DNA from: Ilyonectria destructans
Lineage: Eukaryota; Ascomycota; Sordariomycetes; Hypocreales; Nectriaceae
Assembly (NCBI GenBank): GCA_020740775.1
Contig: JAHEWK010000004.1
Span: 558,001 to 622,000 of the forward strand
Direction of reading: 5' to 3'
Length of the DNA stretch: 64,000 bases
Under the pieces are notes generated by a model. It was not told where the DNA came from. It was given only the letters and a program-made list of their open reading frames with translations, and made no database searches. Both the position numbers and the translations under genes were made by a program. This document shows positions 1-64,000 of this stretch, piece after piece. Position 1 is the first letter of the stretch. Every line of letters starts with the position of its first letter.

Positions 1-401
1 AGCAAGCATATCTGGAGAAATGGGACTCGATTCGATCGGAAAATACCGGCAAGAAGGCGGACATCATTTTGATGCCCCCCATGCCTCACACTTCTGTGCC
101 ACACGGCAGTTGTCGCTGGGTCGGCTACACCAAGGTGTGGAATTTCCTCGATTATCCGGCTCTGGTGATACCGGGTGGGTCAGTGTGCAAGGAAGATGTC
201 GTTGAGCCCTGGGCGTTTGAGACTTATGGGTCAGAGGATGAGTGGAACAAGAAGCTGTGGGAGGATCATGGAGAGCAGATGGCTTCTCTGGGTCTGCCTG
301 TGGGGTTGCAGATCGTGGGCCGTAAGCTTGAAGAGGAGAAGGTCCTTGCTGCCGGAAAGGTCTTGGACGACCTTCTCAAAGAGGTCGTGGGTAGAGATTA
401 G
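1..401 (+). CDS. Amidase-signature family amidase, C-terminal part (5' end outside window)
   Basis: The frame is open from the window edge (frame starting at base 3) to the TAG at 399-401, giving about 132 residues. The text around CRWVGYTKVWNFLDYPALVIPGG and the later ASLGLPVGLQIVGR is the conserved C-terminal end of fungal acetamidase/general amidases (amidase-signature family), which hydrolyse amides to an acid and ammonia. The catalytic Lys-Ser-Ser part lies upstream of the window, so activity cannot be judged. No intron is visible in this part. The family call is firm; the substrate is unknown. Confidence 0.9.
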   Translation, partial: QAYLEKWDSIRSENTGKKADIILMPPMPHTSVPHGSCRWVGYTKVWNFLDYPALVIPGGSVCKEDVVEPWAFETYGSEDEWNKKLWEDHGEQMASLGLPVGLQIVGRKLEEEKVLAAGKVLDDLLKEVVGRD

Positions 402-738
402 ACTAATCAACACGTCATATTTCCGCCGGGGACCAGTTACTTCTCGCGATTTGATCTTGCCATGATTTATGTCGTATCCTGCTCTTTTTGTCTCCTTATA
501 GAGTAGAGCTAGTAAGAAATTACTATTGTAGGCTTTCAAGTCAATCAATATATACAAAATTACTGGGGGCGTAACGGAACTGATCGGGAGGTAATGGATG
601 TTCCTTCAAGTCACAAAAACATAGCGTTGATCTCCTTCCCTCGTTTCCATTAGCCTAGTGGTTCAAATTGTGCGCTCTTCGGGTTTGAGGCCGTTAAAAC
701 GCCGACCTCGCCTAGATATTTACCCAATCTCATATGTG
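402..738. other. Intergenic region, convergent 3' ends
   Basis: A short gap between the amidase stop and the 3' end of the large minus-strand ORF. Around 650-670 there is a stretch resembling a tRNA A-box, but no matching B-box or cloverleaf. No gene is seen. Confidence 0.5.
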
Positions 739-3700
739 TTAATCCAATGAAACTCGTGAAGAAGTTGGACCTCTAATGATGCAAGATTTGGCAAGGAGTT
801 CATTACTCTCACGTAGTAGCCGAACCTTCTCTCTCAGGATGAGCCTCTTTACCAACAGCGGCCCAACTTTGCTCTTTGTCACCTCCAGTTCGTAATAATG
901 GCCAAAAGCGGACGTTGTATGTTCGGCCTTGACTGTAGCGACGGTATTCAAGGCCCTAGAATTGATCAGGTACGTACCATTTAGCCGCAGCGAGTACTCC
1001 TGTTCCATAGTCTGACGAGATTCGCTTTGCGGCAGCACTTCGAATGCTAGAACACGGCTCGATAGGGCAAAGCGGCCCAAGCCGCGCATCAGGCTGCATT
1101 TCGGCTGGGGTGAATTCACACACTGGTGCCCCGGAGCTTCCAGACAGAAATGAGTAATGCACGCGAAAGTGCTGATGTGCTCACTATCAGACAAGCAGTA
1201 TAGCCAAGGGTTCGTGCGACAGAGAGCCCGAACGCCAGCCTTTTCTTGGTGTAGAGATACCCAAGCAGCCTCGAAAAAGTCGTTTGGTCGTACTCCAGTA
1301 CCTTCCAGTGTCCGGAGGACGGCGAGCGTCAAGTCTTTCAGCTTAAGCGATTGGTCAAGCGGCCTGTTGTCGCTATCGAGCATAGTTGAGGCCCACTTTG
1401 AGAAGTTTTCTGAGCCTTGCAAAGCCTGGAGAATAACAGGTATCGATTCTTCCGAAGTGGAGTATCCCTTGAGCGTGGGGAATTTGTCTCGATGCAATAT
1501 AGGGCCGATAAGTGCAACCACGTCGCAAACCCGAGCTCTGGCCATTACCTCAGTACAGTTGCTGATGAATAGGCCATGAATCTTGCCCATGTTGGCAAGA
1601 ACCTCCTGCGGGCTCTGCCTTTCCGTTATTTGGACTTGTTTCACAGAAGTAGCCGGTCTCCTCTCCCATGTCGTCATGACCTGACTGGTAAAGGAATATC
1701 CAACCTGACCGCCTACTTCATACCCAGCAAACACTGTGTACGATTCATGGCTGCCAATGTCTTTGAGAAAGGGGGCCATTTCCTGACGGCGAGCGATGTC
1801 CGCATCGGTGTTGGTATGAGCACATCGATGGTTTTGATTGCAGGGACCCACTGGTTTGAATTGCTTCGGGGAAGTGGTCTCTAGAAAATGGACCGCGGAA
1901 TACTGGTCATTAGCCTGACTCTTAATCTGGGGCTCCAGTGCAGTGCTTCCAGTAGAGGCCGGGGGGACGCCGATTTGGATCTTGGTATTAAGCTTGATGA
2001 TGGCTCTGAAAAGATCGTCATCGGCATCTACAGCCGCAGTGCCATGCATGCTCCAGTGCCACTTGGGAACCGCTGGCTCGGATTTGCTCCTGACTGGGTG
2101 AAGTATTCCACCACCGATTTCCACTCCACTGACGGTGAACTCTTTGCCACCGTTGGCTAAAAGTCGTTCCGTGACCAGCAGTTTGCCAGGGCCCCATATG
2201 GACAAAACTTCCTGGATCGAGCACACCAAATCGAAGCGTGTTGGAGTCTCTGGCCGCGGTGACGGCTCCCCGAACACTAAAACGTTCTGGCCTAGCATAT
2301 CTCCAAAACATGTCAAGGAGCAAGTCGATGCGGTTATTCTTGAGCCTCCATTCTTGTTTGCTCCATCCAGAAAAATTTGGTCCAAATCATGTGCGAGGAA
2401 GGACGAGCCTAAAGGAGAGCATGAACCCCGAACACCAGATTGAACAGCCAGACACAGGGCTTGTATTGCCAATACAGAGAGGTGAAGAGCTGCCGTAGGG
2501 CCTGGCCTAGCCACTCTCAAATCTGTACCAAATTTCTCTAATATATGAAGGAGGCATTTCATGAGGTTTGATAGATTCGAGTTTAGTGGTTCTCTGTTTC
2601 GAGTCAGAGCCCTGTCTATAGCACCTATTGCAAATACTGCAGGGCCAAACAACGCAAACCAACCAAAACGGATCACTGGATCAAGCAAGCCTGTCGCGGG
2701 GGGAAGCACACCGCGTACATCCGGTGTAGATGGAGGACCAGTGTCCCAGGCCAACATTTCGAGAGCTTGAGTACGTTGCTTTGTTCGGAGAAGAGAAAAA
2801 TACGAGTTTTTTATCTCTTCGAAGGCCGAGAAGAATTTTTCCAGCATAAGTATGGTAATTATTTCCGTTGATATGACGTGGCTCCTTGATATGTGTTTCT
2901 CTCTCTTCAGGAATGGAATACCAAATGGAAACCTTCCTTTCTCTTGGCATATTTGTAGGGCCACCTTTAGTCGTTTGATCATAGATGTGATACGAACAAT
3001 TAGATTCGAGGTAACGGATATATTCCAATCCAGCCATTGTTCTGAGCCACTGGTCGTGAAGTCGGGCTCTTTATAACCGAGAAGCGAAACCTTAGCATAA
3101 TGCAACATTGAAGCGGGGTTGTTTTTGATCGACACGTGCGTACGGAATTCTTGCAGCTGGTAGTTCTCATTGAATTTCGGGACAGATGTTTCGGTCCATC
3201 TTTGATCGGCAGAATTGAGTCCAGGCAGAGGAATAAATCCGGCAAGCCCAAGCAATGAGTCGATCTGAAACGGAAGATTTCCACTCAATCCATCAGTTGA
3301 GTTGCCCAATTCATTGCGTTCTGGCCATATACAGGGTAGCATGAAGCTCTGTATTCGAGTCGTCTCGGGCGAAGCATTCTGGTCATCATGGCATGTAAGG
3401 AGCTGGGACAGATTCTCACATCCTGAATGATCGGGCGATCCACAGAAGCTCCCCCTCTGCAGCTTGATGTTCTTATCGTGCGCCCCTGCCAGACTAGCCC
3501 CACAGCGAAATAGAGCCTCTGATATGATCCAGGGCTCCTCAGTAACGTAGTCAGCGAGAAAGTTTGTGACAAACTCGACATCATCTCCAGCCTCATTGAA
3601 ACCGATCAGCTCTGAGATCCAACTGTCCTCGTCGCCTGATTCTTGCCGGGCCAGGCGCGATTTCACCACAGGGTGAATCGTATCTCGAATAGATTTTCGA

Positions 3701-3912
3701 GCCGCAGCGAAATCCGATGACTGGGACAGCTGCTGCTGTTTCAGTGCGAGGCCAGGAATCGAGTCCAGAAATTTCTTTATGGGGCTAGTCAAAGACATTT
3801 GAGTGATATTTTCAGGGAGTCTGGATGATTTGTAGTTCAACAGACTGATTTTTTCAGCGTCTTTTTGAAGTCTTGCGGAGTGAACGCACGAAGTATTGCG
3901 GGGTAAATTCAT
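739..3912 (-). CDS. Large uncharacterised fungal protein, single exon (1057 aa)
   Basis: A single uninterrupted 1057-codon frame, far too long to arise by chance. I cannot assign a named domain. A second methionine at residue 39 (base 3798) is followed by SLTSPIKKFLDSIPGLALKQ, which looks like a natural N-terminus, so the true start may be 3798. The protein has no clear signal peptide. Its middle has a block around FDLVCSIQEVLSIWGPGKLL followed by a GGGI motif and a WHW motif. The C-terminal third carries several Cys and His residues (LCRTNPWLYCLSDSEHIS, ACITHFCLEAPGHQC). From memory this pattern recalls a family of long, intron-poor hypothetical proteins in moulds; that is inference. The gene is convergent with the amidase. 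Confidence 0.7.
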   Translation of the reverse strand: MNLPRNTSCVHSARLQKDAEKISLLNYKSSRLPENITQMSLTSPIKKFLDSIPGLALKQQQLSQSSDFAAARKSIRDTIHPVVKSRLARQESGDEDSWISELIGFNEAGDDVEFVTNFLADYVTEEPWIISEALFRCGASLAGAHDKNIKLQRGSFCGSPDHSGCENLSQLLTCHDDQNASPETTRIQSFMLPCIWPERNELGNSTDGLSGNLPFQIDSLLGLAGFIPLPGLNSADQRWTETSVPKFNENYQLQEFRTHVSIKNNPASMLHYAKVSLLGYKEPDFTTSGSEQWLDWNISVTSNLIVRITSMIKRLKVALQICQEKGRFPFGIPFLKREKHISRSHVISTEIITILMLEKFFSAFEEIKNSYFSLLRTKQRTQALEMLAWDTGPPSTPDVRGVLPPATGLLDPVIRFGWFALFGPAVFAIGAIDRALTRNREPLNSNLSNLMKCLLHILEKFGTDLRVARPGPTAALHLSVLAIQALCLAVQSGVRGSCSPLGSSFLAHDLDQIFLDGANKNGGSRITASTCSLTCFGDMLGQNVLVFGEPSPRPETPTRFDLVCSIQEVLSIWGPGKLLVTERLLANGGKEFTVSGVEIGGGILHPVRSKSEPAVPKWHWSMHGTAAVDADDDLFRAIIKLNTKIQIGVPPASTGSTALEPQIKSQANDQYSAVHFLETTSPKQFKPVGPCNQNHRCAHTNTDADIARRQEMAPFLKDIGSHESYTVFAGYEVGGQVGYSFTSQVMTTWERRPATSVKQVQITERQSPQEVLANMGKIHGLFISNCTEVMARARVCDVVALIGPILHRDKFPTLKGYSTSEESIPVILQALQGSENFSKWASTMLDSDNRPLDQSLKLKDLTLAVLRTLEGTGVRPNDFFEAAWVSLHQEKAGVRALCRTNPWLYCLSDSEHISTFACITHFCLEAPGHQCVNSPQPKCSLMRGLGRFALSSRVLAFEVLPQSESRQTMEQEYSLRLNGTYLINSRALNTVATVKAEHTTSAFGHYYELEVTKSKVGPLLVKRLILREKVRLLRESNELLAKSCIIRGPTSSRVSLD

Positions 3913-5200
3913 GTCTAAATATCGGCCTAAGCTGCCAAGGCAGAAGCGGTCACCTGTCGATGTCAGCCTGATAGGCGACCATGGCAGTTTGCCTCATTCT
4001 GCCGCCCGGTTCAGGCGAGTGGGTGTGGAGCGGTGCGATTCGTGAGTTTAGATGCACATTGGTAGTGACAACGGTCTACTTACTAATAGCTCATTGCGGA
4101 AGGGCTTCTAACATCTGATCTCTATCTAGACTTAGAGGGTTGAGCCTCAATGTTTGTGTCGCAATACCGCTACAGCAAAAGGGAACGATCAATTCCCTTG
4201 CTGGTAGCGTTATTGTGGTCCATATCTCCGTCTAACAGCTTGGAGGTCTGCGATCTATTCCAGCACCGACAACCGCACATATGACCTTGTATGGAATAAG
4301 CGTCATTCACTTAATCTACATAAAAACGGCAGCATCGTCACTGTGTTACCTTAAATAATTAGAGTGAGTCCCAAGCAGTCACTGAACAGGATCTGCGCCC
4401 TCTCTCCATCCCGGCACCTTCGAACTTCTTTCGGTCAACGTTATTCAGCAAGTCTCAGCAAGTCTCTTGTTTGCCTCATTCGCATTTTTAGGCACCCAAT
4501 GGCATCCCGCCACATCATTCACGTTCGTTTGTCCAGCCAGCCACCTCCTTAGCGCAGCACAAGAGCCAATGGTTAGTTCGAAAGAAAGCCAAGTTCTACC
4601 ATGGCTGCCTTCGTGTGTTGTTGCCTAACATTCGGCATGCCGCTACATCAGTTGGATGTAAAAGCCTGGAGAGTCCGAGACAGTCCCAGCCAGCCATGCT
4701 CTTCACTGGCGATGAGGCTATCGGAGATAACAAACTCGTCGGCGGTGACGACTTCCACAAAATGCTCGACGTGTCGTCAGCTCGTCCTGACACCGCGGCG
4801 ATTTGGGGCCCAGGCTTAAATATATGTCTAAAGGCGGCTTTCCAGTAAAGTTGATAATGATATTACTTAGCGATTCCGAAGGATGGAAAGGATTGGTGTA
4901 GAGATCGTAGGTACCAAAGTGTTCAGCCTAAGAAGTGAGCAACGAGTTGATGGGGCTGAGGGGGGCTGATGCAATGGTAAGGCGTTATTTAGCGGGATAG
5001 CAAAAGTCCCGAAAGCGGCCATTTGTACCAACTTTGAAGTCGCTCAACTTTCGGTTGGTATTACCAGGTGAGTTTCAGCCAAACCTCACACCAGCACTCC
5101 TCTAATCGGCAATCAAGCAAGTCAACCGCCAAAGAAGAAATCGAATATGAAAATGATGGCATTTAGCTCGGGTAATTACGTATCAGCGCTATCTCCCAGG
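3913..5200. other. Intergenic region without a recognisable gene
   Basis: About 1.3 kb between the start of the large orphan ORF and the 3' end of the deacetylase. It holds only overlapping ORFs under 80 codons (for example at 4364-4552 and 4596-4848) with no family resemblance. It should include the promoter of the minus-strand orphan gene. Confidence 0.5.
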
Positions 5201-6527
5201 CTACTCCGCCTGTGTCTTCTTCCACTCATCAAACTTCTTCATAACCTCTTCCTTGCTCGCAGGCATGAGCGCTCCTTCAGGGACAGGATTCTTGCTCTTA
5301 AAGTGATCGGCCATCTTTGTTAGGTCAACATACCGCCATCTTCGAGTACTCACGAGCCAGTGGAACTTTAGGGACGTCGCTTACCTCGGCCATTGTAACC
5401 CATTCAACGCCTTCGTGCTTGTTAATATGCTCGATGATGCGCTCGTGCATCAGGAGCACATGAGGTCTTCCAGAAACATCGGGATGAATTGTCATGGGGA
5501 AAATGAATTCGTCTGCAGTTTCGCTTGAGTCAGCCAATGTTTTTTCTCGAGGAACGAAAAGTACAAACCATATTCCCTGTAAAAGTAGTCAAAGTGATCT
5601 TTCCAGATATCTTCGACGTCTCTGAATAACGGTTAGTATTGGTTTTCTATTGGTAATCAGGTCCACTTGCCTTGGGTTCACCCAACCGTGTGAGTTTGCG
5701 GAATTCTTGATAAACATCATCGGAGGCAGGTCATCGATGTACCATGAGCCAGGAATCTCCACCAATCCAGTTTCTTGTCCCTTGACCAAGGGCTTCATCC
5801 ATGTCTCGGCTTTCTGCTTGTAGTCGATCTTGGTCCAAGAATCTCCTGTTCGTAGCCAGTATGCTTGACAATCATGGTGCGACATGGAGTGGTCGTACTC
5901 AATGCCGTAGCTTAGCATCAGCTCAGTGCCCTCCTCACTGGTTTCCCACCACGGAGCCACGCTTCCACGGGGCGGCTTCCCGCAAAATTCTGTGAGCATC
6001 TTCCATGTCTTGTCAAGAACATCGCGCTGCTGCTCCAGCGTCATGTCCACGGGGTTCTCGTGGCTGTAACCATGCAAGCCAATCTCATGTCCTGCGTCTC
6101 GCACCATGGCACATTCCTCTGGGAAAGTCTCTAAGGAGTGGCCTGGGATAAACCATGACGCCTTAATATTGTACTTGTCAAACAGCTTAAGGAGACGACG
6201 AGTGCCAATAGTTCCGGCCCACAAGCCTAAAATAGCGCATTCATGTCAAAATACAATCGTCCAATAGTTGTAGATCCCCTGTCACGAAATTGAGAGTAGG
6301 CGGGGTCGGAATGCCCAGATTCGGGATGGGCTCTAGGGTAAATGGTTGACAAGCTTACCTCTGCTGATATCGCTTGTGCTGTCTTCGCCACCGTATGAGC
6401 CAAGCCATCCCGCAACAGCATCAATATCCACACCGTAGCTATTGAAGAAAAGAATGATTGTGAGTAGGAGACCTCAAATAGTGGCAGTGACTGATGCTTA
6501 CCACACGAGAACCTTCTTCTTGCCCAT
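5201..6527 (-). CDS. Polysaccharide deacetylase, NodB/CE4 family, PgdA-like (318 aa, 6 exons)
   Basis: Exons read from the minus strand are 6527-6502, 6438-6359, 6226-5671, 5621-5569, 5512-5385 and 5314-5201; all phases agree and give 318 residues. Landmarks are [20 protein letters not shown] near the N-terminus, [14 protein letters not shown], the metal/catalytic segment [19 protein letters not shown], and [10 protein letters not shown] near the C-terminus. From memory, order and wording are very close to bacterial PgdA-like enzymes (Helicobacter PgdA group), which N-deacetylate GlcNAc-containing polymers. The third intron starts with GC (AAG|GCAAGT), a GC-AG intron that is required to keep frame. 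There is no signal peptide, so it is probably cytosolic and the true substrate may not be cell wall. Confidence 0.88.
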
Positions 6528-7866
6528 CTTGTCTGTATAACCGACGGTTTGGCCTTAGAGACGGTTGATGGTAGTGTTAAACAGCGAATAGAAGTCGCTA
6601 AAGGTTGTGGAGTTTAGTTTGTAAGGAGGTTCTACTGTGTGGAGGACAGGTACAGAATGGTCTGGAAGTCGGAGAGACCAGGGACCCGTGTGTGGTCAGG
6701 GCCTTATATGTTAGGAAGTGAACTGGTGGTTAATTCACTTATCGCTGATACGCTGTACTTGGGGACTACAGTGAGGATAAGGGGGAGGGGAAGGTACATC
6801 GTTCAGTTAGACTACGTTCTAGAGCATTGGGCTACATAATCAAGACGCTACAAAAATACACCAGAAATAGCCACGGCATTATAATACAGGGCTGTGAATA
6901 TTACTGGTATTCACAAATTTATTAATTTTACTCCCGACCTTACAAAACAATTAATCACTGCCTATAAACATGCCTAATTGTCTCTAATAAAATTATATGC
7001 AAATATTCAGGTTCTGTCAGCTAAGTTGTTTAGCGAGGAGAGAATACTTAGTACGGTCATAGATAAGACCGCTAAATCTAGCTAGTTTGTTATTATTAGT
7101 GTGCATGTAGCACTGAAGCCGTAACACATTATGTCCCACTCTCAAATCTACATTTTTTGTCTCCCACTCTTGAGAAGGATCATGTAGGCTAGGACCATCT
7201 ACGTATCCCCACTTCTGCATCTTATCGGGCAGATGCCTCCACAGGCTGTACGTCGGAATGATCGGACTTGGCTCTATGCATTTCGTGAGTGGATATTTAG
7301 AGGGGTAACCAGTCTGCGCCATTACCGGTGGAGGCATCTCTTATCCGTTTCAATGTCGTAGAGAATCTCATTCATGCACATGAATATTCCCCCACTCTTT
7401 GCAAGGTAGTGGTACTACGTAGATGCACTTTGGGTTTCTAGAATCACTCCCTCCCACTCTCAATCTATTCTGTCCTCCCCATTTCCACTCTTCGCGCCCA
7501 CTCTACGCTTGGGGGAAATGCATCACGCGGTGATGATTCATTGAGGAGATCTCGGCATGCTCTGCTTAAGCCGGCAGATCGGAGAACGGATCGCACTCCA
7601 TCCCAGATGGCCCACCTCGTAGTCGGGGTGATAAGCCACGCCCATTGTATACCCCTCTTGAGAGGAGGAGTCCGGCTTGTGGAAGTGAGATAGCTCGGTG
7701 CACATCTAGTATCACCCCCAAGAGCCTCAATCATCCGCCCACATCACCACCTCCTGCAATTCACTCGCCACCCAGTTACCCAAAAATAAATTAGCAGAGG
7801 TCACCGTCTGTACACCAGCATAATCACAACCTTCGTTTCCTAATTGAACTACCCACACCACCACCA
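6528..7866. other. Intergenic region, partly AT-rich, no clear gene
   Basis: Promoters of the deacetylase (leftward) and the SDR (rightward) lie here. Bases about 6840-7010 are AT-rich. Minus-strand ORFs at 7017-7337 (106 codons) and 7465-7734 (89 codons) show no family resemblance and are not called. Confidence 0.5.
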
Positions 7867-8800
7867 ATGTCTCAGGTACGTTGAATGTCGACAGAGCAGT
7901 CTTAGTCTCAAATTGCCATCCCCTCAGAATGGCAGAGAAAATAACTCATTGAATGAAAGCTTATTTGTCATTCTAAATATAGTTCTCTCTCAAAGGCCGT
8001 GTGGCCATTGTCACCGGTGGTGCCGGAGGTTGTGGATTTGCCTTTACCGAAGGACTTACTGAAGCCGGCGCAGATGTCGCCATTTTTGACATGACGCATC
8101 CTCCATCTTCAGATATTGAGGCGCTTTCATCCAAATATGGTGTCCAGGTGAAGTCCTACATCGTCGACGTGACGTCAATGTCAAGCCTTGAAACCGGATT
8201 TTCCGCCGTCAAGAGCGACTTCAACGGCAAACTCGATATTCTTGTTGCATGCGCGGGCGTGAACAAAAACGTCGAATTCCTAGACACAAAGGAAGAAGAC
8301 TTTGAGAGATTGTTCAGAGTTAACTGCAAGGGCGTTTATTTCTCCGCCAAGTTCGCCGCGGAGGCCATGATCGCCAACGGAACCAAGTGCGGCAGCATTA
8401 TCCTCGTAGCCAGCATTGCGTCTCACATTGCAATTCGGTCGCAGCGATCCTCAGCTTACTGCGGAACCAAGGGCGCGGTTCGTGCCATGGTTGCGCCCAT
8501 CGCCGCGGAGCTGAATGCACATGGCATCCGTGTCAACTCGATTAGCCCCGGTTACGTTAAGACGAACATGACGGCTGCTTTCCCTCATCTTCTTGAAGGG
8601 TGGAAGGACGAGATCATGAACCATCGCGTTGCCGAGCCTAATGACATCAAGGGAGCTTGCGTCTTTTTGGCCAGTGATGCCAGCAAGTATGTCGAGTCCA
8701 GCCCTATTCGCTACCATAATGGTAGAACTATGCTAATTTGATTGATAGATATTGTACCGGAAGTGATATTTTGGTTGACGGAGGCGTTACAAAATGGTAA
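7867..8800 (+). CDS. Short-chain dehydrogenase/reductase, sorbose/xylulose-reductase-like (254 aa)
   Basis: Exons are 7867-7875 (9 nt, Met-Ser-Gln), 7983-8686 and 8749-8800, ending at TAA. The Rossmann glycine motif TGGAGGCGFA is at about residues 15-24, the NNAG-type motif appears as ACAG, and the active-site set is ILVASIAS (Ser) followed by AYCGTK (Tyr, Lys). It ends with the usual YCTGSDILVDGGVTKW. Length and motifs fit classical NADP(H)-dependent fungal sorbose/mannitol/xylulose-type reductases; the substrate is not determined. The first coding exon of only three codons is supported by a GTACGT donor, an acceptor before TTCTCTCTC and a good family N-terminus. The gene is convergent with the oxygenase at 9207-10399. 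Confidence 0.9.
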
Positions 8801-9206
8801 CCGTGGTCGATATTTAAGTATAGATTATTACGAGCATGTAGGCTGCTGTGATAAATGCATCATGCCATGATTTGGTCTGCTGAATGAATAAAATGACCTT
8901 TATGCGACTTTATGCACTAAACCCCGTACATTTAAAGACCTTAATTTGTGGCAAACCGTCATCTTTGATCCGCAAGTGATAACAATGACACACACCACCG
9001 ACTTATCATTGAATAGGGATATTCAACCAGTAGAGCCATTTGTGAGTAGAATCCACTGCATCTTAGAGAACGTCTGGAGGTTCTTATGGTCCATATTCGC
9101 TTCAAACACTCAACGATGCACATATCCAGCACAAGATTTTGCAAATACTTTGACAGAATTCATTTGACTATTCTTTACATGACTTTAAACCGCGGTGATC
9201 ACTAGT
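8801..9206. other. Intergenic region between convergent genes
   Basis: About 400 bases of shared 3' flank between the SDR and the oxygenase. Short ORFs on both strands have no resemblance to known proteins. Confidence 0.5.
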
Positions 9207-10399
9207 TTACGCCACTGGGGTCTGAGCCTGACCGGCCATCCTTTCCAAACCCTGTTTGTAGAGCTGCGCCCGTCCATATGACTCCGCGTAAGCTGCAGAA
9301 ACGGCCTCTTCCACTGTCACGGCGCCAAACTTGGCAGGCTTATCTTCGGACTTGCAGGTGGGGATGCACTCAACAAGATAGTCGGGGTTTCCAGACACAA
9401 ATACAGGAATGGAGTAGCGCTCCTTGCCGGACTTGTTGATGACACGGTGGATGTTGCTCTTGTACTTTTCGTTGGTCCACCTTGCCATGAGGTTGCCCAG
9501 GTTCACAACATATGCGCCCTCGGTAGGAGCAACCTGTTTATTCATTAGCGACCGCGGGAATATATGGGACTGTTGTGGATAAAGAGACGTCATGCAATGG
9601 AGCGTGGTAGACTTACATCAATCCAAGTCTCGTTTTGCTTGTCCCAGACCTGAAGGCCATCTACAGTATCCTGGAGAAGCATTGTGATGGCACCGAAATC
9701 GGTGTGGGCTCCAATACCTCGAGTAAGCTTGTCATCTCCGTCCTTAGGCTGGGTTGGGTAGTGGAGGAGACGCATGGTGGCGACGGCACCATCCATGAAC
9801 TTGGAAAAGTAAGTCTCCTCCAAGTCCAGGGACAATGCCAGGACTCTCATCAAGTCTGAGGCTAGCCTTAACGTTGAAGAGTAGTAGTTCATGGAGTCGC
9901 CGCGGAAGCTTTCGAGGTCGCTACCAAGACCCTCGGGCCACTGGTTAGGCCCGCTGTTAAGCTTCTTGTTGAGGAAATAAGGATGCGTCTCGGGAATCTC
10001 AGCGCCGATGTAGAATCCCTCCTTCAGTTCAGGCTTGGTTCCTTCCTCCAGGATCTGGGACCTGAGCATCTCATAGCCACGGTTCCAGGTATTGTTTTCC
10101 TTGGCGACCTTCTTCTTCTCCTCCAGCGGCATGGCAAAGAACTTCTTTGCGCCCTCCATAACGGCTTTCTGCTGCGTCAAGGGAACAGAGTGGCCGATAA
10201 TCTGGAAAAAGCCATTGTAGAGACAGCTGGCGCGAACCTGGTCCACGACCTTTTGCTTGAGAGTGGGGTCCCCAGAGTAGAAGCCTACAAATTGCAAATG
10301 TTAGACACTAGTTCGCTTATAAGGACATCCAGCATTCATGCTGGGTTGAGGGACCGACGAACCCGCGAAGTCAATGATTGGGATTTCCAGCTTGGACAT
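9207..10399 (-). CDS. 2-oxoglutarate/Fe(II)-dependent oxygenase, isopenicillin-N-synthase-like (343 aa)
   Basis: Exons are 10399-10363, 10284-9617 and 9533-9207, giving 343 residues in consistent phase. The N-terminus IPIIDFAG plus NGFFQIIGHSVP is the DIOX_N signature. The metal triad is visible as HTD (in GIGAHTDFGAIT) and the distal His in NIHRV. The 2-oxoglutarate-binding Arg-x-Ser is in ERYSIPVF. This fold oxidises small molecules (hydroxylation, desaturation, ring closure) and is common in moulds; the substrate cannot be read. A branch-like CTAAC lies about 25 nt before the exon 2 acceptor. Convergent with the SDR, so co-regulation is possible but unproven. Confidence 0.93.
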
Positions 10400-11084
10400 G
10401 ATGAATTGTAATTGGACTTGGCGAAGCAAGCAGTAATTTGAGATGTCAATTGCTTTAGAGCTAGTAGTCTTGGTTGCTGGTGATAGTAATTTCGAGTTGA
10501 ACGGCGTCAAGGTGATGAATGTTATATTTTCATGAGTGGGATGGATTCTGCGATGCCACAGCCTGTCCACTCATGACCCGAAGTCCAGCCACATCAAGTG
10601 ACGAGTCAATTAGCGCTGGAAGGCCGCGTTGAAGCAGGCTAGACTCGGGTTTGATTCAAAAGTGGGGTGCAAGACTGATGCTGGTGCAGTGTAGATAAGG
10701 TGGGAGCGGGCGTTAGCTCTGCAGAATGCTTCAATTATGACTGGAAGATAGCGAAGATAAGCGGTACACTTTCCAATTCAGGGACTGGCTTCTGCGTCGC
10801 CGGTAGTTTGACTCGCGGTTTCGGCCCATTCCGACCCCCACGATAAAGACGGAGGGACAAGACTACGATAAGCCGAGTATCCGATAATCGGGCGTGCTGA
10901 TTAATAATGGTACTCACAGAACCGAAAACTGCACTCAAATGATTGCCTATGACGGGCCTGGGGTTGCTGACATTCTGTTGACCTCAAAAGCAGGGTCTAT
11001 GAGTTAATACCAGTACGGCTGCATATACACACCGTACATCGGAGTGCCTTGCCCTGAGCTGTCGCACTCCCTCCTAGAAGCTCC
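10400..11084. other. Intergenic region, divergent promoters
   Basis: Upstream flank of the oxygenase (leftward) and the ankyrin ORF (rightward). No gene or clear repeat is seen. Confidence 0.5.
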
Positions 11085-12257
11085 ATGGTGATCATGGAGC
11101 CCCGGGATACTGTATGCCACGTCGCTTTCATACGGTCGCACACTTGGCAAAGTCCGCAAGGGCAAACCGGAGCGGTTGTAGTGGACTATTACGCCATAGA
11201 ATTATGCGAGCCCACGATACTCTCAGATTCTACCCGAGGCTGCCTTGATCGCTTTCTAGAATGCTGCGTAAATAAGTGTATGGTGTGTCCAGCTTTAATT
11301 GGTCATGGATATGCGACCGCAGCTGGTGGCAGCACACTGCCTACCATGCAACGCGGAAAACGCTGTGGAAAAAAGAAAAAAAAGTCTAGCCGCTTTCATT
11401 GCAGTTTACACAAGGAGGAAGCCAAAAACCTCCACGAGCTGTATAAGGACGCAGAAAGAAAATACGAGGGTATTATTGAACCCCCGGAAGGATTTGAAGT
11501 GACACAACGGGAGGAGAAGATCAAATGGAGCCGGAAAACTATAAGTCTGAGGACAGAAGCAACTATTCGTTTCTATACAAAGGTCAACTCTATTCCAAGT
11601 CTCCAACATGCTCTACTAAGGATCCTGAAACTTGAGTCTGCTGTTTCTGCCCTGGAAAGATTCTCTCAGAATACACAGTCATTGTCAGAAAGCTCTAGCA
11701 ATCCAAATGCAACCGAGCACCTAGTTTCTAAATCGCTGGATCCTCCCGATGTCCATGCCGCATCACGTGATGGGGATTGCGAGAGAGTGAGGCTACTTCT
11801 TCAAGATGGGGCAGATGTCAATCAAACGAACTCTGCCAGGCAGACGCCTCTGATATATGCATCATCGCAGGGACATGCAGAAGTGGTCAAAATCCTTCTT
11901 GGCAAGAAGGCAGATGTCAATTTTGCCAACCCCGCCGGAATGACATCGCTGCATTTTGCATCATCGCAGGGACATACAGAAGTGGCTAGAATGCTTCTTG
12001 ACAACGACGAACACACCGGTATTGCCAACACCGACGGACTGACGCCGTTGTATTCTGCGACATGGAGCGGACATGCGAATATTGTCAAGGCGCTTCTTAG
12101 CGTTGGTGTAGATTTCAATTATCAGGCTAATGAAAGATGGACACCATTACACGCCGCATCAGCACAAGGGCACATAAAAGTTGTTGAGGTGCTCCTCGAT
12201 AAGAAATCAGATATCAACATTGCCAACAATGACGGAGCGGCTAAGGTTGATATCTGA
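11085..12257 (+). CDS. Ankyrin-repeat protein, apparently truncated (390 aa)
   Basis: A single open frame of 390 codons. The N-terminal 150 residues hold a Cys/His-rich segment (CCVNKCMVC, then HCSLHKEE) followed by a charged helix (LHELYKDAERKYEGIIEP), a layout I recall from other mould ankyrin proteins. From about residue 222 there are five ankyrin units of 33 residues, e.g. RQTPLIYASSQGHAEVVKIL and WTPLHAASAQGHIKVVEVLL. The last unit breaks off right after INIANNDG, where TPLHxA is expected, giving AAKVDI and a stop. The array therefore seems to have lost its C-terminal part. Function is likely protein binding; partner unknown. It may be a pseudogene of a longer receptor-type protein. Confidence 0.7.
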   Translation: MVIMEPRDTVCHVAFIRSHTWQSPQGQTGAVVVDYYAIELCEPTILSDSTRGCLDRFLECCVNKCMVCPALIGHGYATAAGGSTLPTMQRGKRCGKKKKKSSRFHCSLHKEEAKNLHELYKDAERKYEGIIEPPEGFEVTQREEKIKWSRKTISLRTEATIRFYTKVNSIPSLQHALLRILKLESAVSALERFSQNTQSLSESSSNPNATEHLVSKSLDPPDVHAASRDGDCERVRLLLQDGADVNQTNSARQTPLIYASSQGHAEVVKILLGKKADVNFANPAGMTSLHFASSQGHTEVARMLLDNDEHTGIANTDGLTPLYSATWSGHANIVKALLSVGVDFNYQANERWTPLHAASAQGHIKVVEVLLDKKSDINIANNDGAAKVDI

Positions 12258-13306
12258 GGGCATATTCATTGTTCGATTGTTTTATCTGTGTGTGACTTTT
12301 AGTGTTTTCCTTTGTTCTCCTATTAATGTTGTCTTAGACCATTAGCATTTCCTCAATACAGCTAACTCCTGTATGAAAATAACGAGGGGGTACATTTTGA
12401 AACTTGTGTTGACCGCGGGTTACAAGTGGTAGTACGACGGAGTGAAGAACGTCAAAGAGGGATGAACTGTATCTCGAGCATCAACAACGAGTACGCGACT
12501 CTCGACGACAATTGGGAATGTGCATTGGATTTCCTGTCAATGAACATCCCCGAAGATGCTAACACAGTTCCCAGATGGATTCTGGGGTCGCGGTCCGCAC
12601 ACTGGGCTGCATTTCAAATCATCGCACGAAAAGCTCTGGCCTTTAGCCGATTCTCGGCCGTTTATCCTCACCCGCAGTAGATCAGTCATGACATTAGAGA
12701 GTTCGAAGGGCCGCAAGCATGGCCGGAGCCCCCCCTCCGCTAGGTTCAGCAAGGCATCTACGCTCATCGTTTCGTCATCAATTGCCTCGTAACATACAAA
12801 GGGAACGTGACATAAAAAGATCTAGTTTAAAGATGGCTATGTCTGGTCTGTGGCAAAATCCCCAATTGCCCAGTACAGGTTTACCTACGAGATTGTTAAT
12901 TTATGTCTAGTTGTTAAATACACGAGAAACGAGAGTTCCCCATGTGAGTCTCCCTGGCAGGCACTCATCACTACCTTGTCGAATGAAGAATATTGGGTTC
13001 GCAAGGATGATGGAGGAAACAGGCTCCCTGAGATTGAAGGCAGCGGGCAAGGGAGGAAGCGATTTTAGCTTGAGTAAATCACTACTCGTACTTTGCATGT
13101 AAACAAAACATTGTTACCCTTCACTTTTTATCTCGTACTACTACTATCACCTAGCATAAACAGCAAGGGAACCATAAAACACTGCGTTCAATTTACGACG
13201 TGAACTTTGATACAATTACACGTATCTAGAGTGGAATGTAAGTGGACGAGCCTTCCTCGTTTATGCTCGATCCCAGTGCCTTGTGAAGCCTTGCAGCATC
13301 TCACCT
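12258..13306. other. Intergenic region with overlapping short ORFs only
   Basis: Short ORFs occur on both strands (e.g. 12426-12680 +, 12537-12767 -, 12907-13098 -). None is recognisable and none links to a neighbour by clean splice sites. Remains of the missing ankyrin C-terminus were looked for and not found. Confidence 0.45.
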
Positions 13307-14723
13307 TTAAAGGTCGCCTATTATCCAGTCTTCGTCTTGGTGGTCATTCTCATCGACAAACTCGCTCAGTCTCTCCATCAGATCTTCCACTTCAATCTCG
13401 CCAGTCCATGCATCGCTCTCCTTTCCACCACGCTTGCACGGAGGAAGTGGGATATCTTCAACCACCTGGATAACACCGTTCTTACCAATGCCATCTTGGA
13501 ACCCAACCTTCACAGCCCCATTCACAACTATCGAGGTCCAACCCTTCCAGTTGTACACATCCACTCCCAAGCTGCTCTTCTCCAACAAAGGATGGAGTTC
13601 CAGGTGGAAATGGTCGACGCTGTCCATCACCACCTCAGGCTTCGTCGTCTTGTCGTCTCCGTAGTAGATCTCGTCGCTGTACAGGGTGATATTCGGCACG
13701 ATTTGGTATTTCAGAAGGGCTGTGAGATACTTCTTTCCTTTCTCGGTGTTGAAGAGGAACGCGTTTGCCCTGGGGCCCAGACGCTCCCATGCCGAATTCG
13801 AGGGGGCAAACACGGTACTACCGACCATCTTGATGGCGTGTACGTATTTGACAAAATCGGTCTTCTCGTATGCGAGGAGGAGAGTAGAGAACTGGGCCGG
13901 GAAGAAGCTAATCTCTCGGCCAATCATAGTGGGTGGGATGAGGATCTTGTTGACGGCGTGGATGTAACCATTCTTAGCTTTCTGGGATTGAGGTTAGCAA
14001 CAAAGGACATCAAGCAAGTCGAAGTGACAGAAATTATCTTACAATGTTCACGGCAACAACTTTGCTGTAGACATTGACACGCACGCCAGAGATGCCAACG
14101 CTGGTTCGGAGGCGCTGGGGCTTTCCGCCGAGGAACTTCTCCTCCAATGCTGTCGGGAGAGTGTGTGTCGTGAGAATTCTCACAGCAGGATAGCTACCCA
14201 CTCCAATATGATAATCGAGCAGATCCTCGACGAATTCATCACTCGGCTTCTTGTGTTCGGGGATGTCCTCGAACGCCTTGTCAATCGGCACGAACAGAGT
14301 GTACGAGGCATCGGAGTCGTTGAGCAACTTCACCACCTTTGAGTGGTCCTTCACAAGCTTGTAGAACTCGGTCGTGTGGTTGCTCTTGGAAATGAGCTCG
14401 TAGATGGTGTAGTTGGATTGGTCGTGCTCAACGAGGTCGACGTCGTACCCAGCGGCGGATCCACGGTTGCCCTGACCGGATTCCTGAGCGAATATCGCGC
14501 CAACCTCATCGCGAACCTTTTCTTCGGCATTATGGATGGCATTCGCTATCCCTGAGGAAAGAAAATCGACAGCTTCGTCGAATGAGGAGGTGAGCTTCGA
14601 CCGAGTATCTCCGAGCAGAGACTCTGCCTGATGGATTTGGTCCTTGAAAAAGTCGGGACCATCTTTCAGCACGGCGAGCGCCGATACCGCAGCGACCGAT
14701 GCGAGCGATACGGTGAGCTTCAT
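13307..14723 (-). CDS. Secreted fasciclin (FAS1) domain protein, two FAS1 modules (451 aa)
   Basis: Exons 14723-14043 and 13981-13307 join as VNI|KAKNGYIHAVN in phase 0 to give 451 residues. The N-terminus MKLTVSLASVAAVSALAVL is a signal peptide. The first FAS1 module spans roughly residues 105-245 (NYTIYELISKSN, YTLFVPIDKAFEDIP, then NGYIHAVNKILIPP). The second spans about 255-410 (FSTLLLAYEKTDFVKYV, STVFAPSNSAWERLGP, VVNGAVKVGFQDGIGKNGVIQVVEDIPLPP). Sequons NYT, NHT and NDS suggest glycosylation. The tail is acidic with no obvious GPI hydrophobic end. Such proteins act in adhesion or at the cell surface in fungi; the specific role is unknown. Confidence 0.92.
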
Positions 14724-15778
14724 CGTATCTTATCGGCAAGGAACTCGTCAAGATCGGAGAGGGATATCGTCAGGATCGGGAGGGGCGTCAATCAAGCCGA
14801 TGCTGTTATAGGCGACCTGTTTGAAGGTTCGCAGAGGATCGAGGTTTGTTGGCGACTGAATCAACTCTCATCCAGGTCGACCTGATCAGATAATGGCGCG
14901 GCTTAGTTCCAAAGTTTGGCGAGCTTGGCGAGCTCCAGACGTGATCGCAGGTAGCTCAGGTTTAAATATCACCTTATCCACAGGAGAAAAAAAGGAGGAA
15001 TGCAACGCCGAAGGCCAATGGGATGCTGGTCAGCGGGATATCAACGTCATACGCGTCATCATCTCCTGTTGACCTGGTCATCGTTCCGGAGGCTTCGGAC
15101 TTACCCCGCATCGTGTTGCTCGGATTACTCGGGTACCGAAGGTATCTTGGCAACCGAAAGGGACTAAGTTTGTTAGGGAATTGTACGTAACGCCGCAGTA
15201 ATGGCTATTCTAGATACAAACAAACCCCGCCATCTCAACCTCCGGTAGGTGTTATAAAAAGCGTCGAATATTGACTAATCGGGAGTACAAGAAGCCAATT
15301 CGACTTGTAGGCGACAGAAACTTACGCGTCCAAGATGTCATGTCATCAATGGCTGACATGAAGATGAGGCCAAGAGCATCGGCGATACGGATGAATACGA
15401 GTGAGAGCCTAACCACATTGGATTAATCTACCAGATCATCCAGTTCCATCCCAACCATCTAATTCATTTCAAGCGATTGCCATTTCATCAAATAGAAAAC
15501 CTTTGATCAATGGCATATCACCTCTTCTACTACAGAATGAAAGCCATAGCAGGCAGCCGTGTCTGCCTAGAATCTAAGACTTGGTGAGAATCTCCGCGCT
15601 AGCTTGTTTGAGATTTATTTAGAAAGAAGACAATATTCCACAGCCATATGCTAATATACCCTTGGTAGCCATGCTCAAACAATCATCATTCCTTAGAAAC
15701 GAGCTGCAGCGTAACTCATCAAGTTTGCTTTCTTTCAGATCAAGATTGAGAACCTCGTCATACTGATCTAACGCTGCC
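14724..15778. other. Intergenic region between divergent genes
   Basis: Contains the promoters of the fasciclin gene (leftward) and the sirtuin gene (rightward). The minus-strand ORF at 15619-15852 overlaps the sirtuin start and resembles nothing known. No RNA gene or repeat is seen. Confidence 0.5.
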
Positions 15779-17291
15779 ATGGCGTCCTCTGCTCCCAAGA
15801 TCGCGGAAGCTGAGCGATACGATGCACCTGAAATGGTCGCCCAGAAGGCCAAGGCCCTTGCTGCTCAGATACGCGAAAGTAAACGCTTGATCGTTTTTAC
15901 CGGGGCGGGCGTTTCTACTTCTGCCGGTATGCCTTACTTTTAGGTTCGAGATTCTCCATCTAACTATTACAGGCATTCCTGATTTCCGAGGCCCTGAAGG
16001 CGTGTGGACCTTGCGTGCTCAAGGGAGACAGCCCACCGGGAAGGCAGTGAACACCTTGCAGGCTATTCCGACACCTACGCACATGGCACTTGTTGAACTA
16101 CAGAACCGAGGTATTCTGACTTACCTCGTTAGCCAGAACTGTGACGGCTTGCACAGAAGAAGTGGGATCCTACCTGTGAGTTAAGCGAATCTAGATGAGA
16201 TTTGGACCTCTAACAAACAAAATCTTTCCCCATAACAGGGCAGCATATCAGAGCTTCATGGCAATAACAACCGTGAATACTGCAAAGACTGTGGAAAGGA
16301 GTACATCCGAGGTACGACTGATTCTACCAGTTCCTTAACCTCCTTGTTCTTACATTCTCAGACTTTCGAGCCGTCGCCACTTACGAAAAGACTGTGCATG
16401 ATCATCGCACAGGACGCAAATGCGCTCGCTGCGATGGAGCTCTACACGACAGCATCATCAACTTTGGGGAAGCATTACCGGCGCAGCCTCTCCAAGACGC
16501 TTTTGATCGCGCCGAAGAGTCCGACCTTTGTCTTGTTCTTGGATCTTCGCTCACGGTGACTCCCGCCAATGAGATTCCTGAAATCTTCGGCCGGAAACGA
16601 GGTGCGAAGCTGGTTATTTGCAACCTCCAGAGCACGCCACTTGATGGGTTGTCTGACCTGCGGATCCATTCTGATACCGACAGCTTAATGGCACGCGTCA
16701 TGGGAATTCTCGAGCTTCCAATCCCGCAGTTCATCCTCCACCGTCGTCTGTTCATTCAACTTAAATCTCACAGTGAAAGCCGACACGAGTTGACGGTAGG
16801 TGGTGTTGACGTAGACGGCACCCCAGTCACATTCCTTCAGTCGGTCAAACTTGAGAATAACAGAAGGATCATTCGCTCCGAGCCATTTACAATTCAGTTC
16901 CGCGGTGATCTAGATCCTGGGCTAGAGTTCAAACTCGAGCTGGAATTCATGGGACACTACCGCGAGCCTAACTTGGAACTCGTTCATCAATACAACGACG
17001 AACGGGATACGGAGGGTTTATATCTGCTTGAATACAATCCGTATAGCAGGGAGTGGAAGGCTACACGAGAGAGCAATCCAAATGCTCCGGTAATTTAGGC
17101 TAGAAAATGGGAGAAAGCGGCGACTAACAGAATTTGGTTATTCCCAGGAACCATCAAGGATCTGTTTTGTGGAGCCGGCTTATGCCTGGAGTAAGGAAGT
17201 AAAGGAAAATATTCTAATGAGGAGCCCGGGAGAAGCACGGTTGCCATGTCTTGAGTATCAAGATGGACTGCATTCTATATGCATCATCTAG
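15779..17291 (+). CDS. Sirtuin, SIRT6/7-like NAD-dependent deacylase (431 aa, 5 exons)
   Basis: Exons 15779-15926, 15973-16175, 16239-16311, 16362-17089 and 17148-17291 join in phase. NAD-binding motifs are [20 protein letters not shown] and [12 protein letters not shown]; the catalytic His is in SELHGN. Two zinc CxxC pairs appear as YCKDCGKEY and KCARCDG, followed by NFGEALP and [16 protein letters not shown]. The combination [14 protein letters not shown] and NFGE is typical of the class IV (SIRT6/7) branch, which is nuclear and acts on chromatin. If the last intron (GTAATT, branch CTAAC, acceptor TTCCCAG) is not used, the protein ends at 17098 after 386 residues. A ~150-residue beta-rich tail after the catalytic core is unassigned. 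Confidence 0.9.
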
Positions 17292-17570
17292 AGCACGTTG
17301 AGGGCACGGGACACGGAAATACTAGGAAACCCCATGCCTCCAATTAAGTGACAGCCCGCAAAGCAGTCTTCTGCATCAGCAGTCGTTAAGGCTGATGTCT
17401 TATTGTTAAGTCGGGGTTGACCCCACTGTGCCATTAAAGTAAGATAGAGTTAAGCACGTTTCTATAGCTGTTTTATCGTTTTAGATCTGATTAAAGTCCT
17501 ACAGTTGATGTGTCACCACCTGATTCGTTGCCATAACTCGAGACGAATAGGGACATCAGTGATCTAGAAT

Positions 17571-17676
17571 ATCTCGGATTAAAAGTCGGAGCGAAGGTGC
17601 TATCAGTCAAGCTGCAATTCCCAAAAATAGTTGTATATAGATGCCGAACCCCCTGCCACAGTAATATGTAAATACC
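17571..17676. repeat. Diverged repeat copy A (pair with 21522-21633)
   Basis: This ~105-bp stretch aligns with 21522-21633, including an identical core GTCGGAGCGAAGGTGCTATC (17585-17604) and shared blocks CCAAAAATAGTTGTA and CCCCCTGCCAC. Most differences are transitions, with copy A carrying more T/A. It lies about 160 bp from a LINE reverse-transcriptase fragment, so it may be a flank or end of a transposable element. Confidence 0.75.
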
Positions 17677-17833
17677 TTAAGCAAAGTTAACAGAATAGTA
17701 TAAGAATAGAGTAGTAGCGGCTTCTAGCTTTACTTCTTTAATAAGAGGCCTTTAAGATTTATATCGTATCAGTAAGTCCTCACAGATAGTAGGCAATAGC
17801 CTAAGCTTTAGCCTTTTATTTCTCTAGATAGAC
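17677..17833. other. AT-rich, possibly RIP-mutated flank
   Basis: AT-rich sequence dense in TA dinucleotides between the repeat copy and the reverse-transcriptase fragment. It looks like mutated transposon DNA; no ORF. Confidence 0.4.
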
Positions 17834-18124
17834 TCAGAATAACAGACTGCTATCTAGCCAGATACCTAGCCAGTATATAGCTGCTTTAGGGTGTTTCTCG
17901 ATATCGCCATAGGGTATTGCTGGTGCAGTCTCGAGTTTACTCCAAGAGAAGTGCATAACTTCCATCTTCTTAGGGTCGAAAGAAACCCCATTTTCCGCGC
18001 CCCAGCGGACTAGTTCTACGATGAGTAATGTAGGGTAGGAGGTGGCTAGTTGCGCGTGTTGAGATGAGTTAATTAAGCGGCTATGAACATCAGCCCATAT
18101 GGTGATGTGGATTATCTTAGACAC
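17834..18124 (-). mobile_element. Non-LTR retrotransposon (Tad/LINE-type) reverse-transcriptase fragment
   Basis: The 96-codon minus-strand frame contains GVSFDPKKMEVMHFSWSKLE, then IEKHPKAAIYWLGIWLDSSL. The wording GVSFDPKKxEVMHFS...WLGIWLDS is the palm/thumb segment of reverse transcriptases of fungal Tad1-like LINE elements. The fragment is far shorter than a full RT (about 1000 residues) and lacks the YADD catalytic block. It sits in AT-rich DNA, which is consistent with RIP decay. No target-site duplication or endonuclease domain could be found nearby. Confidence 0.8.
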
Positions 18125-19765
18125 TCAGGGATCAGAGGGATGGTTTTTCGTAAAATAGTGTGCCAATATCCGCACGTTAAACCACCGGAAAGCCGTCTCA
18201 ATGCACGCCTCATTTGATCAGAAGACACAAACCATCTTGCTTAGAAATGACAACCACTATCCTCCCCGTCTGCAACCTAATTCATCGACCATTGGGTCAC
18301 CTCTTACACCAGGCATCCTTTTAGTCTGAAGCATCGGTACAGTGGATAGAATGGGTCGTAAGATCCGTGTCTATGTTGGGCACATCGAGCACGAAGAAGA
18401 TGCTCGAGCCTTTACAATTTATCTTGCTACGTAACAGTTAGATCTTGCCGGCGATACACCACTTCAATACGCACCTGTACGCGTAGCAGAACGTTTGCTT
18501 TCTACGATGGACGCTTTTGACTTCGAACCCTCTATTTTGGCAGTTAGCATACAGAACTGAAACAGTCAGCCGTGGGGGAGGTATAAGCCGTACATAGTAT
18601 TCACATTTGAGCACCCAAACCCGTGAACATCGGCATGCTTGCCCTTATAATTCCTCTCACTAAAAAGCCTGGCCTGTCAACCATCAAATTAGTCATTATT
18701 CACCACCCGAGGAGAGAGAAAATACCGAGACGACGTCTGTAGCCGCTAGAGAGGAGGCGACAAAGAAGGGAAGAAAATTTAAAGGATGCATTACTGGCAG
18801 GCATAAAAAATGTCTTTAAATTGAAGACGCTGCTGATGAATGCTCAAACTTTGAACGTAAATTACCTAGTGAATGCGATGGCGCAGAAGTAAAAAAGTTC
18901 CAGAGAAGGCAGACACGAACCGCTTGTTAAGACATCTTTCAGCTGACATGGGTAACGGAACGCAGATGCCGAGCTTTCAGGTTTAAGTTCAGGACCCCCT
19001 AGCAAGCGCTTCCCTTGTGTCAACTCGTCCAATCAAAGACCTCGGTTCCAGGGGATTGACATGTCATCACATCAATATTGCACCAGCTGAGAGTAAAGCC
19101 CTGTCTGGCGCAGATATGAGTGCAAGGTGTGTTGATACTCCAAGGATGGCTTTTCTACTCCGTACCGACTCGTTAATTTCATAATTTGATACGATTTTGT
19201 ACACATTTCCAGGCCCTTGCCGTCTGTCTGGTGTATATACGTGACAGGCAAATTCGCAGGTTAATAGCCGCCTTTTCCTGAACCCTTGCCTGAACCCGAC
19301 CTTGTTTTCCTCTCTGGCATTTATCCAGGTGTATGAAAACATCACCTGCAATTTCCAGCTGGGGGGTGACAGAGTTACCCCTCACACCTCTAAAGGGTTT
19401 AGGTGAACCTGGGTTTTCCGGTATACTGATACTCTGAAAATACCTCAGCCTTTAAAAAGCCACGCTCTTATGCCCTTCCGCTCTGCGTTCTCCGTCTACT
19501 CTGTTCCAGAAGCTCGAAGAGGACACATAGAAAGCTGAAGATGATGCCGAGGAGCAGGCAAGGCCGCCTAAGACTTTGATGGTGCCCTGACTCAGGAATC
19601 CAGAGTTTCCGGACCATCCGAGGTCCTTGCATGTGATGTGAATAGAAGCTCTTGATTTCTAGCTATTTGAGGGGCTTAAAGCAGCCCTTATATACATGAA
19701 GGAAAAGACGGTCTCGTGACCTAAGTCAGGGATCCCAGTCTTAAGGGGCTCGACCCTGTGCCCTG
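18125..19765. other. Gene-poor region with a possible coding relic
   Basis: No intact gene. At 18350-18560 on the plus strand one frame reads coding-like (GRKIRVYVGHIEHEEDARAF, a TAA, then VRVAERLLSTMDAFDFEPSI) and ends at TGA. It may be the remains of an unidentified gene. A minus-strand ORF at 19067-19351 has no resemblance to known families. Confidence 0.4.
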
Positions 19766-20310
19766 TTATGAGGGCACAAAAAAAGCAAACATGATTCTAG
19801 AATATGATGATAGTTGTGACAGAAGCTCGCGGTAGGGGTGCATGGGCTTGGAGACGAAGGTGTTCAGGAATAGCATAGAGTCTATGGTGGCCTGGAAGTG
19901 CGACAGGAAAGAGGCGACAGCGTCAATGGCTCCGAAATCGTCGTCGATGGTGAACCGGGGGAGCCAGAAGAGCGCCGCAAGGTCTTCAACAAGGGCGTGA
20001 TAGGTGTCATCTCTGCCCCAGTGGTCGTCATCCTCTGCCAAGTAGGCAGTCAGGACATCTCCTTCATAGGCTAGCTCTTCCCACACCAATACGCGGACGT
20101 GGTGGGCGAGATGGGCGCTCGATGCGATATTGAGGAAGGCATGGCGGTCCGCATGGAGCTTGGAGATACAGATCTGGTTGAAGAGAAACTCGGTCGCCAC
20201 CTGGTGGAAAGCATAGCAGACGAGGCGCAACGATTGGAGATTGCGGCTGGAGAGCCAGGGAGTTGAGAAGATCTGCGCGGAGGCGGCTGCGAGGACGTAT
20301 TTAGTAATTG
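19766..20310 (-). pseudogene. F-box-like protein fragment
   Basis: The frame read leftward includes LQSLRLVCYAFHQVATEFLF followed by CISKLHADRHAFLNIASSAH and HVRVLVWEELAYEGD. This is the pattern of fungal F-box-type proteins right after the F-box helix (LRLVCRxFHxLATxxLF). The typical LPxEL F-box start is not found in frame upstream, and the protein stops at about 155 residues while relatives are usually 350 or more. It is probably a truncated relic. An intact two-exon gene cannot be fully excluded. Confidence 0.5.
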
Positions 20311-20466
20311 AAGACCAAAGGGTGCCCTGTCAGTCTATTCCTCCTTGGGATTTGTATCCTTTCTGTTGTACAATGTCGCTGGTATACCTAATTTACTCAA
20401 CCCGACGAACTGTTCCAGAACGTCAATGAAATCCAGCTCTCCCATGCGAAGCATCACCCTCCTTCT

Positions 20467-21085
20467 CTAGTCTAATTCATCACTGCTGGAGAGATTCATT
20501 CTACTGTAAACGCGGAACTTAGTCCTAATCCATTCTAAGGGCACGAAACCGGCAGTTTCCCAATCGATAATGCCCTAGAACCACTGGCCCGGTCTACCAG
20601 GATGTTAGATGGGCCAAGGTCGCAGTGGTAGAACACAAGAGTCGAGCAGTCCATGCTAAGCGCCAAGCAGGTCTTGCGTAGATTCTGCAGACTGCAGTCC
20701 ACCTTTAGCCCACACAGATATCGTTCTGAGAGAGCATCTCCGTCCACGCCGCTGATGCTGCCAGTTCCCTACCGAGATCAACAACCCTCTCCGCATAGCG
20801 CTGTCTCATGGACTCGTTCAAGGTTGCCCACAAGCTGTCGATAGTTTCTCCGGGAATCCGGCTCAGTACAATATAATAGCGGCCATCATATTCGGCGTGG
20901 TGGAAAACATCAGGAATAGCAAAGGTCCAAGTCCGTTGGTGGAGCTATGCTAGCGTGACGTGCTCTCTCGTTACGTCTGGTACATCCAGAATCCTGACTT
21001 TACAGAAGGCCTCACCAATGCTAAAGACGGCAGAGACCGCTCCAGCATCGTGTACCAACTTGATATCGCTTTTGTCCAATAGAGG
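20467..21085 (-). pseudogene. Broken aminoglycoside-phosphotransferase (APH)-type kinase-like gene
   Basis: Read leftward, one frame gives DIKLVHDAGAVSAVFSIGEA up to VPDVTREHVTLA and then an in-frame TAG. After the stop it continues with YYIVLSRIPGETIDSLWATL. A frameshift near 20765 leads to STLVFYHCDLGPSNILVD, the APH catalytic loop (HxDxxxxN) with His shifted to HCD. Another shift leads to GIIDWETAGFVP, the metal-binding DxD/E-like block. One stop and two frame changes in a recognisable order mean this is a decayed member of the large fungal APH-like kinase family. Confidence 0.75.
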
Positions 21086-21521
21086 TTAACTCTCTGGCGG
21101 TGGAAATGGTGTGTCTGAGATCGAGCAACCTCTGCTATTCCCATTTCCCAAGGTACACTCTGAGCGCGTGAGAGCAGGATATTGTTCCCGACTAGCTAGG
21201 AATTCTCGCCTATTTCCCGGATCGACTCTCTGACTGGACGGTCGGTTATTGGGAAGGACTGATCCTCACTAATCTATTGCGAAAAGTGTAGCGGTCAAAT
21301 TGTAGACGCCCGTTTATCAGAAGGTTGCCTAGACTTTTAAGTCAATCATATGCTCGACCATGGTTGTTTTCATCGTTGCGGTAATATTTCCACGGACGAT
21401 TCGCGGGATATCGCCGGCCGTCTCGTCCATCGCACCAATATGGACAAGGGTAAGAAGTAACGATAACGCACTTCTGCGGGTGCCCTTAGCTTCGTCTCAA
21501 GTAGTCACATGGTAGCTTCGG

Positions 21522-21633
21522 ATCTCGGAGTAAGTGTCGGAGCGAAGGTGCTATCAGCCAAGCCGCAATTACCAAAAATAGTTGTACATGGTACTAGATG
21601 CAGCACCCCCTGCCACAATAATGCGTAAACACC
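21522..21633. repeat. Diverged repeat copy B (pair with 17571-17676)
   Basis: Same orientation as copy A about 3.9 kb upstream. Copy B is less AT-rich (for example GCCAAGCCGCAATT against GTCAAGCTGCAATT), so it may be closer to the ancestral sequence. No ORF covers it. Confidence 0.75.
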
Positions 21634-22592
21634 CGGTTGAAGTAGCCACTTGATGTGATGAAATGCTCACTGTTACGCTAGACCAGAGAAATACTGCCTA
21701 TTGGCGATAAGCTGCGCTAGTGGTAGATATGGACCCAACATCTTACGCGTCGATTTGTCTGAAGGAAGTAAATGGCCAGGATAAAGGGCCGTATGCTCGC
21801 CTTTCTATCCGCAGTACTCCCGGCTCTAAAGACCATTGAAAGCCTCCATGAAATCAAGCATGGATTTAACAGCCAAGAATCCCATCAGACAGGAGTGCGG
21901 GGAGGAACGTGGGGCTTGCAAACGCGGGAAATAGGTTATATCCGGGGATGGACATCAGCAACACAATTGGTGCGGGTCGGAAAATAGCACAGGCTAAACG
22001 GGGTAGAAGTTATCTCATTGGAGTCTGCCCGAGAACCACATGGCTCATTGCTACCCTCCTATCCCTTTTCGGTTGAAGGAAGGATGAAATCCTTGTCCAT
22101 GGAACACTACCTGGAGTGACTACGTAGAAATGCCGATGCTAAACAGTCATGCTGATCTCTGTAAGGGTTTTTATTTAGCCTAATTTCGCTCATCCACACA
22201 TGTTGAATTGACGTACATTCTATCCAACCAGGCGCAAGGTTACGTTGCAGCCTGAAACCCTCAGACCGCCAATACCTTAGAGATGGGCCGATATTTCAAT
22301 CAAATCACTCCGATGTCTTCGTAGGGCGTTGATGAATGGAACACATGGGCATGCGGTCATAGCACTGACACTCCTCTAGCTCAGTGCTCAGCTTGGTGGT
22401 ATCAAATACGGGGACCATTTAGCCTATAACACAAAAGTCCGGGGATATGGCTTCAATATATAATAGCAACGCAGTATCAAGAGATTTGGTTCATGCTCCC
22501 CGCATCCGACATCATCCTTGGCGTCGTCAGATCTGCTCCTCTTCCCCGCAACACAAATCCCTCTGTAACATATCCGCACCGCATCATTAACG
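21634..22592. other. Intergenic region upstream of the sugar transporter
   Basis: A 71-codon plus-strand ORF at 21772-21987 resembles nothing known. The final few hundred bases should carry the promoter and 5' leader of the transporter at 22593. Confidence 0.45.
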
Positions 22593-24787
22593 ATGGGCGC
22601 TATCGCCAACGCAGGCGGCTATGATGCTGCCCTGCAGAGACGTCAAGCCCTGATGGGCGACAGTGGTGCCAGGGCCCTCGTGAAGAACTTCAAGGTCTTT
22701 CGCATCGCAGCTTTCGCTTGTATCGGTGGTGTGCTCTACGGATACAACCAAGGAATGTTCTCGGGCATCTTGGCCATGCCGTCTTTCGAGAAGCGTATGG
22801 TTCTTTCGGTTCCAATTATGTTTGAAGGATGCTAACCGTTTGCAGATATGAATGGTTATATCGACAATCCGACCCTCAAAGGATGGCTCACGTCAATTCT
22901 CGAGCTAGGTGCCTGGCTTGGCGCGATCCTTTCTGGTTTTATCGCTGAAGTGTGCTCCCGAAAGTATGGCGTCTTGATCGCGACCAGCGTCTTCATGCTT
23001 GGTGTCATTGTTCAGGTCACTTCAATCACCGCTGGTCATCAAGCTATTCTTGCGGGTCGGTTCATCACGTAAATCACACCTGGATCCCTATTTTCTCCAC
23101 GGCTAATCAATTCTCAGTGGCATTGGAGTCGGTAGTCTCTCTATGATTGTCCCTCTTTACAATTCGGAATGCGCCCCTCCGTAAGTCTTCCCGCTGATTC
23201 TCATATCTAATTCCGTTCAAAATCCTAGGAACACGACCCAATCCATTGCTGACACGGTCCAACAGTGAGGTCCGAGGCGCTCTAGTTGCTTTGCAGCAGC
23301 TGGCAATCACATTTGGTATTATGATCAGTTTCTGGATTGACTAGTAAGTATCCCGCCGCATCTTTCATTGGGTTTTCTGACCCTGCAATAGCGGATGCAA
23401 CTATATTGGAGGCACAAAAATGGAAACTCAATCTGACGCTGCCTGGCTTGTTCCAATCTGCCTCCAGATGGGACCGGCATTCATTCTCTTTGTCGGAATG
23501 ATATGGATGCCATTTTCCCCTCGTTGGTTGCTTCACCATGGCCGAGAATCCGAAGCCCGCGAGGTCCTATCCGATCTTCGCGATCTTCCCCCGGACCACG
23601 AACTAATTGAACTCGAATTCCTTGAGATCAAGGCCCAGTCGTTGTTTGAGAAACGGAGTCTTGCTGAGAAGTTCCCACATCTACAAGCGCAAACTGCCTG
23701 GAACACCTTTAAGCTTCAATTCGTCGCTATCAAGGCTCTCTTCCAGAGCCGTGCCATGTTCAGGCGCGTTATTGTCGCTACTGTCACCATGTTTTTCCAG
23801 CAATGGACAGGCATCAATGCTGTGCGTTTCTCTACTCGAAGCAGTGTGTGTACTTGAGAGGAGCTAACAATTTTACAAGGTTCTCTACTATGCTCCGCAA
23901 ATTTTCGGTCAACTAGGACTCAGTGCTACAACCACCAGTCTCCTCGCTACCGGCGTTGTTGGTATCGTCATGTTCATCGCCACTATCCCTGCTGTCCTAT
24001 GGATTGACCGAGTCGGTCGTAAGCCTGTGCTAACGGTGGGTGCCATCGGTATGGGCACTTGTCATATCATTATCGCCATCATTCTTGCGAGGAACATCGA
24101 TCATTTCCACGAACAGCCCGCCGCTGGATGGGCAGCTGTATGCATGGTGTGGCTCTTTGTGGTTCACTTTGGCTGTAAGTTTGCAACACCTCGTCTCAGA
24201 TTTCATCCCTCCGTAAGCTAAGCAGAGATAGATTCCTGGGGCCCATGTGCTTGGATTATCATCGCTGAGGTCTGGCCTCTGAGTACCCGACCATATGGTG
24301 TGGCGCTTGGTGCATCTAGCAACTGGATGTAAGTATATACTTCCCTCCTGAAATTGAATAGCCGTTAACCTTCTTACCTAGGAACAACTTTATGTACGTG
24401 GCAGTTAACCTTGATTCACTGATTTTCTCTAACCCAAATTAGTGTTGGCCAAGTGACCCCAGATATGCTTACCAGCATGACATACGGCACATATATTCTG
24501 TTCGGAGTATTAACCTATCTTGGTGCTGCCTTTGTTTGGTTCACTGTTCCCGAAACCAAGCGTCTGTCCCTCGAAGAAATGGTCAGTTTGCTTTTATCCT
24601 TCACTGTCAAGATTGTCACTCACACTCTGATTTCCAGGATCTCATCTTCGGTTCCGAGGGCACTGCGCAAGCTGATACGGAGAGAATGGAGGAGATTAAT
24701 CATGAAATCGGTCTCCACAATCTCTTGCACCTCGGCCGGGTTGATGGCGAGGTAGATGATATCATCGAGAAGGAACATGCCGTCTAG
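22593..24787 (+). CDS. MFS sugar transporter (562 aa, 10 exons)
   Basis: Exons are 22593-22794, 22846-23068, 23118-23180, 23266-23343, 23392-23821, 23880-24174, 24232-24328, 24382-24393, 24443-24581 and 24638-24787; every phase fits. Sugar-porter signatures are visible: GGVLYGYNQGMFSGI in TM1, GRFITGIGVGSLSMIVPLY, FSPRWL, QQWTGINAVLYYAPQIF, DRVGRKPVL, and PETKRLSLEEMD at the C-terminal end. Twelve TM segments are expected at the plasma membrane, importing hexose or a related polyol by proton symport. Exon 8 is a 12-nt microexon (with split flanking codons: Met-Asn-Asn-Phe-Ile). The transported sugar is not determined. The hydrolase gene follows on the same strand 0.7 kb downstream. Confidence 0.93.
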
Positions 24788-25509
24788 GCCCTATTATCAC
24801 GATCCACCCGGCTAATAGCCATGCTCTCTGCTTGTCTTCCAACACCTCACGGTCTTTAGTACGACTTACCTTTCCGCAGCAACTGTTCAACTCACGGCTC
24901 CACCATCTAGCCGTGCCTTTTGGCCTGCTCTAGTTACTTTTCCATAATTACTTTAGCTCAAATGCAGAGTAATACTGTCTAATCAAGATGCCCACCCGCA
25001 GTATCTTAGATCCGAAGTCTGCTCCCCCTCGTTCCAGTGTATTGCCGTATTTCCTTCCAATCCACACTATTCCTCCTTCACCGAGGTCAATCTATTGCCA
25101 AGGTCTTAATGATGTCATAAACGAGGATCCCGTCGTTTAGGTTATTTTCTATTCGCCGCACTACCAAGTGGTCATAGTGCGGTTCGTTAAGCTCCTCGGC
25201 ACCCCAATGACTTACCCCTCATTTCCGTTCCGAAGATGCCAACCCAATTGGTTAGTTATGCGGACTGATCGGATATCACATCCTGTTCCCGAAGATGTAT
25301 TTCCGATTGGTTACTTGCGAAGGCCGGCCAGACGTAGCGGTGTCTTTCCCCGGATCAATATAGCATTTAAGTCCACTCCTGACTCCCAACGTGATAATCT
25401 CTTCTGCAAGGACTTCGCATTTCTCCCAAGCTCAATCGCACAACGCAGTTCCATTGCTTAATATTTTACAGATACGAAGGCAGGTTTCACCCGGTTCTCA
25501 GGAAGTATC
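24788..25509. other. Intergenic region between tandem genes
   Basis: A 97-codon ORF at 25168-25461 runs out of frame into the next gene and is not supported. Contains the promoter of the hydrolase gene. Confidence 0.45.
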
Positions 25510-27676
25510 ATGGCAACCTCAATTGGGGACAACACAATCATCTTTGGCGATTCGAGGCAGCCGAGAGCTCTTCCGCTCTCTCATCCCAAAGCTAGATGGG
25601 GGGAATTTGGCACAGAGCAAAAGGTCTTGCCAAAGGGCTATACTAGAAGAAAAGGTTGCCTTCCGCTGCCTTGTGATATAATATTCGAGCGCGACACTCC
25701 CGTCAAAGTAGTAGACATGTTTCCAAATTATTACGCGATTTCTAACCCGTCACAGTTACGAGATGGTACGAACATCTATGTTGACATATACCGGCCTGTC
25801 GAGGACTCAGCAACCTGTCCAGCATTGATAGCTTGGTCTCCATACGGTAAGCAAGGAGGCAGAGGAAACCAGGTGCTGGATGATTTTCCTTTCAGAATGG
25901 GAGTTCCACTTCGAAAGCTTTCTGAGCTCCAGAAATGGGAAGGCCCAGACCCAGGGTATTGGGTTCAGCACGGCTATGCTGTTATTAACCCCGATCCACG
26001 TGGGGTCGGCAAAAGCTCTGGAAACATCTACCACTTTGGATCCCAAGAGGGGCGAGATGGCGCCGACGTAGTTGATTGGATCGGCCAACGTCCATGGTGC
26101 TCGGGCAAGGTCGCATTGACAGGAAACTCTTACCTCTCTATTTCTCAGGTCAGTCCTCACACACTACGTCGGATTTGAATCAGCATACAGACTATCTTCT
26201 TCACAGTGGTTTATTGCGGCAGAAAGGCCAACTCATCTTGCTGCAATTGCGCCTGTTAGTTTCCTGACCCAATACGTCGCAATATTCGTGATTTTGGTGA
26301 GATTATCGAGACTCTTCAGGCTAACTATATTTTATTAGTGGGAAGGAATGTCAGATCTTTACCGAGAAGCGACGGTATTAGGAGGCGTTCTCTCCAAACC
26401 TGCCTTGGAGTTCAACCTGCAGCTACTTCAGGTAAATGCAGGAGAAAGTTCCTGGGAAAATGCAGTTGCTATGGCGGTCAATAACAAACTCTTCGGAGCA
26501 TATCACGATGATAAGAGAGCGAAGGTTGAGGTAAGTTGAAGGCAGAGACAAATTTTGCTCAAAGTCGCTCATCAATCTGCAGAATATTACCGTCCCTGCA
26601 TATGTTGTCGCGAGTTGGTCGAATCCGATTCATACATACGGAACATTCTGTGGGTATCACAGGTTGAAAAGTGACAAATGGCTTCGAGTTCATGACACAT
26701 TTGTAAGTCAGTGTGGAAGGAAATCAGATACACAAACTGACCACTTTGATAGGAATGGCCAGATTATTACCAGGAAGACAATGTGGCGGATCTACACCGA
26801 TTTTTTGATAGGTTCTTGAAGGTACATGGCAATATTAATCATGCTTTCGGAAACCGCTGACTGTGTGGTTCGCAGGATATCGACAATGGCTGGGAAACCA
26901 CAACTCGTTTCCGAGCCAAGATCCTCGACACAGCATGCCCACTCGCCAAGAATGGAACAGATTTTCAATCTACAGCATTTCCACCCCCAGAGACTAAGTC
27001 TCTAAAGCTCTTCCTTGATGGATCCAGTGGCTCCCTGGTACCGACTTGCCCTGCGTCACACCGCCTGGAGTACAAGGCTAGCAATGGGGAGATTGTGCTC
27101 ACATACGCGTTTACGAACGACGCGATACTATGCGGGCCACTTCAGTTATTCTTGGCAGTCTCTATCCTTGGCGCCCAGGATTCGGATATCTTTGTCACCT
27201 GTGAGAAGATCCTTACAGGGGGCGGCAGTGGTACTCAACTCATTGTTCCCTTCGAGCAATCCTATCAGTCATCTATAGTGCGGATCGGTCACAGAGTGGG
27301 TTTGGCATCAGATGCAGGAGCATTGTTTTACAAAGGTCCGAAGGGACAAATCCGTGTCTCCCGTCGCGCCCAAGAGCCGGATCACCAAGTGCCAGGTTTA
27401 CCGACCTTTCGCATGGACGAATACCACCCTCTCAGCGAGAACGAGATCGTTCAGGTCCAAGTCCCGCTAACGCCAATTGGTATGCGCTTCTCGAAGGGTG
27501 AGAAGTTCAAGATACGACTCAGTGGCATCAACAGGTCGGTCTATCCACCTATCGACCAAGCGAGTCTCACAGTTGAAGGCCTGGAGGATATCAACATCAA
27601 CGCTACAGTCTCTTTACACACTGGCTTGGAGGGGAACCTTGAGAGCTATATTATACTCCCATGTATTCTGTCTTAA
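25510..27676 (+). CDS. CocE/NonD-type serine hydrolase, X-Pro dipeptidyl-peptidase (S15) superfamily (622 aa)
   Basis: Exons 25510-26148, 26207-26254, 26339-26530, 26583-26702, 26753-26821 and 26876-27676 are all joined in phase 0. The alpha/beta-hydrolase part shows RDGTNIYVDIYRP, PALIAWSPYGK, the oxyanion tyrosine region, GYAVINPDPRGVGKSSGN and the nucleophile elbow GNSYLS. WEGMSDLYREA carries the likely catalytic Asp region. The C-terminal ~250 residues match the jelly-roll domain (PeptidaseS15_C), ending in INATVSLHTG. Enzymes of this type cleave esters, amides or acyl groups. There is no signal peptide, so it is probably intracellular. The neighbouring transporter suggests uptake plus hydrolysis, but this is inference. 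Confidence 0.9.
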
Positions 27677-27770
27677 TTTTGACGATAGCAACGAAGAGGA
27701 TTTATAGAAGGTCACAACCAAGTTGTAGAAATTGGAGGGGGTTCACCGTCTATATCTCATGTTTCATGTT

Positions 27771-29084
27771 TCATGTCCCGACCGTTCGTGATCCGTACCT
27801 CTGATCATGGTTGATCCGGACGGGCCGCTGCTCTCCACTGGGCAAGGCAAAAGGTGATGTACCATCGGCCAGGGCTGTCTCATGCTCGGCCCAGGCCTCG
27901 CAACGGAGCGTCTCGGCTCGGGCGCGGTAGGCTTCTTTTTGGTCTTCGGAGAGGGCAGACCACCCCGGCTCGACGTCGAAGCCCGAGAGATGCGTGTCGT
28001 CGCGGAAGACGTCGATGGGGCCGCGCGGCGTGGCGATGGATGGCCATGGGCCGGATCTGAAGCGGTCGGTGGGCAAGGGAGGGGATGCCGCGGGCCATGG
28101 TGATGTAAATAAGGTGGGAGCGGGACGACCAGACTGGGAGGAGGCTGTTCGGAGGGCGGTGAGATAATCCCTATTGCGGGTGGCGACCTCTTCGTCTGTC
28201 ACGTTGCCGAGTTCGCGCTGCTCCTCGAGAGAGACCATGGCGCGGAGAATGTCGAGAGGCTGTTGTCTGTTCCCGAACTGACCTTGGGATACGGTAAATG
28301 CCGGTCCTGGCATGGGAAGAGACTGCACGGGACCAAGACTAAGAAACGCCAGCGCCATATATTGCATGTGGTGCATCGCAGCAGCCTTAAACACGACGAT
28401 ATCCAGTCCCAGCCGCCTCGATAGCAGCTCCACGGCCTGCCCGGTTCCCAGCACGCCAAAAGCCCTCGATCTTTCCACTGGGCTAAAGGTTGCGTCGTCC
28501 ATGCCGTGGAAGCTGCGCGCCAGCAGTGCAATCTCGTCGTCGTTCAGCATCGTCCCCAACTGGCCGCGGTCCACCGCTTCCTTGCCCTTGGCGTAGAGCT
28601 CGCTGGGCGTGCTGAGCCTCCCGCCCGTGGCGCGTTGGATGTTGGCGCACACCACGTCTGGCGGCGGCCAGAAGAGGACTTGGTGCGTCTCGTCGGCGGT
28701 GAGGGAATCGAGATCTGCCAGCGCCTTGCCCACGACGTCGCCGCGGCTGAGCAGGAGACGCCGTTCCTCCTGTGTGAGCTGGTCTTGGTGGTTTTGCGCC
28801 TTGACGTAGAGCGCCTGTGGGATCGTGCCATGGTCAGGTTGCGCTTGTCGTTGCTGGATGGAACGCTCAATAGTCGCGTGCAGAGCGGCCTCAGCGCGCC
28901 GAATGGCCTGGCCGCCTTCTTCTGTGTCGGAATCTACGTCGACTTCGGGCCAGTCTTCCTCCCGGGTTCCAAGGTTGGCGTTCATGTTACGTGATTCTGC
29001 CATCTCGAGTAGGACCGATAGTTGTATGTCAGTGGAAAGTTGTCCGGGATGGGCATAATTATTTAAGAGCATTACCATTCGCAC
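27771..29084 (-). CDS. Uncharacterised acidic protein with a weak HMG-like C-terminal segment
   Basis: A single GC-rich open frame of 437 codons. The likely start is the Met at residue 28 (base 29003, MAESRNMNANLG), because the preceding residues look like leader sequence. The N-terminal half is acidic and helical (TREEDWPEVDVDSDTEEGGQ; QLTQEERRLLLSRGDVVGKA). The middle holds a short hydrophobic stretch (HHMQYMALAFLSLGP). Near the end, PGWSALSEDQKEAYRARAE resembles the second half of an HMG box (WxxLSxxxKxxYxxxA). Domain assignment is tentative. It is convergent with the hydrolase. Confidence 0.6.
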   Translation of the reverse strand: MRMVMLLNNYAHPGQLSTDIQLSVLLEMAESRNMNANLGTREEDWPEVDVDSDTEEGGQAIRRAEAALHATIERSIQQRQAQPDHGTIPQALYVKAQNHQDQLTQEERRLLLSRGDVVGKALADLDSLTADETHQVLFWPPPDVVCANIQRATGGRLSTPSELYAKGKEAVDRGQLGTMLNDDEIALLARSFHGMDDATFSPVERSRAFGVLGTGQAVELLSRRLGLDIVVFKAAAMHHMQYMALAFLSLGPVQSLPMPGPAFTVSQGQFGNRQQPLDILRAMVSLEEQRELGNVTDEEVATRNRDYLTALRTASSQSGRPAPTLFTSPWPAASPPLPTDRFRSGPWPSIATPRGPIDVFRDDTHLSGFDVEPGWSALSEDQKEAYRARAETLRCEAWAEHETALADGTSPFALPSGEQRPVRINHDQRYGSRTVGT

Positions 29085-29512
29085 AACCCCATATCTCTAA
29101 TCGCATAACCTTTATCGGGTGGCCCAATTCTTCCGGCTGCTGCAACCGACACTGCACCTATCTACCTCAATCATAGCATGAGGCGGATCCTAACGCAATT
29201 AGAGATTGAAGAAGGTATATTGAGCGATTCCGCGGGTCGTCGCAGAGATCGCGGGGTTGATGGTCTTGGAAGATGGTGATGTTCATGGCCATGTGGGTGG
29301 AGCTCTGAGAGAAGCTGTGACCGTCGCTCGCCTCATGGAGAATAGAACTCATGTGAATGATACGAGGCAATGCTTGAGATTTGCGATGTTTCAGCAGCTC
29401 TATTCAATAGATATTTTGCCTTCCTGCTCTTCCTTCCTTGAGATCGAGGCAGTCTCCCAGCACGGTAATTTCGCTAACACTACAACACAACTTCCTGCTC
29501 TACGTGGTGTTC
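29085..29512. other. Intergenic region
   Basis: About 430 bases between two minus-strand genes. Only short ORFs; nothing recognised. Confidence 0.5.
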
Positions 29513-30259
29513 TTATGCGCTTTTCTTGTTACTCTTCTTGCTAGATTTCTTCCGTTGAGAAAGCATGTGTCCATACAGGACATAGAACGCTAGTAAATAC
29601 GTTAGTGAGAGAACAGGTATTTGACACTCAAGTGTTTGTACCTGGAATATAAATAGCCAGTCCAAACCAGAGGAGATATTGGTATACTGGATTTCGGGCT
29701 TGCGAGGGGACAATGACCTTGTAGACAAGCCACGCTTCGGAAAGGATGCCAATTGGGTAAAGAAGGATGAACATATTATATCTTCACCATTTGTTAGCTA
29801 TCATTCATGACCAAATGCAATGCATTCACCATACCTCAACCACAAGAGAGAATTCGGCACACTCCCAGTCCCCTTTTCAACGGCGAAATACGTGTACCTC
29901 ACTACATCGGCCGCATTCCAAGTAACCAGCATGTTAGCGTAAGCCCATTCCCGCGCAGCGACATCGGGATAGTTTCTGGTGATGGCCCAGACGATGGTGT
30001 TGCGACCAGCAACCTGCAGCGCGGTTGTGGCCGGTGAAGCCCTAACCAGCCCAATGACGGCATGGATGATTTCAATGACGGTACACGTCTCAGTCCATCG
30101 CGCGAAGACGTGAAGCTCATCCCAAACGGCCGCGTTCCCGCCGCTGGACCACAGCTGGATTGTGCGGAGAAGGATGACGATTCGCAGAGTGGCTGACAGT
30201 ACGTTGTACAGGGCCAGGTAGGCCGCGGCAGGGGATGCGGGTTCCTTTGAGGGCGCCAT
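29513..30259 (-). CDS. PHS1: Very-long-chain 3-hydroxyacyl-CoA dehydratase, PHS1/HACD family (213 aa)
   Basis: Exons 30259-29835, 29781-29642 and 29589-29513 give 213 residues. The PTPLA/HACD signature is clear: YLALYNVLSATLRIVILLRT near the N-terminus, LEIIHA-type EIIHAVIGLVRASPATTALQ, then EWAYANMLVTWNAADVVRYTYF, containing the conserved catalytic Tyr and Glu region, and LLWLRYNMFILLYPIGILSE. Six membrane segments are expected in the ER, where the enzyme does the third step of fatty-acid elongation (3-hydroxyacyl-CoA to enoyl-CoA). The lysine-rich end KKSSKKSNKKSA fits an ER retrieval tail. The start at 30259 (MAPSKEPASP) is preferred over an upstream in-frame Met at 30364. Confidence 0.92.
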
Positions 30260-31566
30260 CTTAGTTCGCTGAGTCGTCAAATCGCCTGTGCTGCAGGAAT
30301 TTGTTCGGAGGGGAGTGGCATGCGACGCGTGTCGAATAGAGATTTTTGACCTTTTATGGGTCACCGTGAGATGAGATTATCCTTAGCGACGCAATTCGTA
30401 CGGCATTCATCTACCCTAGAGCTAGTCCAGATAGCCGAAACTTCCGTGTTTTGCATGTGATTAACAAAAGTGATAAAACATTTAATGGTGTGAAAAATCG
30501 AAATACAGCTGAAGTCAGATAATACGAGTAGTTTTAGGGACAGCTGTGCTCATGGTTGTAAACACACTACAACAGAAAGACAGAAACAGAAAACAACATA
30601 TTTAGCCTGTAGAACGAGCACTCGCGGGGAATCAATGGAAAGGGAGCCCCTCAGCTGTATCGAGTAGCATCAATCTCGAGTTCGCCAGTTCAAGTTTTGT
30701 GACCATTCTTTATCTCCTATTTATAATAGTCCATTTGGCTGAACAAGTCCTGGTCATTTTATTGCGCGCGCGCTTTGTGATTGTCTCGGTTGGGTAGCTC
30801 CATCGGCGGCGAAATATGTGTTGACATCACCTGGCCCATGCAAGTAGGTTTTGTAATACAGGGTCATCTTAACAAGATCTATATGGAGTGCGGTAGTAAT
30901 CGGGATTTCTGACAGGGTCGCAGTGCCGATGAGCACACTTGAGTCTGAACGACGGTTGGAACTTATGTAGCTGGCCAAGGTGTTACCTAAAGAAGTAACT
31001 CCGCCCAGGGTTGGGCGGAACGTGCTCTTCCCTCCGTTAATTCTATATTCATTGTTTGCAGCGCCTTATTTCTTTAACCCCAGCTGTCACAGCAGCTCAT
31101 ATCGATAGACTTATCCTCCTGTCCGTCAGATGTATGTGGAAGGACTGGATTTAGTGTTCCCAAGCGCCAAATTCAGCACCCCTGCCTGTGGTACATCTTA
31201 ACGCACAGTGGTACGGGTTCAGCGTCAGTAATCTATCATTGGAATTTTGCAAAAATGGGCCAAAAATGGACCAATCGTGGCGCATGCACAGTATGTGCCT
31301 AGTGCAAGTATATCCCCTGTTGCCTCTTAATACTAACAGCAATTGAGCGCCTTGGTATTTAGGTATTAAAACCTAGCCCTATGAACTTTTTCTGGCCGCC
31401 CGCCTCTTTCTTCGGATAGAACATACCATCTAGCAGCATATTCGCATACTATATATAGTATACATTCATAATAGTGGTTGGTTAGTATTCTCCGGCTATC
31501 TGACATTAATAAGAAAGAAATATGATACTATGGTGGTAAATACCAACACGGGTAAACTGAAAACGC
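30260..31566. other. Intergenic region without a recognisable gene
   Basis: Contains minus-strand ORFs at 30754-30978 and 31151-31342 with no resemblance to known proteins. The stretch 31430-31470 is TA-rich (TATATATAGTATAC). Nothing else is seen. Confidence 0.5.
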
Positions 31567-32457
31567 CTAGCTGGCTTTGCTGGCGGCAGGGAAGCCGCCA
31601 GTTGAAAAGTTGATGGGGGCGTTGCTCACTCCAGCCTGTACACCCTGATTGTAATCTCCAAATGTAGACGTGTAGACTACACGGCCTTGATCTTTCCGAG
31701 CATCTACAGCTGCTGCCTGAATCCCCTTGGAAAGTTCTTTGAGCAGCTCGAGAGACTTTCTCAGGGCAAACTTCTCAGCTTCCACCTGACTAGTCGCACT
31801 AGCCTGGTCGAGATCCTCATCTTCATCTTGCGCTGCTAGATGAAGTTCTTCCAACTTGGTGTTCACCTCGTCTAGCTGTTTCGTTGCCGCCGTAATGGCT
31901 GTTGTGATTTCCGTTTCCTTGGTCGATATCATTTGCATCATTGTTTCGGTCACATTCGTCTGCTGAAGGGAACTATACCTATTTCTCCTTGGTATTATTC
32001 TTATTTTCCGGGCTGGTAAGGCAACTTACAATGTCGCAGTACTGACAACCGAAGTAAGCGTTATCTTGCAGTTCTGGAGTTGGGCTGATGTGGACTTGAT
32101 TTGGTCCTGTCTGAACAGGCCAATCATTGTCCGATCCCGCCAAGACAGCTTTCCATCATCACTATGCGTGGTCCAGCGATCGATTGCGGCTTGAAACTTG
32201 CTAGAAGACTTTTTGCATAGCTTCAGCCCAGTCTTCGATTGGGCCACCACAGCCCTGCCCAACGACTCCCACTGTTGATCAGATATGTTTTGAACAGAAG
32301 TGATAGCCTGCTCAATGGTGAGCAGGTCTTCGCGGACTGACACAATATCGCTAGGCGCATTCTTAATGCCCCCAAGGTCATTTCGCAAATGCCGTACGCA
32401 TTGCAACGCTGGGACGGCAATGCCTGCAACGCTTGCTGTAATGCTCAGAGGGTCCAT
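31567..32457 (-). CDS. HeLo-like (fungal STAND N-terminal type) protein with a C-terminal amyloid motif (279 aa); probable NLR effector
   Basis: Exons 32457-32030 and 31978-31567 join as ATL|YSS with matching phase. The N-terminus MDPLSITASVAGIAVPALQC followed by NAPSDIVSVREDLLTIEQAI is the helical HeLo-like/Helo_like_N domain used as a membrane-acting cell-death executor in fungal NLR systems. Residues ~150-235 are heptad-rich coiled coil (TKETEITTAITAATKQLDEV). The last 35 residues contain FGDYNQGVQAGVSNAPIN, nearly the same as FGDWNHGVQVAQNYAPIN at the N-terminus of the divergent NLR. That arrangement (effector motif at the C-end, receptor motif at the N-end) is how amyloid templating couples receptor to effector in known fungal cases. 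Assignment to the sigma-type motif family is from memory. Confidence 0.87.
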
Positions 32458-32630
32458 CGTGAAGAGGGCGGCAATGCGGTGATGGCGAAGAGTTATTCTC
32501 GAGACGCCCGAGAGGGGTCGCTGAGATCAGGCAGCCATCACGTGCAGCTGCAGCCCAAAACTGAGCCTCATCAGCCGGTAATGGGCCATCTCGACACCAC
32601 AGAAACAAAGACCTCATCAACAACTCAAAG
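32458..32630. promoter_or_regulatory. Short divergent promoter between effector and NLR receptor
   Basis: Only 173 bp separate the two start codons (32457 on minus, 32631 on plus), so the genes must share their upstream control region. This is expected for a receptor-effector pair that needs balanced expression. No specific binding site was identified. Confidence 0.7.
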
Positions 32631-35215
32631 ATGTCTACCAGCAACTCCACATCCTTTGGTGACTGGAATCATGGGGTTCAGGTGGCCCAGAACTATGCAC
32701 CGATCAACGCCGAGATTCACGTCCCACTAGGTAAGGATATCTAGTATTTATCAGAGTCGGCTCCGCTGACAGGTCTCCAAAACCATTAGAACCAACCCCG
32801 CAGCCGTTCGCCTCGATTCCTTTCCGTCGTGATCGTGCCTTCGTCGACCGCGGAGACATCCTCAACCAGATCGACAGCCGCTGCTCTGAGTCGGCCGGTC
32901 GTGTTGCTTTGGTCGGCCTCGGCGGCATGGGGTATGTTCAGACGGTGAAACCTCTGATGAATAACGAAACTAACTGGAACAGAAAATCCCAGCTAGCTAT
33001 CGAATTCGCGTATCGAATCGCGGAAACCTCGGCCGATACATGGGTATTCTGGGTTCATGCTACCACGCCCGCTCGAATAGTGGAAGGGTTCAAGACGATT
33101 GCCGACAACGTCAAGCTGCAGGGTCGCAACCAGCCGAAAGCCGACATCCTCCAGCTCGTTTATAACTGGCTATCGAAGGAACAGCATGGCAAATGGCTTA
33201 TGATTCTGGATAGCGCTGACGACTATCACGTATTGTTTGGCGCGAACGAAAATTCGAACAATAGGCGGCCATTAGCGGACTATCTGCCACAGAGCCGGAA
33301 TGGATCTATCGTCCTCACTACACGAAATAAGAGCCTAGCTTTCCGACTGGCTGGCGATTACTCAGACATACTCGATATTGGCCCGATGACACAGAAAGAA
33401 GCTCTGGTGCTCTTGGAGAATAGAGTCGACTCGCTGTCAGATGTCAATATTGCAGCAATTCTCGTGAGGGTGCTTGACCTTATCCCGCTAGCCATCAGCC
33501 AGGCCGCGGCCTACATACGGAAGAATGCGCCGCGCAGCTCTGTCCAGCAGTATTTGGACGAGTTCCGAAAGAGCGAGGAGAAAAGAGCAAGGCTTCTTGG
33601 TCATAAGGCCGGTGACCTACGTCGGGACCTTCGGCAGGATGGAGGCGCGTCAAACGCCATCTTGACGACGTGGCTAGTGACGTTCGACCGTATCCGCTCT
33701 GAACGACCATCGGCTGCAGATCTCCTTTCACTTATGAGCTTCTTCAACCGGCAAGGAATCCCAGAATCGCTCCTCAAGCCCCCGAAAAATACTAGAGATG
33801 TTGTGCAGTTAAGCGGCCCGGAAGAGATGATCGACTCGGAATCGGATAGCTCCAGTGGTTGCGATGCTGACAGCGATTTCGAGGACGATCTAGAGACACT
33901 GAGGGATTACTGCATGATTACATTAGCTGACATGGAGAGTAATAAGGAGAATACTTTCGAGATGCATGGACTCGTGCAGTTATCAACTAGGAGATGGCTG
34001 AAAGCCAACAAGCGCCAGGAGCATTTCCAGAATCAGTATATCACGTTGATGGCTGATTCGTTTCCAACCAGAGACTATAGGAATTGGACGACTTGCCGCA
34101 CACTCTTTGCACATGTGGAAGTAGCAATAGAGTACCGGCTAAAGGAGAACAGTCTCAAAAAGAAGTGGGCCGATCTCTTGCATAATGGAGGATGGTACGC
34201 ATTATTGCAAGGCAGTTACGCCATTGCAGAACAGATGGCTCGCAAAGCAAAAGATACACGCGAGGAGATATTAGGAAACGAGAATGTAGAGACCCTGGCA
34301 AGCTTATCACTATTTGCAAGGGTTCTCTCGTCTAAAGGGTCATATGCAGACGCCGAGAAGCTGTTGGTGCAAGTGATGGAGACTCACAAGACGAAACTAG
34401 GAGCAGATCATCCTGATACGCTAACCAGCATGGCCAATCTTGCGTCAATATACAGGAACCAAGGCCGATGGGAGGAGGCAGAAAAGCTGGAGGTACAAGT
34501 GATGGAGACCTTTAAGATGAAACTGGGAACAGATTATCCTTCTACGCTAACTAGTATGGCTAATCTTGCGTTGATATTTTGGAACCAAGGCCGATGGGAG
34601 GAGGCAGAGAATCTGTTTGTGCAAGTGATAGAGACCTTTAAGACGAAACTAGGAGCAGATCATCCTTCTACACTAACCAGTATGGCCAATCTTGCGTCAA
34701 CATATAGGAACCAAGGCCGATGGGAGGAGGCAGAGAATCTATTTGTGCAAGTAATGGAGACTCGCAAGATGAAACTGGGAGCAGATCATCCTGATACGCT
34801 AACCAGTATGGCCAATCTTGCATTAACATTTTGGAACCAAAGCCGATGGGAGGAGGCAGAGAACCTATTTATACAAGTAATAGAGACTCGCAAGATGAAA
34901 CTAGGAGCAGATCATCCTGATACACTAACCAGCGTGGCCAATCTTGCGTCAACATTTTGGAATCAAGGCCGATGGGAGGAGGCAGAGAAGCTGGAAGTGC
35001 AAGTGATGGAGACAAGCAAAATGAAACTGGGAGTAGATCACCCTGATACGCTGACCAGTATGGCCAATCTTGCTTTTACTTTGAACAGCCAAGGCCGAGA
35101 TGAAGAGGCGTTGGCCTTGATGGAGAAATGTGCCCAAGCGCGGCAACAGGCCCTTGGTGCAAAGCATCCAGATAGTATCTTATCCTTCGCCACTCTGGGG
35201 GCGTGGAGGAATTAG
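32631..35215 (+). CDS. NLR/STAND receptor: amyloid motif, NB-ARC, TPR repeats (824 aa)
   Basis: Exons 32631-32730, 32790-32931 and 32983-35215 give 824 residues. The N-terminus holds FGDWNHGVQVAQNYAPIN, the counterpart of the effector's C-terminal motif. A linker IPFRRDRAFVDRGDIL leads to NB-ARC: P-loop GLGGMGKSQLAIEFAYR (rebuilt across intron 2), Walker B KWLMILDSADD, sensor SIVLTTRNKS, GLPL-like DLIPLAISQAAAYI, and an MHD-like MHGLVQLSTRRWL. From about residue 510 there are roughly eight 42-residue TPR units of the kinesin-light-chain type (ADHPDTLTSMANLA...NQGRWEEAE). Intron 2 (32932-32982) is 51 nt and open in frame, so an unspliced transcript would insert 17 residues into the P-loop. Expected role: ligand sensing by TPRs, then amyloid seeding of the HeLo-like partner. 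Confidence 0.93.
34371..35090 (+). repeat. 126-bp tandem repeats coding for TPR units
   Basis: About six near-identical 126-bp units inside the NLR gene, each spelling a 42-residue TPR with the string AACCAAGGCCGATGGGAGGA. Differences between units cluster in a few codons (e.g. ASIYR/ALIFW/ASTYR/ALTFW; HPDT/YPST/HPST). High internal identity implies recent duplication or gene conversion. Confidence 0.85.
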
Positions 35216-36000
35216 TGTCATTTATCTATAATTGCGCTCTTGCACTTATCGATATATTTAAGAATGACGCTGAGTGGAAAGGTTAGGAATGCATTAGGTA
35301 GCCGCTGTTGAGATGTTTTTGGTTGCTGTTAATAACCACTGCTCTTACACCATGTAAATATGAAAGGGCAACTGTGAGCACAACCACATTAGTCCAAATT
35401 GGCCCTAACTTGAGAAACTTTAGACTTTGGAATACTGACGCTAAACCCGCAGTCCACTGTAGTACTTCGCTACTAATTTTGCCACTAGCGATAATGTCAT
35501 CTGTCTCTTGGGCGTCATTCGCACTGTACCACATCTTCCACCAAAAAATGGACCGCAAGGAATCAACAGATAGAAATACACCAAGATGGACAATACCAGT
35601 ACTCGATCAATAAAATAGACTCACGCGGTGTCAATACGGACATGTTAACACAGCTATGGTAGATGTATAACACCACTGGATTTAAGATAGCCTTGGAAGA
35701 ACTTCTAATTCGCGGCCTTGGTCAAGGACGAAGAATCAAGGAATAGTTAAGTGATCCGGAATGATGAAGAGGTTCATAATTATGTCCTCGCTCATACGGG
35801 TAGTTCTATGTTGCTTCTACACTAGGTGAGTGGATAACTCAAGTTCCCTGATCCGAAATTCTTTATTAGCTACCACAATCCCATTCATCCAAATCCCAGC
35901 TCTGTAACCAAGGGCTTGCTAAATTGCAAGCGAATCGCAATAACACCAAAGCACCTTGTCACCTCGTCGCAAGTCCCTCGAAAAGTATGCTCAAATTTTC
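35216..36000. other. Intergenic region with one possible small membrane ORF
   Basis: A minus-strand 91-codon ORF at 35283-35558 ends with a hydrophobic stretch (WTNVVVLTVALSYLHGVRAV). It has no relative I recognise and could be chance or the end of a decayed gene. Otherwise nothing is seen. Confidence 0.4.
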
Positions 36001-37800
36001 CTAGATACCAACCGACTGCTGAGGCTGGACTGTGTTTTGCACAGCCGTCTTGGAGTCGCTCTTCTCATCCGACTGGTGGCCGCTCGACGCGTCAGCATCG
36101 ATGAGACCAGCATTGCGCTTGCGTCGGATTCGATCATCGATGTATCTGACAATGGCCAGAATAGTACCAAAGGTGAGAACACCAATTCCAATACTGAAAC
36201 CACGGCGATATAGGGGCTTGTCATCAGCTCGGAAGATCTGGGCGCCGTAGATTCCGGCAATGTTGGCACCCATAATAACCCTGTTCAAAGGTGTAAGTAA
36301 TGATCCTGGAAATCAATAGAGGGAAACTCACATTGCCATGGCCAACGCTCGTTCCTCAGAATCGTCGCAGGCCAGCGACATCCATGCAATGTTGAGGGGG
36401 TGAGAGAACGTGCCAAATGTCTGCGTCCAGACAACACCAAAGTATCGAACTCCCCGGAGGTCGATCTCAGTGAAACCGCGGTTGAAGACGTAACCAAGCA
36501 GATGCATGCTAAGTCCAGTAATGACGGTCGGTCCACGCTTGTTGCTAGAAGGTCATTTTGTCAGCGCAGTCCTAGTGTTTCTAGTCATCTAGTGTCTAAC
36601 TCACTATCGATCTGAGACGTAGCTAAAAGCGAAAGACGTTGGGATCTGGAGGAAGAGACCAACGGATGCCATTGCATTGCTCTTCAGGGTTCCGAAGCCA
36701 AAGCTTTTCACAATTGATGGAGAGTAAGTGTCGAAGCCACGCTGAGGTCCGTTGTTGCAGAGGGTAATGAGGAAGTGGATCCACAGACGCCAGTTTGAGA
36801 ACTAAAGCGAGGAGTCAGTACAAGATATGAGGAAGAGAATGGCTAGTTGACATACAGCCTTCTTGAAAGCCGTCAGGCCGATGCGCTTCTTCTTTTTGCC
36901 CTTCATGGGATCATCGAGGAGAACACGAGTCTGGAGAATGTGCAGTTCCCTCTCCGTGAAGAAGGAGATGCGTGGAAGGAAAGTACTGCGGGGGTTCTTG
37001 AAGGAGTCGGGAAGGAGAAATCCGAGGACAAAGCCACTGGCAATGGTGAAGATACCCATGATGGTGAACAGCCAAAACCAGCCGGCTCGTCCTTCAACAC
37101 CACGCATGTGAAGAATTCCGTATGCCAACAGCTTTGAGGAGGCTTGGCCGAACTGGTTGCCAAAGTAGAAGAACATGACGCGCTTCGCAGTCTCCTTTCG
37201 GGTATACCAAGTGGACAGGGTCCAGAGACCACCGGGGATGAAGCCCGACTCGGTAATTCCCAGAAGGAACCGGGTCGCGATGAAAGAACCGTAGCTGTTC
37301 TGGAAGGCCTGGAAGGTGCTGACGGTTCCGAAGAGGAAGAGCTGGAGGGTCAGCCACTTGCCGGGGCCGACGCGGTAGAGAATCATGTTGGAGGGAATCT
37401 CGAAGAGCACGATGCCCAGAGAGAGCATCTGCTGGCCGACATTGAACTGATCTTGGTCGATTCCGACATCTTCCATGAAGTTATCGGTGATGGCGTTGGC
37501 AATGTTGCCTCGATCGAGCTCTGCGACGCGACGAGTTAGACCGAGATATGAGAATGAGCGGGCGATGTGACTTACGCAAGCAGAAGAAGCCGAGGGTCAG
37601 AAGGGGCATGATTATCAAGTCCAGCCTGATTGGTCAGTTGAAGAACGTTGTAATCCGGCTTGTCGGTGCAAAACTTACTTCCGTTTGGCCTTGCGCTCCT
37701 CCTCCCTGCTCCAGTCGGCGCGCAAGTTGAGAGCTTCCTCATCGTCCCTGGGAGGGGAGTATTGAGTCGGGTCCGCCGATTTGGTGTCTAGCTTCGACAT
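36001..37800 (-). CDS. MFS anion:cation symporter, allantoate/nicotinate permease (Dal5/Tna1) type (508 aa, 6 exons)
   Basis: Exons 37800-37679, 37625-37576, 37520-36856, 36801-36605, 36544-36332 and 36280-36001 keep phase throughout. TM1 reads LDLIIMPLLTLGFFCLQLDR, followed by RGNIANAITDNF, IPSNMILYRVGPGKWL, RFLLGITESGFIPGGLWTLS and WYTRKETAKRVMFFYFGN. These are hallmarks of the fungal anion:cation symporter family, which takes up organic acids and amides such as allantoate, nicotinate, pantothenate or biotin. The loop region includes SYVSDRYNKRGPTV, the second-half DRxxxR motif, and the C-terminal half ends in a long hydrophilic tail. The start at MSKLDTK (37800) is favoured; an in-frame upstream Met at 37863 would add 21 residues. 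Substrate unknown. Confidence 0.92.
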
Positions 37801-37890
37801 GTTGGCGAGCTGAGCGTTGCGTTGAACTTGATGGTTCTGGCCGGGGGAAAAACTCCCATCCAACGCGGAGAGCCTTCTTCACTTAAGGAC

Positions 37891-37974
37891 CTCCCCAATA
37901 GTTGCCAAGACCCCCCAATAGTTGCCAAGACTCCCAGTGACTTCGCCAAGGCATCCTAATGGTGTTGCCAAGAC
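37891..37974. repeat. 20-bp direct tandem repeat upstream of the MFS gene
   Basis: CCCCAATAGTTGCCAAGA occurs twice at a 20-bp period (37891-37910 and 37911-37930), followed by two weaker copies ending in GCCAAG (37931-37974). The array lies about 90-175 bp upstream of the start at 37800, where it could bind a regulator or simply be a small minisatellite. Confidence 0.8.
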
Positions 37975-39905
37975 ACACCGCCTGGGGGCAATATCTGTTC
38001 TGGATTTACCGAGCGATATGGTGACATGCGAAGATGCGAGCACGCCATCCACAAATGCCGTCGAGCCAGGCGTGATAGGGCCAAAGAACTGCGCAGTGAC
38101 GGCTAGCGCAAGATTAAGCCAAGAGCCAAGACTCTCCCTCCGCTCGCCATCAGCGCCTCCGATTTGGTATTCGTGGGGGCATGTGAAGGGAAAATGACTC
38201 ACTTCCAATTGGAGTCGAGGATTTGCGTGAACTCCCCGCTGCGTTCTCCCCGAAGACGCGCGCCGAGAAGATGGACTCCCCGTGATGGGTCGCTGGCGAC
38301 GGTCCGAGGTGAGACACGAGTCCCGTGAGACGCCTCCAACGAACGCCATGTCTATCCTTGGTTGTAGGTATTTGGGAAGCTATTGCAGCGGTTTGTGTGA
38401 GAATATAGAGACACACAAAGCCTACTGTAGAGTCACATGCTCTCCTGTTCTAAACTCTCTCATTGAGGCCGGTAGAGCCCCCCCTCGTCCCATTTTACGT
38501 GATTCTTGCCGGGGCTCAATTCAAACCTGAAGTTAAGCTTAACGACAGAGCCACCTTAGCCCCAAACTCGCAGCTTCAGGCTTTATTCAGTGGGGCCTAG
38601 ACCTCCCAAAAAGAAAGGTGTGTAGCCGAGCCACGTCACTAGCGCCGGATTCGTCGGCGGCCACTCTGGATTGCACGACTTCCGGAGGATGACGACATGT
38701 GCATTACGATGAGGCGAGAGCTTGGGTCGACAAGAGGCAAGGGGCCTGGCTGGAGAGGGGACATGGCTCCCTCGTCGCCGAGTCTTTCGAAGCGTGGCTC
38801 AGAGATGACGGCCCGTATACTGAGGCCAGTCGAATCAACAGCGCCCTCCAGTTCGTCCGGATCTTTTGCGACTTCCGGTTCCAAGTCATCATCTCGAAGC
38901 GGGGCCATTGGAGGAAAATAGCCCCAGAGTCCACTGCCGAGTCGTCCCATCCTGCAGTCTTCTCCCCGGCCAGTCCCGCTCTCCGTGGACGGGGCTCTGA
39001 TGGCGCAATATTAGCCCCAAATATCCCAGGATCCCCGTCCCAAATCTGCCAGAACCTGCTCTAGCTGCTACGAGTTCTCTCATTTCTCTTTGTGTTCGGT
39101 CTGGCGAGGCAGCGAATGATAGGGCATGACCTGGACGCCCGGCGTTGGCGCGCTTGTCGCGCCCGGCCAGCCTCTACTGTCAGCCCCCAAGTCTAGATCT
39201 GCAGGTTGGCTTGGCGTTTGCAATGAGGGTGGGGTTAATATGAGAATCTACTTTTTGCTTTTTTTTTATTCACATCCATGCATCATCTTTCTCACCTCGT
39301 GGCCCCCTGCGACGCGCTTGCTGGCCCAGACCGTGATTGCCACGGAGCAAGCTCGCAATAGTGTCGTGTGACCAGGATTTTTATCAGCTCAGCCCGACGT
39401 GGAGGTCTCGCTGACCATGGTTGATGCCTAGCACACCTCTGGTCCAGACCTTGCCTCATCTCCGCTCAGGTGACGAGTCGAAGAATGTGGAGATAATGGT
39501 TAGCTGAAAGATCAGCCATGGGTGACCTAGACAACACGATCAGGCTGAGATGGTCCCAAACGACAATAGGTCCATCTTCAAAATAATGGGAGCCAACGCA
39601 ATGCATCAACATTGTCGGGCTAGTTTAGGTGGTGGGGGATTGACCACAAGACGGGACCTTAAATCAAGCCGTCTTGTCATCATTGTAGTCAACCTGGTTA
39701 CTACCGCAGCCTCAAGGTACCAGTATTTCGGTATACACTTCAGATAATTAAGGGAAGAATACCCGACGCCCTACTTCTGTAGCCAAACACATAGTGCGTG
39801 TAGACCACTAAATTGATCCTGTCGACTCCCTTAAGATATGTAGCGTCGATCTGTGTGCCACTATTGAATGCACCTCCACGCAGCATTATCAGAGCGACGA
39901 CTTAC
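37975..39905. other. GC-rich region without a convincing gene
   Basis: About 1.9 kb with overlapping ORFs on both strands (up to 156 codons at 37879-38349 minus and 121 codons at 38699-39064 plus). None has a recognisable domain, and codon patterns are ambiguous. Short echoes such as repeated GGGGC/GCCCC words suggest relic repeat DNA. Not called. Confidence 0.4.
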
Positions 39906-40210
39906 TGGGATCATCCACGAGATGCCGTAGATCCACCAGCCCAAGACAATGGCCAGAGCCCAGACCACTAAGCCGGGCGTAGCGAGGGCCTCATCAGAAT
40001 AGAACGTTAAGCCATGTTGCTTTTCTTTGAGAAATCAGCCAACCGCACCGAGGAGCCGTGGCTCAGAAAGGAGGCGAATTGCACCATAGTCTTGAGAGCG
40101 GCCTGGCCGATGTTAGGCTCAGTGAAATGATCAATGTGGCTGAGCTGCAGCTCGTGGACTGCAGTAGTCTCGTCGATCCTCGCATCCCGTCCTCGCTTCG
40201 TCGGTCATCT
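39906..40210 (-). pseudogene. Decayed exon of a membrane protein
   Basis: Read leftward, one frame gives HIDHFTEPNIGQAALKTMVQ and ASFLSHGSSVRLADFSKKSN. After a small frame change, PGLVVWALAIVLGWWIYGIS continues to a GTAAG donor at 39905. The second part is a clear transmembrane helix. The shift between the two parts and the lack of a clean downstream exon suggest a decayed transporter-like gene. The family could not be named. Confidence 0.4.
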
Positions 40211-40437
40211 CCCATGTGTCATCAGTGCAATCGTGATTGGTCACATGTTCGCATTTGGTCACGGAACCAGTCAGCACGAGGTCATTACAGTCCGGATATT
40301 GATATTACATAGCCCTAGAATACTCTCTCATCTATAGTCTTCTCATTACGTCCCTCGGCGCGTATTACCCAAACAATAATCCCGATTATACACCCAGTAC
40401 TTGTCAACTTACAGTAACAATCTCTGGTATCCCAGCC

Positions 40438-42780
40438 TTAATCTAGATCATACTGATGTGGTACCTCATTTTCCGCCTTTTCAACTGCGTAGTGCCCCAA
40501 TCGTATCAACTCAGCTATGAAATCATTAATCATTTCCATATGTGTCGTCTCATATTCAGACAACCTTCGTATTGGTATACGCTGAAGGAAGTCTGACGTA
40601 GACTTGAGGAGTTCTATGTCGGCCTTTGCTCGTGGGTCCAGCGGGTTCATGAGAATGTTGCAGAAGAGCGTTATGAGTGCAGACATGGGGTAAAATATGA
40701 TGACCCTGTGAATTATTAGCCTTTGCACATAGAAGCTAGAATGAACCTTATAAACACCGAAGCAGGTGAAGAAGAACGCAAGCTTCAAGGAAGTAGAAAC
40801 ATACCAATATGTTTCACTCGGTAGCCCTGTAACAGCTCCCCGTAAGTAAAATAACGTCGATCGACTTGCTTCCACCGACAGCGCTAAACTCGATTGAAAG
40901 CCACTATTCCAACTAACTTTCTCGTCTTCAGCTCCCGTGCGGCATCTTCCAGAGACCCTGTGGATCATAGTCATGAGGTAGTGGTAATCCAAGCACGTAA
41001 GGATTTGCCGCATGTTTTTCGGTAGTTTCCAACTCGAATTGGGGTCGGAGGTTTCTGGAACTACCAGCACAGGCCGTTGCTCTGAAGGGAGGGATATCCG
41101 CCAACTCTCAAGCTCATCGTCCAGTTCACGGATATTTCGAAGAAGTTCGGACTCTGATTTCTGGGAAGCTGAAGGCGAATAGAGGTACCGGCACACTTTT
41201 TCTTTGAGAATGCTTAGTGGTAAGTGGCCTGGAAAACGCGGTACCAATGCCGCATCGGCAAGATAGAGGAGGTCGTGGTCAGCGAGATCTGGAAATAGGA
41301 CCTGACTCTCTTCATAGCGTTCTGGAAGAGTAAGGTCGCAGAAGTCGTCAACTAGGATAGGTGGCTGCCCAGTGCGCATCGCGATGTCCTTGTCAAGACC
41401 ATAGCATAACCAGAAGAGCATCCGGATTTGATAACTTTCTCGCTCTTGATGACTCGTTTCTGCTCCCCATTGAGGCCTAGGGGCATAGTGATGGCCACCA
41501 AGCAGCACGACTTTTCGACAAGCCACAGCATGCAGCATCATGGCTGTTTGTAAACGACCAGAGAAGGTCTGATATAGGAGCTGTAGCCAAGAAAACACCA
41601 ATTGTTAGGTCGAAGCTGTATTCATGGGAGGAATGGGCCCACATACCAGCATAAAAACTGTCTGAAGGCTCATAACACTCGCGTCCTCGAAAACGTCCGC
41701 TAGAAGGTGAGTAGCTATCGTCGCACACGTATCGGGATTGACGCCCATGTCAACGGTGCACGCCGTTCGAGTGAGGCCCACAAAGGACATGAAGGCAAGG
41801 ACACAGGCCTTAGCACTAATATGCCCAGGTGTTTCTTGCCCATCAGCCGGAGCATAAGCCATGTCAAGCGTATATCTGAAGAGGACATTGTCGATGATTG
41901 GAAAGATCAATCCAAACACGCTGCTCTGAAAGTGATTTAATATGCTCTCAACAACAGCGCGATCTGGCATGCATTTCAGAAGTTCGGATGCGTCTTGGGC
42001 CGGACGAGTCTGCACAACTACAGACGGCAATTGGTTCCGGGTCCCAAGGTCGCTCAATTTCTGGATTGGACTCCACTGGCCCGTTCTTGAGAAGATCCAT
42101 TGTTGGCCTTTCGCTGAGAAGAAGGGCATTCCGTTATGACAGCTTACTTGTCCCAGGTGATGGCCGGCGAAGTGGATCTGACTAGAAGAGGCTGCGGAGG
42201 TGTTAATAAAATCACGAGAGCTGGTCGCGGCGGCTTTCATAACATACTGGTGGCGACTTGATCTCTCAGCGGAACAAAGCTAATAGAGGATGCACTATCC
42301 AGTCCAATCGTCGATGCTGCGCGTGATGTGGAAGAACGGGAAGAACTTGACAGCGAAGTGTCTCCCAAATTGAGCCCAATTCCTCTCGCCAAGGCCTCCT
42401 CGAGGTCGCTGATACGTGCGGGTAGACTCCTCTCTGAGCGAGTCCTGGCTCTGACAAGGAACAAGATATTTTGTTAGTCGACATACATTACAAGGCCCAA
42501 CGGTTGGAGTAGACGTAGGATTAAGTCGAAGCTCACCTCGCGTTTCTGATCTTCTTTCTTCCTCTCACGCGGTCGAACGTACATAGCAACCCATGATGCA
42601 AACACCAGTCACATTCAGGCTCCGGCCCTGAAGTATCGCATCCAATCTGCACCATCGCAATCGACCAGGTCAGTCATCTCCATCATGGCTAGTCTAGAGG
42701 CTCTCGGCCGAACAGGTACGTACTTTTCTCCTATGGCATGCATCGCAGGCCTTCTTGGACTGGAACTTACTCGCCGACAT
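40438..42780 (-). CDS. Zn2Cys6 fungal-type transcription factor (about 685 aa, 5 exons)
   Basis: Exons 42780-42724, 42646-42537, 42450-42248, 42191-41647 and 41580-40438 join in phase. The zinc cluster is split by intron 1: ACDACHRRK|IGCDTSGPEPECDWC...LLC, giving the six-cysteine pattern. A basic linker (RVRGRKKIRNARARTRSERS) and coiled segment (ARISDLEEALA) follow. The middle-homology region (Fungal_trans) is seen as ISAKACVLAFMSFVGLTRTA, LLYQTFSGRLQTAMMLHAVA and LFWLCYGLDKDIAMRTGQPP. It is a nuclear DNA-binding regulator. Near 40,740 the reading FGVYKVHSSFYVQRL looks like a possible retained intron, so the C-terminal part may be slightly different. It is divergent from the fatty-acid hydroxylase gene. 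Confidence 0.88.
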
Positions 42781-43510
42781 GGTGAGCAAGAGGAGACAGA
42801 GAGAGGCAAGTGCCGAGTGCCCTTTCGCAGGGGTCGGCGACGTCTCAATCGGGTAATCAATCCTATGCTCAAACAATTTGCGTGTGATTCGCCAAGGCGT
42901 ATTGCAGGTAGGATTGTGTTTGAATATCCAAGTGACACTCGCCAACCCCATCCCATATAAAGTGGACTGCAGCGACAGATGACCCTAGAGCCAGAGGCCA
43001 AACTTCCGCTGACTCAGCGCAAGGTCGGATGGAATAGTTTCCTATTTGCATACGTGGATCGGTTACGTGACGTAGGCAAGAGGCTGAGTTCTACAGCAGG
43101 GGGCGTCCCGCTGTGACCGTCAAACTCATCTAATTTGAGCTTGTCGATTGAGTGCTCAAGCCCAGCATTGTTGAAGCTATCCCCGTTGGAGAGACCAAAC
43201 GAGCCGGTTAAGCACGCGAGGCTGTATTGGGACTAGCTAGCTTATTTAATCTCACCCGAATGTTCCGCTTAGTCACCGCTCAAGTTGGAGCATCTGTTGC
43301 TTTGTCTTCTCAATCTCATGCCACCTCACGGCGCAACAGACCACTGTAAATCTGTAAATGCATCAAATCACCCACTCTTGTTTATACCATGTGGCTTTTC
43401 GCCACTGATGCTTCTTCGTCAATCATGTTCCAGTCATTATTCATTGCAAATATTACATCCATTTTTCTTTCGACTACCTCACAACATTCAACCCCCTGAC
43501 CAGGACGACC
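42781..43510. promoter_or_regulatory. Divergent promoter region (regulator / hydroxylase)
   Basis: 730 bp between the starts of the Zn2Cys6 gene (leftward) and the hydroxylase (rightward). No clear operator or CGG triplet pair was pinned down. The short ORF at 42615-43001 is a shadow that continues into the regulator's exons. Confidence 0.4.
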
Positions 43511-44666
43511 ATGCGAGCGCATCTGCCTGCCTTCACCCGCACCGAGGTGGAATCACACAACTGCGAAAAGTCTTGCTATGTCGCTATCGGCGATGCGGTC
43601 TACGACGTGACGGAATTTCTTCAAAGCCATCCTGGCGGAGCGGACCTTGTGCTCAAGTCCCGGACACGACGTGACGAGTATCCTCTCCGACCCCTCTTCA
43701 CACCCTCACTCCGAAGCCGCCTATGAAATCCTCGACGAGTACCTTGCTGGGTTTGTCGTTGCTCAAAAATGTTTGAACCGTTCTGCCAAAAAGATCAATC
43801 ATGTCGCGACGGGGGCTACGGAAAAAAACCTAAACAGCGTATCCTGCGAGGAGGGCCTGAGCAAGGAGACAGACTTCAACAACGACTACACAACCCACAA
43901 GTTCCTCGATCTGAACCGTCCTTTGTTTCCTCAAGTCTGGTTTGGCGGTTTCAGCGAAGAGCTTTACCTTGACCAGGTCCACCGTCCTCGGCATTACAAG
44001 GACGGCAAGTCTGCTCCTGTTTCTGGTAACTTCCTGAAGCCCTTTTCCTTGACACCCTGGTGGATTGTCCCGACTTTCTGGATACCACCTGTCTCATATG
44101 GAGTGTATATTTCCCACTCGGGTCTGAGCAGTACCGTAGAGCAAGCCGGATACTTAATCTTCGGTTTCTTCCTCTGGAGCCTTATCGAGTACACCCTTCA
44201 CCGGTTTTTGTTCCACCTTGACAAGTATGCTACCCCATTGACAATAGATGACATCTCCGTTGATGCTTGTTTCAGATGGCTTCCAGACAACCGAGTCGCC
44301 ATAACTCTTCACTTCCTTCTCCACGGTATCCACCATTATCTCCCCATGGACAAATACCGCCTAGTCATGCCTCCAGTAGTCTTCATCATCCTGGCCAGTC
44401 CCTTTTGGAAGCTAGCCCATGTCATCTTCTTCTACAATTGGAGCGCAGCCACATCAGTCTTCTGTGGCAGTATGCTCGGTTACATCTCCTACGACCTAAC
44501 ACACTACTTCTTACACCATCGGAACCTCCCTCTATGGTACAAGCAGCTCAAGAAGTCCCACCTTCAACACCACTTCCTTGACTATGAACTTAGATTTGGC
44601 GTTACCACTCGCTTCTGGGACCAGGTATCTAGTACTGAATTCTGTGTGGTGAAAAAAGTTAGATGA
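43511..44666 (+). pseudogene. Fatty-acid (sphingolipid alpha) 2-hydroxylase, Scs7-like, with a frameshift
   Basis: The N-terminal cytochrome b5 domain is present: FTRTEVESHN, YVAIGDAVYDVTEFLQSHPG and GADLVLK, with the heme HPGG. Immediately after LVLK the frame must shift: GHDVTSILSDPSSHPHSEAA continues in another frame. Four bases (TCCC) stand where six are expected, so two bases seem lost near 43655, with no room for an intron. The hydroxylase half is otherwise complete: histidine boxes HRFLFH, HGIHH, HYFLHHR and HLQHH. An intron at 44225-44275 (51 nt) restores DKWLPDNRVAITLHFLLHG. The C-terminus ends early in a diverged tail. The family enzyme 2-hydroxylates ceramide fatty acids in the ER. 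This is either a recent pseudogene or a sequencing error. Confidence 0.8.
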
Positions 44667-46045
44667 ATTTTTGAGTCTGTTAGACCCGTCATGCAACACA
44701 GTCCGCGCATGTACTAGTACGATATGAAAACTAAAGCCAAAGGATATGCGTACTTGAGTTAATAGAATAGGAAATCAGATCCCTTTTCAAATTAGACCCA
44801 GCTGCAACTTTAAGCAGTGACTAATTTAGATACTGTCTTTGTTAAAAATCTGTGTTTTTACCAGTACGCTCATAATAGCCGCTTTCTTACGATAGCTTTA
44901 CCTTTGATATGGCGCTTTGTCAGAGACAATAATAGAATCCCCAGGGCAACACGACCCAGTCTGTGCCTGTCCGGTCGGATTCAATCACAGATACAGTTCC
45001 TAAACGAGCCGGTACTAAGCGAAATTAAGAGCATTACGACCTGTTGACTGCCATCGGCATTGACCCGTCTCGCTGTCTGCTTGGTCCCACTTTAAAAATA
45101 TCCCACTTTTTATACCTCTCCGTTGAGCTCACATCTGACAGATTGTCGATACCGGCTTGTTTATTTACTTTAATACTAACCCGAGACCACGTATTGGCCA
45201 CCTCAGGATACACAACGATTAAGGTCGGCCATGACCGAACAGCTACGTCAAGATCCGACCATTGTATCACCAAGTCATCAATACACATTATATTGTCACA
45301 ACTCAATCGAGTGTCTCGTCTAACCCTCACATTGGATCCGGGTATGTTTCGGGACGAGCCGATGATAGCTTGAGCCTCCGGATGTGACGTGGTTTGGCTG
45401 CGCCCCGCGGGTCCTATTGCCATTGGCCTTTGACGTCCAGGTCAACATTTAAATCCCCGTAGCATTGAAGACAGCTTACGACGACGGAGGCCGTTTGAAT
45501 CATAGCGCCAAACCAGTCCCGCTTAGTAAGATATGTTTCTACTGGTAACGGTTCAGAATTGCCCACGTTGAAGTCTCATGTCCTGCACCTCGTATTGTCG
45601 CTGGAGTGGCACAGCTTGAGAAAGATCGACGGTTAAGCCCCCTCGCCCACCAATTCTCAATTGTCTCAGCAACGAAGAAGGAGGTTGACGCGTCAACCCC
45701 TATAAGGTCTAGTAAGAGCTGTTTAATAATAGAAGTTAACGTATTCCCCATATTTTACATAGAATAATAGGTTCTCGTTGAGAATAGCTTTTTAAGCTTA
45801 CGCCTAGACACTATCAGTGCGTGTACCCAGCCCCGAGCAGAGTTGAAAGAGTTTCACGCCGATCGGAAGATGTATCAAAAGTGAATTCGGAGAAGATTGA
45901 CGACCGTCAGTTGTGATACTTCTTTCTATAAAACTAAGCCCGCCTCGTCTCTAGAGAACAATACTATTCCTCCTTAAGTCCTTATTGAGCGATCCCAACA
46001 TCTCAAATCTTTAAAAGTCCGTGGATTCACATCCCCGAGTCAGTC
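44667..46045. other. Intergenic region without a clear gene
   Basis: Minus-strand ORFs at 45034-45423 (129 codons) and 45539-45751 (70 codons) were examined. The latter reads a little like a transposase fragment (SFFVAETIENWWARGLN) but not enough to call. A promoter for the gene at 46046 is expected near the 3' end. Confidence 0.4.
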
Positions 46046-46948
46046 ATGCATACCACAAATCTAGTCAGCCGCGATATTGCGTCGTCGGAAACCATCAGGC
46101 TTTATTATGCCTCTCTTGTCATCTTTGGCGCACTATTTGCACCCACTCTTCTTATCGCGTACAAACATGGAAAGCCTGGGATGTTATGCTGGCCAATCTT
46201 TGTGGGATCTTTCGGCCTTCGTTTAATGGCTGATGCCTACCACATTACCCGCCGCCACGATGCCGAGGAGTACGATGCAATAACTATCATTACTTCTACC
46301 GGAATTATTGCCACCCTTTCATTGACGCTTCTCGGCATGATTTACGAAGGGTGAGGGTGCTAGGATGCTCTATATCACTTCGTCACTGACATTGTTTGTA
46401 GCCTGAACCTTGTCTCGCTTCCGTCAAGCCGGCGCGGTCGAAAGATTGTCCTCGGTGTTACTCATTTCGTCATCACTGCCAGTACCGGAATGACAGGACT
46501 TGGCGGAGTACCCGACTCGACAGCCTCTGGGGGCGTTAAAAACGAAAACCTCAATAGGCTTGGATGCTCCGTAGCGGTACTGGCTATGTGTGGTGTTTTG
46601 GTTTGGTTATACTTTTCTGGGAGGCGCATCTTTCCCTTCTCCCAAGTTACGGATCAATTTGCCAACTACCAGGCCGCCAAGCGGTTACTGATGGCCGCTG
46701 GGGCTGGGTCAATCATCATGTTGATTCGCCTGACCTACAACCTGGTATACGCTTTCAACCAGACGCCCAGCTTGGACCCTGTTACGGGAAGCTTTGCCAC
46801 AAGACTAGTCCTGGTCTTTGGGACCCAGTTATTGATCGCACTTGTTGTCATTGCAGGTGGCTGGTTGAGCAAGGACGCCCGACCTCCTCCGCTCCTAAAG
46901 CCCCTTGACGGATCTATTGGGATGTCTAGTAGCTCACATCTAGTCTGA
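46046..46948 (+). CDS. Multi-pass membrane protein of a fungal seven-TM-like family (283 aa)
   Basis: Exons 46046-46350 and 46402-46948 join as YEG|LNLVS (phase 2). Hydrophobic segments: YYASLVIFGALFAPTLLIAY, LCWPIFVGSFGLRLMADAYH, AITIITSTGIIATLSLTLLG, IVLGVTHFVITASTGMTGLG, GCSVAVLAMCGVLVWLYFSG, SIIMLIRLTYNLVYAF and LVLVFGTQLLIALVVIAGGW, seven in total. The pattern HGKPGMLxWPIFVGSFGLRL and IRLTYNLVYAF is that of an uncharacterised mould membrane family (I recall a DUF7702-type annotation). No function is known; such proteins are often near secondary-metabolism or effector loci. Confidence 0.85.
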
Positions 46949-48791
46949 TGTAGACAATAGTCATGTTAGAGGGGAGACAGCGACATCAAGGATATTTGGG
47001 CAAATTTGTTACTCACGCGAAGTCCAAGGGGCATGCACCGACTGGGCCAGTAAGAATGAGATTGATCCGGAATCACTCATCAAGGTCATGGCTGCAGTTA
47101 AGAATATGGGAGTAGGAAACGGTTCACGTACAATTTTGCCAGTTAAGATAGAGGTTTAGAAAACAGTACCATTTGTGTCCTGGTATTCCTAGCTATAAGA
47201 ACTCGACAAGGTGTCAAGGTTGTTTGACGCTTAACATTAAGTCGTCACAATTCATCAAATCCGATAAAATTGCCTATAATTATTGTCCAAGCCCTTTTCC
47301 GGCGAATTAGCCGCTCATCATCTTGGGAGAACGAGAGGCGGCCATGCGACCATACATCGAAGCTGACCAACGTGCGCCGCAGCATAGATTCGACTTTCGC
47401 CATAGGGAATCGATATTCCACCCAGTAAATCCGGGTGACTCAATAAATGTACCTAAGTCTCACCTTCGCCTTGTGGTGATTCCAGACCTAATCACTGACA
47501 ACGGACGTCGGGGGGGTTCAAACTAGTTGGTGTACGGCGTGAGAAAAATCGTTTGTCGGAGGCGATGGATGAAACCAGCACTTATCAACGCGAGGATAGC
47601 TGTCTAATGTAACCTTTCTATCCACCTGATTTTCTGCGGCATTTTCATCCAGCAAGGCGCATAACTGGGGGAGACTTTATTTGCCATAGCGGTCGCGCCC
47701 ACCAATATACCATCCACCCAGACAATGTATTCTAAGGAAGTGAATGAGCTTGTGTATGGGAGCTGCATCCCTACAACAGCCATGGCTAAACCGGGCAATG
47801 GTGGGGTGTCCAAGCCTCCCAGTTTCGACAATCGAAAGGCTGAGCTCACCGAGATCGATGATGTCAAAATCGAGTCTACGGCGGAGTTTGGTGATACAGC
47901 ATGTATACTCAGGGCATTTTTAGAACGGTTATGTTAGCATTCATACAGATCATCGGAAACTATTCTGATGTGATAGCTTATTTCAGCTGGGATAGAACCA
48001 CTCAGGACGATCCAAACTAGGCGTTGTCCTTTTACTCGCAGAATCTCGGAGATCAAATCAAGTATAGATCTTGTTTCAGGCAGAAGTAACAGATATGGAT
48101 CATGTAATCCAACTACTGCAAGATGTCATCAAAACAACGCCGTCCAACCACCCAGTCTGGGCTTTTCCACTTCAAAAGCGTACAATGAGATGTGTGTACA
48201 AATACTCGACGAAAAACACTGTATACCGACTCGAGGATGCAATTTAAATGTATCAAGAAGTCTTAGCCAGATATCAGATCGCCATTCGTTCCAGGCCTTT
48301 TAGCTATCAGAGCTTTAAACTTTGTACGAATACCGAGATAATAGAACGGGATCAGAAGGGGGGGCTCTTGAAATGGCAATTCAATTATTTTGAGAGGCTC
48401 TCAGCATCCTACCTTCGAGCGATCCGGACTGGAGTTGGCATGTTCAAGGTCTTGGAAAATTATCTCTGGAGATGGCTATTGCAACAAAAGGCATGGCTGA
48501 TTTCGACGGGGCAATGCACCCGCATCAACGAGCTATTGGCAGCAAAGCGCTGGTGGGCAATAAAGAGCAGGCGTTTGACCTAGTATCCCTTTCAGAAGTG
48601 TATCAAGCCGGATACTCTCTGAGCAAATAACCAGGCAATATCCATACTGCAGTCAGCCTTTGTCAAAAAGCTCTCTATATAAGGCCACGTGACAATTCGC
48701 GCTGGGTCTATCGACTTAAAGTCCTAGATATGTATGCGATGTGTAGAATGCCCCGATAAGAACGAGAGCGAGTTTCGAGGAACCAGCCACA
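46949..48791. other. Gene-poor region upstream of the CHAT relic
   Basis: Short ORFs at 47323-47526, 47604-47867 (minus), 47725-47937 and 48248-48583 were examined. None is recognised. The last two could be remains of the missing upstream part of the CHAT-domain gene, but no TPR unit could be read with confidence. Confidence 0.4.
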
Positions 48792-49559
48792 ATGGATCAA
48801 CTCCTGCTGGATACAATTTCATCCAATCACGAGAGACGAGAATTGTCGTTCTACGATATGGTGAGTTTCTTGAGCCAGATGGCGTTATCGATCACTCTAG
48901 ACGGCCTGCGCTACTCTTGGAGGCTGCCAACCACCATCCTTCCAGTACCAACACCCATTAAGATACCCACGGCCTCTTGCTCACACCCTGTATTAGACCA
49001 AGGCCTGGAAGCAGACACTCGGAGTTGTATGCATACTAGTAGATTTACTACAGTCCCCCACGCCGCGCTTTCTGGAGGCCTCGTACAAAAACACCTTAAT
49101 TGGCAATATTCAACCCTGCGCCCTAGTTCGCAATGCGCAGCGGCGAAACTACATGCGGGAATGAGCGCCATCAAGGCGTTGCAACTTCTTGAGGGCGGCC
49201 GCAATGTGCTTTCGACGTCTCTCGATGAGCTACGGACAGACATCATAAGCCCAGAGGAGAGACGGCAGGAAGATGCCGCGAGGGAGTTTGACAATCTCAC
49301 AGCCGAAATTCGTGAAACTCCCGACGTCGAGAGCTTTCTACTCCCTCCAAGTGAGGCGGAAATGTACGCAGCGGCACACCGTGGTCCAATCGTCGTCATC
49401 AATACTAGTCATCTAGGCTGCGGTGCCCTGCTAGTTGGCCAGAGGTGCAGGCTTAGTGGCTTAGTTGAAAAGTCATTAACAGGAGAAATTCCAACGATTA
49501 GGAGTCCTAGACACGAGGGCGCGAAGTCTCTTCGGTTACCGAGTGGCGTTTTTTTTTGA
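48792..49559 (+). pseudogene. CHAT-domain (caspase-like) protein relic, truncated
   Basis: From about residue 123 the frame reads SAIKALQLLEGGRNVLSTSL, DELRTDI, then AAREFDNLTAEIRETPDVES, FLLPPSEAEMYAAAHRGPIV and VVINTSHLGCGALLVGQRC. This is the order seen in fungal TPR-CHAT proteins before the catalytic His-Cys part (xxLLExGRxVL, RTDI, FLLPPSxxEL, GPIVVINVSxxxCDA). The segment between RTDI and AAREF is shorter than usual, and the protein stops at 49559 before the His and Cys catalytic residues. The first 120 residues are unrelated. It is therefore a truncated remnant, not an active protease. Confidence 0.7.
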
Positions 49560-52500
49560 TGACGAGGGGATAGGGCACACGCACTGGGTTCCCTATGTTT
49601 ATTTCGGCATTTGACTTTTCATCTAGCGGTTGTTTTTGAGGATGTCAAAGGTCCGCACAGTCCTCGCAAAGGTTTACGTGATTAATTTCTCCATCGTGAT
49701 AATTCAAGTGCTGATAGTAGACCCAACAGCAGAAACTGTGGGGATGTTGTCTTGACGCAATGCGTACTCCATGCGCATAGGGATCGGCAGTGGCAGTGTC
49801 GCGGAGGCGATGACGTAGTCAATCCGTTTTAAAAGTCAGGCGAGTTAATTGTGAGATGCATACATCTGCGATTGATTGAGATAATTATAGCAATCCGTGA
49901 TCGTCGATCAAATGTGCTGTCGATCAATCGCCTTAAACTGTCCCAGGTGCGTTGCAGCGCGCAGTGTGCAAAGGAAGGATTCCATTCAAGGCGCTGACAA
50001 CTCGGCTCTCGGCTACCTAGGTGACATCAGAAGCATGGAATAATCCCAACCTAGCTCGAGTCTGTTTCAGCTGCGGTGTCAATGGAGCCAAGTGACGGTT
50101 GACGTCTCGTGGCGTTTCAGGGTGGTTAGCGCCTGGTCGCTGAATGCGGCCGTTTTCCGGCTTTTCGGCAGATAAGCGGAGGCCAGATGTTCAAAGGCCC
50201 GAGGTGCATTGAGTGCAACCTGTTACAGGCTCTACCACTGCGGTGCCGAGTCCGATGAGGGTGTTGAGATGGTAAAGCCATGAATCGTACGTGCTCTAGA
50301 TGAATGCAATTGTGAAATTATTCATTATGAATTGGGCATTGTATTATTTTTGATATTTGTAAACTAGAAACTGGATCAAAGCTACAATTCTACGGTCTAG
50401 AAATTATCTTTGGAAGCAAGTGAGTCGATTTAGTTACGTGACACGCTTCTCGATCTTGAACCGAGACCCAAGTAACACCCGATTCGGCACTCTCGAACTC
50501 AGTTACACGGGTACCATGGCAAAATTTACGTGCACCCTCCTCAACTCTCGGTAAAACCAACAGAACAACTAGTGACTCGCTTCTCGAGACCCAGATATTA
50601 TTTATGTTTGCTCTAGCGTGTCATTTTGCGCCATCACCACTACCCTGGAGCTCTCGATGAAAACGCCAAGACGATGGTGCGGACAGCGAGGATCCTGGAG
50701 AAATAAGCTTAATGTGTCTACCACTCTATTGAGCTTGGCATGGTGCTCCATGCCGATTGTTTTTTTTTCTTCTCGAGTCTCGGTTGGATGGTTGCTTAGT
50801 ACAAAATAAATTAAGCTCTCTGTTAACATTTCAAAGTGAGTCTCAATCCGTCTCTCGCCTGGTCTGGTTCCCCGGATATCGTACTAGCGGGTCTAAGGAA
50901 GGAAATTTTGTGCACTCGGCAAAGAATGCCGCTCTGTTATGGGGTATGGGGAATGGTATTGGTGGCCAAATGAACTGATGCAAGGCACGCGAGGCGTTTG
51001 CTGGGGTGGCTTGGTGCATCGGAGGAACTACTCTCTTGGGCGGCCGCTCTATTGGCTGGGAGAAGGCAGATGGGGGAGGGACGACGTATACCCCAACTAT
51101 ATAGAGATTAGTCAACTGCAGGGAGGATTCCGGTGGAGAATGACAAATGATGGCGGTTGTTGTGGATGAGCCCTTGGATGTTTATCCGTAAGGGCGCCAT
51201 GTTTAATCATGATGAAGAGCTTAAGCTTCAAGGGGTTGCTTCACCTAAGGCTTGGCGCGGGATGCATGCTAGATGTCAGACGCCAAGTTTTGTTTGATTC
51301 GCCGTGGTCGTTTTTGGGCCTGAGCTGTAGAAGCGATGGATGTCTTGGCGTCTCACCCACATGGGAGGGGATTGATTCTATGGATGTACGATCGATCTTG
51401 ATGGACTTGCAAATATGCTAGACGTGCGTGCCTTTTTACCACATTGGAATAACTAAGTAGACGAAAAGAAATTAGACATTCTAGACGGTGTACTCGGAGT
51501 GGAATGTACGGGATAATGGAATTGAATGGACAGGCAGGTGGGGATAAAAGCGGGAACAAGGGGAACTCTCTCGCATCAGCCCCTTGATGTGGAGTGCAAA
51601 TGTCAATCCCAGACGTGATCCCAGACGCTTAGGCAGGCTGCAGACACTGTGTCCATTCGCGAATTGAAGCTTGGCGGCGATTGGATTCCACCACTGGGCG
51701 ACGGACTCTGGCATCTGTTTGGGGTTGTTTTGGGGGATGTGGATATTGTAGATATCTGATTGTCCCTGAATGTCTGACCGCCCTTGGCACACGCTCTGTG
51801 CTAGCAGGGGCAGGTCTCCAGCAGGGGAGAACAAAGAATAAAAGAAGACGGCGGGTCGTGACCCATCAGAGTAGCTGTTCGGCACGACGGGGGCCCTAAC
51901 CAGTGGAGGGCAACGAACGGATAGACGGATCAACGGGGAGTTGGACAAAGAACGCGAATCGACGGGGCTCAGCAGCTGGGCAACTATGTCACAGAGGATA
52001 GACTGAGACACATGAATGGATGGATTGGTGGCGTCGACGCGCGGCGGGATGTCATGATTGGGTTGAGCTGGGGGCAGGGAGCCAAAAGAGGAACCTGCTC
52101 CACCAGCGGCCCGCCTGAAGCCCTCTGTTTGACGTCTTTGACGGGCAGCGATCAACAGTAGATGCCACAACCACCACAGCAACAGGGAAAGTATGGCGTT
52201 CAACATCGAGGCGATGAGGCAATGCGAGCGTCGTAGATGGGATTGCGCGGCCTCATTTGAGCCGAATCTCAAATGAAGCTGCAATCAAGCCGTTGTAAGC
52301 GTTGCCTCGTGTCGCTGACGCTGTGGTGGCTTGCACGGCCACCATGGCGGTTTGGTCGAGCCTACAGTTGAGGGTGACTTGGACGGCCCTCCCGCTATAC
52401 CCGCCCGCTAGCCATTCACAGCCGGCGGGCATGTCATCAGGGACGACATGCCTTGTACAGTATTAATCCGGGCGTCGGCACAGACATGGCACTGTGGTTT

Positions 52501-53790
52501 GAGACATGAAGACTTGCTGTTGGAGAAGTCTAGGCGCCGAGGGAGAAGTAGGCGCTGAGGCGCATGACAGTCTACACCTATCCCGCACTACCGTAGGCGC
52601 TATGAGTTGTACTGTAGTTATGGCGAGGGCGGGCTTCCAGTGGTGCAGGCTAATGGGGCAGGGTTAGTGGGCCTGGTTGCAGTAGGTAGGGCCGTCATTC
52701 TTGAGCTCTGACTAGAGACAGACATGGCGTTGCGATACGCACGGCGGTGGTTTGCGTAGTTAATCCAAACAGAGTTGAGGCTTCGTTCGAACATGGAAAC
52801 CAGATTAATGGGCGGCATCCTTACATACCGACAGGCGGTTGGTTCATGGCGGTTGGTTTATGGCGCAGCGCAGTGGAGAGTTCGGCGCATGCCTCGACGC
52901 TCTTCGTCATGAATGGGTAACATAGTGATGAGGATTGTCTTGTGTCTAAAGTCTACTCTAAAGACTAACAACAAGCAAAGCTATGCAGGGCAGTGACAGG
53001 TAATAAGTGTAGAATAGCTACAAATCCTGCCCTCCGTTTTGCATTCGCAGGCCGTCTCGGCTGGGTTTGAGAAGGGCGACTAGGGGCCGCGAACCAGCCT
53101 AGTGCACCGCACAAGCCCCGGAACAAACGTGGAGAGAAGCTTGTTTTCCGGCGAGCGGTTGCTTCAAAACAAGGGCACGTCGTAGCTTGTACTATGCAGC
53201 ATGGGGGGTTTGTCGAGTGGGACGGCCGGCGTGTGACGTTGATACGACACGACACGCCCCTCCCCTGCAACAAGCTCGGAGTGCAAACCAAACCACGGCC
53301 GCTGGGATGTTGGTTTGAGGTTGAAGCTTGGCTTGTCACGATTTCGCTCTGGATATGATGTGGTTTTAGTTGCATGTTTGCGTGTTGTGTGGCAGCGGGC
53401 TCGGCGTTTGAATATTCGTCTCGTCTTTGCTCGTCGCTGCTCGTGTTGGTTCGCGCGGGCTCCGGCGGCTGCAGGGGCGGTTGCAGGGGGCGGGTGGCGG
53501 TTCCAGGGGACGGTTGCAGGATGTTCAGGGCATTCAGGGCATTCATGACACCTGTAAATAGCCCTGGATCCACTCCCACTGCACTGGCGCCCTTTGAGCC
53601 CGCCACTAGGATTCCTAGAGCGGGCGTGTTTCCTACAGAAACACCCTTCTCTTTGTGCTTGGTGCGTCGTGCTTGGTGCTTCCATACAGCGTTTGCTTGC
53701 TTGCTTGCGTATCCATGATCGTCCATCCCTTACCGGGTTCTGGCCGCTTGGTATTCCACCGCTTTGCACAGTCCAGTCCAGGTGCACAGT
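49560..53790. other. Long region without a convincing gene
   Basis: ORFs here are short or low-complexity: 51481-52284 (minus, 267 codons) and 52965-53726 (minus, 253 codons) have no domain, no typical fungal codon pattern and overlap others on both strands. Bases 53460-53520 are G-rich with spaced GGGG runs. Nothing else is seen. Confidence 0.45.
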
Positions 53791-54324
53791 AACTACCGTA
53801 CTGTACTTCCCTCCTGCGACTGTCTCTCTTCCTTTTTTAACCCTTCTTTTCTTCCCTCCTCCCCGCTACGCTCCCCCATCGCCATCTCCATATCACATCC
53901 CTCGCCCTGAGCAACCCTCGCCTCGGCTTTTCGTTTCTTTCGTGTTTCTTAACTGAGCCTTTCCCGCGCCTCTTTCCTTACTGCGGTTTCTTTATTTATT
54001 TCTTCACTGCTCTTGTGGCCCTTGCTACTCTACGTGCTTCATCTCGCTTTTCCGCGACTGTACGCAGCCACTCACAGCGCTCCTTCCCCTTCTCCTACCA
54101 AACCACCGGTGCACCCGTCGCTCCTGCCATCCGATCGTTCGTTGGCTTGGCTGCATCCATAACTGGCAGCTGCCACACCTCTAGTGGCACACTCTTGATA
54201 TCATACAGTCCTTCAACAACTCGCCCGCGTTGTTCATCCTTTTCTTTGTCGTCCCTCGAGTCGACTTCAACAAAGCCGACATCATCGACACTCACCCTGA
54301 GCTCCTCTCATCTCCATCTTCAAC
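53791..54324 (+). promoter_or_regulatory. Pyrimidine-rich promoter/5' leader of the Cas1-like gene
   Basis: A long C/T-rich stretch (for example around 53805-53900 and 53940-54010) lies just upstream of the gene at 54325. CT-rich tracts are common near transcription starts of strongly expressed fungal genes. The 5' end of the transcript cannot be set without RNA data. Confidence 0.5.
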
Positions 54325-57009
54325 ATGATTCACCCACAACTCACCTTGAGCATGACCGCCCGCCTACTCTCCGTGTCCTTCGCCATCATCCTCGTCCTCG
54401 CCATCATCTTCGAAAGCCTCTCCACCAGCGACGACCCCCACCGATGCCGAGCTATCCTGGAAAAGGGCAGTTGGATCCACGAGCCCGACGAGCATGGCGA
54501 CCGCAAGCCCTTTACCAACTGGCAACCCGACGGCTGCATGATGCGCACTTACACCAAGGAAGACATCCAGACCTGCTTCGGCAATCGACATCTGCTCTTT
54601 TCCGGTGATTCGACCACTCGACAGGTCTTTTGGGGGATGGCCCGCCTCGTGAGTATTGCCCCTTCATGCGTTGCTGTTCTGAGCACTGCGAGAACACCTT
54701 GCTGATCGTGATGCCTCACCTTAGCTGGAACCCGAGAAGGCCAAACAGGGCCGAGACCATGCCGAGATTCACTCGACATACGATATGACGTTCGGCGGCG
54801 TCCGCATGAAACAAATCTGGAACCCCTACTTCGAGACCGGAGAGCGCAACACCAACCTCACCAGAGAGCTCCAGCTCTTTGCCAAGGAGAAGCACAACCC
54901 CGTCCCCATTGAGGAGCAAAAGAGCGCTGCCCTCATCATGCTCGGCGCTGGCAGCTGGTATGTGCTCTCCTTCAAAGAGCCCGATTCCCTCACCAGGTTT
55001 CAATCCGCCTTCAACAACATCACCGACATCCTGCGCCTCCAGGACCTGCCCACTTTTGGCACCTCGCCCATGGACCCCATCGACGGCGTCGGCAATGAAC
55101 TCTTCGTTGCTCCCGTGGCTGTTCCGTTCTACGACGAGCTCCCTGCGCACCGTACCGGCCCCAATGGCATCCACAAGGGCGAGGTTGAGGCCATTGACGA
55201 ATTCCTCGTCGACGTTTCCGCGAAGCGCAACTTCCCCCTGATCAACGCTTTCCCCGAATTGTCTCACAATCAACCCGAGGCTATGGTCGACCGATTTGAG
55301 ACGGGTTTCCACGTCATTGACTCCGTCGCCGAGATCAAGGCCCAAATCCTCCTCAACATGCGCTGCAATGCCAAGCTCGACAAGCTCCAGGGCTATCCCT
55401 ACAACAGGACCTGCTGCACCGACTATGGCTCTCCGACCTGGATCCAGATCATCGTCCTGGGCGTGGCCGTTCTCTACGTCATCCTCTGTACCGTCCTCGA
55501 CATCATCGACATCTTCAGCGGCTCTGAATCTACCCGCAGCCCGATCCTCTCCCTCAAGGTCGGCATCTTCGCCGTGGCCCTGCTGTTCTGCTACTTTGCC
55601 GATCGCACCCAGCTCTTCGCCAAGGGTAACAAGGAGTTTGTCATGAATGAGTTCCTCATCCTCTTGGCCGTTTCCTCCATTCTCGCCCTCGTCACCATTC
55701 GCAAGACGCAACCCCGACAGGCGCGCACCCCGGCTGCCCCCGTCACCGCCGCCCCTGTCAAGGAGGACGCCGGCATCCTTTCGCGGGACCAGACCGAGGA
55801 GTGGAAGGGCTGGATGCAGGCCGTGATTCTCGTTTACCACTGGACCGGTGCCTCGACCCATCTCGGAATCTACATGTTCGTTCGGTTGCTTGTTGCGTCT
55901 TACCTCTTCCAGACTGGATATGGTCATACCATTTACTTCCTGTCTAAGAACGACTTCTCCTTCCGCCGTGTTGCCGCTGTCATGCTGCGCATGAATATCC
56001 TCAGCTGCGCCCTCCCTTATGTCATGAACACCAACTACATGTTCTACTACTTTGCCCCCCTCGTCAGCTACTGGTTCATCATTGTCTACTTGACCATGGC
56101 CATTGGCTCCAAGTACAACGATAACTCCACGGCGGTTCTGTGCAAGATCACAGTCGCCCTCCTCCTCAACTTGGGCATCACGAGATGGACCCCCGTCACC
56201 AAGTGGGTCTTTTCCATCCTCGAGGCTGTCTTCCGCATCGAATGGGATCTCCACGAGTGGGAATTCCGCGCAAGTCTCGACGGCGTCGTTGTGTTCGTCG
56301 GCATGCTTGCAGGTCTCGTCCAACAGCGAGTTGCGCGAGACAAGTCCTGGCTCACCAACTACAAGACGGCCATCGTGCCCGCACTTTTCTCCATCGCTGG
56401 CTATTGCAATTTCGCATACCATTTTGAGGCCAAGCAGGATTACAACTGGTTTCACAGCTTCGTGTCCTTCCTACCTATCCTGGGCTTCATCGCGCTGCGA
56501 AACTGCTTCACTCCCCTCCGAAACTACTACTCGACTGCATCCGCATGGCTGGGCCGTTGCTCTCTCGAGACTTTTGTCCTCCAGTACCACATTTACCTGG
56601 CCTCCGACACCAAGGGTGTTCTTCTCCTGGACATGTTCCGGGGTGGTGACGGTAGCCTGCTCGGCGACCGGTGGAGGGACCTGGTGGTTATTGTGCCCGT
56701 TTTCATCTGGCTCAGCCACTGCGTGGCCGAGGCCTCTGGTATCATCGTCAAGCTGATGACGGACAAGCCCAAGGAGTCAGACTATGACGAGGAGGACGAG
56801 GAGTTGAAGATTGTTGAGCCTGCCTGGGGCGGTTACAGCCTTCTTCAGGGCCACAGCCTTGACCGCGCCACTCGAGTCGTCAAGGCCGTAGGATCGGACC
56901 TGCGGATCCATGTGGCAGCCATGTTGGGTGCGATGTGGCTACTCAACTGGGTAAGTTGACCCTAAACTCAGTCTGGATACAATACTAACAAGTATTCTAG
57001 TTGTACTAA
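54325..57009 (+). CDS. Cas1-type polysaccharide O-acetyltransferase (PC-esterase + 10-TM acyltransferase, 852 aa)
   Basis: Exons 54325-54648, 54725-56950 and 57001-57009 (Leu-Tyr-stop) give 852 residues. After a signal-anchor (ARLLSVSFAIILVLAIIFES) the lumenal esterase-like part carries the GDS motif in HLLFSGDSTTRQVFWGMARL and a later NAFPELSHNQPEAMVDRF (DxxH-like region). From about residue 330 come ten or more TM helices with QAVILVYHWTGASTHLGIYM, the Cas1p acyltransferase hallmark, and SLETFVLQYHIYLASDTKGV. This matches Cryptococcus Cas1 and human CASD1, which O-acetylate glycans in the Golgi. The acidic cytoplasmic segment DYDEEDEELK follows. A 579-codon antisense ORF over this gene is a codon-bias shadow. 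Confidence 0.93.
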
Positions 57010-57480
57010 ATGCGAACTCTTTCCTTGTCTGTAAAAAAAAGAACTAGAGTCATTTGCTCGGGGGGTGTCCCTTATACCTTAGAACGGCGCATGACGGGGA
57101 ACGCGGAGATTCTTCCTAGAACATCATCTTTATTTTCAAACACTCGGCGGGTCTAGAATTACACTCTAGTTATGAAACTTGTCATGGGTACACGTGAATT
57201 CGACAGACACGATAATCTGTGGGACATTGCGCTGCATGCTTTTATTTTAACTTGTTCAATCAATCTTGTTGAAGAACCATTGCCATCTAAGTGCGAGAGT
57301 GATGTCCAACTAGGTTTGCTTTGGCAATCTTGCATGCCATTTCTTTCCTACTGAGAAGGCTGTTCGAGCCAGACAACCGTTCTCAAAAACTCAAGCCATG
57401 CAAATTGTGGGGTTGGTTTAACGAGAGTGTGTAAGCGGCACGGGTATGGAATATTTAACTAAAAGCATACTTGTTCATCA
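57010..57480. other. Intergenic region between convergent genes
   Basis: 3' flanks of the Cas1-like gene and the SDR. A 60-codon ORF at 57172 has no support. Confidence 0.5.
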
Positions 57481-58575
57481 TCATCTGCGGGCATCTCCTA
57501 AGATAGTCTCCCCCTTGGTCATCGCCGTCCATTTCCAACACGCCTCCCAAAGAAGGAGACGTTTTGCCTTGTCTCCAACCACCTTGGCCGGCTCCGTTGC
57601 TTTGATCCCGACATGGTATCCATTAACACCATTAAACTTTTCTCCAACGCTCAGCTCCACCAAGTCTCGGGCCGAGTCTGCTGATCGGCGGACTTCCGAA
57701 GTAAATCGCCCTACAAGAGGCAGCAGAGTGTTGGCAATAGCGAATACGAGCCTGATGGCGGCTTTTTGGTGGGTGTGCGCTCGCGAGTCTACTAAACCTC
57801 CTGGGTCCATGGTTGTGACGCTGATGCTGGATAATTTGGGGTCCTAAACATCGCAGTTAGTTAAACCTCTATGGTCAACTTGTGGAGAGTTGTGCTCGGT
57901 AGTTGCTGGTAAAGGCAGGCGAGCTTAATACATACTTACCTGCTGAAATTTCTCGATTAGGTCCTGCATGAACATGACGTTGGCTAGTTTCGTGGTGGCA
58001 TATCGTTGGAAACCTCGGTCATGCTCATCTCCTCTATCATCAGAACTTGGGTGTATGAGAGTGTCGATTTCGCTCGGAAGTTCGGCACCAAGCTTCGAAA
58101 TAGGGACTGGTTTCTCGGGGTAGTGGCTGGACGAACCCAGCATCACAACTCGTCCATTGGGAGCCATGGATTTGAGCAACTTGAGAACAAGCATGTAATG
58201 AGCCAGATGGCCAACTTGAAACGTCCTTTCGAACCCATCTGCGGTAGACTGCTGGCCGCTCAGTGACCACGTAAAGGCATTGCAGACGATTGCAGCGAGG
58301 GGGGGCAACTCTGCTTTGGAAATGCGCTCTGCGACGCGGTTGGCGAATGATCGGACATTTTCGATTGAAGCGAGGTCGAGCGCTTCGATGTGAGCACGAG
58401 CATCGTCGTGGGAGGATATTACGCGGGCGAGGTTTGCGGTATTCGGGTCTGATTCTGGCGAAGGGTTGCGCACGGTTGCGATTATTGTATATGATGGATA
58501 GGATTCTAGGAGGCGCTCGACGAAAGGGAGTCCCAGGGATCCGTTTGCGCCGGTGATGAGGATTGTACCGGCCAT
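57481..58575 (-). CDS. Short-chain dehydrogenase/reductase, retinol-dehydrogenase-like (332 aa)
   Basis: Exons 58575-57940 and 57843-57481 join in phase 0 (KFQQ|DPKLSS). The N-terminus MAGTILITGANGSLGLPFVE holds the TGxxxGxG cofactor motif; IIATVRNP follows beta2, and VMLGSSSHYPEKP and QRYATTKLANV carry the active-site Ser, Tyr and Lys. Length and the HYP segment fit the RDH/WW-domain-oxidoreductase-like SDR group, often found in mould secondary metabolism. The cofactor is probably NADP(H) (Arg after beta2). It lies between the Cas1-like gene and the Zn2Cys6 gene, both nearby; the regulator might control it, but this is inference. Confidence 0.9.
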
Positions 58576-58990
58576 GTTGAATCTACTAGTTGGACCGTTC
58601 GAATGTGATCAACAGAGAAGGCGTTTAGGGAGATGGAGTGTAGTATTTATACTATTTCCCTGCTATTAATCCCTCCTTTCACCATGGAGCCACTGTGTTT
58701 CTTCTAGACCAAGCTCATATTAATATCCCACAGCTGTCGCCTTTCATTGGGGATAATTACGGGCTGGAATAGGGACGGAGTACGCGGAGTCGCACGGAAC
58801 TCCACGGAGTTCAAGCCCCACACCTCTGCGCGGAGCTTCGTGTCTACGGACTTGGATCGGATGTTTGGACGTCCATGGTTGTTTCCAGTGGTACAAAACG
58901 AGAAGTGTAAAGAATTGGGCAATATGTTCTTAGTTACCTCTTCCCTTCCTAAGCCAACGACCGGAACGACCGACCGCGACCAGCCCATGA
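58576..58990. other. Intergenic region between two minus-strand genes
   Basis: About 410 bases holding the SDR promoter and the 3' end of the regulator. TA-rich near 58640. No gene. Confidence 0.5.
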
Positions 58991-61083
58991 TTACATGTCC
59001 ATTTCAGCCGAAGTTGCCCATTCAAACGCCGGCACAAAGTCATCATCCATCAAAGCAGAGAATTCCGTTACGTGGCGCTGGGCTATACGCTTCACCTGCC
59101 CACGAGCCCGTCGATCCAGTCCGTCGGCAATGCTGAGCAGACCACAGTACTGATGCGGGGATTGCAGCTTCCTCTGGCTGAACATTTCGCGCCCGCGATT
59201 GATCAACTCTCGATCCGTTGCGACGAGTTCGTGGTCGGGGAACTCAATCATGTTGACAATTAGGATGATCAGGCACGACGAGGCGCCACATGTCTGAAGC
59301 CTGTAGTTGGTTAGGTATGATGGTTGTCTCAGGCCATAGGGGAGAAACTTACCAAAAGGAATACTCTGTTGGCTTGCCCAAGTTAGCCAATCTCAGACAG
59401 TATCGGCAATACTTGACACACTCTCCCCAGCCGCTAGGCAATGGTGCCAGGTTCGAGCGAACCACCTCCCCATCAGCTTCGTCTTCCCTAATCTCAATGA
59501 CGGTCGGGGAGAGGTAGCAGTTGACCCGGTTCAACCAACCATCATCAAACAGAAACACGGAGTGGATCCTAAACAGACACTCCAAGTGTCGATAGTATAG
59601 GTTCATGATGGTCTGAATGTACATCCGAGGGAGTTTCCCCACGGTTTCGGCGTCTTGGAATTCTTCCGGAATTTTCTTGTGCCAGTCGTAAAGCAGATGT
59701 TCAATGCGAGAAATGCTAGCTAGTCTCTGTTGCGGGCTAAGATTCTGTGCCTTGCGACTGTAGAGAACGTCGTAAGCTTTGCCCTCGATAAAAGCAAGCT
59801 GCACGCGGGCGCGCAAGTAATTGAATCGAGCGTTGTTTTTCGTCGAGTGCAAGACGCCCATCCCATCCTCGGGATCCTCTTCGGGAAGTTCTACATCTGT
59901 CTCGCCGTCGAGCTGGGTATACGGGGCTTTGACTCGGAGAGACAAGTCCTGGAAAGTTAGCGACTCGCCAGCGATGTCATGGGCTTGCTTACTCTGTCCA
60001 CTATGTAGGCAATCCAGAAGATGCGACATCTGCGCAATGCCGCTGCGGGCGAGTGGCCGATGAGGGCTTGTTTCGAGGGCAGTCGCATGCTCTGGGCCAG
60101 GCGGGTGACGCTCCCTACCAAGCCAATCGCCAGTTGAGGATCCGGGCATCCTTGGAAGACTATCAATAGGCCTAAGAGCACTTGAACTCCAAGCAGATCT
60201 TCACTCCAAGTCATCAAGTCCGCCATTGCGGACTGCACGTTGCGCACACAGAGGGCCAGCCTCGGTTCGTCCATGCACATGTCGTCTATAATGCGAAAGC
60301 TGATTGCTACGACGACGTTGATAGCCGCCCAAGGAACCACCGAGCGCTTCGAAGGGAATGAATACCAGTCCAGCAACATGCGCATAAAGGTGGGTTCGTC
60401 AAAGAGCGGAGTGAGGCGGTTGTAGTTTTGGAAATAATTGTCCACGATGGGTAGGAGCTCTGGTAAGGGTGGAAGCTCCGGCTGCGCCTTTGTGTTCATC
60501 AGATCCCCTTGTATTGGCTGAGGAGAAAAACCTATATATGCTGGGTTTGCGGGCTCGGCGTCGTTCCACGTGTTCACTGGCGAAGAACCCCACGACTCTA
60601 GGCGGCTGGTTGCTCCCAGGTTAGAGGTGACAGAGTGTGTGGCCTCGTGAGCTTCTTGCGAAAGCGCCTCAACAACACTCGCTGTTGCGAGCTGTGCTAA
60701 ATGGGATTCGATATTTGCAAGGCGAGCTTCCATAGCATCCACCCGGTCCGGTCTAGATCTCACATTAGCACAACAATATATCGGTCAGCAGTAGTGACCA
60801 ATAGAGCAACACATCTTACTGCGGCGCTGGCGACACTGCTTGTGTAGGCTCACTGCCCCGTGGAGCTCTCCTCTTCCCCGTGTTAGTAGCTGTGATTTTG
60901 CACACGACCCCATAAAGAATGCAGTTGGAGCATGTCGGCTTCATGGAGTCGCATTTGATCTTTCGCGTGACGCAGAAGTCGCAGGCTGACAACGAGGTTA
61001 GAGGCTACACGGTAGCTATGAGCGAATACTCCCAGGCCACAGTTCTTACCTTTACGCCTGCGCGCATGTGCAGCGACTTCCAT
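58991..61083 (-). CDS. Zn2Cys6 transcription factor with fungal-specific middle domain (623 aa, 5 exons)
   Basis: Exons 61083-61050, 60985-60820, 60758-59993, 59948-59353 and 59300-58991 join in phase. The zinc cluster is complete: ACDFCVTRKIKCDSMKPTC then SNCILYGVVC (Cx2Cx6Cx6Cx2Cx6C). A coiled segment DAMEARLANIESHLAQLATA provides the dimer helix. The fungal_trans domain spans about residues 140-420 (PLFDEPTFMRMLLDWY, VGSVTRLAQSMRLPSKQALI, RCRIFWIAYIVDRDLSLRVK). Nuclear activator or repressor; target genes unknown but the adjacent SDR is a candidate. Intron 1 starts directly after the basic MEVAAHARRRK, before the first Cys. Confidence 0.93.
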
Positions 61084-62079
61084 TATTGATGGTTGATTGA
61101 GAGGATTGAATCTCCGCGATGCATGTCGATTGGAAGCGGTCTAATCGTGGCCTGTTACTAATCCACTTTCCCCAGCGCGGAGTTTAGCGGGGCTTTGAAA
61201 GCCTCCGAACGCGTGAGGCTAACATTCACAATGCCAATGAACAACTACCATCTATCCCGAAATACTCTACCTATTTAACGCAAAATATTTTGGCTATCGG
61301 GGTTTAATAAGAGGGATTGTTTATTATTTCGTCAGACCAAAAGCTGGTTCAAGGAGGTGTAGAAGCCAATTGGAAGCCGCCATCTCAAGGAAGCCGAGTG
61401 CCACGGCCCGGATGACAATCTTTTTCCGACCAAAATGACCAGTGGTTTGCAACTCTACAAAAATTCGACGAAACGGCATAATAGACGAAGCTACGTATAT
61501 AAGCCGTGTCTTCAGAAGCTTTTGACTAGACTGCGATCCTCAGTCATTAACACAACGTGGTGGTTACCTTAACCCCCCCTACCTGCTAACTATTACGAGG
61601 CATCACCTGTGCTCAGCCCACTCCATCTGATGACCGTTACAGAATGTGATTGCTATTACTCAACCTGACGTATTGGTCTCACTAGACTATACATCCCAAA
61701 CACCCCGCTAACCCTAGCCGATGCCTTTTTGTAAACGTGATCCTCAGAAGCAAGCTCAGCCCCAGCCTCGTCCAGCTCAGCCTAGCCCTAGCCCAGTCCT
61801 AGCTTAGCCATCTAAGCCTCGCAGTCACAGTCCAGGCGCAACTCATTCTCTGGGCTCATTTTAACTTTGAACCTAACTGTAACTGAATAGCTGCCATACC
61901 TTACACTTTCCGCAGAGTAGTGCGAATCTAGTGGCGGAGGCAGAGCCGCAACAATATTGAACAAAGGTTTCTGACAACGGCAGCCTAATTCCGCATCTTA
62001 AAACCGAAAGATCCCTATAGTTAACAGGCTTTCCCAGCCAGATTCCTCACTTCTACACAATCCCTTCAATTTTACCGAT
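61084..62079. other. Intergenic region with P/Q-rich low-complexity DNA
   Basis: Upstream of the regulator (leftward) and of the membrane protein (rightward). Bases 61740-61805 contain imperfect repeats of CAGCC/TAGCC words (a 28-codon low-complexity frame rich in Pro, Gln and Ser). No gene is seen. Confidence 0.5.
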
Positions 62080-62943
62080 ATGATGGCTTCTCTCTTTAAC
62101 ACGCTCAGAGGCTTCCAGATCCCAGCCTGGCTAAGCCTGCCATGTACTATTATTACGGATACATATGTCCGACTTTCAACCGCTGGAAAAACTTCCTATA
62201 ACGCTCTGAAAAAACACCGTGTCTATATCGTCAAAGCTATTATCACCTTCCTCACAATCATGTTGGCTGCGGTTTCCGTATATGCGGCATTCATTGCAGC
62301 ACATGATGCGCAGTGTCAGCTCCGTCTTGCGCAATGGCAGTACTGCGAGGTGTTTCCGGAATCTGGTAGAGATCAAGCTTGCCAAGCGATACTGGCTGGC
62401 TCCTTGCCGATACGATCGGGGGGCTGCAGCGGATATGGAACGTATGCCGAGCTGATCATATCCATCACCGGGCCATACATACAACAATATAGTCGATGCG
62501 GTGACTTGCTTGCATGGGGGACACCTTGGTGGCATAATCGAGGGGGCTTCTACACTATGGGTGCTATTCGCCCCATGTTCTGGCGATTCCCAGATTTGTA
62601 TGTGATAGCTGATTACCAAAGGGGAATACCTGGAGTCATTTGCTTTCTTGCCGTTTCTTTATATTGGCTGCTTCGGAGGCCCAGCAGGGGCAGAAAACAT
62701 GTATTGACCGGTACGGTGTGTCTGATAACATTCTCAGCTCTGGAAATCTTTTCCTGGTGGATTATCAAAGCGGAGGCTGATCTTGAGAAGACATGTTGGG
62801 TTCATATCACCAAGGACCGCACGACTGGATGTCCTCGAGTTTGTGTAGAAGAGCATGGGTGGGTAGTGACGGCTTTGGAGAGGTTTCAGGAAGCTTCATT
62901 TTGGGATGCATTTACACCTCCAACTCAAGACTTAGGTTGGTGA
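62080..62943 (+). CDS. Uncharacterised membrane protein (287 aa)
   Basis: A single open frame of 287 codons (start at 62080 or the adjacent Met at 62083). Hydrophobic helices: IVKAIITFLTIMLAAVSVYA (about residue 50), GVICFLAVSLYWLL and GTVCLITFSALEIFSWWII. The segment between the first and second helices has many Cys (CQLRLAQWQYC, DQACQAIL, GGCSGYG, SRCGDLL), likely disulphide-linked and lumenal or extracellular. No family is recognised. No splice sites were needed. Function unknown. Confidence 0.65.
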   Translation: MMASLFNTLRGFQIPAWLSLPCTIITDTYVRLSTAGKTSYNALKKHRVYIVKAIITFLTIMLAAVSVYAAFIAAHDAQCQLRLAQWQYCEVFPESGRDQACQAILAGSLPIRSGGCSGYGTYAELIISITGPYIQQYSRCGDLLAWGTPWWHNRGGFYTMGAIRPMFWRFPDLYVIADYQRGIPGVICFLAVSLYWLLRRPSRGRKHVLTGTVCLITFSALEIFSWWIIKAEADLEKTCWVHITKDRTTGCPRVCVEEHGWVVTALERFQEASFWDAFTPPTQDLGW

Positions 62944-64000
62944 TGTGTTGTTGGTATCCAGGGCCATTCTTGGCTCTTGCTTTTTCGAAGGATCAATAGC
63001 GAACGGCCTTCAATAGCAAGTTCGGCCTTATTAGGGACCATTAGCGCAACCTAGTTGGTCAGTATGTAAATTAGGTCCGTCAGATTGGTAGATATCAACG
63101 GACAAAGGGCCGTCACTAACACTCACCTTTATCATCCGTCAGAATCCATAATTGCCGGTTTTTCGGGCACAATGTTGTGGCATCTTTATATGAATCATTT
63201 GATTTGACAGTACCGGGTGTAGTAGCAATTTTTATGCGATATTGTATCGTCTTATAAGACAGTATGTAGGGCCAGTCTGGATCCAAAGGATAAACCGGCG
63301 TAAGGCTATGTTGGCAGATAGGTTGGAGTGTAATACTGACCGGTTGTGGTGGGTAGCAGTTGGTATTGATTAAGGTAATCAAGTTGTATCAATAGCTAAA
63401 ACATATAGTGTACTATGTACTGTCCTTGGTCCCCGGGCAGCAAGGTTATTTCCTATGGTTAAGAAGATTGGAGCCAGAAGGGTTGAATTGAAGGTTTGAG
63501 GCAAATGTGCAATATGCCTACTGGATAAGCTACTACCTTCGGGCACTGGGTGCAGTGCTACATGTGTGCACCTATTGTTTGCAACTACTTTATCTACCTG
63601 ACGATAATGAGTAAAGCTAAAAAGTCCACATACTGTCCTCGATACTTGCGCTCAGTGATGTTTGCTCACGTTTCCTCACTCTGGGCTCGGGTGTAAGTGA
63701 GCTCTCTGGTATTTGCTCGTGCAAACGTAATTAGGCCGCTTACTTCAAATCGGCAGCTCATGTAGCTGGGGACCTACCAAAGTTCCAACAGTTGCCGTGA
63801 GGATGGGATTCAGGGAGCTGCCCTTTCTCCGCGACGCTTGTCTCAACAACATCAGGCTTCGCGAGCTGTTGACCTCGCCTTAGAGTGCTCTTTCCTGTGT
63901 TATGCTTTCGGCTCCCTGAAGCCTCGACTTCCTGAACCTCACGCCCGCGACCTTACCTGCGGCTTTCAGCTGTTCTGACCGACCTTTGCCATTCCGGCTA
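62944..64000. other. Terminal region without a recognisable gene
   Basis: Only short ORFs (e.g. 63116-63382 minus). From about 63,640 on, the sequence has short GCTCA/GAGCT words, possibly the edge of a repeat outside the window. Nothing can be assigned. Confidence 0.4.

Follow-up and report, generated by a model that had tools for sequence, protein, structure and literature searches.

What are the two adjacent genes that lie head to head at positions 31567 to 35215 of the window from the soil fungus Ilyonectria destructans (the whole stretch of 64,000 nucleotides analysed here)? A sequence-only reading had proposed a receptor-effector cell-death module whose two proteins share an amyloid-type motif. 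Comparison of the sequences supports that proposal and points to the PP type, one of those it had listed: with a probability of about 0.92, the pair appears to be a HELLP/PNT1 amyloid signalosome. The HELLP/PNT1 system is already described, and the I. destructans pair is a further example of it, not a new kind; searching the literature for it in Ilyonectria turned up nothing relevant.

The start codons are at 32457 (minus strand) and 32631 (plus strand), separated by the 173 bp that had been claimed, and the shared intergenic region (32458..32630) is presumed to be a two-way promoter. The HELLP-type effector gene (31567..32457, minus strand) encodes a protein that matches public protein P0002 over its whole length, identical at 279/279 amino acids. 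Exon 1 (32457-32030) and exon 2 (31978-31567, ending with the stop codon) are separated by a 51-nt intron (32029-31979); an alternative acceptor 6 nt further on is likewise in frame and would give 277 aa. The N-terminal HELL (HeLo-like) domain (aa 1-142; 32030..32457) is a predicted helical bundle (pLDDT 86), and Pfam PF17111 (now PigL_N; Helo_like_N is the older name, as in the available part of PMC9815663) matches aa 1-221 with 63.6 bits against a cut-off of 27.2. In the predicted model it is followed by two long helices that form the linker (aa 154-194 and 199-238; 31693..31947), and a single copy of the PP (RHIM-like) motif, recognized by pattern and motif models, lies at aa 249-266 (31609..31662). 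HeLo (PF14479) gave no Pfam match in the effector at E <= 1, Foldseek gave none at E <= 0.001 with either of the two predicted models, and in structure comparison MLKL was level with unrelated helical bundles. The best solved-structure sequence match, a myosin VI fragment (E 0.025), was set aside as coiled-coil noise.

The PNT1-type receptor gene (32631..35215, plus strand; 824 aa) has exons at 32631-32730, 32790-32931 and 32983-35215, the last ending with the stop codon, and introns at 32731-32789 and 32932-32982; the model is identical to public P0063, marked partial, over all 663 aa of the latter. The second intron (51 nt) has no in-frame stop and interrupts the codons of the P-loop (aa 76-83); the P-loop GLGGMGKS arises only upon its removal. 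An unspliced message retaining it would still have an open frame, with the P-loop broken. By Pfam and the motif models, the protein consists of a PP (RHIM-like) motif (aa 9-26; 32655..32708), an NB-ARC domain (aa 66-277; 32885..33571; PF00931, 34.7 bits, cut-off 23.5) and a TPR array (34355..35073), the last a 126-bp tandem repeat in 5.7 copies with 84% matches, in which Pfam TPR_10 finds eight stretches. A serine-rich acidic stretch (33821-33895) lies between NB-ARC and TPR.

The TPR sensor and the coiled-coil linker had been offered as a possibly less described variant. Neither suggestion is supported: the combination of NB-ARC and TPR is what the name PNT1 denotes, according to the available text of PMC12881547, and the alignment of the family, with the HELLP orthologue P0033 from Podospora among its members, takes in the linker as well. 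Judged by such sequence comparisons, both features are usual for the family.

The two peptides on which the proposal was built, FGDYNQGVQAGVSNAPIN and FGDWNHGVQVAQNYAPIN, can both be found where described, in the C-terminal end of the minus-strand product and the N-terminal end of the plus-strand one, although they share 11 of 18 residues without gaps on recount rather than 12. When both whole proteins were shuffled and the best 18-residue match anywhere was taken, 11 identities were reached once in 2000 shuffles; the real match sits at the two ends where it would be expected. Motif models built exclusively from other species' sequences, omitting those of the window and of Clonostachys, recognized the opposite partner among the 2041 window ORFs: a model from 42 effector motifs found the receptor motif (E = 1.2e-4; next unrelated match 0.36), and one from 67 receptor motifs found the effector motif (E = 7.9e-8; next unrelated match 2) and the receptor's own (E = 3.1e-15).

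The cores, NQGVQAG in the effector and NHGVQVA in the receptor, fit the PP signature NxGxQxGxN and the RHIM-like GxQxG (as given in the available parts of PMC9815663 and PMC5485727), except that A replaces the second core G, the last G of NxGxQxG, in the receptor. Of 63 core-bearing receptors, 7 have A or V at this position, among them that of I. destructans (A) and both from Clonostachys (V). Across the 32 aligned effectors this G is invariant, as are the F, the other core G, the Q and the last G of the motif. The profile search that had been suggested as a check was borne out in part: Pfam Ses_B exceeds its cut-off on the motif of P0013, an effector from Fusarium, and likewise on the related receptors P0086 and P0101, reaches E <= 10 in 16 of the 32 aligned effectors, and our own models detect both window motifs, but Ses_B has no match in either window protein.

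Are the two genes found together in other species? Protein searches gave 61 effector relatives, 43 of them with the exact core at the matching end (the other 18 include truncated models and models with a changed residue), and 956 receptor relatives, with the core ahead of the P-loop in 63 of the 120 listed. Equal size of each cluster's longest contig served as a proxy for pairing, and since only those 120 receptor matches could be compared the resulting numbers are lower bounds: at least 18 of the 61 effectors could be matched to one particular receptor, 6 of these 18 with consecutive locus tags, and two further effectors could each be matched to one of three receptors. By this proxy, co-occurrence is seen in at least those 18 cases; for at least one receptor with a PP motif, P0087 of Neonectria punicea, no partner appears among the 61 effector matches. 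The available part of PMC9815663 gives 296 PP receptors from published surveys, 37 of them with a matching neighbour.

Co-variation of the two motifs, another predicted property, was likewise confirmed at one level and not at another. It was evaluated in 17 of the 18 pairs, leaving out the one whose effector model ends before the motif. Mean identity within true pairs is 10.8/18, which none of 10,000 shuffles reaches, against 9.3 with partners shuffled; with shuffling confined to clades, the shuffled mean rises to 10.5 and the difference is no longer significant (p = 0.08, or 0.07 by BLOSUM score). Own and other partners are practically equal in Hypocreales (11.0 and 10.95), while in the five Sordariales pairs own partners are the more similar (10.2 and 9.1). 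Given the equality within Hypocreales and the within-clade p values, the agreement is placed at the level of fungal orders, where it is clear from the sequences.

Within the I. destructans genome, one full effector copy and two weak HELL-like matches were found, and the receptor NB-ARC region has 69 matches. Among 34 fetched loci, not all of them whole genes, the motif models find the motif only at those covering the pair; close PNT1-like receptors (loci L018-L028) and a wider set (L029-L034) gave no PP match with these models. One looser regular-expression match each in L016 and L025 is attributed to chance, the motif models giving no support. Two divergent pairs of PNT1-like receptors lacking the PP motif were seen on contigs C40 and C8 (L018-L027, L029, L030). 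A strict PP-pattern scan of the genome, run once, gave five matches, two of them the pair itself; the other three were rejected as a third PP gene, as their frames are broken by stops nearby or no gene is supported there.

By analogy with experiments in Podospora anserina, the pair may act as follows. The TPR array of the receptor would sense a ligand and the NB-ARC/TPR protein would oligomerize; its clustered N-terminal PP motifs could then adopt a RHIM-like amyloid fold, which would serve as the template for the PP motif at the C-terminus of the neighboring HELL protein to fold likewise; and the HELL effector would move to the plasma membrane and kill the fungal cell. In P. anserina, PNT1(1-31) forms prions and converts HELLP, which is thereby sent to the membrane, and cell death accompanies this (available text of PMC7885112); amyloid formation and killing by the I. 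destructans pair are inferred from those experiments.

Three other explanations were weighed. The one that survives best, although improbable, is that the module descends from HELLP/PNT1 and has lost signaling, drift of the receptor motif having ended templating and left the two genes as relics or with another role. The second core G, kept in every aligned effector and replaced in the window receptor and a few others, speaks for this; on the other hand, both reading frames are intact and their splice sites consistent, the same change occurs in other intact receptors, and the receptor motif still scores strongly against the receptor-trained model. It is more doubtful still that the shared peptide serves to dock one protein onto another with no amyloid involved: the structure of PP amyloid was unsolved when PMC7885112 was written, to go by the available text, yet the same text describes fibril formation in vitro by the P. 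anserina HELLP PP motif, and transmissible prions formed by the PP motifs of two other species. Chance resemblance between unrelated neighbors, for which only the shortness of the motif (18 residues) speaks, is very improbable given the shuffling result and the recurrence of the same pairing in other species, and we regard it as already refuted by the cross-trained matches. If the pair is indeed a HELLP/PNT1 signalosome, PP signaling as tested in Sordariales would extend to a plant-associated species of Hypocreales, and effector-receptor pairs from Fusarium, Clonostachys and Ilyonectria would be gained for cross-seeding tests.

How did I. destructans come to have this signalosome? Ilyonectria and Fusarium belong to Nectriaceae, Clonostachys to Bionectriaceae and Trichoderma to Hypocreaceae. 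In the effector tree (30 sequences, from the 32 of 61 relatives that were aligned), Ilyonectria groups with Clonostachys (support 99/96), Trichoderma austrokoningii comes next, and Fusarium stands apart; in the receptor tree (34 of the 120 listed), Ilyonectria and Clonostachys group with support 100/100, again with Fusarium apart. Forcing Ilyonectria together with Fusarium, a constraint chosen after the first tree had been seen, is rejected for the effector (24 sequences, p-AU 0.0045) and not for the receptor (26 sequences, p-AU 0.09). At a distance of about 20 kb, a CAS1-domain gene tracks the family: in the 120 matches listed out of 595, identity is 80% for Neonectria, 77% for Dactylonectria and <=67% for Fusarium. 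No protein named Clonostachys is among these 120, and the tree of the CAS1-domain gene has no Clonostachys row. Its protein cluster has 11 members, that of the effector 1. None of the 61 effector matches bears the name of I. robusta, Dactylonectria or Neonectria, genera that are present among the CAS1 matches.

One possibility, which we hold tentatively and at somewhat less than even odds, is that the two-gene signalosome moved between families, the I. destructans copy deriving from, or having been recently exchanged with, Clonostachys/Trichoderma lineages, and that linked to this the receptor motif lost its second core G while the effector kept its own. No insertion marks are seen: there are no inverted repeats in 29500-36500, the sole direct repeat there is the TPR array, and GC content has no sharp step at the pair. 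The other reading is that old duplicates followed by loss, or balanced polymorphism, account for the grouping with Clonostachys. If transfer did occur, amyloid-coupled death or immune modules would spread as portable two-gene cassettes; and a receptor motif without the second core G, facing an effector motif that has it, would make templating one-sided.

Among known systems, HELLP/PNT1 of P. anserina is the closest. The P. pseudocomata protein P0033 contains ITATNDQ, HESR and TFGRRG, peptides of published hellp primers, and differs by one residue from the hellp 214 primer peptide; in P0140, from the same species, MSDSYRFG from the pnt1 primer is present, as is the NTF stretch from the reverse primer (primers as in the available text of PMC7885112). 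Identity to P0033 is 51% for the window effector, across 97% of its length; for the window receptor, identity to P0140 is 59% over 893 columns. As far as that text describes the P. anserina genes, both systems consist of adjacent genes for a HELL effector with a C-terminal PP motif and an NB-ARC/TPR receptor with an N-terminal PP motif and tandem TPR repeats. The effector intron starts at coding nt 429 in both (51 bp here, 47 bp there). The first of the two introns of the window receptor is at nt 101, the single intron of P. anserina PNT1 at nt 95. Assignment of the pair to HELLP/PNT1 rests on the primer-peptide orthologues, these identities and the intron positions; the A at the second core G sets the window receptor motif apart. 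The HELLP/SBP/PNT1 cluster of Chaetomium globosum likewise has the PP motif, a HELL effector and an NB-ARC/TPR receptor (available parts of PMC5485727 and PMC7885112), along with a third gene; none was found for the window pair in the one strict PP-pattern search.

More distant systems have parts of the same logic. HET-S/NWD2 (HRAM) of P. anserina also combines an adjacent effector and NLR with motifs at matching ends. In HET-s a 21-aa motif occurs twice; the window effector has one PP copy and a HELL domain (PF17111), so that neither the HeLo domain nor the duplicated 21-aa HRAM that define HET-S/NWD2 is found in the pair. PUASM, described in the available part of PMC9815663 by the pattern FxGxGxQxxGxGxF and a PNP_UDP effector, fits in neither respect: the pattern, compared by eye, differs, and Pfam finds no PNP_UDP domain in either window protein. 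The mammalian RHIM proteins RIP1 and RIP3 have in common with the pair the core G-[IV]-Q-x-[GA], and a helical bundle of the 4HB type, as in MLKL, would be expected for the window effector by analogy. The mammalian pathway differs by a kinase step; the fungal NLR, according to the available text of PMC5485727, templates the executioner directly.
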